From Rudanella lutea DSM 19387 (GTDB lineage: Bacteria; Bacteroidota; Bacteroidia; Cytophagales; Spirosomataceae): a stretch of DNA of 64,000 bases. A model generated the notes under the pieces. It saw only the letters and a list, made by a program, of their open reading frames with translations. It searched no databases and was not told the DNA's origin. Position numbers and translations under genes: made by a program. The DNA lies in NCBI RefSeq assembly GCF_000383955.1, contig NZ_KB913013.1:1518277-1582276 (forward strand), given 5' to 3'. Of this stretch, positions 1 to 64,000 are shown in pieces (position 1 is the first letter of the stretch; each line of letters opens with the position of its first letter).

Positions 1-1876
1 TGCTCGTGAAGTCAAACGTAAAGACTTTGGGTTTTTCGTTCGCCCAGTGGAAAAACGATTCCGGGGTTTTGCCGTAGTCGGCGGTGTTGAACAGGCCCAC
101 GGCGTAGGAGCCGTCTTCGAGCGGTTTTACCCAGATTTCGACGCCGTCCTGCTGGTGTTTCAGCCGGGCCGCTTTGCCCAGCGGGTCCTGATTGATGGCG
201 ATGACCTCGTCGTTGGTGAGCAGGTTGAGCGTGAAGTCGTCCAGCTGCTCAATCGGGCAGCCGATGAGCATGGGGGCCGGGAGCAGGCTGAACATACTGA
301 CGTGGCTGTACTGCTCGTCGGGCGTCAGGCGGGTGTCGTGCATCACCGGGCCGATGGATACCTTGCCCAGAATCATCATGTCGGGGTCGCCCCAGTGGCC
401 GGGGCCGGTGTAGGGTGCCCATTTGTCGAGCGTGAAGGATGTCCAGTACAGGCTCGTCCAGCTGTCTTTAATGTCGGGGCCAGTGCGGTATAGCTGGGAT
501 AGGCGCGCCCAGTCTGTCACCTTCTCAAACGGCGCGTTGTTCGACAGGCTGAAGACAATATCCCGGCCCGAGGTTTTCAGGGCAGCCGCCATGCGTTCGG
601 TGGAGTTCACGTCGATGCGCCAGTCGTATTTCAGGAAGTCGAAACCCCACTCGGCCATCTGTTTGGCGTCTTCGGTCTCGAACCGGTATTTGGCAATGCG
701 GTTGAACGCCCGCCGGTTTACCATAATCGTCTCATGGGTTTCGCCCCCTTTGGCCGAATCGGACGAGGCACCGGCATACCCGCCGTAGCTGGAAATGTAG
801 GGTGTTGAATACAACCCGGCTTTCAAACCCAGCGAATGAATATAGTCCACCATTTCCTTGAACCGGGGGAATTTGGCGTTGGGTTGGAGGGCGTTGAGCG
901 GCCCACCGCGCTTACCTTGCCAGGCATCGTCGATGTTGACGTACACCCAGCCGTGGTCGCGCAGCCCTTTCTTGACCATCGCGTCGGCCGAGGCAATTAC
1001 CTTTTCGCGGTCGATGTGCGCTTCCCACGAATTCCAGCCGTTCCAGCCGATGGGGGGCGTCAGGGCAATGGTATCGCCAATCTTGATGGTCAGTTTTTGG
1101 GTAGCTTTTCCCAGCGCATTTTTCGCGGTCAGCGTTACCGGATACGTGCCGCGCTGCGCCACTTTGCCCGAAATAATGCCGGTTTTGGCATCAAGTGAAA
1201 GCCCTGCCGGCAGTGGTTCGGCGGAGTAATGCATAGGCCGTTTGCCGGTGGCCGCGATGTAGTACAGCAGCGGATTGCCGGGGGTAACGCCGATCACTTT
1301 GGCCGAGTTGATACGGGGAGTTGGCTTAGACGCGGGCGTCAGGATATACGGCTTATCGGGGTTGGTGATGTGCTCGGGCATGGCGTTGCCGAGCATTTCC
1401 AGCCGCGCATCGACCCAGTTGCAGTTGGTTCGTTTGTTGCCCACGCCCCCCACCTTATCCGTCACCAGCAATCCCAGCCGACCAACGCCCGTCAGGTCCA
1501 CGTCGACGGGAATGGGCGCATCGCCAATCTTCATTTCGCCACTAGCAAACAGCACCTTACCATCACCCAGTACGAAAAACGACAGGGCAATGTCTTTGTT
1601 CCCCTGATCGTCGGCCCCGACCAGCGCCCGAAACCGCCGGGCCTGCTTGTTCAGGTCAAAAGCCACCACAAAAGGCGATTGGCCGCCCAGTCCACGGGCG
1701 TACCGTTTGCCGCTAATCCGCAGGGTATCCTCGGTGTAGTTGTGTTTGGCTTTCACTGGCCGCAGCCCCTCCGAAAACGTTTGAATGGGCAGATCATCCA
1801 GCCAAACGGTTTGGGTGGTCTGGGCGAGGGAGGTGATGGATACGAAAAGGAGAAGAAGGGTAAAGAGTTTAGGCAT
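1..1876 (-). CDS. GH27 alpha-galactosidase with NPCBM and Ig-like domains (3' end outside window)
   Basis: A secreted alpha-galactosidase-type enzyme expected to remove terminal alpha-galactose in the periplasm or at the surface. The start at 1876 gives a signal peptide ending in LAQ. An NPCBM-type carbohydrate-binding domain follows (about residues 25-165), then a short Ig-like putative-binding domain ending near KIGDT, then a GH27 barrel that opens with TPPIGWNGWNSW. The nucleophile region reads FLKYDWR and the acid/base region reads RTGPDIKDSW. The 625 codons present lack about 40 C-terminal residues compared with its paralogue at 4246-6252, because the window starts inside the gene. It is the last visible gene of the minus-strand polysaccharide locus and is separated from the upstream dehydrogenase by an inverted repeat. 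The exact linkage cleaved cannot be read from the sequence. Confidence 0.93.
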   Translation of the reverse strand, partial: MPKLFTLLLLFVSITSLAQTTQTVWLDDLPIQTFSEGLRPVKAKHNYTEDTLRISGKRYARGLGGQSPFVVAFDLNKQARRFRALVGADDQGNKDIALSFFVLGDGKVLFASGEMKIGDAPIPVDVDLTGVGRLGLLVTDKVGGVGNKRTNCNWVDARLEMLGNAMPEHITNPDKPYILTPASKPTPRINSAKVIGVTPGNPLLYYIAATGKRPMHYSAEPLPAGLSLDAKTGIISGKVAQRGTYPVTLTAKNALGKATQKLTIKIGDTIALTPPIGWNGWNSWEAHIDREKVIASADAMVKKGLRDHGWVYVNIDDAWQGKRGGPLNALQPNAKFPRFKEMVDYIHSLGLKAGLYSTPYISSYGGYAGASSDSAKGGETHETIMVNRRAFNRIAKYRFETEDAKQMAEWGFDFLKYDWRIDVNSTERMAAALKTSGRDIVFSLSNNAPFEKVTDWARLSQLYRTGPDIKDSWTSLYWTSFTLDKWAPYTGPGHWGDPDMMILGKVSIGPVMHDTRLTPDEQYSHVSMFSLLPAPMLIGCPIEQLDDFTLNLLTNDEVIAINQDPLGKAARLKHQQDGVEIWVKPLEDGSYAVGLFNTADYGKTPESFFHWANEKPKVFTFDFTS

Positions 1877-1886
1877 AGGGGGGAGT

Positions 1887-1973
1887 AATGGATAATGAAC
1901 AATGGAGAATGAATAATGGGAAGTCATGGCCGCATTGCCCCTTCATTATACATTGTTCATTCTCCATTATTCA
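1887..1973. repeat. AT-rich intergenic inverted repeat
   Basis: The gap between the first GH27 gene and the dehydrogenase gene holds two arms of the form AATGAAYAATGGAGAATG and its reverse complement, separated by a short GC-richer centre. They could form a long imperfect hairpin. Related word-like arms occur in other gaps of this window (42303-42382, 62317-62391), so this looks like a copy of a dispersed intergenic palindrome. A terminator role for the dehydrogenase gene is possible, but there is no clean U-tract. Confidence 0.7.
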
Positions 1974-1981
1974 TTAATTTT

Positions 1982-4231
1982 TCATTTATCAAAGTCCGTT
2001 TCCAGCAGTTGCTTTTCCGTGAAAACGCCGTTTCCAGCGGGTTTCATGGCACGCATTTTCTTTACGTCCGCTTCCGAAATGCCCTTCCCTTGTTTGGCGA
2101 AGGCGTTTTGCGTGAAGCGGATGATGTCGGCAATGTCCCCATCGCTGATGTCTTTGTTGTTGATCAGGGCGGGCATTTCGTTGTTCAGTTGGTAGAGCTT
2201 GCCATCCACATGAATGGGGCCGCTGACGCCGTGCAGAATGATGGCCGCCAGCCGCTTCATGGAGCCGTCGATGTATTCGGAGCCTTTGAGGGGTGGGGCC
2301 AGGTCCTGAATGCCCTTGCCGTCGGCCCCGTGGCAGGTTCCGCAGATGCTCCGGTACAGTTTCAGGCCTTTGGTCCGGTTATCGGCCTCGTTTTTCTGCA
2401 CCACATAAATCGGGTTCATTTCGTTTTTCTGCCGCTTGCCGATGGTGGCCGTCAGGTTGTTTTTGAGCAGGTCGCCGGGGTTCATTGACGCCAGAAACTG
2501 CTCTTCTTTTCCAGCCAGTCCGCTCGTCAGAGCCTCCCCAAAAAGGCGCTGGGTGGCGTATTTTTTCTCGATACCTGCCAGCATAGGCATAAACGTAGTC
2601 TCCGACACGTTAAGCCAGCTATTCAGCGACATCGACAGATAGAGGTCGATCAGCTCGTTGTTCCGGGCAAGCAGGCTAGAGCAAAGGGCCTGCATAGGCG
2701 CGACCCGCTCTTTGCTGGCAAAGCGTTCCAGCAGCCCCACGGCATGAGCGATGGTTTCGGGCTGTTTCGATTCGCTGATGATAGCGGTCAGGCGTTCAAA
2801 GGTCAGAGCGTTGAGGCCGTCGAGTACGTACAGCGCGTGAATAGCCGTAGCCAGCTCGTTTTGGCCTTTGGCAAGCGTCACCAGTTGGTTCACCACCGTG
2901 AGGTCTTTGCGTTGAATGAGCAATTGCTGGGCCCGGTCGCGCAACCAGCCGTTGGGTTGGCTCAGAAGGGCTATCAAATCCTTAGTGGTTGCCTTCGACA
3001 AGTCAGGAACAGCGCCCGCCTTGGCCGTGGTGCTCGTGATTTTCAGAATCCGCCCGGCGTTTTGCAGGGTATCCAGTTTTTTGTTGGCCAGTTGCTCGGT
3101 CAGGTATTGCGAGATATACGCCTTGTGCTGAATGATACCCCGGTGCATATCCACCACGTACATGGCTCCGTCGGGACCGTTGAAGAGGTTAACCGGGCGG
3201 AATCCTTCGTCAGTGGAGGCTATGAATTCCCGGCCCTCGGTGCCCTGCCGGGCTTTGGTTTGCAGCCCGTTGAACTCCAGAATATTCCGTTTGATGAGGT
3301 TGGCTTCGGGCACGCAGACAAACACGTTCTGGTTGTAGGCATCCGGGAAGGCCCCACCCCGGTACACCAGCGGGCCGCAGGAGGCCGTTACGTCTTTGAG
3401 CATACCTTTTTCGTCCAGCACCCCCGGCTGATACCCCCGGTTGACCGACGTCTGGTGAATGGGATAGACCCGGTTGCTGGCCAGCCGCTGATGCTCGGCG
3501 AGGGTCGGCTTGAAATATTTGTTGCGAATGACCCGGTTTGGCAACACATAGTCGCCCTGCAGGTTGGTGGAGTTGTTGTTGTAATACAGCCGCCCGAAGT
3601 TGTCGTGGGTGATGCCCCATTGGCCCCGGTCGGTGGTGGGTTCTTTGATCCATTTGCCGTTGCGAAGCTGATAGCGGAAGTTGTAATTGGCGTTGTAAAT
3701 CCAGTTGTCGACGTTCATCATCAGCCCGTTGGAGGTATGCTCCACGTTGCCGCCCTCGGCATAAATCGGGTCCACGAGCGTTTTCTTGCCGGGTTTATCG
3801 TTGACGATCTCCACAAACCAGAGCTTGGGGCCGTCCACGTACAACAGGCCGCCATACACATGGGCGAGCGAGCGAGGCAAAACGAGTTTATCCAGAAAAA
3901 CCTTGCTGCGGTCGGCCACGCCATCTTTGTTGAGGTCTTCCAAAATCACAATCCGGCCGTTGGGCTCTTCCTCGCCGATACCTTCCAGATTGGGCATGTA
4001 GCCCACCATCTCGACCACCCACATGCGGCCTTTGTTGTCGAAATCAAGGCCGACAGGCGCTCTGAGCATAGGCTCGGCGGCTACCAGACTCAGCTTGAAG
4101 CCCTCTTCAACCTGGTAATCGGCGGGCGAAAAACGGGGAGCATGAGAAGGAAGGAATTGAAAACCTGCCAGCAGGGCAGAAAACAAGGTCAATAAAGCGA
4201 TAACGAGTTTGAATGGTCGTCTGCGGGCCAT
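1982..4231 (-). CDS. Secreted beta-propeller dehydrogenase with HEAT-like repeats and C-terminal cytochrome c (PVC-type)
   Basis: A 749-residue exported redox protein of the family annotated as membrane-bound dehydrogenase or DUF7133. I chose the start at 4231 because it begins MARRRPFKLV, followed by a hydrophobic export segment. The frame stays open to 4342, but that would overlap the upstream GH27 gene. The N-terminal half is a sorbosone-dehydrogenase-like propeller (GLDFDNKGRMWVVEMVGYMPN, NGPDGAMYVVDMHRG). The middle is helical and HEAT-like. The C-terminal third is a c-type cytochrome with the haem motif CGTCH and a downstream methionine-rich stretch. It lies between two GH27 genes, so oxidation of a sugar or sugar derivative released by the locus is plausible. 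The substrate is unknown. Confidence 0.85.
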   Translation of the reverse strand: MARRRPFKLVIALLTLFSALLAGFQFLPSHAPRFSPADYQVEEGFKLSLVAAEPMLRAPVGLDFDNKGRMWVVEMVGYMPNLEGIGEEEPNGRIVILEDLNKDGVADRSKVFLDKLVLPRSLAHVYGGLLYVDGPKLWFVEIVNDKPGKKTLVDPIYAEGGNVEHTSNGLMMNVDNWIYNANYNFRYQLRNGKWIKEPTTDRGQWGITHDNFGRLYYNNNSTNLQGDYVLPNRVIRNKYFKPTLAEHQRLASNRVYPIHQTSVNRGYQPGVLDEKGMLKDVTASCGPLVYRGGAFPDAYNQNVFVCVPEANLIKRNILEFNGLQTKARQGTEGREFIASTDEGFRPVNLFNGPDGAMYVVDMHRGIIQHKAYISQYLTEQLANKKLDTLQNAGRILKITSTTAKAGAVPDLSKATTKDLIALLSQPNGWLRDRAQQLLIQRKDLTVVNQLVTLAKGQNELATAIHALYVLDGLNALTFERLTAIISESKQPETIAHAVGLLERFASKERVAPMQALCSSLLARNNELIDLYLSMSLNSWLNVSETTFMPMLAGIEKKYATQRLFGEALTSGLAGKEEQFLASMNPGDLLKNNLTATIGKRQKNEMNPIYVVQKNEADNRTKGLKLYRSICGTCHGADGKGIQDLAPPLKGSEYIDGSMKRLAAIILHGVSGPIHVDGKLYQLNNEMPALINNKDISDGDIADIIRFTQNAFAKQGKGISEADVKKMRAMKPAGNGVFTEKQLLETDFDK

Positions 4232-4245
4232 ATCGGTTGGTGAGT

Positions 4246-6252
4246 TTATTTTACCGGAAACATTCGCACCATCACAACACCGTGATGAGGAATTTCTGTT
4301 TGGAATGTTCCGTAAAATTTGCCAAGATCTTGCTGACGCCAAACATCGCGGAGGTTAAAAGCGCCTTTTAACCCAATTTTTGTCAAATCGAGCACAAACG
4401 GGCGGGCAGTTTCGTCGCCCCAGCGGAAGTACGACTCGGGCGTTTTGCCAAAATCGCCCACGTTGAACAGCCCCACCGCATACGAGCCATCTTCCAGTGG
4501 CTTCAGCCAGACCTGAAAACCATCCTGCTCCTGCACCAGCCGCGCCGATTTGCCCAACGGGTCTTGATTGATGGCAATAACCTCGTCGTTGGTGAGCAGG
4601 TTGAGCGTAAACGGGTCGAGCTGTTCGAGCGGGCAGCCGATGAGCAGGGGCGCGGCCAGCAAACTGAACAGGCTCACATGGCTGTATTGCTCGTCGGGCG
4701 TCAGGCGGGTGGGGTGCAGTTGGGTGCCGGTGGTTACGTTGCCCACAATCATCATGTCGGGGTCGTTCCAGTGGCCGGGACCGCCGTAAGGCGCCCATTT
4801 ATCGAGCGTGAAGGCCGATACGAACAGCGAGTTCCAGCTATCGCGGATGTCGGGGCCGGTGCGGTAGCTGTTGGTGAGCCGCACCCAATCCCGGACGTTG
4901 CCAAACGGAGCCGAATTGGAAATGCTGTAGTGAATATCCCGCCCGGAATTTTTCAAAGCAACCGCCATTCGTTCAGCGGAGGGGACTTCGATTCGCCAAT
5001 CGTATTTGAGGTAGTCGATGCCCCACTCGGCAAATTGGCGGGCGTCGGCGGTTTCAAACTGGTACTTGCCCACGTAGCGGTACGATCGTTTGTTGGCAAT
5101 GATTTCGTCGGTGATGTGGCCGTCTTCAAAATCCGATGAGCCACCCACGTACCCGGCATAACTGGTAATCATGGGCGTGGAGTAAATGCCCGTTTTCAGG
5201 CCCAGCGAGTGAATGTAATCCACCATTTCTTTGAAGCGGGGGAATTTCTCATTCGGCTGAATGGCGTTGAGCGGGCCACCACGTTTGCCCTGCCAGGCAT
5301 CGTCGATGTTAATGTAGGTCCAGCCGTGATCGCGCAGGCCCATCCGTACCAGCGCATCGGCCGAGGCAATCACCTTTTCCTGATCGATAAGTCGCGCCCA
5401 GGAATTCCAGCCGTTCCAGCCGATGGGCGGGGTCAGCGAAATGGTATCGCCAATCTTGATTTTCAGGCTCTTGGTAGCCGAACCCAAGGCGTTTTTGGCG
5501 GTGAGCGTGACGGGGTAGGTGCCGCGCCCGCCCACCCTACCCGTAATGCGGCCGGTAGTTGGGTCCAGCGAAAGTCCTTTGGGCAGGTTCCTGGCGGCAA
5601 ACGTCATGGGTCGCTCGCCGGTAGCGGCAATGGTGTACAGAAACGGATTGCCGGGTCGGACCCCGAAAACGCCCGGCGAGTTGATGCGGGGTGTTTTGGG
5701 GGCCGGTGGGGTCAGAATGTATCGCTCGCCATCGTTGGGGATGTTTTGGGGCCGGTGGTTGTCCAGCATCAGCAGTTGCGCGTTGGCCCAGTTGGAATAG
5801 ACTTTGGTCCGGCCGGTATCCTCCACTTTGACCAGCAAACCCAGTCGCTTAACGCCGGTCAGGTTCACCTTCACCCGTTTGGGGGCATCGCCCAGCCGCA
5901 TTTCGCCACTATCGAACAGGATTTTACGGTCGCCGATGACGTAGAACGTATGCGGCAGGTCGCGGTTGCCTTTGTCATCCACGCCCACCAGCGCCGAAAA
6001 CTCGGCCGCTTTACCGTCCAGAAAAAACGCCAGAATGCTGGTGGCGTTCACGCCCACCCCATGTGTAAAATACTGACCATTGATAAGCATGGAGTCACCG
6101 GCCGCGTTGGTCTTGCCCAGCACCGCCGGGATCCCCTCCGAAAACGATTTGATATTAATCTCGTCCAGCCAGAGTTTGGTCGTTGTCTGGGCGTGGGTAG
6201 CTGACGAAACGCAGCAGAATCCGGCAAATAGCCATTGGTAGAATTTTGTCAT
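4246..6252 (-). CDS. GH27 alpha-galactosidase with NPCBM and Ig-like domains
   Basis: A 668-residue secreted enzyme. Residues 1-22 are a signal peptide ending in HAQ, about 25-170 are an NPCBM domain, about 190-268 are an Ig-like putative domain, and the GH27 barrel runs from about 274 to the C-terminal beta domain. D418 in YLKYDWR fits the nucleophile and D468 in GPDIRDSW fits the acid/base. The domain order and long identical stretches match the truncated gene at 1-1876, so the two are paralogues within one locus. The stop lies 15 bp before the start of the dehydrogenase gene, which suggests one transcript. The upstream gap of about 150 bp allows its own promoter. Confidence 0.95.
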   Translation of the reverse strand: MTKFYQWLFAGFCCVSSATHAQTTTKLWLDEINIKSFSEGIPAVLGKTNAAGDSMLINGQYFTHGVGVNATSILAFFLDGKAAEFSALVGVDDKGNRDLPHTFYVIGDRKILFDSGEMRLGDAPKRVKVNLTGVKRLGLLVKVEDTGRTKVYSNWANAQLLMLDNHRPQNIPNDGERYILTPPAPKTPRINSPGVFGVRPGNPFLYTIAATGERPMTFAARNLPKGLSLDPTTGRITGRVGGRGTYPVTLTAKNALGSATKSLKIKIGDTISLTPPIGWNGWNSWARLIDQEKVIASADALVRMGLRDHGWTYINIDDAWQGKRGGPLNAIQPNEKFPRFKEMVDYIHSLGLKTGIYSTPMITSYAGYVGGSSDFEDGHITDEIIANKRSYRYVGKYQFETADARQFAEWGIDYLKYDWRIEVPSAERMAVALKNSGRDIHYSISNSAPFGNVRDWVRLTNSYRTGPDIRDSWNSLFVSAFTLDKWAPYGGPGHWNDPDMMIVGNVTTGTQLHPTRLTPDEQYSHVSLFSLLAAPLLIGCPLEQLDPFTLNLLTNDEVIAINQDPLGKSARLVQEQDGFQVWLKPLEDGSYAVGLFNVGDFGKTPESYFRWGDETARPFVLDLTKIGLKGAFNLRDVWRQQDLGKFYGTFQTEIPHHGVVMVRMFPVK

Positions 6253-6318
6253 GAACCAGCGTCAGTTTTTCAGCAACTCATTTGGTAGAATTTAGGCAAT
6301 GGGTTGATCGCCTAATCG

Positions 6319-6337
6319 TTAAATATTTGATATTTAA
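6319..6337. promoter_or_regulatory. Perfect dyad upstream of the GH27 gene
   Basis: TTAAATAT-TTG-ATATTTAA is a perfect 8+8 palindrome in the 148-bp gap between the esterase stop and the GH27 start, about 65 bp upstream of that start. It could be an operator or an AT-rich hairpin. No matching regulator can be assigned, so function is unproven. Confidence 0.35.
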
Positions 6338-6400
6338 GTGCTTATATATAGAAGTCAATCAACCAGCCAATCAACTAATTAACCAGTTACTAGTTAACTA

Positions 6401-7930
6401 CTACTTAGCGACTCGTTCAGCAATCATCGTCAGTACGGCTTTGTCGCTCCATTCCTGTCCATGCCCGGCCATGGCCGTAAACCGGATGGTCGCGTCCGAT
6501 TTTGGGCTTTCGGTCTTGTCGAGGAATTTTTGCAGGAACCGGGTGGCTACGTTGGAGTACAGGCCGTCCATATCGCCCATCCAGATCCAGATTTTGCCCT
6601 GCAGCTTGGGACCAAGGGTTGTCCAGTTTCGTTCGAGCACCTTTTTGAGGTCATACTTTTCCCACTGTTTGGCAATAGCGTGGTCGATTTCTCCCGTAAC
6701 CGGATCGAACATGAGCGAGGGGAGGCCGTCTTTGCCTTTTGGCCCGAAAACGGCGTTGTAAGCCCCAAACTGACCGCCCGAAATAAGATAATTACCCGTA
6801 CGACTGGCTACGTTTTCGCCCGCAATCCAGTCTTTCATCGAGAAAGTCGGTTCGCCGTAAATCGTCCGGCGACCGGGTTGCAGATAGCCGTAGCGGTTGT
6901 AGAAAATGGTTTTGTCTTCGTAGATGTTGATGAGACCGTAATGCTCAAAATCGACCGGGTCGGGGCTGTACGACCAAGTGCCGTCAAAAAAGTCGGGGTA
7001 GAAAATCTGCAAGCCCAACGATACCCAGCCGCCGGTCGAATTACCGGTCAGGAAACGCTTTTTGGCGGTCGGATTATAGCCTACCTGCCGCTCAATTTCC
7101 GGAATCAGTTCCTCGGTCAGCGCCCGACCGCAAGGGCCGTTGTTCTCCGAATCGACCTGATAGGTATCGCCATAAGGCCCCTGCGAATCCAGAAAAACGT
7201 AGATGACCTGCGGAGCCGCTTTGCCAAACCACCAGTCGGCAAACTCCTTGTTGCCTAGCACCGTGTTCACTGCCGTGTAGCGCCCGTTCAGGCCCGGAAT
7301 CCGGTAGCATATAGGGTATGCCTTGCCCGGATTGTCGAAATAGCCGGACGGCAGCAGTACGGCGGCTCTCAGAAAGCTCGGACGCCCCCGGAAAGCCGTG
7401 AGCAGCGCACTTTTGATCTCGACCGTTTTCACAAACTTATTGCTGACAATGGTCCAGGGCGGTATCAGGGTGTTGAGCGTGAGATTCAGGTTCAGGTTAG
7501 CCGAAAACTCCACCGAGTCGATGTTGCTGTACAGATTGCCCGGCACGTTTTCCTGTCCGTCGTCGGGGTTCTGTTTGTAGACCACCTGAAAATAGTATAG
7601 CCCCGAGGGGTTCTCGCCCAGCTTGTCCAGCCCAACCGACAGGACCTCTTTGGCCTGCATGTCCATCAGAAAAGCGCTTTTACCATCCCAGTTTGTCGGG
7701 GTAATGCCCACCGTAATTTCCGAGCGAGTGCGGGGTTCGCGCTCCTTTTGTTTGGTTACGTGCAGCAGCAATCGCCCCCCTTTCAGGAACGACGGCCGGA
7801 GGGCAGGAGCCACCGAAACGCCCACTTTCCAGGAAACGGGTATCTGGGCAGTTGCTACTAAAGCTAATAGATTGATAGCCAGAAATAGAGTAGCTATCAG
7901 TCCGGGGGAATGGTAAAACGCCTTTTTCAT
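6401..7930 (-). CDS. Secreted alpha/beta-hydrolase, esterase D / enterochelin-esterase-like
   Basis: A 509-residue protein with a signal peptide ending near TAQ (residue 29), an N-terminal beta-rich domain (about 30-160) and a C-terminal esterase domain of the putative-esterase family. The nucleophile elbow reads TGNSTGGW, placing the serine at about residue 298. Acidic and histidine partners can be expected downstream (GDMDG, AGHGQEW). The start overlaps the stop of the GH28 gene by ATGA, indicating translational coupling. Next to a polygalacturonase-type enzyme, removal of acyl groups such as acetyl or methyl esters from pectin-like glycan is a reasonable but unproven role. Confidence 0.8.
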   Translation of the reverse strand: MKKAFYHSPGLIATLFLAINLLALVATAQIPVSWKVGVSVAPALRPSFLKGGRLLLHVTKQKEREPRTRSEITVGITPTNWDGKSAFLMDMQAKEVLSVGLDKLGENPSGLYYFQVVYKQNPDDGQENVPGNLYSNIDSVEFSANLNLNLTLNTLIPPWTIVSNKFVKTVEIKSALLTAFRGRPSFLRAAVLLPSGYFDNPGKAYPICYRIPGLNGRYTAVNTVLGNKEFADWWFGKAAPQVIYVFLDSQGPYGDTYQVDSENNGPCGRALTEELIPEIERQVGYNPTAKKRFLTGNSTGGWVSLGLQIFYPDFFDGTWSYSPDPVDFEHYGLINIYEDKTIFYNRYGYLQPGRRTIYGEPTFSMKDWIAGENVASRTGNYLISGGQFGAYNAVFGPKGKDGLPSLMFDPVTGEIDHAIAKQWEKYDLKKVLERNWTTLGPKLQGKIWIWMGDMDGLYSNVATRFLQKFLDKTESPKSDATIRFTAMAGHGQEWSDKAVLTMIAERVAK

Positions 7931-9567
7931 TTTCCGTAGTTCGTCTTCAAAATCCCTTTTTCTGCATCGACCGGTAGTTTCAGGTTTGTCGTTTTCACCT
8001 CGGCTGTGTTGTTGAGCATGATCACGGGCATCTGGTTGGCCGTCAGCACCGAGACGTCGGACAATTCAATTTGCCGGGCATCGTCGAAGATTAGGGCGGG
8101 CCGAAAATCTTCTTCTACGTAGCGTAGACGCAGGTTTTTGAACCGGATTCCTTCGGCATGGCGCACGTAAAAACCCCAGGCCGGTAGTTCGCCAAACATC
8201 GAGAACTCGGGGTAACCGGCTTCGTTTTCGGGTACTGAGGTGATCTTGTCGAGCGGAATATGGGCGATGGTTTTGTCGGCCCGGCCTCCATAGCTGATTT
8301 CGATGTTTTCGAGGGTGACGTCCTGCACCGGATAACCCGGCAGGCCCGTGATGGAAGCCGGAACGAGGTTGTAGGGCAGGTAGGGGTGACCGTAAATGTG
8401 GAAGCTCGACGGGCGTTTGGGCATTTTGTCCTCGCCCGGCCGCAGGTGGTCGGGTGGGCCTTCGAGGGGGTAGCCCTGATCGGGTTTCAGCAGCGGCACC
8501 TCGGCTTTTACGTTGGCGATATAAACGCCCCGGATGCTGCCGACCGCGCCCGTTTTGTTGCGGTGCCCGCGCCGGATGAAAATCGCGTTACCCGTGTTAC
8601 GGGCCACCACATCCCGAATGTCAATCCCTTCCATCGTGCCCCCATCCACGAGTTCGAGCGCGATGGCCGAGCGGTAGGTATCGAAAATGGTCAGGTTGCG
8701 GGCTTTGACGTTTTTGAATCCCCCCGCCGAGGTGGTTCCGAATTTAAGCCCGTTGGCGCTGCTGCGAATGGTGCAGTTTTCAATGGTCACGTTCTCGCAC
8801 CCCGACCGGGGGTTGTCGGATTTAAGGCAAATGCCATCGTCGGCGGAGTTGATGAAGCAGTTGGTGATGCGGACGTTGCGGGTGTCGGTGAGGTCGAGGC
8901 CGTCGTTGTTCCAGTAGGTGGTGCTTTGCACCGTAATACCGTCGATGGTCACGCCGTCGCACTCGCGGTAGTCCTGCACCCATTCCGAGGAGTTTTTGAG
9001 GGTAATGCCCGTTACAGTCACCTTTTTGCAGCCGGTCATGTTCAGGACCAGTGCACGACCCGAGGGCCGTTTTACCTTCCAGATGGTGTCCTGTTTGATC
9101 TCTCCGCTGCGGAGTTTTTTGAAGATGTCGAGCATCAGTTCCTGCCCCTGCCCGTCGATCACGCCCTTGCCCGTAATAGATACGTTGGTCTGGTTATGGG
9201 CAGCCACTACGGCGATGCGCTCGTTACCGTAATCGTTGTACTCGCCCGGCCGGGCCGATTTCAGCGCAACTCGCCCCGACGAATAATCGCGGAGGTTGGG
9301 CGAGCCAAGGAGCCGTGCCCCTTTTTGCAGGTGCAGCTCTACGTTGGATTTCAGGAAGATGGAGCCGGTCATGAAGTTGCCCAGCGGCACCACCACCCGG
9401 CCTCCGCCCTGCGCCGACGCCCTGTCGATCAGCTTTTGCAGCATGGTCGCATTGTTCGTTTCGCCATCGGCCACTGCCCCAAAAGCCGTAATCACGTAGG
9501 AGCGCGTTTGTGCGTAACCGCTGAGGGCGAGGAGCAGGAGGGTTAGTAAAGGGTACAGGTTTTTCAT
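7927..9567 (-). CDS. GH28 family (polygalacturonase-like) right-handed beta-helix enzyme
   Basis: A 546-residue secreted protein with a signal peptide ending in YAQ (residue 20). It starts with the pectate-lyase-3-like motif VITAFGAVADGETNNA, then forms parallel beta-helix coils. Catalytic acids of GH28 are visible as NNDGLDL (D222, D225) and SADDGICLKS (D243, D244). The classical GHG motif is replaced by a SANGLKFGT-type segment, which is seen in GH28 branches that act on galacturonides or rhamnogalacturonan other than plain homogalacturonan. Substrate is therefore uncertain. Its stop overlaps the esterase start by 4 bp. Confidence 0.88.
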   Translation of the reverse strand: MKNLYPLLTLLLLALSGYAQTRSYVITAFGAVADGETNNATMLQKLIDRASAQGGGRVVVPLGNFMTGSIFLKSNVELHLQKGARLLGSPNLRDYSSGRVALKSARPGEYNDYGNERIAVVAAHNQTNVSITGKGVIDGQGQELMLDIFKKLRSGEIKQDTIWKVKRPSGRALVLNMTGCKKVTVTGITLKNSSEWVQDYRECDGVTIDGITVQSTTYWNNDGLDLTDTRNVRITNCFINSADDGICLKSDNPRSGCENVTIENCTIRSSANGLKFGTTSAGGFKNVKARNLTIFDTYRSAIALELVDGGTMEGIDIRDVVARNTGNAIFIRRGHRNKTGAVGSIRGVYIANVKAEVPLLKPDQGYPLEGPPDHLRPGEDKMPKRPSSFHIYGHPYLPYNLVPASITGLPGYPVQDVTLENIEISYGGRADKTIAHIPLDKITSVPENEAGYPEFSMFGELPAWGFYVRHAEGIRFKNLRLRYVEEDFRPALIFDDARQIELSDVSVLTANQMPVIMLNNTAEVKTTNLKLPVDAEKGILKTNYGK

Positions 9568-9607
9568 GATAGAAATATTTGCTCAAGCGCAAACTATGGA
9601 CTTTGTT

Positions 9608-9724
9608 AGGCTGGCGCATAGCCCTTCAACTTCGCTCAGGGTGACGGTACAATAGACTCGGCTCAGTGTAATTGACTCAAATTCTGGGTCACCCTGAGCT
9701 TGTCGAAGGGCTATGCGTCAGCCT
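9608..9724. repeat. Long near-perfect inverted repeat (GC-richer intergenic palindrome)
   Basis: Arms 9608-9645 and 9688-9724 are near-perfect reverse complements (core CATAGCCCTTC and GCTCAGGGTGAC), separated by about 42 bp. The sequence type, CCCTTCGACAAGCTCAGGGTGAC, is familiar as a dispersed intergenic repeat in many genomes. It lies between the sulfatase stop and the GH28 start and could fold in the transcript, acting as a processing or attenuation element. Confidence 0.8.
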
Positions 9725-9761
9725 GCGTGTTGTAATCTATTGTCTATCTCGTAGCTCACAA

Positions 9762-11342
9762 TTACTCACTCTTCCCACCGGTTCTCTCCCGCACGCCGAC
9801 CTGCTGCGCCCAGCGGTCGTACTCGGCCCGGAGTTCGGCCACCCGCTGCGGTTGTGTCTGGGCCAGGTTGTTCATCTCGCAGGGGTCGGTTTTCAGGTTA
9901 TAGAGCTCCCAATCGGCGTCTTCGGTATCTTTTTCCAGCTTCCAGTCGGCCTTCCGAATGGCTTTGTTGCCTTCGTGCTCCCAGCAATAGGTGCGGGGCG
10001 TGGCTTTGGTCTTGCCCCAGAGGTACGACAGGCTTTTTCCGGGCAGGTCGTTTGCGGGCAGTCCAGCCAGTTCAAGTCCTGTAGGTACCAGGTCCATGAT
10101 GTGCCCCACGCCCTCCACATAGCCCGACTGTGGGCGAATGCCACGCGGCCATTGCATGATGCAGGGCGTAATCATACCCCCTTCGTGCAGGAAGCGCTTG
10201 TACTTACGGAAAGGCGTGTTGGAGACATTGGCCCAGGGCGTGTCGTAGGTAACGTAAGAGCCTTTTTCGCCAATTTTTTTGGTCGGGTCGTTGAGCTTAC
10301 GGCTTTCCATATTCTCGTTCGAGCTGCCGTTGTCCGACATGAACACGATGAGCGTGTTATCGTATTGCCCGTTGGCTTTGAGGGTGTTAATTAGCTTGCC
10401 AATATTCTGGTCCATCCGGTCGATCATGGCGGCATACACGGCCATTTTTCGAATCCACTGCGCTTTGTCGGTGGCCGTATTCCAGTCGGGAATGTCGGCC
10501 GGGCGGGGCGTAAGCGGGTAACGTTTATCGGCGTAGCCCAGCTTTTGCATCCGCTGGTAACGTTTGGCACGGGTCACGTCCCAACCCTGCGCGTACAGCT
10601 TCTCGTATTTGGCAATGTCCGACTCGTAGGCATGCAGCGGGAAGTGCGGGGCCGTATAGGCCAGATACATGAAAAAAGGCTTGTCGGCGCGCTGCTGCTT
10701 TTGTTCGTTCAGATACCGAATAGCGTAGTCGGTAAAAGCGTCGGTCATGTAGAAACCATCGGTAGGCGGGGTAAACTCCCTGTCGTCTTCCACAATAAAC
10801 CGTTTCCCTTTCTCGGCCGGAATGACCTCGTAATAGCTCGACGCGCCCGAAATCAGGCCAAAATAGTGATCGAAGCCGCGTTTCAGGGGCCAATGCTGCC
10901 GCCGTTCGCCCACATGCCATTTGCCCAACATGAAGGTGCTGTAGCCCGCCGGTTTCAGTCGCTCGGCGAGGGTCGGGTAGCGGTCGTCCAGAAAGCCCTG
11001 ATAGCTGCCCGGCTGAATGGCGGCATTAGGCATGGTCACCATCAGCCCCATCCCAACAGTATGCGGATATTGCCCTGTCAGCAGGGAGGCCCGGGTAGGG
11101 CAGCAGCGGGCGTTGTTGTAAAAGCTCCGCAGTTTGATGCCGTTGGCCGCCAACTGATCCAAATTGGGTGTGCTGACCTCGCCCCCGTAGCAGCCAATGT
11201 CCGAATAGCCCATATCATCGGCCAGAATGTAGATGATATTTGGGCGTTGGTCGGGGGCTTTGGGGGTTTGGAGCGCGAGGAAGCTACTCAGTGCTATAGC
11301 GCTGAGGAGGAGCGAGAATAGTTGGGTAGGGCAGTATTTCAT
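9762..11342 (-). CDS. Secreted family S1 (arylsulfatase-type) sulfatase
   Basis: A 526-residue sulfatase when started at 11342, where MKYCPTQLFSLLL begins a signal peptide. An upstream ATG at 11366 would add eight charged residues before it. The formylglycine signature is RCCPTRASLLTGQ, with the first cysteine (about residue 80) as the modified one. Metal ligands appear as LADDMGYSD near residue 42 and MSDNGSS further on. The C-terminal subdomain carries the usual DPCEMNNLA. It needs a formylglycine-generating or anSME enzyme encoded elsewhere. Its presence indicates that the target glycan is sulfated or that the locus serves several glycans. Confidence 0.93.
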   Translation of the reverse strand: MKYCPTQLFSLLLSAIALSSFLALQTPKAPDQRPNIIYILADDMGYSDIGCYGGEVSTPNLDQLAANGIKLRSFYNNARCCPTRASLLTGQYPHTVGMGLMVTMPNAAIQPGSYQGFLDDRYPTLAERLKPAGYSTFMLGKWHVGERRQHWPLKRGFDHYFGLISGASSYYEVIPAEKGKRFIVEDDREFTPPTDGFYMTDAFTDYAIRYLNEQKQQRADKPFFMYLAYTAPHFPLHAYESDIAKYEKLYAQGWDVTRAKRYQRMQKLGYADKRYPLTPRPADIPDWNTATDKAQWIRKMAVYAAMIDRMDQNIGKLINTLKANGQYDNTLIVFMSDNGSSNENMESRKLNDPTKKIGEKGSYVTYDTPWANVSNTPFRKYKRFLHEGGMITPCIMQWPRGIRPQSGYVEGVGHIMDLVPTGLELAGLPANDLPGKSLSYLWGKTKATPRTYCWEHEGNKAIRKADWKLEKDTEDADWELYNLKTDPCEMNNLAQTQPQRVAELRAEYDRWAQQVGVRERTGGKSE

Positions 11343-11384
11343 ATTGTTTTTGCTTTTCGATCTCACCGGCAGCGGCCGGAGAGG

Positions 11385-13718
11385 TTAATTCCCCCACGCC
11401 TTATTCGGCTTTGCCCCCATCTGGAGTTGCAGCGTGCCGCCGTTGACCACCGTTTCGTGTAACACCCAGGGGCTGTTGAGCGGTTTGCCGTTTAGCTGGG
11501 CCGACTGGATATACAGGTTCTGGGCGGAGTTATTTTTCGCTTCAATCACAAACTGTTTCCCCTTGTAATATTTTGGGTTGAGCTTGAAGGTGATTTTGTT
11601 GAAGATCGGGCTGCTCAACTCGTAAAACGGTTCCGGCGAGGTGCCGCCATTGGTCGAGAAAATACCCGTTTTGAGCAATACCGACAGACTGCCCATCAGC
11701 CCCTGATCTTCGTCGCCACTGTAGCCTGCGTCGGGCGAGATACCGCTGTACACTTTCTCGATCACCTGCCGCGTCCAATATTGGGTGAGCCAGGGAGCCC
11801 CGGCGTAGTTGAAGAGGTGGGCCGTCTGGATGCTCGGCTGATTGCCGTAGTTGAGAAACACCCGGCGGTATTGCTCCAAAGTCTCTTTATCGTGCGATTT
11901 GCCCGAGACAAAATCATGCTGCTCCGCTTTCTCAAACGAGCTGTTGAGTTTGGTGACGAAGGCCTCTTTACCGCCCATCAGGTTAATCAGACCCGGCACA
12001 TCGTGGGGCACAAACCAAGTGTACTGAGCCGCGTTACCTTCTTCCCAGCCGTTGTCGTAGCGCAGAATATCCACGGGCTCGGCCCATTTGCCGTCGAGGG
12101 TGCGGTTCCACATCCAGCCCAGTTCGGGGTTCCAGATGTTTTTGTAGTTCTGCGACCGCTTCATAAACAGTTCATAATCGGCGGTCTTGCCCAGCGCTTT
12201 GGCCATTTGCGCCAGCGTGTAATCCTGATAGGCGTATTCGAGTGTTTGGGTAGAGCCGTCCTGATGGAAGCCGTAGCGGATGTTGGTCAGCGGATGCGGC
12301 ACGTACCCCCGCTCGATGTAGTATTCTACACCGCCCCCTTTGAACGTGTTGTGCTCGTAACCCGCCTTGCTCATCATGCCGCCGGGAAAGTGGTTTTTGC
12401 GCAGGCCCTCGTAGGCTTTTTCGATGTCGAAACCCCGGATGCCTTTCAGGTAGGCGCTCACGATGAAGGGCGTGGTCGCGGCCCCGGTCATCACGTAGGT
12501 GTAGTTGCCGCCCGCCGGTCCGCGCGGAATCAGCCCGCCATCCTGGTACATCATCACCATCGAATTAACAAACGACTCCGTCACCTCGGGGTACACCAGA
12601 TGCCAGAGCGTGTTGAGGGTCCACTGCGCTCCCCAGAACGAGTCGGAATTGTGGTGATTGAATTTGGGCTTGCCGTTGGCATCGAGCGGAATCTGGCGGA
12701 TTCGGCGTTCGGGACCGGTCATGTCGGAGTATTGGCCGTTGACGTCCGAAATAATCCGGCGACCTTGCAGGGCGTGCCAGAGATCGGTGTAAAAGCGGCT
12801 GCGGACAGTATCGGAGCCACCTTCCACTTCAATGCGGCTCAGCCAGTTGTTCCAGTCGGTGCGGCTGTCCTGCACCGTTTTTTCAAAATCCCAGTGGGCC
12901 AGTTCGGCGTTCAGGTTCAGCCGGGCCTGGGCTTCGCTCACGTACGAAATGGCGACTTTCATTTTCCGAACCTCGCCCGCTTTGGTCTTAAAGCTCACGT
13001 ACGCGCCGATACGCTCACCCTCGATCTGATCGTTTATCGTTTCGAGTTTGCCTTTGCGCCAGCCCTTGAAGGAGTCGAACGGCTTGTCGAACACGGCCAC
13101 GAAATAAACGGGCAGGATTTTAGGTCGGCGGATGGTCGGGGCCATAATGGCGTAGCCCTCAATCTCCCGGTTGCTCACCTTTTTGACGAAGCCTTTCTGC
13201 GTGTCTGAGGGACCGAGGAAGGTTGAGAAATCGAACAGGATATGGCTTTGGTCGGATGCCGGGAAGGTGTATTTGTGAAAGCCGACGCGGGTGGTAGAAG
13301 TGAGCTCGGCAGTGATATTGTAAGCATCCAGCACTACTTTATGGTAGCCCGCTTTCATGACCTCTTTCCCGTGCGAAAACTTCGAGCCGTATTGGTCGGC
13401 ACCCAGATGCCCTTTGAACGCGCCAGTGGTGGGCAGTACGGGTACCCCCGACAACTGCCAGCCGTGTACGTGGCTGAAACACTTGATGCTGTCCTGATGG
13501 TAGCGGTAGCCCGCGCCCCAGTCGGCGTTCACGGCGTTATCGGGGCTGAGGTTGACCATGCCAAACGGGCGACTCGCCGAGTTGAAAAAGAACCAGCGCG
13601 AGTTTGCCGCATCGACAATCGGGTTCACCAGATCGACGGGCTGTTTTTGGGCTAGCAGGGGTTGGTGGGTCAGCAGGCCCAGGGTTAAGAGGGTTGTAAG
13701 TATGTGCTTGGTGTTCAT
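11385..13718 (-). CDS. GH92 family alpha-mannosidase
   Basis: A 777-residue secreted enzyme with a signal peptide (MNTKHILTTLLTLG, ending LLAQ). The start at 13718 leaves a 7-bp gap to the upstream GH95 gene, whereas the ATG at 13739 would overlap it. Family hallmarks include the early SRPFGMVNLSPDN, a central EGNAAQYTWFVPHDVPGL and a late SGDEDQGLMG, which carry calcium and general acid/base residues in GH92. These enzymes are exo-acting calcium-dependent alpha-mannosidases, usually alpha-1,2 or alpha-1,3. The linkage here cannot be told. Confidence 0.93.
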   Translation of the reverse strand: MNTKHILTTLLTLGLLTHQPLLAQKQPVDLVNPIVDAANSRWFFFNSASRPFGMVNLSPDNAVNADWGAGYRYHQDSIKCFSHVHGWQLSGVPVLPTTGAFKGHLGADQYGSKFSHGKEVMKAGYHKVVLDAYNITAELTSTTRVGFHKYTFPASDQSHILFDFSTFLGPSDTQKGFVKKVSNREIEGYAIMAPTIRRPKILPVYFVAVFDKPFDSFKGWRKGKLETINDQIEGERIGAYVSFKTKAGEVRKMKVAISYVSEAQARLNLNAELAHWDFEKTVQDSRTDWNNWLSRIEVEGGSDTVRSRFYTDLWHALQGRRIISDVNGQYSDMTGPERRIRQIPLDANGKPKFNHHNSDSFWGAQWTLNTLWHLVYPEVTESFVNSMVMMYQDGGLIPRGPAGGNYTYVMTGAATTPFIVSAYLKGIRGFDIEKAYEGLRKNHFPGGMMSKAGYEHNTFKGGGVEYYIERGYVPHPLTNIRYGFHQDGSTQTLEYAYQDYTLAQMAKALGKTADYELFMKRSQNYKNIWNPELGWMWNRTLDGKWAEPVDILRYDNGWEEGNAAQYTWFVPHDVPGLINLMGGKEAFVTKLNSSFEKAEQHDFVSGKSHDKETLEQYRRVFLNYGNQPSIQTAHLFNYAGAPWLTQYWTRQVIEKVYSGISPDAGYSGDEDQGLMGSLSVLLKTGIFSTNGGTSPEPFYELSSPIFNKITFKLNPKYYKGKQFVIEAKNNSAQNLYIQSAQLNGKPLNSPWVLHETVVNGGTLQLQMGAKPNKAWGN

Positions 13719-13725
13719 GCGTACA

Positions 13726-16338
13726 CTATCGAATCTCATAAACTTTTCCTTTTTCCAGTTTCACCTCCATCGTAAAACCCTTTGGTGCAGGTATTTCACC
13801 GACCACCGAAGGATCTTTAATGAGGGGTTTTCCGGCCTCCACAAAGCGTAGAAGCGGATTGGGGGTTGCCGCATCGCTCAGGGCGGCCGGGGTAATGGTC
13901 GTCCGGTCGCTGGTGCGGAGCCGGAACAGGCCGCCTAGGGTCGGGCGAATTACGGCTTTGGTCAGTTTGCCCGCCTTCCATTCCATATCCACAATGAGCC
14001 CCCCACGAGTTTTTAACCCCTTCACCCGGCCCGTATGCCAGGCTTGGGGCAGGGCGGGCAGCAGGTGAATCTCACCCGCGTGGCTTTGTACCAGCATTTC
14101 GGCAATGCCCGCCGTGGCGCCAAAATTACCGTCGATCTGAAACGGCGGGTGGGCGCAAAACAGGTTGGGGTAGGTGCCCCCGCCCGACATGTGCGCCTGC
14201 TCGGTGGTGATCAGCTTAAACAGATTGGTGAGCAGTTTCAGCGCGTGGTCACCGTCGAACAGCCGGGCCCAGACGTTCACTTTCCAACCCATCGACCAGC
14301 CGGTAGCGCCATCGCCCCGGCGCTCCATCACCCGGCGGGCGGCCGAGGCCAGTTCGGGCGTGGTTTGGGCGTTGATCTGGTTGCTGGGATGCATGGCGTA
14401 GAGGTGCGAAAAATGGCGGTGCTGCACGTCGGCATCCTCAAAATCCTCCTGCCACTCCTGCAACTGACCGTATTTGCCGATCTGGTAGGGCAAGAGTTTC
14501 GCCAGATTTTGTTTGACGGAGGTCGTAAACTCATCATTAACGCCCAGCAAATCGCAGGCTTCTACGTAGCGCGCAAACGACTCGCGGACAATAGCCATGT
14601 CCATCGTCGGGCCGGGGCTGAAAGTGGCCTGTTTCTGGCCGTCGTACAGAAAATTCTGCTCCGGCGAGTGGCCCACGGGCGTTACCAGATAGCCCTGCGC
14701 GTTGGGCACCAGCCAGCCCTGATAAAACTGAACGGCCCCCTTCAGCAAGGGGAAAACCTCGTTTTTCAGAAAGGTCTTGTCGCCCGTAAACAGGTAGCGA
14801 TCCCAGAAATGACTGGTCAGCCAGCCGGCCGCCATGGGCCAGAACGAGCAGTTGCAGTTGTCGATGGGTTCGGCATGTCGCCAGATGTCGGTGTTGTGGT
14901 GGGCCACCCAGCCGTCGTTGCCGTACACGTTGCGGGCGGTTTCGCGGCCGTTGATGGCCAGTTCCTTGATCGCTTTAAAGAACGGCTCCTGACACTCCGA
15001 CAGATTGGTCAGTTCGGCGGGCCAGTAGTTCATCTGGGCGTTGATGTTGATGGTGTAGGCCCCGTTCCAGGGCGGGGTCATCTGATCGTTCCAGATGCCT
15101 TGCAGGTTGAGCGGCTGACCGCCCGGCCGGGAACCCGCAATCATCAAATAACGGCCGTAGTGGAAATACAGGGCGGTAAAAGCCGGGTCTTTGCCGTTGG
15201 CAAACAGGGCCACGCGCCGGTCGGTGGGGAGGCCGGACTGCTCGGTTTCGGCGGCTACTTCCAGCTCCACCCGGTCGAACAGTTTTTTGTAATCGCTTAG
15301 GTGTGCCCGGTACAAATCGGCGTAGGTTTTACGAGCGAGGGCGCTAAAGCGTTTGTCCAGAATCGGTTTAGGGTCGAGGCCCTCGTAGGCCGGGCTTTTG
15401 TCGAAACCGTTGAAACTGGTAGCGGCCGACACCAGAAAGACCACTTCCGAAGCCCCCCGAACGGTAATGGCGTCGCCGGTTGGGGTAACCTGCCCGCCGG
15501 TATTCAGCACCTTCACCCGCGTTTCGAAACGCATACCGAGCCCGCCGATCTGCTTGTCGTACAGGAAGTTTTGAGCACCGGGCTTACGTTGACCGTTTTT
15601 CTCGTACACCTCAGGGTATTTGTAGGTATCGCCCAACTTCTCGACCTGCTCAAACGAGCGCCGAAGCCCGAAACCAGGCACCTGCCCCTGCATAGTGAGC
15701 GTGTTGCCCTGCGCCCGGTAGCGAGCCGTGGGCTGATGGGGCGTCGACAGATAAAGTTTGCCGTTTATTTTGTCCGGCCCGGTCGCCGTCATTTTCACCA
15801 CGATTACCTGATCGGGGTAGCTGGCAAAACAGGTGCGGGTGTAGGTGGTGGTGCCCGCCCGGTAGGTCGTGGTTGTGGTAGCTGTTTTCAGGTCAAGCTG
15901 GCGTCTGTAGCCGGTGACGCCGGTTTTTGGCGCGTCGGCCTCGAACCAGAAATCGCCCATGGGCTGGTAAAGCTGATGGTTCCGGCCGAGCCATTCTTTG
16001 GCAATAATCGCCTGAGCCTCGCCGTACTGCCCAGCGGCCAGTAGTTCGCCCACCCGCTTAAATTCCTTGCGGACGTTGACCGATTTGTAGGTGCCCGTAG
16101 GGTCGCCGGTGTAGAGGGTGCCCTCGTTGAGTTGCAGGTGTTCTTTGAGCGGATCGCCGAAGACCATCGCGCCCATATAGCCATTGCCCAGCGGCAGAGC
16201 CTCGTGCCAGGCTTTGGCCGGTTTGTCGTACCAGAGCGTGTGAGAGGGCTTTTGGGCAAAGGCAAATCCGCAGCCGGCCAGTGTGCTCAGAAGCACAACG
16301 GCTAACAGTCTAAGGTTATGTGGTTGTATAAAGGTCAT
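13726..16338 (-). CDS. GH95 family alpha-L-fucosidase / alpha-L-galactosidase
   Basis: An 870-residue secreted enzyme. The N-terminus has a hydrophobic export signal with a possible lipobox (LAGC), so it may be a lipoprotein. Family motifs are [17 protein letters not shown] near the N-terminus, [18 protein letters not shown] in the (alpha/alpha)6 barrel and [16 protein letters not shown] near the end, where the catalytic Asn and Asp residues of GH95 lie. GH95 inverting enzymes act on alpha-1,2-linked L-fucose or on L-galactose of plant glycans. The gene is tightly linked to GH92 downstream. Confidence 0.94.
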
Positions 16339-16374
16339 TCGTTTCTTGGTTGATTAGCGTGAGCCGAGTACAGG

Positions 16375-18072
16375 TCAACCCAACTCCAACCTATGGCGGA
16401 AAGGCGTGTAGCCGGTCAGGTATACCGTGGGGGCATCCATGGCGGGTAAGGCCCCGCGCAGTTGCACGCCCTTGTGCTCGGCCCGGCCGGGGCCAAACCG
16501 GACCACATCGGTGCCTACCGTGTAGGTGCCCGACTCTCCGGCGAGCAAATAAGCCTTGTCTTTTTTCGGGTGGGCCGTTACGCCCGCCAGCGTGCCGCCG
16601 GGCCGGAAAATCAGCTCCAGCGCGACCGGAACGCCATCGGTGCCCGCAATGTCGAGGTCGATGCGGAGGCCGTTACCGGTTTCGGTGACCGTTACGGTAT
16701 AGGTCAGCTTCTGAATCTCACTCTGCGGACGGGCCGTTCGGGGCATTTTATCCCAGTCGCCCTCGGGGTCGATTTTATCGGTGGCAATGGGCTGGTAATA
16801 CGGCCCCTCCAGCGACTGCCGCATCACCCAGCTATCGCCCTGCTGCTCAATTTTAGTCGTCTGAAACTGCCCCTTGCCGAAGAACGAAGCCGCCACGCGC
16901 ATCCCCTGCAAGACCGCGTTACCCTTGTGGAAGGTAAGCCAGGTTGCGTTGTTCGACAGCAGGGTACTGTCCCAGTTGCCGCGCCGGATACGCACCACAC
17001 CGGAGTACGGGAAGGCTTTGGCGTAGTTGGTAGGTAAGGGTTTGCTACCGGGTAACTCGCGCCAGAGCGTGGGGTCTTCCAGAAAATAATCCAGATAACC
17101 GGCCAACTGCTCTTTGGGACAGGTCTGCTCAATCAGGCGGCACAGGGCGGCCATCTCACCGTTGTTGTCCTGTAGGGCCATAAACCGGTAACAGTAGTAG
17201 TACCGCGACATATTGCCCACCGTGCCCTTGTCCTGCCGGTTGGAGGCTTCGGTAACCACCTCGCCGTTTGGGTGCACGTAGTAGAGCGTCATCAGCAGGT
17301 TGCGCCGAACGGGCTCCAGCAAATCCGGTCGTTTGAGGCCACGCGCCATGATAATCAGCGAGCGGTCCACAATGGGCGAATAGCTGTTGGTGCTTTTCTC
17401 GTTGAACTGCCCGTCGGGGTCGATGTCGATATGCTCGGCCAGCCATTGGTCGATGCGCCGGATGTAGCGCGGGTCGGGGAACAGCTCGTTCAGTTTGGTC
17501 AGCGCGGCCGACACCACCCAGCGGTGATTGGGCGTATGAATACCACCGACTACGAGGGATTCACCCGCATTTTTCAGGAAGGTCCTGAGCAAATCCAGCG
17601 CTTTTTCGGTGCCTTTAGCCTTCGAGTCGAGCAGGAAGCGGTAAGCCGGAATGATATTTTCCAGCACAAAAGCCGTGTCAGGCGTGGAGTGGAAATTGGT
17701 TTCGAGCAGGTCGATGGTGCCGTCGGGATGCTGAAACCGGAGCATAGCCTGGGCAGCCGCTTCAATGTCGGGCAGCAGGTTTTTCGCCTGGTAGTAGGCC
17801 GATTCGGGCGTGCCGAACAGCATACAGGATTTCATCAGATACCCGCTCGTGGAGTGCGGGTTGGGCATTTCCATATCGTTCAGGTAGCCGCCGGCGTACG
17901 GGCCGGTGGTCACTTTCAGGGGCGCGTAATTCGGAAAGCCCTTGTCGTTGATCTTAATCCAGTCGAGCAGCCAGGCGGGTTTGGCGGGGGCCGTGGTAAA
18001 GCGGGCAAAACCCTGCATGGGCAGCAGACTAATCGTGGTAGCGGTGAGGTTTACAAAGGTTCGGCGATTCAT
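16375..18072 (-). CDS. Secreted protein of unknown function with Tat-like signal, probable alpha/alpha-toroid enzyme
   Basis: A 565-residue protein that I cannot place in a named family. It starts MNRRTFVNLTATTISLLP, a Tat-like twin-arginine signal as found in many Bacteroidota PUL enzymes. The body is rich in helices and aromatic residues (LMTLYYVHPNGEVVTEASNR, MSRYYYCYRFMAL), followed by a beta-rich C-terminal part with LELIFRPGGTLAG, which resembles the toroid-plus-sandwich layout of lyases and GH88/105-type enzymes. It overlaps the DUF1080 gene by 4 bp (ATGA). A glycan lyase or hydrolase role is inferred from this layout and the neighbours only. Confidence 0.6.
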   Translation of the reverse strand: MNRRTFVNLTATTISLLPMQGFARFTTAPAKPAWLLDWIKINDKGFPNYAPLKVTTGPYAGGYLNDMEMPNPHSTSGYLMKSCMLFGTPESAYYQAKNLLPDIEAAAQAMLRFQHPDGTIDLLETNFHSTPDTAFVLENIIPAYRFLLDSKAKGTEKALDLLRTFLKNAGESLVVGGIHTPNHRWVVSAALTKLNELFPDPRYIRRIDQWLAEHIDIDPDGQFNEKSTNSYSPIVDRSLIIMARGLKRPDLLEPVRRNLLMTLYYVHPNGEVVTEASNRQDKGTVGNMSRYYYCYRFMALQDNNGEMAALCRLIEQTCPKEQLAGYLDYFLEDPTLWRELPGSKPLPTNYAKAFPYSGVVRIRRGNWDSTLLSNNATWLTFHKGNAVLQGMRVAASFFGKGQFQTTKIEQQGDSWVMRQSLEGPYYQPIATDKIDPEGDWDKMPRTARPQSEIQKLTYTVTVTETGNGLRIDLDIAGTDGVPVALELIFRPGGTLAGVTAHPKKDKAYLLAGESGTYTVGTDVVRFGPGRAEHKGVQLRGALPAMDAPTVYLTGYTPFRHRLELG

Positions 18073-19439
18073 AACGTTCTGATTTTTATGCTTCTGAAAT
18101 GCACCTCATCGCCGTGGTCCTGAAACAGGATATGCCCGGTCGGGGCCTGCGCGAAGTTGGGGTAGGTGCTGTACTTGCTCTTGGCGACGAGGTTGCGGAA
18201 GATCTGCGAATGGCGGTCGTATTCCACCATTTTGAGGTTGTTGAGCCAGTGCTCCACCTGCCCGTTTTTCGACACAATTCGGAGTTTGTTCCATTTGCCG
18301 GGCGGCATCATGCGTTTGTCGGTGCCTCCTTCCGAGAGGTTTTCGGCGGTAATCAGGTCGTAGAGAGAGCCGGTGGTGCGGTTGCCGTTGACGCCCGCTT
18401 TGGCGTCGGGATGCACTTTATCGTCCAGAATTTGAAACTCCGGACCGAGGCCGGTGCCCGCCTTTTTCTTCGGGGCATCCACCACAAAATACTTCACGCC
18501 GGAGTTGCCCCCGGTGGTCAGTTTAAAGTCCAGTTCCAACTCGAAATCACCGAATTCTTCCACCGTTTCAATATCCCCGCCTTTGCGCAGACTGTCTTTT
18601 TTCGAGCCCAGCACTTTCAGCACGCCGTCCTGCATGGCCCAGCCGGCCGCCGGGAAGTTGTCTGCATTGGCCAGCTTCCAGCCTTTGGCCGTTTTACCGT
18701 CCCACAGCAGCCGCCAGCCTTCCTTTTTTTCGCGCTCGGTGAGCTGATTCTGCAAATAACTGACCTCCCGGATAGCCCCGGTGTTTTTCCAGACGGCTTT
18801 GTCGAGGTTATCGGTAGCGATGCGGATGTTGCGCCACTGCACGGTGAGGCCGTTCTGTTTTTCCTGTTTGATCGCGTGCACCTGCAAGGCGATGAAGCCG
18901 CGCGCCGTTTGATTATCCCAGACATCGGCGCAGGGGATCCCGTTGATCCAGGTTTTCAGGTGCGGGCCGATGGCTTCGATATGGTAGCGGTTCCACTGCC
19001 CAGTTTTAAAGGCTTTTTGCCCGGTTGGATTGATCGACAGCGGGTACAGCCAGCCGTTGCGGGCTTCGTCGTAGATACCCCCGCTCCAGGCCCGGCCGCC
19101 GGGGTCAATCTCGACCTGATAGCCGTGCACCCGGCCGTTGTTATAGGCTGGGTCGCTGAGGCTACGAATCTGAATGCCCGAGTTCAGCCCCGGCTCCACT
19201 TTTACGTCCAGTTCGAGCACAAAATCGCCGTAGGTTTCGTCGGTGCACAAGAAGGTGTTTGGTGTGTTGAGCTGCGATACCCCCACAATGGCTTTGTCGA
19301 CTATTTTGTACTCGGCATTGCCGTTTTTTTTAGTCCAGCCGGTGAGGTCTTTCCCGTTGAACAGGTCTTTCCAGCGGGCCTGACCGTAGGTATTGAGTGT
19401 CAGCAGGGTCAGTAACAGAAGGAGGGGGTACTTGGGCAT
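18069..19439 (-). CDS. Tandem DUF1080 protein (3-keto-disaccharide hydrolase-like)
   Basis: A 456-residue secreted protein with a signal peptide ending near TYGQ. It holds two jelly-roll DUF1080 domains: one from about 22 to 210 (WKDLFNGKDLTGW, NSGIQIRSL) and one from about 238 to 455 (WRLLWDGKTAKGW, GGNSGVKYF). This family is named 3-keto-disaccharide hydrolase and includes concanavalin-like proteins that cleave 3-keto-glycosides. Together with the cytochrome c dehydrogenase of this locus it could belong to an oxidise-then-hydrolyse route, which is inference. The stop overlaps the next gene by ATGA. Confidence 0.85.
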   Translation of the reverse strand: MPKYPLLLLLTLLTLNTYGQARWKDLFNGKDLTGWTKKNGNAEYKIVDKAIVGVSQLNTPNTFLCTDETYGDFVLELDVKVEPGLNSGIQIRSLSDPAYNNGRVHGYQVEIDPGGRAWSGGIYDEARNGWLYPLSINPTGQKAFKTGQWNRYHIEAIGPHLKTWINGIPCADVWDNQTARGFIALQVHAIKQEKQNGLTVQWRNIRIATDNLDKAVWKNTGAIREVSYLQNQLTEREKKEGWRLLWDGKTAKGWKLANADNFPAAGWAMQDGVLKVLGSKKDSLRKGGDIETVEEFGDFELELDFKLTTGGNSGVKYFVVDAPKKKAGTGLGPEFQILDDKVHPDAKAGVNGNRTTGSLYDLITAENLSEGGTDKRMMPPGKWNKLRIVSKNGQVEHWLNNLKMVEYDRHSQIFRNLVAKSKYSTYPNFAQAPTGHILFQDHGDEVHFRSIKIRTL

Positions 19440-19514
19440 AGTTGAAACGATTTAGGAAAGCACGGTCAGATCGCGGGCACGTCGAAACCCGGCGGGTACG
19501 TGACCGAATAGTCT

Positions 19515-19557
19515 GGTAAAAAAAGGGGGAAGCTGCTAAGTCCTCCCCCTTTTTACC
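19515..19557 (-). terminator. Terminator-like hairpin between susD and the enzyme genes
   Basis: A G/C stem (GGGGGA with TCCCCC) is extended by A and T runs on both sides, so the hairpin is followed by a U-run when read on the minus strand. It lies 33 bp after the susD stop. It probably ends or attenuates the susCD transcript before the hydrolase genes, a layout often seen where transport proteins are made in excess. Confidence 0.7.
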
Positions 19558-19589
19558 GTAAGATTTTCAGGAATGAGTTAACCGGTCGA

Positions 19590-21467
19590 TCAATAGCCCT
19601 CGTTTTGCTTCATCGTCGGGAACGACAGGTCGATTTCCGCTTGCGGAATGGGCCGCAGATAGTGCATGTCTTTAATGCTGGCGCTCTTGGCTGCCCAAGG
19701 GTTATATTTCTTCACCCGCTCAACCAGCTTCCCCGTCCGCTTCAGGTCGAACCAGCGGTTGTACTCGCCCATGAGCTCGCGGGCGCGCTCGTCCAGAATC
19801 ATGTCGATGCTGATGTTGGCGGCTGTAGCCCGGTACGACACTGCTTCGAGCGACTTCAGGTTTTCGGGGTCTTTGGCACACCGGGGGTCTGCTCCTTTTT
19901 TCACCAGCGCCCGGTCGAGTACGCGGTTATAGTACACCTCGGCACCGCCCAGCTTACCGCCTTTAGCCCCTTTTACAATGGCCTCAGCCGCAATCAGGTA
20001 GGCTTCTGCCGAGCGGAACACGGCTTCGTTGAACGTCCCAAATGCGTCGCCATACGGAATACCGGGCTGCCAGAACTTCCACATCATCGGAAAATCGCCG
20101 GGGAAACCGCTCACGTTCACCGCACTCCCGTTGATGAAGCCATAGCCACCCCCATACTCGTCGAGGTTTACAACTGAATAATTTTTGCGGCCACCGTAAT
20201 CAACACCCCGTTCGGCGAGGGTAAGGGCGGGTTTGTTCCAGGGCCGGAAATACACCACCGTATCCCCCGCTTTGATGTCGATGCGGAGGTTGGGGTTTAC
20301 GGTGGGCAAAGGCCGGAAACCGGCTACGTTTTGCAGGGCATAGCCAACCTCCACAAAGTTGTGATCGTAGCGCGAGTCATTTTCAGGGTCAAAGAGCCGG
20401 TACATAGCCGGGGTAGTCACGTGGAAGGGCTGATGCCGGTTGTAGTCCGATGTACGGCCTTTGGTGCCGGGATAGCCCTCGCCACTGCCGCCAAACACCG
20501 AGTGCAGGTTGTTCCCCCCGGCCGCATCCTGTGCAAAGGCAGGGTCGGTTTTGTTGGTCAGCACATCGGCGTTGTACTGCACAGCAAACACGATTTCGGC
20601 ATTTTTATCATTCTGGGCACCGGTGTACTGCTTCAGCGGGTTCTCCGACCGGATCGGGAACAATTGGTTGTACGCCGTTGCGAGCGGGAACGCGTCGATG
20701 ATCTTGTCGGCATATTGCAGCGCCAAATCAAAATCTCCCTGCGATCCACCGAGCGAGTTTTTGAAGTTCCAGCCCCGCGTGAGGTATACCCGCGCCAGCA
20801 GAAACTGAGCGGCTCCTTTGGTAGCCCGACCGATGTTGGAGGCCGTTACGGGCAGTTTGGCCTCCGCTTCGAGCAGATCAGCAATAATCTGTTTGTACAC
20901 CTCGGCCGATGCCACCCGGTTGGCTTCTTTGCTGGGGCTGGTGGTTTCGGTGAGTGGCATCGGGATGTCGCCCCACTGCTGCACCAGGTAAAAGTACGAC
21001 AAGGCTCGCAGGAACTTAGCCTCGGCCACCCTCGTCTCTTTCAGGGCCGTAGCCATGGTGGTCACCTCGGCCGCTCGGCCAATAGCCGTGTTGGTCCGGG
21101 CTACTTCGGCGTAGAGCAACGTCCAGAGGCTTTGTACTTCCGGAATGGTCGCGTTCAGGCGCACATCGTACTGCTCCAATGGGCTGGTGTTGATGCCCGG
21201 CGTGTTGAACTTGGGATCACTGAAACCGGTCTGCGAAAAAATATCGGTACCGTTCAGCACGAGCGCCCGGTTCTGGTGAATGTTCCGCAGCAACGGGTAA
21301 CACGCCCGTACCAGATCTTCAAAGCCCGCTTCGGTTTTGTAGTACACATCGGTAGTGAGTGTCGTAACGGGCTTTTCAACCAAAAAATCATCTTTACAAG
21401 CCGGTATCGTCAGGCACGACAGCACCAGCGCAACCGACGCAATTCGGGTAGGAACGAAAGATTTCAT
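19590..21467 (-). CDS. SusD/RagB family outer-membrane glycan-binding lipoprotein
   Basis: A 625-residue surface lipoprotein that forms the lid of a SusCD importer. The signal ends in a lipobox-like TIPAC, giving the lipidated cysteine near residue 24, followed by KDDFLVEKP as in many SusD proteins. TPR-like helices and the C-terminal segment LDERARELMGEYNRWFDLKRTGKL and YLRPIPQAEID are standard for the family. The gene sits 26 bp after susC, as expected for a co-transcribed pair. The ligand is not visible from sequence. Confidence 0.96.
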   Translation of the reverse strand: MKSFVPTRIASVALVLSCLTIPACKDDFLVEKPVTTLTTDVYYKTEAGFEDLVRACYPLLRNIHQNRALVLNGTDIFSQTGFSDPKFNTPGINTSPLEQYDVRLNATIPEVQSLWTLLYAEVARTNTAIGRAAEVTTMATALKETRVAEAKFLRALSYFYLVQQWGDIPMPLTETTSPSKEANRVASAEVYKQIIADLLEAEAKLPVTASNIGRATKGAAQFLLARVYLTRGWNFKNSLGGSQGDFDLALQYADKIIDAFPLATAYNQLFPIRSENPLKQYTGAQNDKNAEIVFAVQYNADVLTNKTDPAFAQDAAGGNNLHSVFGGSGEGYPGTKGRTSDYNRHQPFHVTTPAMYRLFDPENDSRYDHNFVEVGYALQNVAGFRPLPTVNPNLRIDIKAGDTVVYFRPWNKPALTLAERGVDYGGRKNYSVVNLDEYGGGYGFINGSAVNVSGFPGDFPMMWKFWQPGIPYGDAFGTFNEAVFRSAEAYLIAAEAIVKGAKGGKLGGAEVYYNRVLDRALVKKGADPRCAKDPENLKSLEAVSYRATAANISIDMILDERARELMGEYNRWFDLKRTGKLVERVKKYNPWAAKSASIKDMHYLRPIPQAEIDLSFPTMKQNEGY

Positions 21468-21493
21468 TCGCGTTTCTGTTTAAAAAAGGTGGG

Positions 21494-24400
21494 TTAGAAA
21501 CTGATATTTACACCGAGGTTGTAGATGGCCGAGGGCACATCGTCCTGGAAAATAGCCGAGTTAAACTCTGGATCGAAGCCAACAAATTTGGTAAACACGA
21601 AGGGGTTCATCACCTGCGTGTACACCCGAGCGTTCGATAGTTTCCACTTCTCCATGAGCGACTTGGGCAGGGCATAGCCGAGCGTGATGTCCGAAATACG
21701 GAGGAAGCTGGCATCCTGATAGTTGATGGCACTCCGGTACGGGTTGGCCGCTACGACCCCAAAGTATGAGTTGGAGGGGTTGTCGCTCCGCCAGTAATCG
21801 AGCGACGCCAGCTTGTTGTACCGGGTTCCCGAAATTTCGCCGAACGTACCCGACAAGGTGCTGTTGTTGTACTGCACCCCGTTGCGGTAGTACGTAAAAA
21901 ACGAGAAGTCGAACTGCTTGTACGTAAACCGGTTGGTGATACCCAGAATCCAGTTGGGCAACTGCGTACCCAGTACCACCCGGTCGTCGATACCTTCGGT
22001 TGAAGAGATAATGCCGTCGTTGTTCTGATCCACTACGCGCACTGAGCCGGGTACCTGCTTGTACTTGGCGGCCAGGTCTTTGTCGGCCGTTTGCCAGATT
22101 CCATCGAACTTATAGTCGAAGTTGGCCCGGATCGGATAGCCCACAAACAAACGGTTGCCTTTGTCGGCCAATTGCCCGTTACCGTACAGTTCGAGCAGTT
22201 TGTTGCGGTTGCGGGTGAAGGCGAAGGTGCTGTTCCAGCCAAAATTCCGGGCCGCAATATTCACGGTGTTGAGGGTCAGCTCAATGCCCTTGTTTTCGAT
22301 CTGACCCACATTGGCAATCACCTGCGAGAAGCCCGTAACGGTCGGAATTTTCTGGTTCAGGATCAGATCAACGGTTTTGCGGTTGTAGAGTTCGAGCGAG
22401 GCCGCAATCCGGTTTTTGAAAAAGCCAAAGTCGATACCGAGGTTACGCTCGCTGCTCCGCTCCCACCGCAGGTCTTTGTTAGCGAGGTTGGCGGGGGCAA
22501 ACCCAAAGGCGGGCGTCCCGTCGAAATCGTAGCCTGTATTAATCAGACCCGCCTGCGTGCTGTAGGGGTTCACGGTTGAGTTACCCACTTCGCCGTAGCT
22601 CACCCGCAGTTTCAGGTTCGAAAACACATTCAGATTGCTGATAAACGGCTCATCGCCCAAACGCCAGGCCAGTGCCACCGAGGGGAAAAACGCCCATTTG
22701 TTACCCTCGGCCAGTTGCGACGCCCCGTCGGAGCGGCCCGTCAGGGTCAGCAGGTACCGGTCGTTGTACGAGTAGTTGAGTCGCCCCATAAACGACAGCA
22801 GCGAACGCTCGACCAATGAGCTGTTCATGCCCGTCAGGGTGCCGGTGTTCAGGGCGTACCAGTCGGAGTTGTACGGCAGGTCGCGTACGGCAATCTGGTA
22901 AGCCTCATTGCGCTGGTAAAAGGCACTTTGCAGGGCCGTTACGCCCAGGCGATGCTTACCCAGGTCCAGGTTGTAGGAAATGATGTTGTCGAGCGTGTAG
23001 TTGCCCATGATCCGGTTGTCGTACTGCGCCCGAGGTTTAGCCCCAATCTGCGATTTAGACCACTGTCCCCGGAAATCACCAAACCGCTCAGCCGTGTACG
23101 AACCCGACAGCGACGACCGGATGCTCAGGCCTTTTACGGGCGTAAACTCCACGTAGCCATTGGTCATAATGGTGAGGTTGGTGGTTTGCAGCTTCGAGGT
23201 TTTGGGGTCAATATCGGCGAGTGGATTAGGTACCTGCTTGTCGTTGATACCCATCCAGTACGCGTAGCCGTCGATGTCGAAATCGCTGTTTTCCGACGGG
23301 TTAGCCAGGTCTTTGAAATACACCGTGCCGGTTGGGCGGGCGCGATACGCATTCCGCAACGACTCACCCGAACCTACGTTCTGATCGCTGTAGCTGGCGT
23401 ACGAGGTGAAACCCAGCTTAAACAACCGCCCAATTTTGCTGTCGAGGCCGGCGTTGAGATTGTAACGTTTAAAACCGGTGTACAACACATTGCCGTTTTC
23501 GTTGAGGTAGCCACCCGAAAACCGGTAGGTTGTTTTGTCGGTACCGCCCGATACGCTCAGGTTTTGGCTCATTTGCAGGCCGGGATCGGTAATCAGGTCG
23601 ACCCAGTCGGCGGTTTTACCTGCGTCGATATTCGCTTTTTCGGCGGCCGTAAACGTAGCCCCGGTCGAGCCTTCGAGCACCCGGTCGGTGTACACGGCTT
23701 TGTAAAACTGCTCGCTCGTCATGAGCTTGGGCAGGTGTGCGGGTACTTTCAGGCCCACGTAGCTGTCGTAGCTGATGCGCGGCTTGCCCGAAAGGCCTTT
23801 TTTGGTAGTCACGATAATAACCCCGTTGGCCCCACGGGCTCCGTAGATGGCCGTCGACGACGCATCTTTCAGAATATCCATCGACTGAATATCGTTGGGG
23901 TTGAGGTTGTTGAGGTTACCGCCCATGAGCCCGTCGATCACCACGAGCGGCTCGGTCGAGTTGTTGATTGTATTTTCGCCCCGAATCGTGATGTTGTACC
24001 CAGCTCCCGGCTTGTTGCTCGACTTGGTGACGGTTGCCCCGGCCACCTGCCCCTGAATGGCTTTGGCCGCCATAACGGGGTTGCCGCGCACAATATCTTT
24101 GGGTTGCATCGACACCACGGCCCCGGTGAGGTCGGCTTTCTTGATTTCGCCGTACCCCACTACCACCACCTCATTGAGCGACATGTCGTCGGGTTTGAGC
24201 GCGATGTTCAGCACCGTTTGGTTGCCTACCACAACCTCCTGCTTCACGTAGCCGATAAAACTGAAAATAAGCGTACTGCTGGCGTTTTGTACATCGATTT
24301 TGAAACCGCCGTTCTGGTCGGTTGTGGTGCCACGCTGCGTGCCTTTAATGAGTACGTTGACACCCGGCAGCCGCTCCCCCGACTCGCTCGATACAGTTCC

Positions 24401-24895
24401 GGTCACGGTGATATCGGCGGGTGCCGCTGCGCTTTCCGTCGAGAATGTGAGCGTCGGCATCATCGTCAGAGTCTGGGTCTGACTGGCCATGATGGGCTCG
24501 CCTTTCCGGGGTGCCAGCAACCCACCCAACCGGCGCGAGGTGGCGCTGGGCGTTTGCGGCAGAATGTAGTAAACCTGATCGTTTACTTTTTTGATCACCA
24601 GATCGAACGGTTTGATGAGCTGCATCAGTTGCCGCTCCACCCCACCCGACCCACGCCGGACTTCGGCCGAAACCGACAGGTCGCGCACGGTGGTTTCTTC
24701 AAACAAAATACTCACCCCAAACTGCTGGCTCAGGTTTTTGAGCGCGTCTTTTAGTTTGAGGGGTTGGTTTCGGGTGGCCTGCAATGCCAGGTCGGGCTGA
24801 ACGCTCGCCCGGGCAAGCAGTACCGACTGCCCCGCTACGGAAGCTACGTTCCCGAAGCCCACCCAGAGCACCATAAGGGTAAAGATACGAGTCAT
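21494..24895 (-). CDS. SusC/RagA TonB-dependent transporter with STN signalling domain
   Basis: An 1133-residue outer-membrane transporter. After the signal peptide there is an STN domain (about 50-115; LKDALKNLSQQFGVSILFEE), then a carboxypeptidase-like beta sandwich (about 160-235; GTVSSESGERLPGVNVLIKG), a plug with VVVGYGEIKKADLTGAV, and the TonB barrel to the C-terminus ending in a NISF-type terminal strand. The STN domain is the part that passes the substrate signal to FecR, which fits the adjacent fecR and ECF sigma genes. It works with SusD to bring oligosaccharides into the periplasm, powered by TonB-ExbBD encoded elsewhere. Confidence 0.97.
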   Translation of the reverse strand: MTRIFTLMVLWVGFGNVASVAGQSVLLARASVQPDLALQATRNQPLKLKDALKNLSQQFGVSILFEETTVRDLSVSAEVRRGSGGVERQLMQLIKPFDLVIKKVNDQVYYILPQTPSATSRRLGGLLAPRKGEPIMASQTQTLTMMPTLTFSTESAAAPADITVTGTVSSESGERLPGVNVLIKGTQRGTTTDQNGGFKIDVQNASSTLIFSFIGYVKQEVVVGNQTVLNIALKPDDMSLNEVVVVGYGEIKKADLTGAVVSMQPKDIVRGNPVMAAKAIQGQVAGATVTKSSNKPGAGYNITIRGENTINNSTEPLVVIDGLMGGNLNNLNPNDIQSMDILKDASSTAIYGARGANGVIIVTTKKGLSGKPRISYDSYVGLKVPAHLPKLMTSEQFYKAVYTDRVLEGSTGATFTAAEKANIDAGKTADWVDLITDPGLQMSQNLSVSGGTDKTTYRFSGGYLNENGNVLYTGFKRYNLNAGLDSKIGRLFKLGFTSYASYSDQNVGSGESLRNAYRARPTGTVYFKDLANPSENSDFDIDGYAYWMGINDKQVPNPLADIDPKTSKLQTTNLTIMTNGYVEFTPVKGLSIRSSLSGSYTAERFGDFRGQWSKSQIGAKPRAQYDNRIMGNYTLDNIISYNLDLGKHRLGVTALQSAFYQRNEAYQIAVRDLPYNSDWYALNTGTLTGMNSSLVERSLLSFMGRLNYSYNDRYLLTLTGRSDGASQLAEGNKWAFFPSVALAWRLGDEPFISNLNVFSNLKLRVSYGEVGNSTVNPYSTQAGLINTGYDFDGTPAFGFAPANLANKDLRWERSSERNLGIDFGFFKNRIAASLELYNRKTVDLILNQKIPTVTGFSQVIANVGQIENKGIELTLNTVNIAARNFGWNSTFAFTRNRNKLLELYGNGQLADKGNRLFVGYPIRANFDYKFDGIWQTADKDLAAKYKQVPGSVRVVDQNNDGIISSTEGIDDRVVLGTQLPNWILGITNRFTYKQFDFSFFTYYRNGVQYNNSTLSGTFGEISGTRYNKLASLDYWRSDNPSNSYFGVVAANPYRSAINYQDASFLRISDITLGYALPKSLMEKWKLSNARVYTQVMNPFVFTKFVGFDPEFNSAIFQDDVPSAIYNLGVNISF

Positions 24896-24914
24896 ATGAG
24901 TTAACGGATTTAGA

Positions 24915-25913
24915 TTAATTGACCTCTTTGGGATGTTCTAACTGAATGTGTTTTGGGCCTTTTACAATGCTCAGATTTAGCAAACCGGCCAGCGTTTGCA
25001 GCAGATCGTCGGCGCTTTCGGCCTTGAAATTCCCGGCAATCCGACGGTGAGCCAGGGCCGTATCGGCCACCACGACTTTCACGCCAAACCGCTCCCGAAT
25101 CTGAGCCGTAATTTCAAGCAGTGAGGTATCATCGAAATAAAACCAGTGGTCTTTCCAGGCCACGTAAGGCTGGGCAGGGGCCGTTTGCTGAAGCCGATAC
25201 TGCCCTGAGTTTGACACGGTCACAACGTTGCCGGGCTTCATGGTTAGCTGTTTCCCCTGCGGCAACCCGAGCTTCACTTTTCCGTGCCGCAGATACACGC
25301 GCTTGCCCCGCTCACGGGCATACACAACGAACTCGGTGCCCAGCACCTCGACCTGAAAATTGTCGGCAGCCCGCACCACAAATCGCTGATGAGTAGGCAG
25401 GTGCTTCACATTAAATTCGCCCTCGCCCTTTAAAAATACGTCGCGGGTTTCGGCCCCAAACCCAAAACGGGGCACCCGCAAGGTCGAGTTGGCGTTGAGG
25501 GTTACGCGCGTACCATCGGGTAGTTCGTACGAACCGGTTTCGCCGTAGGCTGTCTGGTACGTCTGGTAACGAATCTGATCCCGGAGCAGATAGCCCCCCA
25601 GCACTGTCACAATCAGCACGGCGGCTGCAGCAGCCCAACCATACCGAATCGACCAGGGCCGTACCGATAGCGGTTTGGCTTTTTCGCCAACGGGCACAGG
25701 GGCCACCTGAACCCGGTGCTGTAGCTTCCCGAAGGCATCGTCGGTATCGAGGGCGAGTTGAGGGCGTTCGCTTTCCCATTCGTCCAGATACCGGTAGTAA
25801 AGCTCCTGATGGCTATGGTCGTTCAGCCAGGTTTCGAGGAAATTACGCTGAATGAGCGTTGCGTTTCCGTCGAAATGATCGAACACCATTTTTTTGATCT
25901 GCTCCTGATTCAT
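24915..25913 (-). CDS. FecR-family anti-sigma factor
   Basis: A 332-residue inner-membrane regulator. The N-terminal cytoplasmic part (about 1-90; DGNATLIQRNFLETWLNDHSHQELYY) binds the sigma factor. A single membrane segment follows at about 95-112 (AAAAVLIVTVLGGYLL), then a periplasmic FecR domain (GSYELPDGTRVTLNANSTL) and a C-terminal DUF4974-like/STN-like module (VAWKDHWFYFDDTSL). It receives the signal from the STN domain of the transporter directly downstream and controls the ECF sigma factor directly upstream. The spacing on both sides is only about 20-35 bp. Confidence 0.95.
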   Translation of the reverse strand: MNQEQIKKMVFDHFDGNATLIQRNFLETWLNDHSHQELYYRYLDEWESERPQLALDTDDAFGKLQHRVQVAPVPVGEKAKPLSVRPWSIRYGWAAAAAVLIVTVLGGYLLRDQIRYQTYQTAYGETGSYELPDGTRVTLNANSTLRVPRFGFGAETRDVFLKGEGEFNVKHLPTHQRFVVRAADNFQVEVLGTEFVVYARERGKRVYLRHGKVKLGLPQGKQLTMKPGNVVTVSNSGQYRLQQTAPAQPYVAWKDHWFYFDDTSLLEITAQIRERFGVKVVVADTALAHRRIAGNFKAESADDLLQTLAGLLNLSIVKGPKHIQLEHPKEVN

Positions 25914-25947
25914 GGGTTGTTGACCAACACTGCGGGTAGGCCTATTT

Positions 25948-26613
25948 TTAAATGGCTGAATGACAAAAAATAAACATGACGCTAAGAAACCGGCCGGCCT
26001 GTAATTCCTGCCGCAGTTTCTGGAGGGCCCGGATCAGGAGTTTCTCGACGGCACTGCTGCTGATGTGCAGCACCTGCGCTATCTCTGCATACTTTTTCCC
26101 CTCGATTCGGCTCAGCAAAAAGGCCCGCTGGCATTGAGGAGGCAGTTGCTGCACCACGACTTCAATTTTGTGTTGCAGTTCGCTATACTGAATAATCTGA
26201 TCGGGTTGCAGGTACGCGAGCGTCGGTTGGTCATCAGCTGCGTCGAGCGAATTTGCGGGGTGCAGCTCGCACCGGATATAGTTGTAAGCGCGGTACCGCA
26301 CCGTCTGGTACAGATACGCCCGGTACGAGGTATGCACCGTTTTGTAGAGCTCTTCCTGCCAGAAATGGGTAAACACGTCGGCCACCAGATCTTCGGCTAC
26401 CTCACGCCCATATACGAACCGAAGTGCATGGTTGACCAGGTTTTTGTAGTACCGCCGAAAAAGCAGCGCAAAGGCCCCGGCCGCATCTTTCTCGAAATGC
26501 TGTCGCAGAAGTAATTCGTCGTCGGTAAGCTTACCCTCACCTACCGGCCCACCAACCGAGAAGGGGAATTTATCTGCCGACGGATCGGAATCGGAAGGGT
26601 ACACTCTCTGCAT
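25948..26613 (-). CDS. ECF (extracytoplasmic function) RNA polymerase sigma factor
   Basis: A 221-residue sigma-70 family protein with region 2 (FALLFRRYYKNLVNHALRF, VAEDLVADVFTHFW) and region 4 (LPPQCQRAFLLSRIEGKKY, AEIAQVLHISSSAVEKLLIRA). It is the first gene of the locus and is expected to direct transcription of the susCD and enzyme genes when released by FecR. The gap beyond its start holds no promoter match I would assign. Confidence 0.96.
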   Translation of the reverse strand: MQRVYPSDSDPSADKFPFSVGGPVGEGKLTDDELLLRQHFEKDAAGAFALLFRRYYKNLVNHALRFVYGREVAEDLVADVFTHFWQEELYKTVHTSYRAYLYQTVRYRAYNYIRCELHPANSLDAADDQPTLAYLQPDQIIQYSELQHKIEVVVQQLPPQCQRAFLLSRIEGKKYAEIAQVLHISSSAVEKLLIRALQKLRQELQAGRFLSVMFIFCHSAI

Positions 26614-26835
26614 AAAAATTGCCGGGAAATCTTGTATAATACAAAGACAATTTCTAAGTAAGATACCTCACATAGCTACCAAAGATTTTTTACGGATCAA
26701 CGCGTATAGCCCTATCAATCACATTACTGGCATAAATACCAGAATTCTTAAAATAGGGTTAATCTATATAGATATAGCAATCTGTGGTGGCGTATACGAC
26801 GTAGGTATGCATCAGGTTAGAAATACACTTACACA
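26614..26835. other. Intergenic region upstream of the ECF sigma gene
   Basis: This 222-bp AT-rich gap separates the minus-strand polysaccharide locus from the plus-strand genes. It holds a perfect palindrome TCTATATAGA at 26763-26772 and a small hairpin CTGG-N8-CCAG. Promoters for both directions must lie here, but no clear Bacteroidota -33/-7 pair could be assigned. Confidence 0.5.
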
Positions 26836-27075
26836 ATGCATAGCTATATCTTTACTGTACACCTCTCTCGAATCATCAGCGGGCTCGAATCACGGTTTAC
26901 TGTCCGTAAAAGTCCAGCCTACTACATCATGCTGCTTTTCGTGTGGCTGCAATTCCGGTTTACGTACAACTGGTTCTACCGGAAACGGCTGGTGACTGCC
27001 TACTTCAACGGCAAGGAGATTTTGAGCATGACCGGCCGCGACCTGTTTGACAGCATCACCGTGCGGCAGGGGTAA
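26836..27075 (+). CDS. Small hypothetical protein (79 aa)
   Basis: A possible 79-residue protein starting MHSYIFTVHLSRIISG. The second half is GC-rich with codon use like the neighbours (KRLVTAYFNGKEILSMTGRDLFDSI). No known family is recognised and there is no signal peptide, though a short aromatic stretch (YYIMLLFVWLQFRF) might be membrane-associated. It lies between two unrelated genes and could be a remnant. A weak GGTAGGG/CCCTACC dyad follows at 27084-27122. Confidence 0.4.
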   Translation: MHSYIFTVHLSRIISGLESRFTVRKSPAYYIMLLFVWLQFRFTYNWFYRKRLVTAYFNGKEILSMTGRDLFDSITVRQG

Positions 27076-27324
27076 TGGGAGGGTAGGGTTTGGCTGCTTG
27101 CTGAAGTCACGCTCTCCCTACCTTCACTATGAACAAACAGGCTATTTTGGCGACCTTCTACGTCTAACGCAGGGCTTACGGAGGGCGGGTGAGATTTCTA
27201 TGAGAACGAATTGACTACCGTTTTGTAAAGAGTCAGTAACTATTTTCCAAATGCTGTAAAATAGTTTGCGGCAATTAGTTATTATCGTGGTCATTTATTC
27301 ATAACCTCACCCGTTCGATACCTT

Positions 27325-30300
27325 ATGACCGAAACCTATTCGTCAGCGGCCCTATACTTTGATGAAATAAAACAGGCCCACCAGCAAATCCCACTATTAA
27401 AAGACCGATATCCTCGCTTTCGCACCATTTTAGAGGGCGTTTGTAAAGATCTTACCCGCGACGACGGACTACATTTTGCTAATCTCTTCGGTCGATTATC
27501 GTATTTGTGCCAGCGCGAAAACTTCGATCGGGAAGCCAACACCATGGCCCACCGAATCCGAATGCAGGCTAATAAAGTGCTTCACCAGAATCTTAATCCC
27601 TCCGAGACAGAGTACCAGCAGGATCTAAGGGCCTTGTGCCAAACTATTGCCCGGCTGTATCGAACGCATATTCCAGCTCACCTCGCAGTTCTTCTACCAA
27701 CTGCAACATCCGGCAGTCGACGGGTATCAATCCGGCCAGTGCACAAGAGTCGAACAATCCCGAAAATGCGGGTCGAGATTAGCCAAATTCAGGATAACCT
27801 TCTACTGTGTAGCCAGGAAGATGACGTAAATTCGGATGCTGAATTACTCAAAGTGCGGGTCAATGTTGCCCAGACCAATGATCTTTTCCGCCAGTCAGTA
27901 AGCCATTTTTGGGTAGGGGCCCAACTCAACCTACTGCAGGTGAACCTCAACAGCGAAGGCTATTATACCCCGCAGTATATTATTCTCGAACCCGATTACC
28001 TGGTCGACGTTACCTCGGTGGCAGAGTGTTTCACCAATTATGCTACTACTCCCCTGCTCTACCTGCTCAACCGATTTTTCCCAAAAACGCAGTCAAAACC
28101 TATCCTACTCGGAAATCTGGCCAACCTCATGATCGACCGGATGATGCACCGGACGGAGGTCCCACAGAGTTTTATGGATATGTTGAAGCAATCGTTCCGG
28201 GAAACCCCGCTCGCTTATGCGACCTGTGAAGATATTGCGGAACAAACCAAAATGCAGGAATTTGTTAAAGAAGCTCAACAGCATTTCCAGAACATTGAGC
28301 AAACCATACAGCAACAGTTTCCTGGACAGGGTATCTACGCGGGCACAGTAATTCTGGAACCAGCCTTCCTGTGCGAGACTTACGGTCTGCAAGGGCGGCT
28401 CGACCTTTTTCAACCCCACGACGTAGCGAACCCCGCCCGTATTGTCGAATTGAAATCGGGCAGCTTTTTCCCGTCGGACAGCCTACCATTACCCCAGAAC
28501 AACTTCGCGCAAGCTACGCTATACCGACTCATGATTCAGAGTGCGTTTGCGCTTCAGCCAGAGCAGGTACAACCTTCCATCCTATATTCTAAACTGGCGT
28601 TAGAAAGTTTAAAATATGCTCCATATCTACAAACTTGGGAGAAAAAGGTGCTGGATATGCGAAACCAGATTGTGGCCGTCGAGTACGAGCTCGCCCGCGA
28701 CAAATCGGGCAAATACCTCAATACATACCTCGAGACACTCCTTCCTGAACGTCACCCCGCAGCGCCCCCTTTTTTTACGAACAAGCTGCGCAACCTGCAC
28801 GAGCCTATCCGAAAAGCAACCCCAACCGAGCGATGCTATTTCAACGCGTTTGTCCGATTTATTGCCGAGGAACATCTGATTACCAAAATTGGCAATGCTG
28901 GGCATGAGGTCAGTAGTGGGCAGGCAGCCCTATGGGCCAATGAGTTTGAGGTAAAGCAGGAGGCCTACGAAATTTTGTATAATCTGACCATCCTCAACAA
29001 TCAGATTCATACGCCCGAACGAACTATCGTTTTCCAGCGTGATCCTCAAATCGGAGGTTTCGTCAATTTCCGGACGGGAGACCTGTGTGTTCTTTATCCG
29101 CGTAAACCCAATGATAGCCAAGCCACTATCTGCAACAATCAAACCTTAAAGGGTACCATACTCAAACTGACTAAAGAGGAGGTTACCGTGAAGTTTCGGT
29201 ATCAGCAACGAAACCCCCATTTTCTTACTCAGCACACACACTGGGCCCTCGAACATGATACGCTCGACAGCAACTTTGCCACCCAGTATCAGAGTTTATT
29301 CGCCTTTTTAAAAGCCCAGCCCGACCGGCGTAGCCTGCTACTTGGCTTACGCCCACCCGAAACAAGGACGGCTTTCACCTACCAAAATCCCGATCTGCGT
29401 CCTGAGCAGGTACAACTTGTGCGCGACGCCCTGGCCGCCAACGATTATTATCTGCTGGTGGGCCCTCCCGGAACCGGCAAAACATCGCGGGTGCTAAGGG
29501 CTATGGTGCAAAAACTCTACGAAAACCCCTCAGCAAACGTGCTTTTGCTTGCATACACAAACCGGGCTGTAGACGAAATATGCATGGCCATTCGTGAACT
29601 TCCCTTTACCCGGATCGGCACTACAGCCCACCCCGACTTCAGAGGGAATTTGCTCGAAAATCAGATTGCACAAGCTACTACCCGCCAACAGGTACTGAAT
29701 ATACTGGAAGGCCACCGCATTTTCGTATCGACCATGGCGTCGCTGGCGAGTAGGCCGGAACTATTCAAATTAAAACAGTTCGATGTAGCCATTGTCGACG
29801 AGGCATCTCAAATTCTGGAACCGCAGTTGATCGGATTACTCGCCCGGCCAGAAGTGAAAAAGTTTATCCTCATTGGCGATGACAAACAGTTGCCCGCCAT
29901 TGTACAACAGTCTGATAAACGAGCCGAAACCGACATAGCCGAACTTAATGCTATTGGCCTTCATACCCTAAAAAACTCCCTTTTTGAACGGTTGCTGGCC
30001 CGAACCGATGCCCAGGGATGGACCTGGGCCCGCGGTACGCTTACCTTCCAGGGGCGTATGCACGAGCAAATAGCATCATTTGCCAATACCTATTTTTACG
30101 ACAATCAACTTAATACAATCCGACCCGAGCAACAAGCACCACTAGTAAGCCGGTACCTTCGGTTCGACCAAACCCAGCCACTCGAACGGTTGCTGGCCTC
30201 CCGGCGGGTAATCTTTTTCCCGTCAATGCCTGATCATACCGATAAGCCAACCCGTGCAAGGTCGCATACCGGTCCTAAAAGCCATCTCTATGAAGCCAAA

Positions 30301-30816
30301 TTGGTTGTACAGCTGATAAGGACTGTCCAGAGGCTATACCAAGCCAACAAACAACCGTTCGATCCTGCCCTTTCGCTGGGTGTAATTACCCCCTATCGCA
30401 ACCAGATCGCCTTAATCCGCCATTTATTGGATCAGGCTCAGATATCTGATCACGACAAGATTATGATCGACACCGTAGAGAGATTTCAGGGGTCAGAGCG
30501 TGATGTGATTATCTACTCATTCAGTGTGAACACCCCGCGGCAGGTGCTACAGCTCCCGAATCTGACCAGCGACGGGCGTGTTGACCGTAAACTAAACGTA
30601 GCCCTGACACGCGCCCGCGAGCAGTTTATTGGTATTGGCAACCCGGATTTATTATCGGCCAACTCCTTGTTTAGTCAAGTCATCAGCTGGGCCCGACAGG
30701 AAGGAGGATATATACAGGAATCAATTCAAATGGTACTTGACAACAGCGTGTCGATACCAGACAAGGTATCTGTGACAGATATTCCACCTGTTTCTGAAAC
30801 TCCCTTACCCTTCTGA
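27325..30816 (+). CDS. Dna2-like PD-(D/E)XK nuclease fused to SF1 (UPF1/Dna2-type) helicase
   Basis: An 1163-residue protein. After a helical N-terminal region (1-330) it carries a Cas4/Dna2-like nuclease core: D360 in GRLDLF, E375 and K377 in IVELKSG, and Q396 to Y400 in FAQATLY. The C-terminal half is a superfamily 1 helicase with Walker A GPPGTGKT (713-720), Walker B VDEAS (D825, E826), motif III GDDKQLPAI, motif V RFQGSERD (about 1052) and motif VI ALTRAR (about 1094). Such proteins process flapped or branched nucleic acid in repair, and related nuclease-helicases occur in anti-phage systems. The gene stands alone on the plus strand and ends 63 bp from the convergent RtcR-like gene. No sigma54 promoter was found before it. 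Confidence 0.88.
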   Translation: MTETYSSAALYFDEIKQAHQQIPLLKDRYPRFRTILEGVCKDLTRDDGLHFANLFGRLSYLCQRENFDREANTMAHRIRMQANKVLHQNLNPSETEYQQDLRALCQTIARLYRTHIPAHLAVLLPTATSGSRRVSIRPVHKSRTIPKMRVEISQIQDNLLLCSQEDDVNSDAELLKVRVNVAQTNDLFRQSVSHFWVGAQLNLLQVNLNSEGYYTPQYIILEPDYLVDVTSVAECFTNYATTPLLYLLNRFFPKTQSKPILLGNLANLMIDRMMHRTEVPQSFMDMLKQSFRETPLAYATCEDIAEQTKMQEFVKEAQQHFQNIEQTIQQQFPGQGIYAGTVILEPAFLCETYGLQGRLDLFQPHDVANPARIVELKSGSFFPSDSLPLPQNNFAQATLYRLMIQSAFALQPEQVQPSILYSKLALESLKYAPYLQTWEKKVLDMRNQIVAVEYELARDKSGKYLNTYLETLLPERHPAAPPFFTNKLRNLHEPIRKATPTERCYFNAFVRFIAEEHLITKIGNAGHEVSSGQAALWANEFEVKQEAYEILYNLTILNNQIHTPERTIVFQRDPQIGGFVNFRTGDLCVLYPRKPNDSQATICNNQTLKGTILKLTKEEVTVKFRYQQRNPHFLTQHTHWALEHDTLDSNFATQYQSLFAFLKAQPDRRSLLLGLRPPETRTAFTYQNPDLRPEQVQLVRDALAANDYYLLVGPPGTGKTSRVLRAMVQKLYENPSANVLLLAYTNRAVDEICMAIRELPFTRIGTTAHPDFRGNLLENQIAQATTRQQVLNILEGHRIFVSTMASLASRPELFKLKQFDVAIVDEASQILEPQLIGLLARPEVKKFILIGDDKQLPAIVQQSDKRAETDIAELNAIGLHTLKNSLFERLLARTDAQGWTWARGTLTFQGRMHEQIASFANTYFYDNQLNTIRPEQQAPLVSRYLRFDQTQPLERLLASRRVIFFPSMPDHTDKPTRARSHTGPKSHLYEAKLVVQLIRTVQRLYQANKQPFDPALSLGVITPYRNQIALIRHLLDQAQISDHDKIMIDTVERFQGSERDVIIYSFSVNTPRQVLQLPNLTSDGRVDRKLNVALTRAREQFIGIGNPDLLSANSLFSQVISWARQEGGYIQESIQMVLDNSVSIPDKVSVTDIPPVSETPLPF

Positions 30817-30879
30817 TCCAAAGTATAACCCAAACTACTGGCAATAATTAGTAGGAGTTGGCAAAACTGTCCATCCCCA

Positions 30880-32331
30880 CTAATTATTTCCAGTTTCAAT
30901 TCCATAGCCCGCAATCTTGGCCGTCAGGGTATTGATAGACCCGTAGCCCAACGCCTTGCAGGCCTGCGATTTGTTGCCCCCGAAGTAAGCCAATGCCCGT
31001 TGGATGAGCTGTTTTTCGTGGGCCTGCCAATCGAACGTACTCCCCTGAGTGGATGGTGTCAGGAGCCAACCGGGCAGGTCGGCCTCCTCGGCAACGTCTC
31101 CGGCAAAGACATACAGCGACTCGATCAGGTTTTCGAGTTCGCGCACATTGCCCGGAAACAGATAGCCGTCCAGGTGTTTCCAGACAGCGGGCGCCAATTT
31201 GAGGGGCTTGGGTCGCTTAAATACTTTCCCTTTCGTTTTCAGAAAATGCTCGATCAACGCCCGCTTGTCGGCCACACCCCGCTCGGCCAGGGTAGGCAGG
31301 TGTAGCTCAGCCACCGAGAGCCGGTAAAGCAAATCCCACCGAAACTGCCCCGCTTCGCAGGCATCGCGCAGGTTCCGGTGCGTAGCCGCTATGATTCGAA
31401 CGTTCGTTTTTCGGGACTTGGTGGCTCCTACGGGCGTAAACTCCCCCTCCTGCAACACGCGCAGAAGCGTTTGCTGCATGTAGGGCGAAATGTCGCCGAT
31501 CTCGTCCAGAAACAGGGTGCCTTCGCGGGCGGCATCGAAAAACCCCTCCGTTTTCTTTTCGGCCCCCGTAAAAGCCCCTTTTTCGTACCCAAACAGACGC
31601 GATTCGAGCAGGGTGTCGCCCAAGGCCGAGCAGTTGACCGCTACAAAAGGCCCCGCCGATCGGTGCGACTGCCGGTGGATGTACCGGGCCAAATGCTCTT
31701 TACCACTCCCACTCGCGCCGTGAATTAGCCCCGTGACCCGGTCGGTTTGGGCCAGTTTGGCCGCCCGGTCGTACACAGGCTGAAGAGCCGATGTAATGAG
31801 GTATTCGTCGGTGCCCGCTTTGGCTTCTTTTGTTTGCAGACCCTCCCGAATCACAATCGATACCGGCACCGCCGACCGTTCCGTATCAACCACCATCAGC
31901 TCGGGCCGTTTGGTTTTCGTGAACTGCGGAGCGCGGGTTTGCAGCAGGCGCGTCGGGAGCGACAGACTTGTGTGGCACAGATACCAGGCCACCTGCATAG
32001 CCGGCGTACCGGGCGAAATAAACAGATCGATCTGATCGGCCTCCGATAAACTCAGCAACAGCGCTTCGACCTTCGTCTTGATGTCGGGCATATCAATCGG
32101 ATCGGCAACGCGCATGCCCCTACCCTCGATCTGACGGCCCGGAAAATCGAGCAACAACCTGTTAATGAGCCGGTCGAGCCGGGGGTCTTCGTCCGGAGCC
32201 GCCGACGACAGGATCAGGTGCCGGTCGTGCTCAAAAAAGTACTGATGAAACTGATAGGTTGGCCCATCCGTGCGGATCTCGTTGCCGGCAAAGTCATTGC
32301 TAAATGCGTACCACGACACCAGGGCCTTCAT
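30880..32331 (-). CDS. RtcR-like sigma54 activator with N-terminal CARF-like sensor
   Basis: A 483-residue regulator with three parts. Residues 1-165 resemble the CARF domain of RtcR: DQIDLFISPGTPAMQVAWYL (about 99-118) followed by LPTRLLQT aligns with the ITTGTHVAQ and LPARLIQS region of E. coli RtcR as I recall it. Residues 178-405 are a sigma54-interacting AAA+ domain with Walker A GASGSGKE (205-212), the sigma54 contact loop GAFTGA (252-257) and Walker B TLFLDEIGD (272-280). The C-terminus is an HTH (GGNKSQACKALGYGSINTL). RtcR of E. coli is switched on by damaged-RNA ligands and drives rtcBA. Neither gene is present here. A sigma54 promoter lies about 120 bp away, pointing in the opposite direction. 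Confidence 0.9.
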   Translation of the reverse strand: MKALVSWYAFSNDFAGNEIRTDGPTYQFHQYFFEHDRHLILSSAAPDEDPRLDRLINRLLLDFPGRQIEGRGMRVADPIDMPDIKTKVEALLLSLSEADQIDLFISPGTPAMQVAWYLCHTSLSLPTRLLQTRAPQFTKTKRPELMVVDTERSAVPVSIVIREGLQTKEAKAGTDEYLITSALQPVYDRAAKLAQTDRVTGLIHGASGSGKEHLARYIHRQSHRSAGPFVAVNCSALGDTLLESRLFGYEKGAFTGAEKKTEGFFDAAREGTLFLDEIGDISPYMQQTLLRVLQEGEFTPVGATKSRKTNVRIIAATHRNLRDACEAGQFRWDLLYRLSVAELHLPTLAERGVADKRALIEHFLKTKGKVFKRPKPLKLAPAVWKHLDGYLFPGNVRELENLIESLYVFAGDVAEEADLPGWLLTPSTQGSTFDWQAHEKQLIQRALAYFGGNKSQACKALGYGSINTLTAKIAGYGIETGNN

Positions 32332-32383
32332 AATCTAGCTGTTTTTGAGCCTCATATAGAGTGCCCCATTTTTATCAATTATT

Positions 32384-32406
32384 GACAGTACTTTTCAAGT
32401 ATCGAC
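32384..32406. promoter_or_regulatory. Candidate upstream activator site (dyad) for the RtcR-like protein
   Basis: An inverted repeat with half-site GNCNNTACTT, spacer TTC and the mirrored half AAGTANNGNC is centred about 57 bp upstream of the -24 element. It sits between the regulator gene and the sigma54 promoter, where an enhancer-binding protein would be expected to bind. The site is AT-rich and was found by eye, so the assignment is tentative. Confidence 0.5.
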
Positions 32407-32449
32407 AAATATAGACGAATAAATCACTTAAAAAACGACCTTTTTCCGG

Positions 32450-32466
32450 TTGGCACGAATATGGCC
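32450..32466 (+). promoter_or_regulatory. Sigma54 (-24/-12) promoter
   Basis: TTGGCACGAATATGGCC matches the consensus YTGGCACGNNNNTTGCW, with the GG at 32452-32453 and the GC at 32464-32465 exactly 12 bp apart. Within the TGGCACG and TTGC blocks the only mismatch is G for the second T of TTGC. Transcription would start near 32477 on the plus strand. The divergent neighbour encodes a sigma54 activator with an intact GAFTGA loop, which supports the call. Confidence 0.75.
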
Positions 32467-32476
32467 TATTCAATCG

Positions 32477-32665
32477 TGTACGTTCAGAAGATGCCTCAGG
32501 CTTTCTGGCTATACCACACCGAGTTACATAACCCATATACACGGCCCCCGTGGGTCGGTCATCATCCGCTGCGCCTGCTTTGCGGCCCGCTATATCCACA
32601 CCAATACCTGACTGTTGGTGGGTGCGCGGAACGACCGGCCTACCGGGGCCGTGTTTGAAATCGTT
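32477..32665 (+). ncRNA. Candidate sigma54-driven structured RNA next to the RtcR-like gene
   Basis: The transcript predicted from the sigma54 promoter would first form a small hairpin at 32484-32508 (CAGAA with TTCTG, then GCC with GGC). It would then form a long stem between 32539-32560 and 32633-32654: 22 positions, of which one is a C-C mismatch and two are G-U. The 72-nt apex can form further helices, for example CACCAA (32599-32604) with TTGGTG (32615-32620) and CCGC (32566-32569) with GCGG (32626-32629), suggesting a branched fold. The only ORF across it starts at 32461, inside the promoter, so it could not be translated from this transcript. The 3' end is uncertain; a T-rich tail follows the stem. 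An alternative is a structured 5' leader of the M15-like gene at 32754. Confidence 0.6.
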
Positions 32666-32753
32666 TATTAATTTGGGGTTCTGGTTTATTGTAGGTCATG
32701 TTCCAGAATCCACCCCGAATGCCTATGTTCGACCACCCAACCCTTTGTTCTCC

Positions 32754-33185
32754 ATGCGAATCGTCGCTAGTGTTTTGGGCCTTGTGCTTTTTCTGGTGGG
32801 TGTCTATGCTGCCATCAGCTACAGCGGGCTGAGTCCGCGGGTCTGGCAAAAGAAACGCCTGCTCGACCGCTACCTCACTGCGCGGGGGTATCGAACCCAC
32901 TACATACTGCTATCGGGCTACCGACCGCCCTGGCTCAACCGGCTCATGCCCTTGTCGGCCCGCAAAAGTGTGCATCAGCAGGGGCAGGCCATCGACCTAC
33001 TCGTGTTCGACATCAACGGTAACCACCGCTTCGACCCGGCCGACTTGCGGATTCTCTCCGACGCACTCGATCACCTCGACAGCCAACACCCGCGCTACCG
33101 GGGCGGTGTGGGCTTGTACCGTCAATCGTTTCCGCGCATGTTGCACTTCGACGTATCGGGTCGGCATCGGCACTGGGATTATTGA
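32754..33185 (+). CDS. Small M15/DUF882-like peptidase domain protein, membrane-anchored
   Basis: A 143-residue protein when started at 32754 (MRIVASVLGLVLFLVGVYAA, a membrane anchor or signal). The open frame reaches back to 32550, but that would run through the hairpin region. The body shows LSGYRPPWLN, SVHQQGQAIDLLVFD and GGVGLYRQSFPRMLHFDV, which are the zinc-site His/Asp and terminal H-x-D arrangement of the M15 peptidase family (D-Ala-D-Ala carboxypeptidase-like or murein endopeptidase). A role in peptidoglycan trimming is likely. Whether it is read through from the sigma54 promoter is open. Confidence 0.75.
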   Translation: MRIVASVLGLVLFLVGVYAAISYSGLSPRVWQKKRLLDRYLTARGYRTHYILLSGYRPPWLNRLMPLSARKSVHQQGQAIDLLVFDINGNHRFDPADLRILSDALDHLDSQHPRYRGGVGLYRQSFPRMLHFDVSGRHRHWDY

Positions 33186-33204
33186 AGGGGGTAATATTCA
33201 AAAC

Positions 33205-33240
33205 AAAAAGCCGCTTGCAAGAAATTGCAAGCGGCTTTTT
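33205..33240. terminator. Perfect bidirectional terminator
   Basis: A 16-bp perfect stem with a GAAA loop (AAAAAGCCGCTTGCAA and its complement) is flanked by A and T runs, so it works on both strands. It ends the M15-like gene on the plus strand. Before the island inserted, it would also have followed the tRNA-Asn gene on the minus strand. Confidence 0.92.
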
Positions 33241-33245
33241 GTTTT

Positions 33246-33293
33246 GGGCTCCCGAAGCTGGGCTCGAACCAGCGACCCTCTGATTAACAGTCA
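33246..33293. repeat. Left attachment repeat (attL), 3' half of tRNA-Asn
   Basis: These 48 bp are identical to 40987-41034, which is the anticodon-to-3' end part of the intact tRNA-Asn gene. The D-arm and 5' half are missing here, so this is not a functional tRNA. Together the two copies bound the 7.7-kb integrative element. Confidence 0.95.
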
Positions 33294-33418
33294 TACTTTC
33301 CAGTTTATCTCATTTTATCTGATTTTTCTTTATTTAATATAAGTATCTGATTTTTAGATAATTAAATCAAAGGAAACATTGTATTTGTTTTGACTTTATG
33401 TATCTTTACCATCAAATC

Positions 33419-33438
33419 ATGTGCAAATTATGTGCAAA
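33419..33438 (+). repeat. 20-bp repeat, left copy (candidate integrase arm site)
   Basis: ATGTGCAAATTATGTGCAAA occurs here and again, in the same orientation, at 40920-40939. Each copy is itself a tandem of the 9-mer ATGTGCAAA. It lies 126 bp inside the left att repeat and just before the integrase start codon, consistent with an arm-type binding site and with integrase autoregulation. Confidence 0.75.
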
Positions 33439-33442
33439 TATT

Positions 33443-34705
33443 ATGAAAATTTCCAAGCCAATCGTTACAGCATTTCTTGATACACGTAGAAGCAAGAAGG
33501 ATGGTCTGTATCCCTTAAAATTGCGGGTTACTCATAAGGGCGAACGCCTGTACATACCGCTTAACGCTGACTATAGCAAAGAGTCTTGGGAAGCTGCATT
33601 AAAACCAAAGGGAGGAGGGTCAAAGATTCAAGACATAAGAAATCTTAAGTCTAAGATTGAAGCGGATGCCAATGAAATCATTGACAACATGAAGTACTTT
33701 TCATTCAATGAATTTGAATCCCGATTTGTTCGCCACAATTCATCTACTTTTACCAACCAAGTGATTTCAGATGATGTTTACACAGCAATCAAGAGTTACG
33801 CGGATGAAAAGTTGAACAATGGCCAAGCATCTACTGGACTTAGTTATGAAAGTTTACTTTCTTCCTTAAAGCGATTTAGAAAGAATAAGCCTATTGCATT
33901 CGGTGAAATCTCAGTACCCTTCCTGAACGATTATCAGAAATTTATGGAAACGAAAGGTCGTTCTGATGGCGGAGGGCAAAACACCAGTGGTATAGGTATC
34001 TATATGAGGAATCTACGAGCTATCGTGAAAAGGGCAATAAAAGTCGGCATCCTACAAGAAGATGAATACCCATTTGGTAAAGGGAAATATGAAATACCGG
34101 GTGGTACGAACTTCAAACGACCTTTAACTATTGAGAATATTAAAGCTATTTGGAGCTATGAATTACCGCAAGGCAGCACTTCGGCAAGGAATAGAGATTT
34201 GTTTATCTTTTCCTATTTATGTAATGGAATGAATCTTAAAGATATTTTCCAACTAAGATGGACTAACATTCAAGATGACGTTATGTACTTCATCAGAGCG
34301 AAGACATCAAGAACCAAAAACCAGCCCCAACCGATTCGGGTGATACTCATCCCTGAAGCCTTAGAAATCATCGAACGGTGGAGCAATCAAGATAAGTCAA
34401 AGGATGCTTACGTTTTTGACTTTCTAAAGCCAGAAATGACACCTATTCAAATACGATATGCAATCGGTGGTTACACTAAAAGGATTAATAAGGATATACA
34501 GAAGGTTGCTAAGGCCCTCGGTATTACCAACCATGTAACAACTTATTATGCAAGACATTCATTCGTTTCGAGACTAATTCAAACAGGGGTTCGACTGACG
34601 GAAATTAAAGACCTGATAGGCCACTCTGATATAAGAATGACAGAACAATATGCAGCAACGTTAGACGAGAGTAACCAGAGAGTTTATGTTCAAAATCTCC
34701 TTTAA
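33443..34705 (+). CDS. Tyrosine recombinase/integrase, Bacteroidota mobile-element type
   Basis: A 420-residue site-specific recombinase. I chose 33443 as start (MKISKPIVTAFLDTRRSKK) because the longer frame from 33398 would translate through the 20-bp repeat. The N-terminus is an arm-DNA-binding domain (DGLYPLKLRVTHKGERLYIPLN), followed by a SAM-like core-binding domain and a catalytic domain from about residue 215. The catalytic end shows YYARHSFVSRLIQ, IKDLIGHSDIRMTEQYA, giving the H-x-x-R and the nucleophilic Tyr. It should catalyse insertion into and excision from tRNA-Asn. A short hairpin (ATTGTT/AACAAT) follows the stop. Confidence 0.95.
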   Translation: MKISKPIVTAFLDTRRSKKDGLYPLKLRVTHKGERLYIPLNADYSKESWEAALKPKGGGSKIQDIRNLKSKIEADANEIIDNMKYFSFNEFESRFVRHNSSTFTNQVISDDVYTAIKSYADEKLNNGQASTGLSYESLLSSLKRFRKNKPIAFGEISVPFLNDYQKFMETKGRSDGGGQNTSGIGIYMRNLRAIVKRAIKVGILQEDEYPFGKGKYEIPGGTNFKRPLTIENIKAIWSYELPQGSTSARNRDLFIFSYLCNGMNLKDIFQLRWTNIQDDVMYFIRAKTSRTKNQPQPIRVILIPEALEIIERWSNQDKSKDAYVFDFLKPEMTPIQIRYAIGGYTKRINKDIQKVAKALGITNHVTTYYARHSFVSRLIQTGVRLTEIKDLIGHSDIRMTEQYAATLDESNQRVYVQNLL

Positions 34706-35009
34706 ATTGTTGTTCAACAATAAAATGATATCCGAAATTTGGTAGGTTTGCTAAGGCTTCATCACAAGGCTCTTGTTAGACGGATTTAGTTCTGAAATAC
34801 CTGTTCAAGCTCAGAAAGTACATTATTTTAGCCTGATTCGTGCCTGTTAGGTATACTGTCAGACCCATTTACTCTAATTCTCTCACATAATCAAGAACAA
34901 TGCAATAAAGTAATTACAATTACATTAAATTATAATGATTTATGTTTAAGACAGCAGCCTATTAGTTGCTCATTATTTAACTCAGAATCTAAGGTTAAAA
35001 GTAACAATA
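34706..35009. other. Intergenic region inside the element, no gene
   Basis: This 304-bp AT-rich gap lies between the convergent integrase and PHP/SMC genes. Apart from a weak hairpin right after the integrase stop (34706-34721) I see no RNA gene, ORF or repeat in it. Confidence 0.6.
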
Positions 35010-37673
35010 CTAATGTTTCCAATTATCATATATCATTTTTCTATGATTGAAGGCCTCTTTCCCGCCTTCCATTATACTAACTATTCGAGATTGGATAAAC
35101 AAATCGTCAATACTACCAGAACTCAGCCTTATTTCTGACTTAGATTCATCAACTTGAAAGTTACAAGCAAAAATTTGCTCACAGTCCCCTAATACAGGTA
35201 TATTTGGGTTGTGTGTTGCGAAGATAAACTGAGTTTTACTTTTTAACTTTTTTAGCTCGGCTATTACATCCTCATATATGGTTTGGTTATCTAAGTCATC
35301 TTCTGGCTGATCAATAAGAATCAAATCATTCTCCTTCAACGACAAAATAAATAAAATAACAGCGGATGCACGTTGCCCAAGAGAATGATCTTTAAGAGGC
35401 CTATCTTTATAATAAATGTTATATTTATCAGCTACTCGAAATGTTAGGAATTCGCTTGCACGCTCTCTAAATTTCCCTATAAACTTTGGCAAAAAGTCGC
35501 TATTTGAAAGAATAGATTTAATCTTAGAATTATCAATTCGTAAGTCGTTATAGACTTCAACAAGATCTTGGTACTCTGAAACAATCATACTTATGTTTTT
35601 ATCTGATATATTTGTCCCTCTTAATGCGTCTTTTAAATAATCTTTAAAACGGTCTTTGTTTCCTTTAAAATCAACTGCCAGACGTACAGAAGTTTGACTT
35701 AGATTAATTTTATCAATCTCCTTCTTTACAATCTCATATTCTTTGTACCAAAGCTTTTTCAGATCAGCTAATGCCTCTTTAAGTTTCGACCTTAATTCGA
35801 CTTTTTTCGTATTAAGCCTACTAACTTCCTCTAAATCAATATTAATTTTATTTAATTCATTCGACAAAGTAATATAAGTATCAGGATTTAAGGTTGGAAT
35901 ATCAATAGTTCGCTTTATTTCAGAAAATTCCTGCTTCAAACTATCAAAATGAGCGATGAATTGTAGCTCAATTTGTTTAATTTTTTCCCTTTCGGAATCA
36001 AGCTTATTTAATAATTCGCCAATTTGTTCAAATGTTGAATGAAAATTTCCGAATGACTTAAACACTTCATCAAATATTTCATTATTTTCTTTAGACTTAT
36101 AACTAATATAATCATCAAGGTTAAATGAATTGTCGGTCCATAACTCACGCAATTTACTAATAATCATTTCTTCAAAGGTTGACAATGCTGCTAACTTACT
36201 TTTATCCTTGTCAAACTCTACCTGTCTATTGAGTTTTTTGTCAACGCTATGTTGTTTATACGCCTTTTCTTTGATCTCGAGTTCAGCTTTTTTGGCTTTT
36301 AAATCTTGCTCCTTGCTAATTGTAGCATCAACCTTTTTGATTTCTCTTAACAAATCTTCTACTTCAAAGCATTTAATTTCAAGTTGCTGTTTAATATCTA
36401 TCGTTTTGTTTCCAATAAGCCTTCTTATAAGATCATCTGTTGAGGCCTCACTTCCAAGTTCAGATAGATCCTTTTGTCCAAAATATAAAGGATTTGAAAC
36501 AATTGAATCAACCTTCAAACTTTGTTGTAGCATTCCATCTAAATATATATTCGCAGATTCCCCAAAAATGCGCTCAACAGTAAATACTTGACCTTGACTA
36601 TCAATAATATCGGCACTCATTTTTCCACCACTTCCTAAAAGTTCTTGAACAATATTATTTTTATAATCATAGTCTTTCGTACTATGAGAGAGGGGAATAT
36701 CTAACAAATACCTTATAGATTCAAGGATTGATGACTTACCACTCCCTCTAATTCCTATTAAATTATTCATAGAAGAACTCAAGTAAACACTTTTATCTCC
36801 TAATCTTTTACTTACATAAGTGATTGATTTTATGTAAGGTCTCGAATGTAAAACTGGGTAAGCTAATAGTCTATTTTTATAATCTTTTAAAGCATATTTA
36901 ACAGCGTCAAAATTATAGTCACCAATTTTAAGATACGTTTTTTGAGTAACACCATCTATTTCATTTCCTTTACCAATCCCCTCAATTCCTTTATGAGCAC
37001 AATCAGTTCCTTCTACAAACGCAGGAACGTTATTATCTAAAATACTATTCAACTTACCAATGTTTCTATGAGTTCTAACTTTTTGTAATGCAATAACATT
37101 CTTCTTAAAAGAATCTAAATTTAAAAATTCACTTAGTCCCCTGCCCTCCAATTCTAAAAACAGTCCACTTGAATCATCAACATGAGCAAGCACTATAAAA
37201 TAGTCTTTTTTATATCGGTCTAATGCAAGGCATAATTCTTTCAGGTTATATATAGAGTTTACATCGTAGGGAGGTTTGTCAAAATTTGCCACGCCAGAAA
37301 ACGCCCCATTGATAAACTGTTGAATATAGTTATGGTTATTATCCATATTTATAATCCACTCTTCTTTAAAAACAATTAACGCATGAAGCCCTTTTCTGCC
37401 ATCGTTAATTGAAAGCTCAACTCCCGGCAATAAGTATATTTCCTTTTTAATTGCATTCTTTTTGAGTTCCCTGAACTCTATTTCATCAAATTTATTATGA
37501 TTGGTAATTACTCCAATCCGAATTTCTTCTTCTTCTAACTTATCTAAATAGTTTTTCACAAAGTAATTAGGGTCACCATCATATTTAAACTCTTCGTCTG
37601 CTTTTGTGTGAAGATGAAAGTCAGCCCGCAAGTAGTTAGAACCGTTTTCAAAAATTTTTAATTTATTAGCCAT
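35010..37673 (-). CDS. TrlF-like protein: PHP phosphoesterase domain fused to SMC-type ATPase
   Basis: An 887-residue protein. The N-terminal PHP domain (about 15-290) shows metal-site motifs DFHLHTKADE, ITNHN, LPGVELS, VLAHVDD and EGTDCAH. The ABC-type ATPase has Walker A GIRGSGKSS (about 315), a long coiled-coil insertion (about 435-690), the signature HSLGQRAS, Walker B LILIDQPEDDLDN and the H-loop ATHNPN. This matches the PHP-plus-AAA family annotated as TrlF-like, members of which occur in defence islands. As the largest cargo of the element it may protect the host against phages or rival DNA by nucleic-acid cleavage. That role is inferred from family context and not shown by the sequence. 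Confidence 0.85.
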   Translation of the reverse strand: MANKLKIFENGSNYLRADFHLHTKADEEFKYDGDPNYFVKNYLDKLEEEEIRIGVITNHNKFDEIEFRELKKNAIKKEIYLLPGVELSINDGRKGLHALIVFKEEWIINMDNNHNYIQQFINGAFSGVANFDKPPYDVNSIYNLKELCLALDRYKKDYFIVLAHVDDSSGLFLELEGRGLSEFLNLDSFKKNVIALQKVRTHRNIGKLNSILDNNVPAFVEGTDCAHKGIEGIGKGNEIDGVTQKTYLKIGDYNFDAVKYALKDYKNRLLAYPVLHSRPYIKSITYVSKRLGDKSVYLSSSMNNLIGIRGSGKSSILESIRYLLDIPLSHSTKDYDYKNNIVQELLGSGGKMSADIIDSQGQVFTVERIFGESANIYLDGMLQQSLKVDSIVSNPLYFGQKDLSELGSEASTDDLIRRLIGNKTIDIKQQLEIKCFEVEDLLREIKKVDATISKEQDLKAKKAELEIKEKAYKQHSVDKKLNRQVEFDKDKSKLAALSTFEEMIISKLRELWTDNSFNLDDYISYKSKENNEIFDEVFKSFGNFHSTFEQIGELLNKLDSEREKIKQIELQFIAHFDSLKQEFSEIKRTIDIPTLNPDTYITLSNELNKINIDLEEVSRLNTKKVELRSKLKEALADLKKLWYKEYEIVKKEIDKINLSQTSVRLAVDFKGNKDRFKDYLKDALRGTNISDKNISMIVSEYQDLVEVYNDLRIDNSKIKSILSNSDFLPKFIGKFRERASEFLTFRVADKYNIYYKDRPLKDHSLGQRASAVILFILSLKENDLILIDQPEDDLDNQTIYEDVIAELKKLKSKTQFIFATHNPNIPVLGDCEQIFACNFQVDESKSEIRLSSGSIDDLFIQSRIVSIMEGGKEAFNHRKMIYDNWKH

Positions 37674-38240
37674 GCTCTTGGTGATCTTTAATGTTTTTTC
37701 GTTTTACTGCACATTGTTCGCACCATTCAAGTGGGGGTATTAACTTTAAGGAGCTTGTTTCGTTCACGGCAGCTCAATAGTAGCCAATATTCTCCAGTTA
37801 AATTATGGTTTGGAGTCAGGATAGATGCACACTTCAAATGTTAATTAGACGCCTAATTAATGTATTAAAATCTAATATACCAAGCTTTCATACTTAAATA
37901 ATATAATATACATGTTTCATAGACTATCGAAACATCTATCAAATGAACTTTGTTACGACCCTTTACAGGTATTAGCAAGAGTTCTGTAACAATCACTCAA
38001 TTTAAGATCTTGAAGTAAACAAAGCTTTCTGAATTTCAGATTAGATTTACATACCATAAGCTGAAGTAGAGGTACATTTACGCTGCAAACCGCTTTACTA
38101 TACATTTATTTTGTATATAACATTCGAATTCTCGTGGTTAAACATAGCTTTAGTATGTGTTACACTTTTTAGACGTTTGGTAAAAAAACGGTCCAGTGAT
38201 AAAAAATAGGTCTGACCAAACCTTCTCCTTAACAATTGCC
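37674..38240. other. AT-rich non-coding region with a dyad inside the element
   Basis: A 567-bp gap upstream of the PHP/SMC gene and downstream of the Rep-like gene. It holds a perfect 8-bp inverted repeat TTAATTAG-ACGC-CTAATTAA at 37841-37860, about 170 bp before the start of the PHP/SMC gene. It could be an operator or part of a replication or transfer origin. No ORF in it looks coding. Confidence 0.5.
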
Positions 38241-39287
38241 TTAGCTACTGTAATTATACAAGCTGGCTGGATTCAACTGGGTCAACATCTCTTCGTACTT
38301 ACTTCTTTCCTTTACAATAATCTTGTAGGGCTTCATAGCGACATGAAAATCAGTATTCTTTGAGTAAAAGTTCTTTAAAAAAACTTTTATCGCTTTGAGA
38401 TCATAATTGAAATATCTACAGAGTAACAGATTCTTCATAAAATTCAATCCGTTCCTACCCGTCTCCACAACGGAACTATAATTATAAATTGGTACAATAT
38501 TGTAGTTGTTAAACACATCCATATCCAACACTGAAGACATGTAGTCATCGATTGGACTAATGTTAGAATAAAGTACGTCAACCAGATAATTGCTTCCAAA
38601 AGCTCGCTTCACCTCGCTTTTATTTTTTAACTTTAATTCATAACGGGTTTTTCCTTTGAATGCCATAAGAACCTTTTCCCCATTGCTAAGGCTTTCAAGA
38701 AATTTCCTCTGATAAGTTACCATTTCATATTCTTTACAATATATAGTTAAAGATTTGTTGGCAAATCCTCGCTGTACTTCCTTACTTTTATTCTTTCTAA
38801 TTGTTACAATAGTTAAGTTATTGTTTCCGTAAGGAATAATAATTGCATTTGCTTTTCGCAATGCTGCATCCAATTTTAACCCGAAGTAATCATCCATTCG
38901 TTGATTAACATCTCTCGTCACATCACAAGTAACGACTATAATATCATTATAATCGATAGTTTCACTAATTCTAACGATACCCGTATTATTGATGGCACTA
39001 ATAACTTGATCGAAATTCTTATAACAAATCAATTCTGGGTATCTATCACCTAAGCATTTTGCCGAAACAGTGATCCGAACAATATAGGAGTTGTAGTTAA
39101 TTATTACATCCAGTTTGTAACGCCTATTCATATCTCCTTTTGAATAATATTTTCGTTTTACTAATAAACCTGATGGTAAACTTTCCGTACTGAAACAATC
39201 TTTATTGTACGATTCTAATTCGCATAGAGGGATTGTGAAAGTTATTTCGTCAAATGTTTGATACTGTTGATTTATATTGTTAATCAT
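38241..39287 (-). CDS. Element-encoded protein, possibly replication-initiation-like
   Basis: A 348-residue AT-rich gene with no confident family. It begins MINNINQQYQTFDEITFTIP and contains VTCDVTRDVNQRMDDYFG, SLTIYCKEYEMVTYQRKFLE and KTRYELKLKNKSEVKRAFG. The mix of a basic RYELKLK strand and a tyrosine- and lysine-rich C-terminus resembles replication-initiation proteins of small mobile elements, and its position between a helix-turn-helix gene and a long non-coding region fits. The similarity is by eye only. It could equally be an unrelated element protein. Confidence 0.5.
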   Translation of the reverse strand: MINNINQQYQTFDEITFTIPLCELESYNKDCFSTESLPSGLLVKRKYYSKGDMNRRYKLDVIINYNSYIVRITVSAKCLGDRYPELICYKNFDQVISAINNTGIVRISETIDYNDIIVVTCDVTRDVNQRMDDYFGLKLDAALRKANAIIIPYGNNNLTIVTIRKNKSKEVQRGFANKSLTIYCKEYEMVTYQRKFLESLSNGEKVLMAFKGKTRYELKLKNKSEVKRAFGSNYLVDVLYSNISPIDDYMSSVLDMDVFNNYNIVPIYNYSSVVETGRNGLNFMKNLLLCRYFNYDLKAIKVFLKNFYSKNTDFHVAMKPYKIIVKERSKYEEMLTQLNPASLYNYSS

Positions 39288-39352
39288 AATTAACCCTTTT
39301 TAAAACTGTTTTTTTAACCTTGATATAAAATTGTAGATGGTTTGTAGTGATG

Positions 39353-39658
39353 TCAGTCATTATATTCATTATTCCTAAATGCTCTGATTGATTGATCTAA
39401 TTCGTCTTCATTATAAAGGACTCGTCTACCGATTCTATGTGCGACTAAACGCCCGCTCTTCGTCCAAGCATGAAGAGTAGGTAATGTAATATGAAGCTTC
39501 TCCGCGGCTTGATCACGGGTAAGGAACCCGTTGGTTTTGTTTATCGGTATCGGCAATGATTTGGATATAGCTTGCTTTACAGCGGCTTCAATTGCGCCCT
39601 TAATTATGCTTATGAGTTCGTCGGTTGATATTGAAATCAAATTGGTTTGTTGTATCAT
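39353..39658 (-). CDS. Excisionase-family helix-turn-helix protein
   Basis: A 101-residue DNA-binding protein. The C-terminal half is a MerR/excisionase-type winged helix (FLTRDQAAEKLHITLPTLHAWTKSGRLVAHRIGRRVLYNEDEL). The N-terminal half is a short helical segment. Proteins of this kind in Bacteroidota elements act as recombination directionality factors or as repressors. Its place upstream of the Rep-like gene and in the same orientation suggests co-expression. Confidence 0.85.
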   Translation of the reverse strand: MIQQTNLISISTDELISIIKGAIEAAVKQAISKSLPIPINKTNGFLTRDQAAEKLHITLPTLHAWTKSGRLVAHRIGRRVLYNEDELDQSIRAFRNNEYND

Positions 39659-39806
39659 TTCTTTAATGATTAATTACAGTGCAAACCTATCGACCTTCAG
39701 CAACCAGAGGAAGAGAATATATAATATATTATAAAAAATAAAGAGTTATATTTCTGATATTCAGAATGTTAACCAATACCTTCTTTCCCAAATTGTTATA
39801 AGATTA

Positions 39807-40868
39807 TTATCCTTTTCTGACATCCAGCCTGAAGCGTTTTGGTCGATTACTACCCCTAAATTTTGATAAACTCGCCTTTATTGTGTTTGTTGATGGCATT
39901 CCTTCGAACGACTGATTTATAAAATAGGCAATATCATCAAGAGTGTCTGGTAAAAGTGTGGTTGTTCCCTCACGGTTGTTCATGATCGTAAGTTGAGCAA
40001 ACAAATCATACAATGCATCATTACCACCAGTCCACCTTAATTTCACCTTACCTCGTTGCTCATCCTTATTATCACCCGCCTTGTTGCTCTGACTTTCCTT
40101 CTGCATAGTGGTAGCGTTTAATTGATCTGTTAGAAATGCTTCGTACTGTAGAATTGACTCTCCTATGAAGTAATGCCTTAATATTGTTACGGGTAACTTA
40201 AATGCTCCTAAAAATCCATATCGTCCCCGGTACAACATCTTAAATATTTTATCATAATCTCGGCTTCTATTCAGCAGTTTTGATTCGTACCCCTCTTTAA
40301 ACAGTTCATAAGCATAATCAGGTGCAGGTGTTTGATCGTTACTATCGACTTCATGCACATAAGACAATAATTCTTTTCTACCGATCTTTCCATTTTCATA
40401 ATTAAGCTTTACAATGTTGACCATCTGCAACTCAGCGTTAATTGCAAGTTTCGGTATAGGCGAGGTTTTAACGCTTGAATCATATTTGTTCATCAACTGA
40501 GCGTACAATAACGGTTGGTTCTCTTGATTCATTAACTGTTCCGTCATTGAAACCAAAATTTCTAACTCGTCCGGGTTTTTAGGCTCGATTGTAGTAAACT
40601 GAACGTTTTGCAGGTCCTTGACATACTCTTGTAATGTCTTGTTTAAAGCAGTTGCTTCTTCTATCTGCTCTGTGGTTAGACTCCTTCTCTGTAGACGCCA
40701 TGAGGCTATTGACTGGATCAAACTACCACGTTCATTAGTAAGATTACTTTTATAAATGGTAAGATTGTCGACACCATGTTTGATAAACACACTAATTTTC
40801 TCAGAATAACTACCGGCTTGATTGTAGTCGCTACGTAGCTCTTCATACTGAGAATCGATTAGGGACAT
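39807..40868 (-). CDS. RteC-like element protein
   Basis: A 353-residue protein whose C-terminal region (KVKLRWTGGNDALYDLFAQL, then IAYFINQSFEGMP and KASLSKFRGSNRPKRF) resembles the RteC regulator of Bacteroides conjugative transposons, which controls excision genes. The N-terminal half is helical (LIQSIASWRLQRRSLTTEQIEEA) and not recognised. It is the gene nearest the right att site, on the minus strand, and may regulate excision together with the HTH gene. Family assignment rests on the C-terminal pattern. Confidence 0.6.
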   Translation of the reverse strand: MSLIDSQYEELRSDYNQAGSYSEKISVFIKHGVDNLTIYKSNLTNERGSLIQSIASWRLQRRSLTTEQIEEATALNKTLQEYVKDLQNVQFTTIEPKNPDELEILVSMTEQLMNQENQPLLYAQLMNKYDSSVKTSPIPKLAINAELQMVNIVKLNYENGKIGRKELLSYVHEVDSNDQTPAPDYAYELFKEGYESKLLNRSRDYDKIFKMLYRGRYGFLGAFKLPVTILRHYFIGESILQYEAFLTDQLNATTMQKESQSNKAGDNKDEQRGKVKLRWTGGNDALYDLFAQLTIMNNREGTTTLLPDTLDDIAYFINQSFEGMPSTNTIKASLSKFRGSNRPKRFRLDVRKG

Positions 40869-40919
40869 GTAAGTTTAGACGTATCCGTTTGTGTGCAAAT
40901 AGGGAGTGATGGCTCAAAT

Positions 40920-40939
40920 ATGTGCAAATTATGTGCAAA
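40920..40939 (+). repeat. 20-bp repeat, right copy (candidate integrase arm site)
   Basis: Identical to 33419-33438 and in the same orientation, 48 bp inside the right att repeat. A further single GTGTGCAAAT unit lies about 30 bp to its left. Paired short repeats inside both ends of a tRNA-targeted element are typical of arm-type sites. Confidence 0.75.
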
Positions 40940-40941
40940 AA

Positions 40942-40972
40942 GAAAAGCCACCTGTTTCTGCAGATGGCTTAA
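40942..40972 (-). terminator. Element-borne terminator behind tRNA-Asn
   Basis: On the minus strand AAGCCATCTG and CAGGTGGCTT form a stem with one mismatch, followed by TTTCTTTTT. It lies directly after the 3' end of tRNA-Asn and replaces the original terminator (33205-33240), which the insertion moved 7.7 kb away. Confidence 0.75.
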
Positions 40973-40986
40973 CTTATTGATTATCA

Positions 40987-41034
40987 GGGCTCCCGAAGCT
41001 GGGCTCGAACCAGCGACCCTCTGATTAACAGTCA
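40987..41034. repeat. Right attachment repeat (attR) within tRNA-Asn
   Basis: 48 bp identical to 33246-33293. It covers the 3' half of the intact tRNA-Asn from the anticodon loop to the acceptor stem. Confidence 0.95.
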
Positions 41035-41063
41035 GATGCTCTAACCGACTGAGCTATTCGGGA
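40990..41063 (-). tRNA. tRNA-Asn (anticodon GTT)
   Basis: A 74-nt cloverleaf on the minus strand. The acceptor stem TCCCGAA pairs with TTCGGGA, with discriminator G and no encoded CCA. The D-arm has AGCTCAGTCGGTTAGAGC, the anticodon loop reads CTGTTAA around GTT, and the T-arm has GGTTCGAGCC. The 3' half is supplied by the integrated element yet is sequence-identical to the original, so the tRNA stays functional. Confidence 0.96.
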
Positions 41064-41247
41064 CTGTTACAACCGGTGCGTCTCCGTCGTATTGTGGTGC
41101 AAAAGTAGAGCGAAAATTGACATTGCGCAAGAGCCCGACTGAAAAAAATTGCCCGCAACAGGCTAATTTCTGCTTTTACCCGCTTCCTGTCAGCAACAAC
41201 TAAATGACAATCAACGAGTATGGATGAGCCGGTGCGGGCAAAAAAAA

Positions 41248-41556
41248 TTATCGATTTCCGTACGGATCGGGGCGGTGGCTGGGTACATTGGCCAGTATAA
41301 GCTCTTTCACCCGGCGGGCATCGCCTTTCGAGAAGTTCCGAATAACGATTTCCGGACGCGCTCGTGGAATAACCCGGATGGTCGAGAAGAACAGGCCGTT
41401 GTCGATCTCAACGCCCGAAATATCGGAATAGAACACAAAGTTGTCGGTACCGCCGATGAGTCGTTTCACCCGGAAGGTGACGCCCTTGTCGGAAAACTCA
41501 ACCACATCGCGGTTGATCGGATCTTTGAAACTGCTGGAATAGAAACGTTCGCTCAT
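41248..41556 (-). CDS. Small PH-like domain protein of unknown function
   Basis: A 102-residue protein with no signal peptide. The sequence alternates short beta strands (VVEFSDKGVTFRVKRLIGG, NFVFYSDISGVEIDNGLFF, STIRVIPRARPEIVIRNF) and ends in a helix (GDARRVKELILANV), the layout of a bacterial pleckstrin-homology-like domain. It lies upstream of the inverted repeat that separates it from rsmG. Function unknown. Confidence 0.75.
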   Translation of the reverse strand: MSERFYSSSFKDPINRDVVEFSDKGVTFRVKRLIGGTDNFVFYSDISGVEIDNGLFFSTIRVIPRARPEIVIRNFSKGDARRVKELILANVPSHRPDPYGNR

Positions 41557-41570
41557 TTTTTTTCGGTTTG

Positions 41571-41648
41571 CAGTTTAAGGTTTACAGTTTTCAGTTGGCT
41601 TACGCATTCACACCGGTTAGCGCACTGAAAACTGTAAACCTTAAACTG
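41571..41648. repeat. Perfect 25-bp inverted repeat between genes
   Basis: Arms 41571-41595 (CAGTTTAAGGTTTACAG...) and 41624-41648 are perfect reverse complements with a 28-bp spacer. It fills the gap between rsmG and the PH-like gene. It has the same build as the other intergenic palindromes in the window but different words. Confidence 0.85.
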
Positions 41649-41653
41649 TAAAC

Positions 41654-42283
41654 TCATTTTTTAGGTACGTAAATTACTTTTTTGGTCTCGAAAAATTCAC
41701 CCTCAAAATAGTCAGAGAGGTTGAACATGCGGTACTTATCGGGAATTTCGGCCAGTTCTTCGGCCAAATCGCCCCCTTTGAGGTAAAGAACGCCGTTGGG
41801 CAGGTCGTTGTTACCCACCTTCCGAATTTTATAGCGCACCCAGCCCATAAAGGGTTTCAGGCGGGTTACGGCCCGGCTCACCACAAAATCGTAGGTGGTG
41901 CTCAGGTGCTCAACCCGGGCCTGTTCGGCCTTGACGTTCTGAAGGCCCAGGGCCGAAGCAACCTCCTGCACCACCTTGATTTTCTTGCCGATACTATCGA
42001 CTAAGTGAAAATCAACCAGCGGAAACAGAATGGCCAGCGGAATACCCGGAAAACCGCCCCCCGTACCCACGTCCAGAATCTCGGAGCCGGGCTTGAACTG
42101 AATCACCTTAGCAATACCGAGTGAGTGCAGCACGTGTTTTTCGTAGAGGGCCTCAATGTCCTGCCGCGACACCACGTTGATCTGCGCGTTCCAATGCTTG
42201 TACAGCCCATCCAGAGCCGCAAACTGCTCACGCTGCTGCTCGGTAAGCTTCGGAAAATGTTTATAAATCAGGTCTACAGACAT
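41654..42283 (-). CDS. rsmG: 16S rRNA (guanine527-N7) methyltransferase RsmG
   Basis: A 209-residue SAM-dependent methyltransferase (formerly GidB) that makes m7G527 in 16S rRNA. It starts LIYKHFPKLTEQQREQFAALDGLY with the family pattern WNAQINVVSR, contains the SAM motif ILDVGTGGGFPGIPLAI and the later VVSRAVTRLKPF. Length is typical for the family. It is flanked by inverted repeats on both sides and appears to be a single-gene unit. Confidence 0.95.
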   Translation of the reverse strand: MSVDLIYKHFPKLTEQQREQFAALDGLYKHWNAQINVVSRQDIEALYEKHVLHSLGIAKVIQFKPGSEILDVGTGGGFPGIPLAILFPLVDFHLVDSIGKKIKVVQEVASALGLQNVKAEQARVEHLSTTYDFVVSRAVTRLKPFMGWVRYKIRKVGNNDLPNGVLYLKGGDLAEELAEIPDKYRMFNLSDYFEGEFFETKKVIYVPKK

Positions 42284-42302
42284 CTTAGTTTGAATGAGTA
42301 AT

Positions 42303-42382
42303 GAGTAATGAATAATGTATAATGGGCTGACGCTGTCAACAGGTCCGGTAAGTCCTTATTCATTATACATTATTCATTACTC
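42303..42382. repeat. Perfect 22-bp AT-rich inverted repeat
   Basis: Arms 42303-42324 (GAGTAATGAATAATG...) and 42361-42382 are perfect reverse complements with a 36-bp GC-richer centre. The arm words match those at 1887-1973 and 62317-62391. It lies between the glycosyltransferase stop and the rsmG start. Confidence 0.88.
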
Positions 42383-42384
42383 TA

Positions 42385-43596
42385 CTACCACACTTGCTTT
42401 TTCTTCTTGGTGAACACCACACGCAGGCCCATCAGGGCGTAGTAAATGGCCAGCAACAAATCCATTACCGGAATAAGCAACCAGTGCACGGTATGCCCCA
42501 GCCGGTAGCTCGACCGGCCCACCACTACCCAGTAAGCCAGCAAGCGGAGGGCAAACAGGCCCGTGGCCGCCAGCAGCAAGGTGTCCATCAGTCGGCCCTG
42601 TTGCTCGCTGACCACCAGCCATAGCGCAAACAAGCCTGCTCCCAACCCCAGCAACCACGACAAGATGTGGCTACTCGAAATAAGCCCCAACCGGATTTTA
42701 TCACCAATTTTGTAATAACGCCCCACGTTGAGGTGTCGGCGTTTCTGCCGACGCCATTCGGCCCAGGTCTGTTTCGGCTCCGACCACACAAAGGTATCCG
42801 GATCGAGCGAAACGGCCGTATTTTGTCCGGTAGCCACTTCGTTGACGAACAGATCGTCGTCGCCCCCGAGTACATTCATGTGCGAGTAAAAGCCGCGATT
42901 GGCGAAAAACAGATTGCGCCGGTACAGCAAATTTCGGCCTACGCCCATGTACGGGCGCCCCCAGAGCGCCAACGACAGGTACTGCACGGCCGTCGACAGG
43001 GTTTCGGACCGGATCAGAAAATTGAGTATACCCGAATACCGGATATAGGGCGAGAAACCCAGCACCAGGTCCCGGCGACCCCCTTCGGCTTCGGCCACCA
43101 TCTGCCGCAACCAGTTGTCTGAAGCAGGTCGGCAGTCGGCATCGGTGAGCAACACAATCGGGTGTTGCGCCTTTTTGAGGGCAATGGTGAGCGCGTATTT
43201 TTTGGGCGTCACGTGGTCGTATTCCTGCGTGACCCGGATGGTGCGCACCTGTGGGTGTTGGGCGGCCAATTCCTCCAGAAACCCGTCGGAGCCATCGGTC
43301 GAACGGTCGTCCATGACCAGAATTTCAAACTGCGGGTAAACTTGTTGGAGCAACAGCGGCAGGAGTGCACGCAGGTTTTCGAGTTCGTTGCGGGCACACA
43401 CAACGAGCGTTACGGGAGGGAGTTGCGCGTCGGAAACGCCGGGTGGGGTATGTCGGGCGAAAGCTAATCGTCCGAAAACAAACAAAATAAACACGAGCTG
43501 AACCCCTACAACGAGCAGCCAGCCGATCAGCACTAAAGAAACCACAAACAGCGTATAACGTGATGAATACCAGAAATGAGTACGATGAACGCGCAA
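42385..43596 (-). CDS. Membrane-associated GT2 glycosyltransferase
   Basis: A 403-residue protein with an N-terminal membrane segment (about 12-45), a GT2 GT-A domain and two or three C-terminal membrane segments (about 300-390). Donor-binding motifs are LVVCARNELENLRALLPLLL, VMDDRSTDGSDGF and LTDADCRPASD. GGDDDLFVNEVA corresponds to the acceptor ED-type motif, and WRRQKRRH to the QxxRW-like motif of processive enzymes. It may make a membrane lipid-linked sugar or an exopolysaccharide. It is divergent from tgt with 43 bp between the starts, so the two share a promoter region. Confidence 0.88.
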   Translation of the reverse strand: MRVHRTHFWYSSRYTLFVVSLVLIGWLLVVGVQLVFILFVFGRLAFARHTPPGVSDAQLPPVTLVVCARNELENLRALLPLLLQQVYPQFEILVMDDRSTDGSDGFLEELAAQHPQVRTIRVTQEYDHVTPKKYALTIALKKAQHPIVLLTDADCRPASDNWLRQMVAEAEGGRRDLVLGFSPYIRYSGILNFLIRSETLSTAVQYLSLALWGRPYMGVGRNLLYRRNLFFANRGFYSHMNVLGGDDDLFVNEVATGQNTAVSLDPDTFVWSEPKQTWAEWRRQKRRHLNVGRYYKIGDKIRLGLISSSHILSWLLGLGAGLFALWLVVSEQQGRLMDTLLLAATGLFALRLLAYWVVVGRSSYRLGHTVHWLLIPVMDLLLAIYYALMGLRVVFTKKKKQVW

Positions 43597-43639
43597 AGAT
43601 AGATGAAACCCTAAACCATTTACCTACGTTAGGCGGGTT

Positions 43640-44770
<1,131 letters not shown>

Positions 44771-44848
44771 GAACGTGCCGGGTAGTTGTTGAGCAACCTA
44801 CCCTCAACGCACCTGATCGCGTAAATCCGACGACGAAGCCTCAAAACT

Positions 44849-46294
44849 ATGCGCTTTTCCTCTCTTTCCCTTACAGCTTCGCTGACCCTGCTTTCGGGTA
44901 GCTTACTCGGTCAGGGTACGCAAACGGATGCCCCGCCCCGGCTCAACACCTGGTCGATTTCGGTGCACGGCGGCCCCACCCAATTTTTTGGTGACCTCCG
45001 CGAGTACGACTTTTACCCGGTGGGCGTCACCAACCGCGACAGCTTCAACGAACGCGAATCGTTTTTTGGTGGCCTGACGGTCAACAAGCAGTTGTCGCAC
45101 CTGTTTGGACTGCAACTGGGCGGTAGCTACGGCACGCTGCGCGGCATGAAACGACGTATCTACTTTTCGTACTTCCGGGCCGACTACGCCAATACCGAAC
45201 TGACCGGCACCGTCAACCTGAAAAGCTTGCTGCTTGGTCCGAACAAAATGAAACACTGGAAAATTGACGCGTACACGGGTATCGGTGTCACGTTTTTCCG
45301 GTCGACGGCCTACGAATTGGGTACCAACCGGGTTCGGCGGTACACCAAAGACAACCCCGGCGATGGTATTGTGCGCCCGGCCCGGTTTGAGCGCGACTGG
45401 TCGATTCCGATGGGCGTGGCGTTTCACTACGAGGTGTCGCCCCGGTTTGATATTGGCCTCGATTTTCGCATCAATCACGTCAACACTGAGCGGCTCGATG
45501 CCACCATCGGCGGCAGCAATTCGAGCGTTTTCGACCCAACAGGTAGCCGGGGCAGTTTCGACGGAACCGACGTAAAGCTGGGCCAATCGGCCAAAGACAA
45601 GTACGGGTACGGGGCCCTCATGCTCACCTACAAGCTGGGAACGGGTGCCGCCCGTGTTCGGAAGAATAACGGCAAATACAACTACGACACGAAGGCGGGC
45701 ACCTACCACCTCCGCTGGACCGACCCGGCTCTGCTCGTAAAGCCCCCCACGGTGCTGTCGCTGGCCCAGATCGATTCGGTAGCCAAGGCCAACCGGCCTA
45801 AGGAAATTGACCCCCGGTTGATGATGGACACCGATAACGACGGCGTATCGGATTTCTTCGATAAACAACCCAATACCCCGGCGGGCAGCGTGGTGTCGGG
45901 CTCAGGCGAGTCCATTGATTTTGAGAAGTATATTACCTCGGCACTGCCCGAAATGGCTTGCGCGGAAATTTTCGCCAATATCCAGTTCGACACCGATCAG
46001 GCAGCCATCAAGCCGCAGTACCGCACCATTCTGGACCGGGTGGTGGAGCTGATGAACCGCACTCAGTGCCGGTTGCAACTATCGGGTCATGCCGACCGCC
46101 GGGCTTCTGACCGGTACAATATGGCCCTTTCGCGTCGGCGGGTCGATGCCGTTCGGCAGTACCTTGTTCGGGCCGGCCTCGACGATCCGAGCCGGATTCT
46201 GATTGACTACTTCGGCGCGTTCAAACCCATCGGCGACGATTCAAAGGCCGGGCAGGCCCGCAACCGCCGGGTTGAGCTGAAGCTGGTACCTTAG
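44849..46294 (+). CDS. OmpA-family outer-membrane protein with beta-barrel and TSP3 repeat
   Basis: A 481-residue exported protein. The signal peptide ends near LLGQG. An outer-membrane barrel-like region (about 28-285) follows, then a calcium-binding TSP3-type repeat DTDNDGVSDFFDKQPNTPAG (about 331) and a C-terminal OmpA/Pal peptidoglycan-binding domain (IQFDTDQAAIKPQYRTI, GHADRRASDRYNMALSRRR, ARNRRVEL). It should tether the outer membrane to peptidoglycan. A 12-bp perfect inverted repeat (46323-46334 with 46354-46365) lies after the stop and could terminate the transcript. Confidence 0.92.
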   Translation: MRFSSLSLTASLTLLSGSLLGQGTQTDAPPRLNTWSISVHGGPTQFFGDLREYDFYPVGVTNRDSFNERESFFGGLTVNKQLSHLFGLQLGGSYGTLRGMKRRIYFSYFRADYANTELTGTVNLKSLLLGPNKMKHWKIDAYTGIGVTFFRSTAYELGTNRVRRYTKDNPGDGIVRPARFERDWSIPMGVAFHYEVSPRFDIGLDFRINHVNTERLDATIGGSNSSVFDPTGSRGSFDGTDVKLGQSAKDKYGYGALMLTYKLGTGAARVRKNNGKYNYDTKAGTYHLRWTDPALLVKPPTVLSLAQIDSVAKANRPKEIDPRLMMDTDNDGVSDFFDKQPNTPAGSVVSGSGESIDFEKYITSALPEMACAEIFANIQFDTDQAAIKPQYRTILDRVVELMNRTQCRLQLSGHADRRASDRYNMALSRRRVDAVRQYLVRAGLDDPSRILIDYFGAFKPIGDDSKAGQARNRRVELKLVP

Positions 46295-46322
46295 CGTATT
46301 AAATAGCTATTAATTGTCACTG

Positions 46323-46365
46323 GTGACCACTCATCAGGCGCGTTAGCCCTGCCATGAGTGGTCAC
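46323..46365. repeat. Inverted repeat after the OmpA-family gene
   Basis: GTGACCACTCAT and its exact complement flank a 19-bp centre. It is a strong stem without an obvious U-tract, between the OmpA-family stop and the Wzz-like start. Confidence 0.65.
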
Positions 46366-46400
46366 AAATGGTTATAATTGGTCCGACTTGTCTCACACAC

Positions 46401-47450
46401 ATGTTGGAAACCCCTGATTTTGAACTCGCTACTTCCCCACTGGCGTCACGGCCGGTTTGGGCTACGCTCTGGCAAGCGCGCCGTCGGCTCCTTGGCTCGA
46501 CCCTGGCAGGCTTACTGCTGGGTCTGATTCTGGCGTTTGTTCTGCCCGAGCGATACACGGCCACCGTGCGGCTACTCCCCGAACTACATGCTGCCGAAGC
46601 GATAAACTGGCAACCGTTTCGGGAATTGGCCGAGTCGTTCAACATTGACTTGGACGCGCACACGCCCGTCGAAGCCATCCGGCCCGACCTGTACCCCGAC
46701 ATTCTGGAGTCGGTTCCGTTTGCATTATCGGTGCTGCATCAGCGCGCTGGGCTCCGTTCGGGCGATTCACTCACGTTATACCAGCTACTAAACCAGTCGG
46801 GCCACGTTTGGCCGGGCCAAGCGTGGCCCGACCTCTTTTCGAGTAGGGCGAGTATGGCCAAACTACCATTGCCCGCCCAAACCCCGTTGCGGCTCTCGAC
46901 CGAACAGCGGGAACTGGTGCAGGACACCCAGAAAGCCATTACGGCCGAACTGGATGTAAAATCAGGCATTATGACGATTTCGGCCCAAATGCCCGACCCC
47001 GAGGTAGCCGCCCAAGTAGTGCAGTTTGCGGCCAATTACCTGCAAACCTATGTGCGGCAGTACCGGAGTCAGAAAGCCCGCGACGACGAAGCGTTTCTGG
47101 CGAACCAGTTGGCCAACGCCCAGAAACAAATGATTCAGCTCGATAAACAGCGGTTAAACCAGCAGGATCAGACCCGCTTTTTTTCGTTGCCCTCGGCTGC
47201 GTTGCCTAACCGACGGCTCGACGAACAATACCGCCTAGCTGAATTACTTTACCACGACCTCGCCCGCGAGTACGCCAAAGCCCGGATTCGGGTGCAGACA
47301 GTAACGCCCGTGTTTAAAATCCTCGAACCAGCGCAGGTGCCCGACCGCCGTAGCTGGCCCGCCCGAAAATGGATCGTATTGACCGGGGCCATGTCGGGTT
47401 TGGTGCTGGCTATCGTAGTTTTGCTGGCCCGGTACGCGTTTCGGTTCTGA
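46401..47450 (+). CDS. Wzz-like chain-length determinant protein
   Basis: A 349-residue inner-membrane protein when started at 46401 ([12 protein letters not shown]). An ATG at 46368 is also in frame. Membrane segments near the N-terminus ([27 protein letters not shown]) and at the C-terminus ([24 protein letters not shown]) enclose a helical periplasmic part, the Wzz/PCP layout. Such proteins set the length of O-antigen or capsule chains. The next gene starts 2 bp after its stop, which supports a polysaccharide operon. Confidence 0.8.
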
Positions 47451-47452
47451 CT

Positions 47453-48727
47453 ATGCACCTTTCCCCTCCACCCCATATTGGCATTATTGGCTTAGGTTAC
47501 GTGGGTCTGCCTCTGGCAGCCGCGTTTGGCAGACAGTACCCGGTTGTGGGTTTCGACAGCAACCCGGCCCGTATTGCCGAGCTCCGGTCGGGACACGACC
47601 GAACCCACAGCTTCACCCCAGACCAGTTGGCCGAGGCTACACACCTGACCCTGACTGCCGACCCGGTTCAGTTGCAGCCTTGCTCGGTGTACATCATGAC
47701 GGTGCCATCGCCCATCGACGCCCACCGCCAACCCGACCTGACACCAATTCTGACGGCTACCCGAACCGTGGGGCAATTGCTTAAACCGGGCGATGTGGTC
47801 GTGTATGAATCAACGGTTTTCCCGGGATGTACCGAAGAGGAATGCGTTCCGATTCTGGAACAGCTTTCGGGATTACGCTTCAACGTCGACTTTTTCTGCG
47901 GCTACTCCCCCGAACGTATCAACCCCGGCGATCAACAGCACACGCTTCAGAACATCCGCAAGATTACGTCGGGATCTACGCCCGCTACCGCCCGGTTCGT
48001 CGATCAACTGTATGCGTCCATTATTCCGGCGGGCACCTATTTGGCCCCCTCTATCCGGGTTGCCGAGGCCGCCAAAGTGATTGAAAATTGTCAGCGCGAC
48101 ATCAACATTGCGTTTATCAACGAGTTGGCTCTCATTTTCGACCGGATGGGCCTCGACACGCAAGCCGTGCTCGAAGCGGCCCGCACTAAATGGAATTTTC
48201 TGCCGTTCCGACCGGGGCTCGTGGGTGGGCACTGTATTGGCGTAGACCCGTACTACCTCACCTACAAGGCCGAATCGCTGGGTTACCACCCGCAGGTGAT
48301 ACTGGCCGGCCGGCGCATCAACGACAATATGGGCGCGTTTGTGGCGGGCAAAGTAGTCAAACTTCTCACCCGCAACGGCTACGCTATCAACGGGGCAAGA
48401 GCCCTGATTCTGGGCATAACGTTTAAGGAAAATTGCGCTGATATTCGCAATTCACGGGTACTCGATGTCATTCAGGAATTGAATGAGTTTGGCGTTCTGA
48501 CCGATATATACGACCCCCTTGCCGACCCGGATGAAGTACAGGCTATGTACGGACTGTCGTTGCTGCCGTCGCTCGACGGGCAGGGCAGTTACGATGCCGT
48601 GGTGCTCACCGTCGCGCACGACGTTTTCACGGAGTCTGCCTTTCAGGATCGGGTGCGGGCCTTAGGCAAAATTGTGTACGATGTGAAAGGATGCCTCCGC
48701 GACGGCCTGGCCGATGGGCGGCTTTGA
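47453..48727 (+). CDS. Nucleotide-sugar dehydrogenase (UDP-HexNAc 6-dehydrogenase, WbpA/TviB type)
   Basis: A 424-residue NAD-dependent enzyme that oxidises C6 of a UDP-sugar to the uronate. The start at 47453 ([10 protein letters not shown]) sits 2 bp after the Wzz-like stop. The frame open back to 47369 overlaps that gene. Motifs are [42 protein letters not shown], the lysine helix [16 protein letters not shown] and the catalytic-cysteine segment [18 protein letters not shown]. With the epimerase that follows, the likely product is a UDP-HexNAc uronate for surface polysaccharide. The exact substrate isomer is not certain. Confidence 0.93.
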
Positions 48728-48894
48728 TTTGGGGTTTTGGTTTATCGTTTTTAGTTCCTGGTCTGACCACTAGTGCGCTCCTCACCTGACCTCATGGATA
48801 GAAAATGTCCAGCAGTGAGTCCGTAATTCACGTTGGCTAAACCCAAATCTATCTGGCTACTCAATACACTGTAAACCCAAAACCATAAACTAGT

Positions 48895-49839
48895 ATGCTA
48901 TCAGGATTTCGTTTTCTGGTTACAGGTGGGGCGGGATTTATCGGCTCGCACTTAGTTGATACCTTGCTGGCTCAAGGGGCCGAATTGGTACGGGTGCTCG
49001 ACGATCTGAGCAACGGCAGCCGGGCCAATCTGAGTGCACACGTAAACAATTCCCGTTTCGAACTGATAGAGGGCAGTATTACCGATCCGACCGTATGCGA
49101 GTGGGCCTGTGCCCACATCACCCACATAGCGCATCAGGCCGCGCTGGGGTCGGTGCCCCGGTCGCTGAGGGAGCCGGAACGGTTTATGGAGGTCAATGTG
49201 GGAGGATTTACCAACCTGCTCGAAGCGGCCCGGAAAGCAGGGGTGCGTCGGGTGGTGTACGCTTCGTCGAGTTCGGTGTATGGCGACAATGAGACACTAC
49301 CCAAGCAGGAGGAACGCACGGGCCGGGCGCTATCGCCGTATGCGCTCAGTAAGCAGATCAACGAGCACCAAGCCGACCTTTGGGGGCGTGTGTACGGCCT
49401 GGAAACCGTAGGGCTGCGGTATTTCAACGTATTTGGGCTCCGCCAACGACCCGATGGGCCCTATGCCGCCGTAATTCCTCGTTTGCTCCGGGCGGCCCGG
49501 CAAACCGAAGCGCCCGTTTTTTTTGGCGATGGGCAACAAAGCCGCGACTTTACGCATGTGGACAATGTGGTACAGGCTAACCTACTCGCTTTGACCACCG
49601 CCAATCCCGAGGCCCCTGGGCAGGTGTTCAACGTGGCCACAGGTAGGCAAATTTCACTCAACGATGCCTGGGCAGTTATCCGAAAGCAGGTCGGTCATTC
49701 CCTCGACCCGACGTACGCAGCCGCCCGGCCCGGCGATATTCGGCACAGTCTGGCCGATATCACCAAAGCCCGGACGCTGCTCGGTTACGAACCAACAGTT
49801 GATTTTGAAAGCGGCATTCGTCGGTTCTTTTTAAGCTAA
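48895..49839 (+). CDS. NAD-dependent nucleotide-sugar epimerase (WbpP/TviC/GalE type)
   Basis: A 314-residue extended short-chain dehydrogenase. The NAD motif VTGGAGFIGSHLVDTLL, the ASSSSVYGDNE segment and the YALSKQINE catalytic Tyr/Lys are present. The C-terminus has FGDGQQSRDFTHVDNVVQANL, typical of UDP-glucose or UDP-HexNAc 4-epimerases. Next to the dehydrogenase it probably acts on UDP-GlcNAc or its uronate. The 167-bp gap before it contains imperfect GGGTTTTGG-type mirror words at both ends, and no gene. Confidence 0.9.
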   Translation: MLSGFRFLVTGGAGFIGSHLVDTLLAQGAELVRVLDDLSNGSRANLSAHVNNSRFELIEGSITDPTVCEWACAHITHIAHQAALGSVPRSLREPERFMEVNVGGFTNLLEAARKAGVRRVVYASSSSVYGDNETLPKQEERTGRALSPYALSKQINEHQADLWGRVYGLETVGLRYFNVFGLRQRPDGPYAAVIPRLLRAARQTEAPVFFGDGQQSRDFTHVDNVVQANLLALTTANPEAPGQVFNVATGRQISLNDAWAVIRKQVGHSLDPTYAAARPGDIRHSLADITKARTLLGYEPTVDFESGIRRFFLS

Positions 49840-49891
49840 ATTGTTAATCCGCAGGGCCGCTCATCAAAACCGCCCTGTAATGTACGAGTAA

Positions 49892-50671
49892 CTATTTGGG
49901 GCCCATTCGGATGGCCCCATCGAGCCGGATTACCTCGCCGTTGAGCATGGGATTTTCCACGATGCTTTTCGCCAGCAATGCGTACTCAGCCGGTCGACCC
50001 AACCGCGACGGGAAAGGTACTTGCTGACCCAGTGAAATCCGGGCCTCTTCGGGCAACCCCATCAGCAGGGGGGTTTCAAACAGGCCCGGTGCAATGGTCA
50101 TCACCCGAATGCCCGACCGCGACAAATCACGGGCAATGGGCAAGGTCATTCCCACAATGCCTCCTTTCGACGCGGAGTAGGCTGCCTGCCCCATTTGGCC
50201 GTCGTAGGCCGCTACCGAGGCCGTATTGATAATTACGCCCCGCTCACCTTCATCGTTCGGCTCGTTGCGTTCCATCGCAAAAGCCGCCAGTCGGATCACA
50301 TTGAACGTACCAATCAAATTCACGTTGATTACATTCCGAAACACATCAAGCGAGTGGGGTGCGTACACACCATCGACCTTACCGAGTGTTTTGCGGGCCT
50401 CGGCAATGCCCGCGCAGTTGACCGCCATGTGGAGTGCTCCGAAGGTATTCAGAGCCAGATCAACAGCGGCCTGTACATCCGCTTCATCGGCCACGTTGGT
50501 ACGGATAAAACGCGCCCGCTCCCCGAGTTCCGTTGCCAGAGCCTCGCCCCGTTCGGTGTTCAGATCCAGAATAACGACATTGGCGCCCTGTTGGTGAAAC
50601 AGACGCAAGGTGGCCTCGCCGAGACCCGAAGCGCCCCCTGTAACGAGGGCCGTTTTGTTGGTGAAGTTCAT
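49892..50671 (-). CDS. Short-chain dehydrogenase/reductase, 3-hydroxyacyl-CoA dehydrogenase type-2-like
   Basis: A 259-residue classical SDR. It opens with the NAD site [18 protein letters not shown], has VNCAGIAEA and the catalytic [11 protein letters not shown] with Tyr and Lys, and ends with [29 protein letters not shown], a pattern of HSD17B10-type (3-hydroxy-2-methylbutyryl-CoA) enzymes. A role in fatty-acid or isoleucine degradation is likely. It begins 21 bp downstream of the FAD oxidoreductase stop on the same strand. Confidence 0.87.
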
Positions 50672-50692
50672 AGAAGAAGTGAAAGTAATTGC

Positions 50693-52705
50693 TTAGTTAA
50701 TCGGCACAAACAGCACCGCATCGGCCACCACCGGGGCGGCATTACCCACCGTCGTGATGGTCAGCGCGGGCGGGCCATTGAGCGTATGCTCGCCCAGGCT
50801 AATCCAGTCATTATTTTGCACCTGCTGATCCACCGTGAGTCGTTTCTCGGTTTTGCCATCCGAAAGCAGCACCATCACGCGGTTAGCTTTGTCCGACTGC
50901 CGCCCTACCTGATCGGGGTTACCACCCCCACCCTGCAATAGTGGATTGTACAGGTACACTTTGTAACGGCCCGACCGCGCATTTGTAGCCCGAAATGTAA
51001 CCCGCGCCGATGCGTCACGCTGACTCACCAGCATCGATGTGCCGTATTTGCCGCCTTTGGTGGTACGCTCCCAGGTGCCCGAGCGGGTTACGCGGTCGGC
51101 ATCGTCGTTGTCGATCAACACCTCGGCCGCCTGTCCGCTGAGCAGGGGATCGGTAGCAAGCCGGGCCTGTAGTTTTTTGATGTCGATGTCCTGCACGGGG
51201 CGTTGCTCGTCAATGGCCTGGCAGGCCGCCACTGCCGCCGACTGGGCCAATACCATAAACACGGGCTCCATTCGAATTGAGCCGTAGGCAATGTGACTGG
51301 CCGACAGGCATACCGGCACCAGCAGATTCTGTACCTCTGTGCGTTTGGGCACCAACGAGCGGTAGCTAACCGGGTACGGCGGAAAGCCCCCCACCTGTAC
51401 GTCGCCTTCATTCTTGACCATCATCCGGCCGTCTTTTTCAACCACAACACGCTGGCAATTATGCGAATCCATGGTGTAAGCGGCCATCCCGACGCCATCG
51501 GTCACAGTGGTTTTACCCTCGCAGTTGGCCTGCGTCATCACGTACTCGCCTACCATCCGGCGGGCCTCCCGCACATACAGCTGATGCGAAAAATGTCCGT
51601 TGTCGGTGTATTCGTCCTTGGGGTAGCCCCATTGCAGCATCTCGTCCCGCAGGTGTTTGGGCATCCGGGGGTCGTGCCCGATAAAGTAAAAGAACCCCTT
51701 GGTGTATTGCTCATGCTCGCGGATAATAGCCTCCCGACGCGCATAGCTGGCAGTTGGGTATTCAAAATTGGCCCCGATCATATCCGTCGACATGCCCCCG
51801 CAGTTGTTGATGTCCGTTTTGCGGTTGGGCATCGGCACAAAGTGCATCAGGTTCCAGGTGAGTACATCGGGCACCTTTGAGCTGGCCTTTATTTGCCGGA
51901 GCAGCAGCTCGTAACGGGTCGAATCGTAGCCCTCGGGGCGGGTAATGGGCACCCGGTTGGTGGGGTCGTCGGTCAGGCACATGCGGTAGTTGTACGCCTG
52001 TACGGCCGCATCGCCCGTACCATTGGGGGCTAGTTTGGCGGTACTCACTCCGTAAATCAGGCCACTTTCGGGCTTACCCGGAATCACGTAGGGGTCTACG
52101 CCATCGGGAAACTGATGCTTGTCGAGATACTGCACCCCGTTCCAGGTTTCGCCGTATTGGCGGTTGGGTTCGCGCCCAACCGTAAACGAGACACCTGCCT
52201 GTGCCATCAGGTCGCCCTCGTAGGTGCAATCCAGAAACTGCCGGGCCGAGATGGTTCGAGTCTGACCCTTAGCCGACGTGGAGGGTTCAACGGTGATCGA
52301 CACCAACCGATTACCCTGCTTCTGGGCCCCTATAATGCGGTACGCCATCAGCGGCTCAATCCGGGCCTCGCGCAGGTACTGTTTGAACAGATTTTCGGCC
52401 ACGTGCGGCTCAAACGTCCATTGCTCAAACTTACCGTAGTGCTGACCAATGCGCCGATAGAAGTCGCGCGAGAGCCCTGTAATAGCGAATTTATTGCCAA
52501 TATCGGTAGCGCCGAGACCGCCGGCCGTAAGCCCGCCGAGATGCTTGCCGGGCTCGATCAGAATAACCGATTTACCGGCGCGTTTGGCGGCTACGGCCGC
52601 CATCACCCCTGCCGAGTTGCCACCGTACACGCAGATGTCGTAGGTTTGGGCAAGGCCGGGAAGGGAAAAAAGAACAAAAAGGAGAAGGGGCAGGATGCGT
52701 TTCAT
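50693..52705 (-). CDS. Secreted FAD-dependent oxidoreductase with C-terminal beta-sandwich module
   Basis: A 670-residue exported protein of the FAD_oxidored family. After the signal peptide (ending LAQ) it shows the dinucleotide motif DICVYGGNSAGVMAAVAAKR and the family pattern GGLTAGGLGATDIG, then DCTYEGDLMAQAGVSFTVGRE. The last 130 residues resemble the golvesin/xanthan-lyase C-terminal beta-sandwich (RSGTWERTTKGGKYGTSML, ARSGRYKVYLYNP), a likely glycan-binding module. The substrate is unknown. A sugar acid or alcohol is plausible given the exported location. Confidence 0.85.
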   Translation of the reverse strand: MKRILPLLLFVLFSLPGLAQTYDICVYGGNSAGVMAAVAAKRAGKSVILIEPGKHLGGLTAGGLGATDIGNKFAITGLSRDFYRRIGQHYGKFEQWTFEPHVAENLFKQYLREARIEPLMAYRIIGAQKQGNRLVSITVEPSTSAKGQTRTISARQFLDCTYEGDLMAQAGVSFTVGREPNRQYGETWNGVQYLDKHQFPDGVDPYVIPGKPESGLIYGVSTAKLAPNGTGDAAVQAYNYRMCLTDDPTNRVPITRPEGYDSTRYELLLRQIKASSKVPDVLTWNLMHFVPMPNRKTDINNCGGMSTDMIGANFEYPTASYARREAIIREHEQYTKGFFYFIGHDPRMPKHLRDEMLQWGYPKDEYTDNGHFSHQLYVREARRMVGEYVMTQANCEGKTTVTDGVGMAAYTMDSHNCQRVVVEKDGRMMVKNEGDVQVGGFPPYPVSYRSLVPKRTEVQNLLVPVCLSASHIAYGSIRMEPVFMVLAQSAAVAACQAIDEQRPVQDIDIKKLQARLATDPLLSGQAAEVLIDNDDADRVTRSGTWERTTKGGKYGTSMLVSQRDASARVTFRATNARSGRYKVYLYNPLLQGGGGNPDQVGRQSDKANRVMVLLSDGKTEKRLTVDQQVQNNDWISLGEHTLNGPPALTITTVGNAAPVVADAVLFVPIN

Positions 52706-52741
52706 TCGAGTAAAAAAGTTGGGTGACAGCCCAACAGCGAC

Positions 52742-53434
52742 TTACAAAATCTCCATCAACTCGCGCCAGTGCCGGATGTCGTGCGTGGGCACCACATCGA
52801 CCACTTCGCCTTTGGGGTTGTAGAAAACCGTATCTAAACCAACCGTTTGGGCACCGCGAATGTCGGCTTCGTAATTATCGCCAATCATGAGGCTTTCGGC
52901 CACATCGGCACGGGCTACACGCAGGGCATACTCAAATATGCGCGAGTCGGGCTTTTTATACCCACCGGCCTTCTCATTTGTGACTACATGGGTGAAATAA
53001 TGGGCAATTTCTGAGCTCGCCAGCTTCACAGCCTGAATTTCATCAAACCCATTGGTGATAATGTGCATTTCGTACCGGTCGGTCAGGTAATCGAGCAGGT
53101 CACGGGCAGCCTCGGTCAAATGCGCCTTGCGGGGCAACAGACTCAGATAGCCCATATTCAGTTCGGCACAGCACGACGTATCTGTCACACCCAGCTCCTG
53201 AAAAACAAGCGGAAACCGGTGTTCACGAATGTACGAGTGGGTCAGTTCGTTCAAATCAAACGAGCGCCAAAGCTGCCGGTTGATCCGGATAAAGGCATCG
53301 CTGAACTGATCGACGGATTCGATCCCCAGTTCGTGCAGACGATGCCGCTCGTACAACTCCGCAATCGACTCAGCCGAGTTGCGATCAAAGTCCCACAGCG
53401 TGTGGTCGAGATCAAAAAAGAGATGTTTGTACAT
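52742..53434 (-). CDS. YjjG-family HAD nucleotidase (noncanonical pyrimidine nucleotidase)
   Basis: A 230-residue HAD-superfamily phosphatase. I start at 53434 (MYKHLFFDLDHTLWDFD), because the longer frame adds 12 unlikely residues. Motif I is DLDHTLWDF, motif II is IITNGF, the lysine lies in GGYKKPDSRIF, and motif IV is MIGDNYEADIRGAQ. YjjG proteins remove phosphate from non-canonical or damaged pyrimidine nucleotides, keeping them out of DNA. Confidence 0.88.
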   Translation of the reverse strand: MYKHLFFDLDHTLWDFDRNSAESIAELYERHRLHELGIESVDQFSDAFIRINRQLWRSFDLNELTHSYIREHRFPLVFQELGVTDTSCCAELNMGYLSLLPRKAHLTEAARDLLDYLTDRYEMHIITNGFDEIQAVKLASSEIAHYFTHVVTNEKAGGYKKPDSRIFEYALRVARADVAESLMIGDNYEADIRGAQTVGLDTVFYNPKGEVVDVVPTHDIRHWRELMEIL

Positions 53435-53486
53435 AACGGAGGGAGGGAGTAGGTAGGAGCAACTTCTCACTCCTACCTACTTTTTA

Positions 53487-53792
53487 CTAAAATTTCAGCT
53501 CAAGCCGCTCTACCACTTCGTTGCCGACGAGGTGTTTTTCTACCAACTCGGGTACGTCGGCGATTTGAACATTACCGTAGTAGGTTCCTTCAGGATACAC
53601 CACCAGCGCGGGGCCAAAGGCACAGGCGTCGAGGCAACCGGCGCGTTGTGCCCGGATTTCTTTTTGCAGACCCCGGGCCGTCAGTTCCTGTTTAAAGGCT
53701 TCGACCAATGCGAGACCGTGTTCGGTTCCGCAGCTTTTCTTGGGGGCGTCTTTCTGGTTTGTGCAGATGAAAACGTGTTTTTTGAACTTCAT
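53487..53792 (-). CDS. Thioredoxin-like [2Fe-2S] ferredoxin-domain protein
   Basis: A 101-residue small protein with the cysteine pattern of thioredoxin-like [2Fe-2S] ferredoxins: FICTNQ, SCGTEHG, AGCLDACAFGPALVVYPEG. It carries one iron-sulfur cluster and probably transfers electrons. The start codon overlaps the stop of the upstream histidine kinase by 4 bp (ATGA), so the two are translationally coupled, an unusual partnership whose purpose is not clear. Confidence 0.87.
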   Translation of the reverse strand: MKFKKHVFICTNQKDAPKKSCGTEHGLALVEAFKQELTARGLQKEIRAQRAGCLDACAFGPALVVYPEGTYYGNVQIADVPELVEKHLVGNEVVERLELKF

Positions 53793-55879
53793 GAAGTTGT
53801 TTCTTGCGATGCTTCCGCGAAGGTAGCGGACAGCGGCAAGATAAAGAAGAACGTTGTGCCTTCTCCTACTTCTGAGTAAATCTCCAGACGGCCCTTCATG
53901 GCGTCGGTACGGGCTTGTATGTTGGGCAGCCCCATGCCATTCATCTGCGCCTGACTGTGTTGCTGGGTAACCGGCAATACCGTTTCCATACCCCGGCCAT
54001 TATCTTTCACAATCATGTTGAGCTGCTCCCCGTACTTTCGGAACTGAATACAGGCCTCGGTGGCCCCCGAGTGCTTCAGGATGTTGTTGCACAGTTCAAG
54101 GCAGATCGAGTACAAATGAAACTCGGTAGCCTTGTTCAACCGGGGAAGTTGCTCGGTATCAATCGAAAACCGAATCAGTTGATTCTGGTTGAGCTTATCG
54201 CCCAGGCGACTGAGGGCATGGCCCAGCCCTTGCTTTTCCAGCTCTTCGGGTTGCAGATTGTGCGACAGGTGCCGCACCTCAGCATAAGCCTCTTTGGTCA
54301 TGTGCTGCAGGTTTTTGTAGACCTGCTGCTCCCGCTCCGAAAGATGCCCCGGATTCAGCGCCGACAAGCTCAAGCGAATGGCCGAAATCAGCCCCCCGAG
54401 GTTATCGTGCAGATCGGCGGCTACGCGCTTGCGTTCGAGCGTCTGCCCACGGAGCAAAGCCTCCTCAATTTCCCGGTTTTTGGCCCGGAGCTGCTCGTTG
54501 GCCCGTTCGAGCTCGATCGTCCGGCGCCGAACTTTATCTTCCAGACCCACATTGAGCTGTTCAATCTGCTGTCGTTGCTGCCGAATCAGGCGGTTGCGCC
54601 GGTAAAGCACACCCACAAACGCCAGCAGCATTACCAGACCGCCCAGCAAAACAGCCCGCAGCAGGTTTTGCCGTTCGATGTTGCGGTTGAGCGTGGCAAT
54701 ACGAGCCTGCTGCTCAAACCGGCTCCGGGCGGCTTCGGCCCGCAGGGTTTTGGTTTCAAACTGCCGCTGCAGCACCATCATTTCCTCCACCTGCTTCTGG
54801 TTGGCCAGCGAGTCGCGGAGAGCCACATTGATCTCGTTCATGGCCAGTGCGCGCTCGTACTGCCCACTCGCCCGATAGGCCTGATACAAGGCCGACGAAG
54901 CAATTTGCTGGATCCGGGCGTTGCCGCGTTTGCGGGCCAGTACCAGTGCCTGCTCGCCCAGCTGAATGGCCTCCGGCAACCGATTGGTGTAGAAATAGCC
55001 TTCGGCGAGCCGCGCCCAGACCGACGCCTTACCACCCTCGTCGTTCAGCTGATTCCAGATCTTCAGGGCTTCCTGATACACCTTTACCGCTTCAGGATAT
55101 TGCTTGCGGCTGATCAGGAAATCACCCAGGCGCTCGTCGGCATAGGCAATATTGGTTTGGCTATTGGTCTCAAACGCAATCTGACGGGAGGTTTCGTACT
55201 GTTTCCGGGCCTGATCGTATCGCCCAAGCGCTTCGTACACTTCGCCAATCTGCGTGGTCAACTGTGAATAGATAAGGCGCTGATTGCGTTTAGAAAGCAG
55301 CCTGTATTTGGGCATCAGCCGAAACGCCTGCTGATAATTGTACAGCGCGTTGTCGTACTCTTTCATGAGCAGATAAATGTCGCCCATGTTCATGTGGATG
55401 TGCCAGATGGGGTACACGTCGGGCCGTTGCTTCTCGCACAGCGCCGATGCTTTCTGATCGAGTGAAAGGGCCGTCAGAAAGTCGTTACGAACCATGCGGA
55501 GGTAATACTCCTCCTGAATAAGCCCATACACCTGATACAAATTATTGCTGTATTGACGAGCCTGCGCCGACAGCCGCAGCGCGTACACATAGCTGCTGTC
55601 GCGCTCGGCCGTACGCAGTTGTTTGAACACCCGGGTTATAAACCGAATAGACTCCAGGTGGAGGGTGTCATTTTGGGGAGATCGGGGCGCTTGTTGTGCC
55701 TGCCGGAGCCGCTGGTGACCCACTTTCAGCAGACTATCTACATAGGCTTTATCGCCCCGGCGGTCGTAGTTGAATTCGGGAAATAGCTGCGATTGGGCCC
55801 ACCCGCTGCCAGTTGCAACGAGCATAGCAATAAGTAACCCAAGAGCCCAACGCATAACCATAACAGACAGAAACTGCAC
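53789..55879 (-). CDS. TPR-containing sensor histidine kinase (HisKA_3 type)
   Basis: A 696-residue kinase common in Bacteroidota. A signal or anchor at the N-terminus (start at 55879, or 55855 with MRWALGLLIAMLV) is followed by TPR repeats (about 60-380; YDNALYNYQQAFRLMP, YPEAVKVYQEALKIW), a membrane segment (LRAVLLGGLVMLLAFVGVLY), a coiled coil, the HisKA_3 dimerisation box RVAADLHDNLGGLISAIRLS with the phospho-accepting His, and an ATPase domain (DNGRGM, GMGLPNI). No response regulator lies next to it, so its partner is elsewhere. It overlaps the ferredoxin gene. Confidence 0.9.
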   Translation of the reverse strand: MQFLSVMVMRWALGLLIAMLVATGSGWAQSQLFPEFNYDRRGDKAYVDSLLKVGHQRLRQAQQAPRSPQNDTLHLESIRFITRVFKQLRTAERDSSYVYALRLSAQARQYSNNLYQVYGLIQEEYYLRMVRNDFLTALSLDQKASALCEKQRPDVYPIWHIHMNMGDIYLLMKEYDNALYNYQQAFRLMPKYRLLSKRNQRLIYSQLTTQIGEVYEALGRYDQARKQYETSRQIAFETNSQTNIAYADERLGDFLISRKQYPEAVKVYQEALKIWNQLNDEGGKASVWARLAEGYFYTNRLPEAIQLGEQALVLARKRGNARIQQIASSALYQAYRASGQYERALAMNEINVALRDSLANQKQVEEMMVLQRQFETKTLRAEAARSRFEQQARIATLNRNIERQNLLRAVLLGGLVMLLAFVGVLYRRNRLIRQQRQQIEQLNVGLEDKVRRRTIELERANEQLRAKNREIEEALLRGQTLERKRVAADLHDNLGGLISAIRLSLSALNPGHLSEREQQVYKNLQHMTKEAYAEVRHLSHNLQPEELEKQGLGHALSRLGDKLNQNQLIRFSIDTEQLPRLNKATEFHLYSICLELCNNILKHSGATEACIQFRKYGEQLNMIVKDNGRGMETVLPVTQQHSQAQMNGMGLPNIQARTDAMKGRLEIYSEVGEGTTFFFILPLSATFAEASQETTS

Positions 55880-55984
55880 ATTATCACCAGTACTGCCTCA
55901 AATATAGGGAATTCCATCGGCTCAACATCAGCAGAGCTAACCCGAAATAAGCTTAATTGTTCAGGTAATTATACACTCACCTAC

Positions 55985-57076
55985 TTAAAGGTGTGCATTG
56001 CAGCTTCTTAGCCACATATCAGCCAGGACGAGAGCAGCCATTGCTTCGACAATGGGCACCGCACGGGGCACTACGCAGGGGTCGTGCCGCCCTTTGCCCG
56101 ATACGGTAACGGGATCTCCGTTTACATCTACGCTTTCCTGGTCCTGCATGATTGTGGCAACCGGCTTAAATGCCACGCGGAAATAAATATCCTCCCCATT
56201 GCTGATGCCCCCCTGAATGCCCCCCGAAAAGTTGGTCCGGGTACGCACGCGGCCGTCGGCATCGGTGTACATAGCGTCGTTGTGCGCAGAGCCCGTCCAT
56301 TCAGCTCCGGCAAAGCCACTGCCGTACTCAAAGCCTTTTACGGCATTGATACTCAGCATGGCTTTACCAAGTTCAGCATGTAATTTGTCAAAAACGGGCT
56401 CCCCCCAGCCGGCGGGCACCCCCGTAACCACGCAGCTAACCACGCCCCCGATTGAGTCGCCTTTTTTTCGAATTTCGTCGATGTACGTAAACATCTGCTC
56501 GGCCATTGCCGGGTCGGGGCAGCGTACGGCGTTTTCTTCGGCCGTTGCCAGATTCAGCGATTGGTAAGGGGTTTCGAGCTTCATGGTCCCCACGGCCGAG
56601 ACGTAGGCCTGTACCCTCACCCCGAGAGACTGAAGCAACATTTTGGCAACAGCTCCGGCCGCCACGCGGGCCGCCGTTTCGCGGGCCGATGAGCGCCCTC
56701 CGCCCCGGTAATCGCGGGTGCCGTATTTGGCTATGTATGTGTAATCAGCGTGCGAAGGCCGAAACTGTCCGGCAATATGGCCGTAGTCTTTACTGCGCTG
56801 ATCGGTATTCCGAATCACGAGTGCGATAGGCGTTCCCTGCGTGACACCCTCAAAAACCCCCGACAGCACCTCAAACTCATCGGCCTCACGCCGTTGGGTT
56901 GTGATACGCGACTGTCCCGGTTTCCGCCGATCCAGTTCCTGCTGGATAAAGTCGGTGTCGAAACGAAGGCCAGCCGGGCAACCGTCGATAGTGACGCCCA
57001 AAGCCGGGCCGTGCGATTCGCCGAAGGTGGTTATTTTGAAGAGGGTTCCGTAGGTACTACTCATGGCATTGAACAA
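55985..57076 (-). CDS. aroC: Chorismate synthase
   Basis: A 363-residue enzyme that converts EPSP to chorismate, the last step of the shikimate pathway, using reduced FMN. Motifs are [32 protein letters not shown]-type (here [16 protein letters not shown]), [33 protein letters not shown] and [21 protein letters not shown]. Translation may start at the fifth codon (MSSTYGTLF, 57064). Encoded alone between the kinase and batD. Confidence 0.97.
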
Positions 57077-57144
57077 CGAACAACGAACAACCGGCAGAGA
57101 ACAGAACTGGCGGACCGGTTCGCGATTCAGGAGTTGCTAAAAAG

Positions 57145-58698
57145 TTATTTTCTTAAAAACACAAAGATCATTCCGAGAATCATCAACACCAAAAGAACAT
57201 TGGCAATCGCTCGCGCCAGCACCACCCAATTGAGGGGTTGCTGGGTACTATCCATCTGGTTCAGACCTGCATATAAGGCATCAATCGAATTGGCCTGTGC
57301 TCCATTTTCGGTTGCCAGAGCGGGTGCTGCGGCCGAAGCCCCCTCGCCCACAGTCAGCACCGTTACGGGCGTCAGGGTATCGTAGCGGGCGGTTTGCGGA
57401 TCGAAGTAAACCAGGCCAAACAGGCTCGACAGAGGGAGCTTTCCGCCCCGACGCGGCACCAGAAAATACCCGAATGTTTTACTACCCGTTACCTGCCCGT
57501 TCAGGCGGTTGATCTGTTGATTCGTGCTGGAAGGCAACGCTTCCAGGCCCGCATCGGTAACCGGCGATATAGGCTCTACGGTCGTCAAAGCCCGCTGATT
57601 GCTCAACAAGGGTGGTTGTAGGGCTGCAATATTTCCCGTTCCCTCAACCCGAATGGTATAGCGGGTACTTTGCCCACTCGCCACCTTGGTCCGGTCAATA
57701 CTTTCTACCAACCGATACGAGCCCACCGGCACCTGCCCCCGCAACGGATGGGCAGGCAGTGGCTTCACGACAATCGAGAGAGGCAAGGTGATAAACGGCA
57801 CGCGCTCAACCGTTTCAGTGGCCTTCGGAGCTGGTTGAGGGCGCCGGGCGGCCGGGGTTCCCTGCTCGCTATTGGTAGCAGTTGCCGAAGCCGACGGGGT
57901 CGGGTCGGGTAGTCGATCACTCTGCCGCACCCGTAAGAGATTGAGGCTTACCGAGGGCAACTGGATTGGCACGGCCGACAACGGAAAGAAGGTACCCTGA
58001 AAAATAACGTACTCGGTAAACTTGCGTCCATTGATAACCACGGGTTGTCCCGTCAGCTCCCGAATGCCGGCATCCTCCTCCCAGGCGTTGGTGGGTCGGA
58101 GCTGTTTCAATACCGTTTGGAGTTGGGCATCTACCCCATCGAACCGTAACTCAAACGGGTAGCTGTCCGATACAAACAAGGATAATTGCACGCCAAACCC
58201 CTCGCCCACAAACACTTGATTTTTAGAAGACCGGAGCGACAGAAAGGCCGCCCCGCTTTCGGTCGGGATTTTGAGCGGGGCCGACAGGCTACTGCTGCCC
58301 GGAAGCGTGTTGGCGGGTCGCACCTGCAACACGGCCCCCTCCGAACGGGCCGTTACTCCGTTGACCGTGATACTAAATGGAGGTACCCGAATTGTACCCG
58401 ACTGCACCGCCATATAAGTCTGGGTAATTACCTGACTCACCACCGTTTGCCCCTCCGATTCGCTCGTTGAGATACTGGTGGCAGTGCCCCGTTTGGTCAG
58501 ACCGGCGATGTCTGGAAAGGCAATGACCGGGCGCGAATCGCTGTTCCGAACCAGTACAGAAATTGTGTAAGGCCGGTCTATAGAAAAAGTAGGCGTTCCA
58601 AGTTCTATAACAGGTACATTATCAATTTGTTGTGCATTTAGCCCCGCGACCGCACAAAAAAATAATACAAGAAATTTGGCGAATATTCTAATTTTCAT
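57145..58698 (-). CDS. batD: BatD-family protein
   Basis: A 517-residue membrane protein with a signal peptide (ending NAQ), a beta-rich periplasmic part of three Ig-like modules, and one C-terminal membrane segment (LVLMILGMIFVFLRK). The early YTISVLVRNSDSR and GVTARSEGAVLQVRP resemble the BatD family, which normally occurs with BatA, BatB, BatC and an MoxR ATPase and has been linked to stress tolerance. Those partners are not next to it here. Confidence 0.85.
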   Translation of the reverse strand: MKIRIFAKFLVLFFCAVAGLNAQQIDNVPVIELGTPTFSIDRPYTISVLVRNSDSRPVIAFPDIAGLTKRGTATSISTSESEGQTVVSQVITQTYMAVQSGTIRVPPFSITVNGVTARSEGAVLQVRPANTLPGSSSLSAPLKIPTESGAAFLSLRSSKNQVFVGEGFGVQLSLFVSDSYPFELRFDGVDAQLQTVLKQLRPTNAWEEDAGIRELTGQPVVINGRKFTEYVIFQGTFFPLSAVPIQLPSVSLNLLRVRQSDRLPDPTPSASATATNSEQGTPAARRPQPAPKATETVERVPFITLPLSIVVKPLPAHPLRGQVPVGSYRLVESIDRTKVASGQSTRYTIRVEGTGNIAALQPPLLSNQRALTTVEPISPVTDAGLEALPSSTNQQINRLNGQVTGSKTFGYFLVPRRGGKLPLSSLFGLVYFDPQTARYDTLTPVTVLTVGEGASAAAPALATENGAQANSIDALYAGLNQMDSTQQPLNWVVLARAIANVLLVLMILGMIFVFLRK

Positions 58699-58794
58699 TG
58701 TTACTTTGTTGCAACAATTCAGGGATTTCTGCGTTGTTTTTTTAACGAGTTTTAATCCATACTCATAAACTCATAGTCTTTTTTTAACCTTAAA

Positions 58795-59010
58795 ATGAGT
58801 ACACCCATGGCCCCAATGCTGGAGTATATTAAGACGATCCTGCAAAAGGTTAGTTTTGACAAATCCCTCTTTGAAAAAGAACTCCGTAAAGCCATTGAAT
58901 CCCTGTTGCCCGACGAAGTGAAACACCTGAAGTCGTGGTGCTACGAACAGTTTGGAAAGATGTACCGCTCCGTCTTAAATCGCTGTTTCTATCGCGTCCG
59001 ATTCTCCTGA
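58795..59010 (+). CDS. Small hypothetical protein (71 aa)
   Basis: A 71-residue basic, helical protein (FDKSLFEKELRKAIESLLPDEVKHLKSWCYEQFGKMYRSVLNRCF). It has no signal peptide or recognised domain. The length, charge pattern and the terminator right behind it support a real gene, and short helical proteins of this kind are common in Cytophagales. Function unknown. Confidence 0.65.
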   Translation: MSTPMAPMLEYIKTILQKVSFDKSLFEKELRKAIESLLPDEVKHLKSWCYEQFGKMYRSVLNRCFYRVRFS

Positions 59011-59042
59011 CGCGCTCAACTTACTGACTCAATCAATAAACT

Positions 59043-59066
59043 AAGCCCTCGAAAAGAGGGCTTTTT
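59043..59066. terminator. Bidirectional terminator
   Basis: AAGCCCTC-GAAAA-GAGGGCTT is a perfect 8-bp stem with a T-run. It sits between the small plus-strand gene and the minus-strand dihydroorotase gene, ending both. Confidence 0.9.
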
Positions 59067-59069
59067 ATA

Positions 59070-60404
59070 TTACCGGACAAACAACACCCGTTTCCCGGCC
59101 CGCTCTACCAGAAACTGCCCCCGCTCATACACCAGCTCACCCGATACAATCGTGTGCGTTACGGCATTGGTGAAGGTCTGCCCGGCTAACGGAGTCCAGC
59201 CGCAATGGTAGTACACACTCTCATCGGTAACGGGCGTCGTTTGATTCGGGTCTACCAGCACCAGGTCGGCCCAGTAGCCCTCCCGCACATACCCGCGCCG
59301 GTCGATCTGAAAACACTCGGCGGGCGCGTGAGCCATCTTTCTGACCACCGTTTGTATATCCAGTTTACCCTGCCGCACAAAATCGAGCATCAGCAGCAGC
59401 GAGTGTTGGATCAGCGGTAAACCCGACGGGGCCTGCCAGTACGACTGCTCTTTTTCAGCCCGGGTATGGGGAGCGTGGTCTGTGGCAATAATATCGAGTC
59501 GGTCGTCCAGTAACCCTTTGAGCAGCTCGGCCCGGTGATGTGGGGCTTTGATGGCCGGATTACATTTGATCTGATTCCCCAACCGCTCGTAATCGTCGGC
59601 ATCGAACCAGAGATGATGTACACACACCTCGGCCGTAATGCGTTTTTCGGCCAACGGGATGTCATTCCGGAACAGGGCCAGCTCTTCGGCCGTCGAAATA
59701 TGTAGAATATGCAGCCGGGTATTGTGCCGTTTGGCCAGCTCCACCGCCAGCGACGACGATTTGAGGCAGGCCACCTCGTCGCGAATCAGGGGGTGCAGGG
59801 CCGCCGTGCCGCGGTCGCCATATTCCGCCTTGAATCGTTCGTTGTTAGCGCGTACTGTAGCTTCGTCTTCGCAGTGGGTGGCAATCAGCATGGGGCTGTG
59901 CCGAAACAGATTATCAAGTACCTGCTCGTTATCGACCAGCATATTTCCGGTCGATGAGCCCATGAATGCCTTTATGCCACACACAGTACGGGGATCAGTA
60001 CGCAGCACTTCGTCGAGATTATCGTTCGACGCCCCCATGAAAAACGAGTAGTTAGCCATGGCCGTCCGGGCGGCAATATCGTATTTATCCTGCAACAGCT
60101 CCTGCGTAAGCGCATTAGGCACCGTATTGGGCATTTCCATAAAGGTGGTAGTGCCCCCGGCCACGCCCGCCATCGACTCCGTGTGGATGTTGGCTTTGTG
60201 CGTGAGGCCCGGCTCCCGAAAATGCACCTGATCGTCGATCACCCCCGGCAGAAGGTACTGCCCCTTGGCGTCAATGACCCGGTCAGCCGAGCGCCCCGAA
60301 AGATTAGGGCTAATCTGAGCAATAAAACCATCCTCAACCAGGAGATCGGTTTGGGTAATCTGCCCCTCGTTGACGAGGTTAGCGTTTAGAATTAGAAGTT
60401 TCAT
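59070..60404 (-). CDS. Dihydroorotase
   Basis: A 444-residue class I-type dihydroorotase, third enzyme of pyrimidine synthesis. The metal site D-x-V-H-x-R appears in GVIDDQVHFREPGLTHKA, CLKSSSLAVELA and LHILHIST carry the next histidines, and IIATDHAPH carries the catalytic aspartate. The length fits the family. Class I members also include allantoinase-like enzymes, so the assignment to pyrimidine synthesis is likely rather than certain. It lies downstream of hemB, separated by inverted-repeat DNA. Confidence 0.93.
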   Translation of the reverse strand: MKLLILNANLVNEGQITQTDLLVEDGFIAQISPNLSGRSADRVIDAKGQYLLPGVIDDQVHFREPGLTHKANIHTESMAGVAGGTTTFMEMPNTVPNALTQELLQDKYDIAARTAMANYSFFMGASNDNLDEVLRTDPRTVCGIKAFMGSSTGNMLVDNEQVLDNLFRHSPMLIATHCEDEATVRANNERFKAEYGDRGTAALHPLIRDEVACLKSSSLAVELAKRHNTRLHILHISTAEELALFRNDIPLAEKRITAEVCVHHLWFDADDYERLGNQIKCNPAIKAPHHRAELLKGLLDDRLDIIATDHAPHTRAEKEQSYWQAPSGLPLIQHSLLLMLDFVRQGKLDIQTVVRKMAHAPAECFQIDRRGYVREGYWADLVLVDPNQTTPVTDESVYYHCGWTPLAGQTFTNAVTHTIVSGELVYERGQFLVERAGKRVLFVR

Positions 60405-60409
60405 TACAG

Positions 60410-60500
60410 TGAACAGGGTTCAACGAACAACTAAACAGTGAACAATGAACAGAGATCAACGAACAATAGCTTATGATACGTTATTGTTCGTTGTTCACTG
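60410..60500. repeat. Imperfect intergenic palindrome
   Basis: Words of the CAGTGAACAACGAAC type are repeated directly and as a reverse complement across the gap between hemB and dihydroorotase (for example CAGTGAACAATGAAC against GTTCGTTGTTCACTG). It is a further member of the AT-rich intergenic palindromes and shows that some copies are degenerate. Confidence 0.6.
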
Positions 60501-60501
60501 A

Positions 60502-61479
60502 TTAGCTGTTTAGTTGTTTAGCGGCTTCTTTGGCAAAATACGTCAGAATCACATCGGCACCCGCACGTTTGATCGACAGCAAAGCCTCCATCATAGCACG
60601 GTCACCATCGAGCCAGCCATTACGGGCCGCTGCCTTAATCATAGCGTACTCGCCACTCACATTGTACGCCGTAATGGGCAGGTTCACATTTTCGCGCAGG
60701 AGCTTGATAATATCCAGATACGCCAACGCGGGTTTTACCATGAGCATATCGGCCCCCTCCTGCACATCCAGCTCGGCCTCAATGAGGGCTTCGCGGCTGT
60801 TGGCGGGGTTCATCTGGTAGGTTTTTTTATCGCCAAACTTCGGCGCCGAATCGAGGGCGTCGCGGAAAGGGCCATAAAACGCACTGGCGTATTTGGCCGC
60901 GTACGACATGATTCCCACATTGGTAAAACCAGCCGCATCGAGGGCGCTCCGGATGTAGCCCACCCGACCATCCATCATGTCTGAAGGCCCCAGAATATCA
61001 GCGCCGGCTTCGGCTTGGGCTACGGCCATTTTAGCCAGAATTTCGAGCGTGGGATCGTTCAGAATCTGCCCGTTTTCCACGAGGCCGTCGTGCCCGTCGG
61101 AACTGTAAGGGTCCATGGCCACGTCGGTCATGATACACACCTCCGGGAAACGGTCTTTAATGGCCCGGATGGTGCTCAGATACAGGCCGTCGGGGTTGGT
61201 ACTCTCGGTTGCGTACTTGTCTTTTTTGAATTCGGGCAGGTTGGGAAACAGATCGAACGCCCGAATACCGAGGTCAACGCACTCGGCAATTTCGTCCATG
61301 AGCAGGTCGGGCGAGTGGCGATAAATGCCCGGCATCGAAGCCACTTCGGTCCGCAGGTTTTGCCCCTCCATCACAAAGATGGGCAGAATAAAATCGTGGG
61401 GGGTCAGGCGGGTTTCCTGCACCATATCCCGAATCACCGCCGAAGCGCGGTTACGCCGGGGACGTCGAATGAGGTTCAT
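60502..61479 (-). CDS. hemB: Delta-aminolevulinate dehydratase (porphobilinogen synthase)
   Basis: A 325-residue enzyme that joins two aminolevulinate molecules into porphobilinogen for haem. Catalytic lysines lie in YAAKYASAFYGPFRDA and MVKPALAYLDIIK. The metal-site loop reads TDVAMDPYSSDGHDG, in which the zinc cysteines of classical enzymes are replaced, so this belongs to the magnesium-using type. The gene is complete and well conserved (RRPRRNRASAVIRDMVQET). Confidence 0.97.
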   Translation of the reverse strand: MNLIRRPRRNRASAVIRDMVQETRLTPHDFILPIFVMEGQNLRTEVASMPGIYRHSPDLLMDEIAECVDLGIRAFDLFPNLPEFKKDKYATESTNPDGLYLSTIRAIKDRFPEVCIMTDVAMDPYSSDGHDGLVENGQILNDPTLEILAKMAVAQAEAGADILGPSDMMDGRVGYIRSALDAAGFTNVGIMSYAAKYASAFYGPFRDALDSAPKFGDKKTYQMNPANSREALIEAELDVQEGADMLMVKPALAYLDIIKLLRENVNLPITAYNVSGEYAMIKAAARNGWLDGDRAMMEALLSIKRAGADVILTYFAKEAAKQLNS

Positions 61480-61595
61480 AGTGTATCGTTTTGGGTGTAT
61501 GCGTTGCTGGCCCCGGCCTTTTCAAACGGCGCAAACGGGGGCGGGCCCCACACAGGCCGTTGGCTGTCAACCCTGAACCACAACCGACCAACCCA

Positions 61596-62294
61596 TTACA
61601 CAATCAGTTTAAATCCTTCGCCGTGCACATTAACCAGTTGCACCCGCTCATCATCGCGCAGGTATTTGCGCAATTTGGTGATGTACACGTCCATGCTCCG
61701 GGCGTTGAAATACGAATCGTCGCCCCAGACCATCTTGAGCGCAAAGCTACGGCTTATTGGCTGATTGAGGTTCTGAGCAAACAATTTTAACAGCTCCGAT
61801 TCCTTACTGGTGAGTTTCTGGCTCGACTGTTCCTGTCCATCGGCATGGCGGCTCAATACCTGATGGGGGTAATCGAACGAAAACGAGCCGATGGTGTACA
61901 CCGTGGGTTCGAGAGCATCGGCACTACCCCGCTGATACCGGCGCAAAATAGCCTGAATCCGCAACAACAGCTCTTCCATGCTAAAGGGCTTGGTCACGTA
62001 ATCGTCGGCCCCAACCTTAAACCCCTGAATGGTGTCTTCTTTCATCGACTTGGCCGTCAGGAAAATAATGGGCACATCACGGCCCGTCATACGTACCTCC
62101 CGGGCAAGTGAGAAGCCGTCCTTTTTGGGCATCATCACATCAAAAATGCACAGATCATACTGGCCGCGGGTAAATAATTCGAGCGCCATGTTGCCATCGG
62201 TGGCACGGTCGGTCTGAAACCCGCGCAGGGTAAGATATTCTTGAACAAGTTGCCCCAGATTGGGGTCGTCTTCGGCCAGTAAGATTGTTGCCAT
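61596..62294 (-). CDS. OmpR-family response regulator
   Basis: A 232-residue DNA-binding regulator when started at 62294 (MATILLAEDDPNLGQLVQEYL), because the longer frame runs into the intergenic repeat. The receiver domain has LLAEDDPN, the phospho-accepting Asp in FDVMMPKKDG and KPFSMEELLLRIQAI. The C-terminal winged helix ends RSMDVYITKLRKYLRDD. It works with the histidine kinase upstream on the same strand. Confidence 0.95.
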   Translation of the reverse strand: MATILLAEDDPNLGQLVQEYLTLRGFQTDRATDGNMALELFTRGQYDLCIFDVMMPKKDGFSLAREVRMTGRDVPIIFLTAKSMKEDTIQGFKVGADDYVTKPFSMEELLLRIQAILRRYQRGSADALEPTVYTIGSFSFDYPHQVLSRHADGQEQSSQKLTSKESELLKLFAQNLNQPISRSFALKMVWGDDSYFNARSMDVYITKLRKYLRDDERVQLVNVHGEGFKLIV

Positions 62295-62316
62295 CGAAAA
62301 GGATGTGTAATAGGTC

Positions 62317-62391
62317 AATGAATAATGGATAGTGGTTAATGAATAATATCGGCAAAGAAGCCCATTCATTAACCACTATCCATTGTTCATT
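62317..62391. repeat. 28-bp AT-rich inverted repeat between kinase and regulator
   Basis: Arms 62317-62344 and 62364-62391 (AATGAATAATGGATAGTGG... and complement) differ at one position, with a 19-bp spacer. The arms share the AATGAAYAATGGA word with the other intergenic palindromes. Confidence 0.88.
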
Positions 62392-64000
62392 TTATATGGA
62401 ATGATTACTTCAAATGCACTGCCCTGCCCCAGTTGGCTCTCCACCGTGATACGGCCGTGGTGGGCGTCGACCATTTTCCGAACATAACTCAGGCCAAGCC
62501 CGAAGCCTTTCACATCGTGCAGGTTACCCGTCGGAACCCGATAAAACGTTTCGAAAATTCGGTTTTGCTGCTCTTTGGAGAGGCCCAGCCCCTGGTCGGC
62601 CACGGTCAGGCTTATCCCGTCGGGCAGGCTTTGGGTACGAATGGTGATGTGCGGCTTACCGGGCGAGTACTTAATCGCATTATCGACAAGATTATACACA
62701 ATATTGGTCAGGTGCACCTCATCGGCTTCCACTACTTCGTTTTCGGCGTCAAAATCGAGTTCCAGTTCGCCCCCGCGCTGTTCAATCTGCAACCCAATGG
62801 TGTTTAGCACCTTCTCCACCACATCGTGGATATTTACCGGTACGATAGCCAGCTTAACCGCCCCTCGGTCGAGTAAGGCCATCTGGAGCACTTTTTCAAC
62901 GTGCGAGCCTAGCCGCCGGGTTTCGTCGCGGATGATACCGAGGTAGCGCGACAACCGCCCGGCCTCTTCGGGTTCGGTTGAGCGCTGGGAGTCGGCTTGC
63001 TCCCGCCAACCCATGTTCTGGGCCATCTCGACCGCCAATGAGATGGTCGAAATAGGCGTTTTGAACTCGTGGGTCATGTTATTGATAAAATCGTTTTTGA
63101 TGTCGGCCATCTTCTTCTGCCGCAAAATGGTACTGATGGCGATGTAAAAACAAGCCAGAATGGTCAGAATCAGCAAGGCCGACGCGGCCAGGGTAAAGCC
63201 CATGCGGCTCCAGATAAACTCCTGCCGGGTTGGGAAATAGACGTACAGGTGATTGCCCGTGTCGAGCAGGTTATTGGGAAACAGCACCGCCCGGTAGCCC
63301 GCCAGCGCAATTCGGTTCGGATCGGTATTGGAGGTAGCAAACAGAAACTGTGGTTTACCACTGCTGGTGCGGTCGCTGCGAACGCCATAGGCAAATGGCA
63401 GCGAGATACCCCGCTCGGCCAGGCTTTGCCGCAACAGCGTATCGAGCGTAAGCCGGTCGACACGCTCACCGATTGGCCGTTCTGACAGCAGCAGCTCCTT
63501 AAGTACCCCTTTTACCATCTCGGTTTGCTCCTCGGCCCGCTTGTTCAATTGGGCTACGGCCGTCGGTTCGGGTACAGATTTACGGGTAAGCTCTCGCTGC
63601 TTTCTGGCCTGATTGCGCCCGGCTGCCAGTTGGCGTTGGCGCAGCGAATCGGCCTTCAGGTAAGACTGAGTCAGGTCGTGGTTGAACTGATTCATCTGCC
63701 CCACCAGCTCCCGATTGGCCCATTCCTCAAACTGGCGTTGCTGTTCGAGCTGAGCCTGCCACTCGCCCGCAGCAGCCAGCATTTCCTGCTGTTCAAAAAA
63801 CGTAGCTACCACCAATGCTTGCTCGGGCGTGATGGGTTGGGTTTGCGGGTGCAACACATCGGACTGAATCACAACCGTAGCGGGCATGTCGGTGCCGTTT
63901 TCGGCGGCCCGCTGTTGCCGAAGCCGCCGGGCAATGCGGCTTTCGGTGAGAGGCCTGGGCGAGGGAGTCCGCTTCACATCAGGTTTAACCTCGGCCTTGC
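62376..64000 (-). CDS. Two-component sensor histidine kinase (5' end outside window)
   Basis: At least 541 codons. The frame stays open to the window edge, and the GTG at 63977 is probably internal, because a first membrane segment should lie further upstream. Visible parts are a periplasmic coiled region (about 60-250 from the GTG), a membrane segment TLAASALLILTILACFYIAIST, the HisKA box FINNMTHEFKTPISTISLAVE with the phospho-His, and an ATPase domain (DNAIKYSPG, DQGLGLSKE, GFGLGLSYVRKMV). It pairs with the OmpR regulator just downstream. The sensed signal is not evident. Confidence 0.93.
   Translation of the reverse strand, partial: KAEVKPDVKRTPSPRPLTESRIARRLRQQRAAENGTDMPATVVIQSDVLHPQTQPITPEQALVVATFFEQQEMLAAAGEWQAQLEQQRQFEEWANRELVGQMNQFNHDLTQSYLKADSLRQRQLAAGRNQARKQRELTRKSVPEPTAVAQLNKRAEEQTEMVKGVLKELLLSERPIGERVDRLTLDTLLRQSLAERGISLPFAYGVRSDRTSSGKPQFLFATSNTDPNRIALAGYRAVLFPNNLLDTGNHLYVYFPTRQEFIWSRMGFTLAASALLILTILACFYIAISTILRQKKMADIKNDFINNMTHEFKTPISTISLAVEMAQNMGWREQADSQRSTEPEEAGRLSRYLGIIRDETRRLGSHVEKVLQMALLDRGAVKLAIVPVNIHDVVEKVLNTIGLQIEQRGGELELDFDAENEVVEADEVHLTNIVYNLVDNAIKYSPGKPHITIRTQSLPDGISLTVADQGLGLSKEQQNRIFETFYRVPTGNLHDVKGFGLGLSYVRKMVDAHHGRITVESQLGQGSAFEVIIPYKMNNG

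Follow-up and report, generated by a model that had tools for sequence, protein, structure and literature searches.

What does a CARF-type sigma-54 activator of Rudanella lutea DSM 19387 switch on, when the DNA facing it appears to encode a structured RNA? To answer this, we analysed a 64-kb stretch of a 6.5-Mb genome (hereafter the window), and compared the locus with its relatives. The reading that we favour and, judging from sequence comparison, consider rather probable is a CARF/sigma-54-induced structured RNA, either free or as the leader of an M15 peptidase-like gene; the locus would then be a version, specific to this lineage, of a switch type that is already known.

The regulator matches a CARF-AAA-HTH activator profile

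The regulator gene (30880-32331, minus strand) encodes a 483-aa activator of RtcR_PspF2 type, composed of CARF, AAA (sigma-54 interaction) and HTH parts. The protein matches the PADLOC profile RtcR_PspF2--CARF_AAA_HTH (PDLC01995) over its full length (residues 1-479 of 483, E 4.7e-129), which bears out the sigma-54 activator of CARF/RtcR-like type proposed in an earlier note on this DNA. Pfam searches returned Sigma54_activat (7.3e-62) and HTH_8 (1.4e-7), and the Pfam RtcR model scored 23.9 bits, barely above its cut-off of 23.1. Among the best PDB matches to a model of the N-terminal domain (residues 1-176, pLDDT 79) were chains of Csm6, Can2, Csx1 and Cam1; none of the matches reached E<=0.001 and chains of KaiC were interspersed among the CARF proteins.

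The same note had linked the regulator to RNA repair, and this link had to be given up. RtcB (PF01139) was not found in the genome holding the window (0 of 1; 9 of 14 control genomes were positive), and because of its absence an RNA-repair target was rejected and the role of an RtcR regulator of RNA repair is not supported; orthologous modules face defence-type genes. The regulator gene is convergent with a gene for a 1163-aa helicase (27325-30816), for which the best PADLOC match, over partial length, was MkoA (E 7.2e-66). Rudanella paleaurantiibacter, a close relative from this genus, has no helicase gene at that position; its regulator is followed by an ECF sigma gene.

A sigma-54-like promoter is divergent from the regulator

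We found a sigma-54-like promoter, TTGGCACGAATATGGC, at 32450-32465 (plus strand), which differs by one mismatch from TTGGCACGNNNNTTGC, has the GG-N10-GC spacing and reads away from the regulator; the near-consensus -24/-12 promoter described earlier is thus present. Transcription would start near 32476-32477. The site is the sole match with at most one mismatch in the 64-kb window. Since 0.53 such sites are expected there by chance and at least one arose in 45 of 100 shuffles, the motif by itself proves little, and the weight of the site therefore comes from its position and conservation. The counterpart in R. paleaurantiibacter reads TTGGCACGAAACTGGC. We searched the stretch of 20-260 nt from the regulator start codon against 200 shuffles per locus: in the Rudanella pair the sites lie 118 and 122 nt from that codon, and none of the shuffles was as good in either species. 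These data support a predicted divergent sigma-54 promoter beside the regulator.

Tandem TCAA-N5-GAYA sites at 32375-32405 (plus strand) form a putative upstream activating sequence, to which we infer that the regulator binds. The tandem pattern has a single match in the genome of R. lutea. Two TCAA-N5-GAYA sites are present in R. paleaurantiibacter (locus L032) and in L029, and one in each of L027, L030, L031 and L094; by this pattern none was detected in L026, L028 and L033.

Relatives of the regulator face defence-type genes

The N-terminal domain of the regulator was detected in 10 of 222 family genomes and in 26 of 390 order genomes, 7 of the 26 belonging to the family. Divergent sides were compared for nine further family genomes, and for 19 genomes of the order outside the family. 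The same genomes stand under two labels in the case of L010/L033 and L012/L094 (G199), and L013 was left out because its match covers the AAA part only. In all eight family loci beyond the Rudanella pair, the top-scoring sigma-54-like site lay 79-81 nt from the regulator start codon, a near-constant spacing that can be tested independently. The number of shuffles as good, out of 200, was 0 for L029, L031 and L033, 3 for L027, 5 for L030 and 8 for L026, and rose to 59 for L028 and 66 for L094, where the sigma-54 score by itself does not stand out from shuffles.

Defence-type genes are faced by the site in seven of these eight loci. DUF2130 genes lie behind it in five genomes (L010/L033, L012/L094, L027, L029 and L030). 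Profile searches identified a type I methyltransferase in L033 and L029, and in L027 a specificity subunit; other type I genes, in L012 and L030, were assigned by reading the sequence alone. L033 also contains DrmA, L026 contains BrxC, with a helicase coming first, and in L028 the site is followed by genes for a SNF2-type helicase and a DUF1156 protein (helicase-methylase). The operon of L031, a short contig, was left out of the count because its first gene gives a ThiD match and no DUF2130.

In L011, a MAG outside the listed family, the regulator is present and no notable sigma-54 site was found (130 of 200 shuffles as good). The best sites among the 19 order loci outside the family were those of L091 and L075, matched by 0 and 4 of 200 shuffles, followed by L082 (14), L086 (18) and L085 (22); the remaining loci gave weaker sites, and most had no notable one. 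Two loci of one genus, L080 and L083, have a common stretch, ACAAGCCTRTCA ... CAAAATCAGACACC, seen by eye within 300 nt of the start of the divergent side. It lies in the gap beside the regulator, folds with z -2.99 and -1.59, and is possibly another conserved leader.

The segment behind the promoter is conserved between two Rudanella species

Comparison with R. paleaurantiibacter revealed a conserved block at 32491-32658 (plus strand), with 10 substitutions in 167 sites (6.0%) and one indel. Differences were far more frequent at fourfold sites of the regulator (69 of 236, 29.2%; Fisher p 1.7e-9 vs. the block) and of the M15 gene (24 of 69, 34.8%), and in the two flanks of the block (39 of 114, 34.2%, p 1.4e-9; and 26 of 93, 28.0%, p 2.5e-6). 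Identity per 20 nt was 85-100% throughout 32491-32650. It was still 95% in 32631-32650 but 50% in 32651-32670, and this drop falls where the stem described below ends. As 6.0% stands against 28-35% at fourfold sites and flanks, the block looks constrained in this comparison of two species only.

The block is predicted to fold into a long hairpin

The main hairpin (32539-32655, plus strand) contains a 21-pair stem (32539-32654) of 10 + 11 pairs round one mismatch; its inner stem is conserved and its apex is not. We calculated -89.8 kcal/mol for 32474-32680 (z -4.66, 0 of 200 shuffles as good) and -69.7 kcal/mol for 32539-32655 (z -6.50). The R. paleaurantiibacter sequence gave z -3.24. The main stem forms in both species, so that the long stem of the earlier description holds; the branched apex that went with it appears in the window only, since the best fold of the relative is unbranched. 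All 47 consensus pairs are present in both sequences, with three one-sided and no both-sided changes. The check proposed in the earlier note gave a divided answer: the sigma-54 motif is kept in relatives, and covariation, which could be counted over two sequences only, was seen at 0 of 47 pairs. When substitutions of the same types were placed at random, 15.2% of 1000 trials kept a fold just as stable, so the observed changes do not prove structure. When 28 divergent regions were folded (up to seven 180-nt windows per region, the best one retained, with 40 shuffles for each), z fell below -4 only in the window, L032 and L093, the last with z -4.46 at only -27.4 kcal/mol.

An open reading frame in the block is not kept

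It had been claimed that the RNA contains no ORF that could be translated. This was incorrect: ATG 32491, 14 nt past the inferred start at 32477 and common to R. paleaurantiibacter, opens a frame of 55 codons that runs to 32658 (plus strand) within the RNA. The block might thus encode a small protein, truncated or frameshifted in one of the two species, and besides the shared ATG this would agree with the start of the conserved block, which falls about at ATG 32491, and with 14 identical residues among the first 18 (read from the alignment). We nevertheless consider it quite improbable. An indel of 1 nt at a C-run breaks the frame, leaving the relative with 39 codons and another C-terminal half; conservation runs on beyond the relative's stop, and in a hand count most changes in this frame replaced an amino acid. 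The ORF had no Pfam match. At E<=1 it had matches in 86 of 222 family genomes, the best other one (E 0.002) with a stop inside, and none of these was a convincing relative. On these grounds the block was rejected as a protein gene.

The block is restricted to few genomes and matches no known RNA family

DNA searches detected the block in 2 of 59 relatives, namely the window and R. paleaurantiibacter. An RNA-model search with strict filters gave 2 of 222 family genomes and one further match (G145, E 0.195), which was taken as chance. From 395 phylum genomes the model recovered R. lutea only; R. paleaurantiibacter is absent from these matches and so presumably not in the phylum sample. No credible match was obtained in the 29 loci other than L032 (L078 at E 8.4). 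Two genomes of the same genus, G002 and G003, gave no regulator, RNA or M15 gene at the thresholds used, and in G002 no ECF-sigma match was obtained, hence no syntenic empty site was found. The hairpin has one copy in the genome (E<=0.01), and the block had no match in plasmids and phages and none in viral contigs by exact 21-mer; a repeated or mobile hairpin was accordingly dismissed.

Rfam gave no match on the block at gathering score, and membership in a known RNA family was rejected. At E<=10 the region 32300-33300 yielded 30 matches, of which only sR41, on the minus strand and at chance level, falls inside the block. Covariance models of Y RNA were found neither at gathering score nor among these 30 matches, so that a bacterial Y RNA (YrlA) is not supported. 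With regard to a retron, no reverse transcriptase was seen among 12 window translations scanned with Pfam.

Such a narrow, lineage-specific occurrence, together with the lack of compensatory change in the pairs, would fit a remnant or a recently exchanged tract without a function of its own, its low divergence coming from recombination and its hairpin being incidental. We regard this as unlikely: the tract is shorter than 170 bp and has its 3' edge at the stem end, which is unusual for an exchange, and the fold lies below shuffles in both species.

An M15 peptidase-like gene follows the hairpin

Downstream on the same strand lies an M15_2 peptidase-like gene (DUF882; 32754-33185, plus strand; Pfam PF05951, E 5.2e-7). 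Its differences from R. paleaurantiibacter number 7, 5 and 37 by codon position. A search of 380 order genomes for relatives returned 13 matches, spread over 11 of them; six of these loci, read over about 3.4 kb each, showed other neighbours and no regulator. Neither the M15 gene nor the regulator was confirmed in viral contigs. After the M15 gene, we read from the sequence a GC-rich, terminator-like hairpin with a T-run (33201-33243, plus strand). Our terminator scan of 32300-33400 reported nothing, though this hairpin is evident; because of that oversight, the silence of the scan between the RNA and the M15 gene is weak evidence for co-transcription. The gene possibly belongs to the same transcript as the RNA.

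These observations bear on the main rival, itself a sub-case of the favoured explanation: the block would have no role beyond that of a structured 5' leader on the M15 mRNA, where the hairpin tunes stability or translation, and the peptidase gene would be the direct target. In its favour are a gene on the same strand that is conserved and under purifying selection, the empty scan between the RNA and the gene, and the hairpin with a T-run behind it. Against it, the stretch 32661-32753 between hairpin and gene is unconstrained (26 of 93 sites differ), relatives of the M15 gene in the six loci stand among other genes and lack the regulator, and the scan overlooked an evident hairpin as well. On balance we find a leader-only role rather unlikely.

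Further downstream in the window, a 7.7-kb integrated element (33246-41034) is located at tRNA-Asn. It is bounded by direct repeats of 48 bp of the tRNA-Asn end (33246-33293 and 40987-41034) and contains an integrase gene (33398-34705) and a gene for a PHP/AAA-type protein (35010-37673; partial PADLOC match to Ppl, E 1.2e-27). The M15 stop of R. paleaurantiibacter is followed after 6 nt by a convergent gene encoding HsdR domains, with a specificity subunit adjacent.

A model of the switch and its relation to known systems

Under the favoured reading of a CARF/sigma-54-induced RNA, the activator, a CARF-domain protein, probably senses infection or damage by way of an RNA or nucleotide signal. 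It would then bind the tandem sites and turn on the sigma-54-like promoter. The same module in relatives faces defence-type operons, and in Rudanella no such operon lies behind the promoter. The first ~180 nt of the predicted transcript would form the conserved hairpin RNA, acting alone or as structured leader of the M15 mRNA. The data support the regulator, the place of the promoter and a segment under constraint that folds into a hairpin; a noncoding RNA would be a plausible direct output, with the M15 leader as the main rival. More specifically, a defence switch may have been re-wired such that a single noncoding hairpin RNA replaces the restriction-type operon as the direct and main output; here the RNA could, for example, act on a nuclease or on the CARF sensor itself, as its decoy or ligand. 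This version we put forward only tentatively, as possible yet doubtful. If transcription is confirmed, it would follow that RNA is a further means by which switches facing restriction, BREX and DISARM-like genes can act, and the locus, with one promoter and one hairpin, would offer a compact reporter for the signal of the RtcR_PspF2 family.

A literature search of limited extent returned no report of an RNA driven by an RtcR_PspF2-type activator. The small RNAs GlmY and GlmZ are driven by sigma-54 activators. The likeness lies in a small RNA that would be under the direct control of a sigma-54 activator; the difference is that the activator belongs to another family and that the Rudanella block has no Rfam match above threshold.

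A further comparison is with the rsr-yrlBA-rtcBA operon of Salmonella, with RtcR and Y RNAs (PMC7790460). It has in common with our locus a CARF sigma-54 activator whose divergent target includes noncoding RNA, and it differs in that the Rudanella genome lacks RtcB and the block lacks a match to the Y RNA family. RtcR-like activators outside the Rtc system are often tied to restriction-modification (PMC4012209, PMC11090510). They resemble the regulator studied here in their CARF-AAA-HTH make-up and in the divergent sigma-54-like site, and relatives of this regulator likewise face type I restriction-modification, BrxC and DrmA genes. In Rudanella, unlike the systems described there, the place behind the promoter where such an operon would stand is taken by an M15 gene and a segment predicted to give a hairpin RNA.
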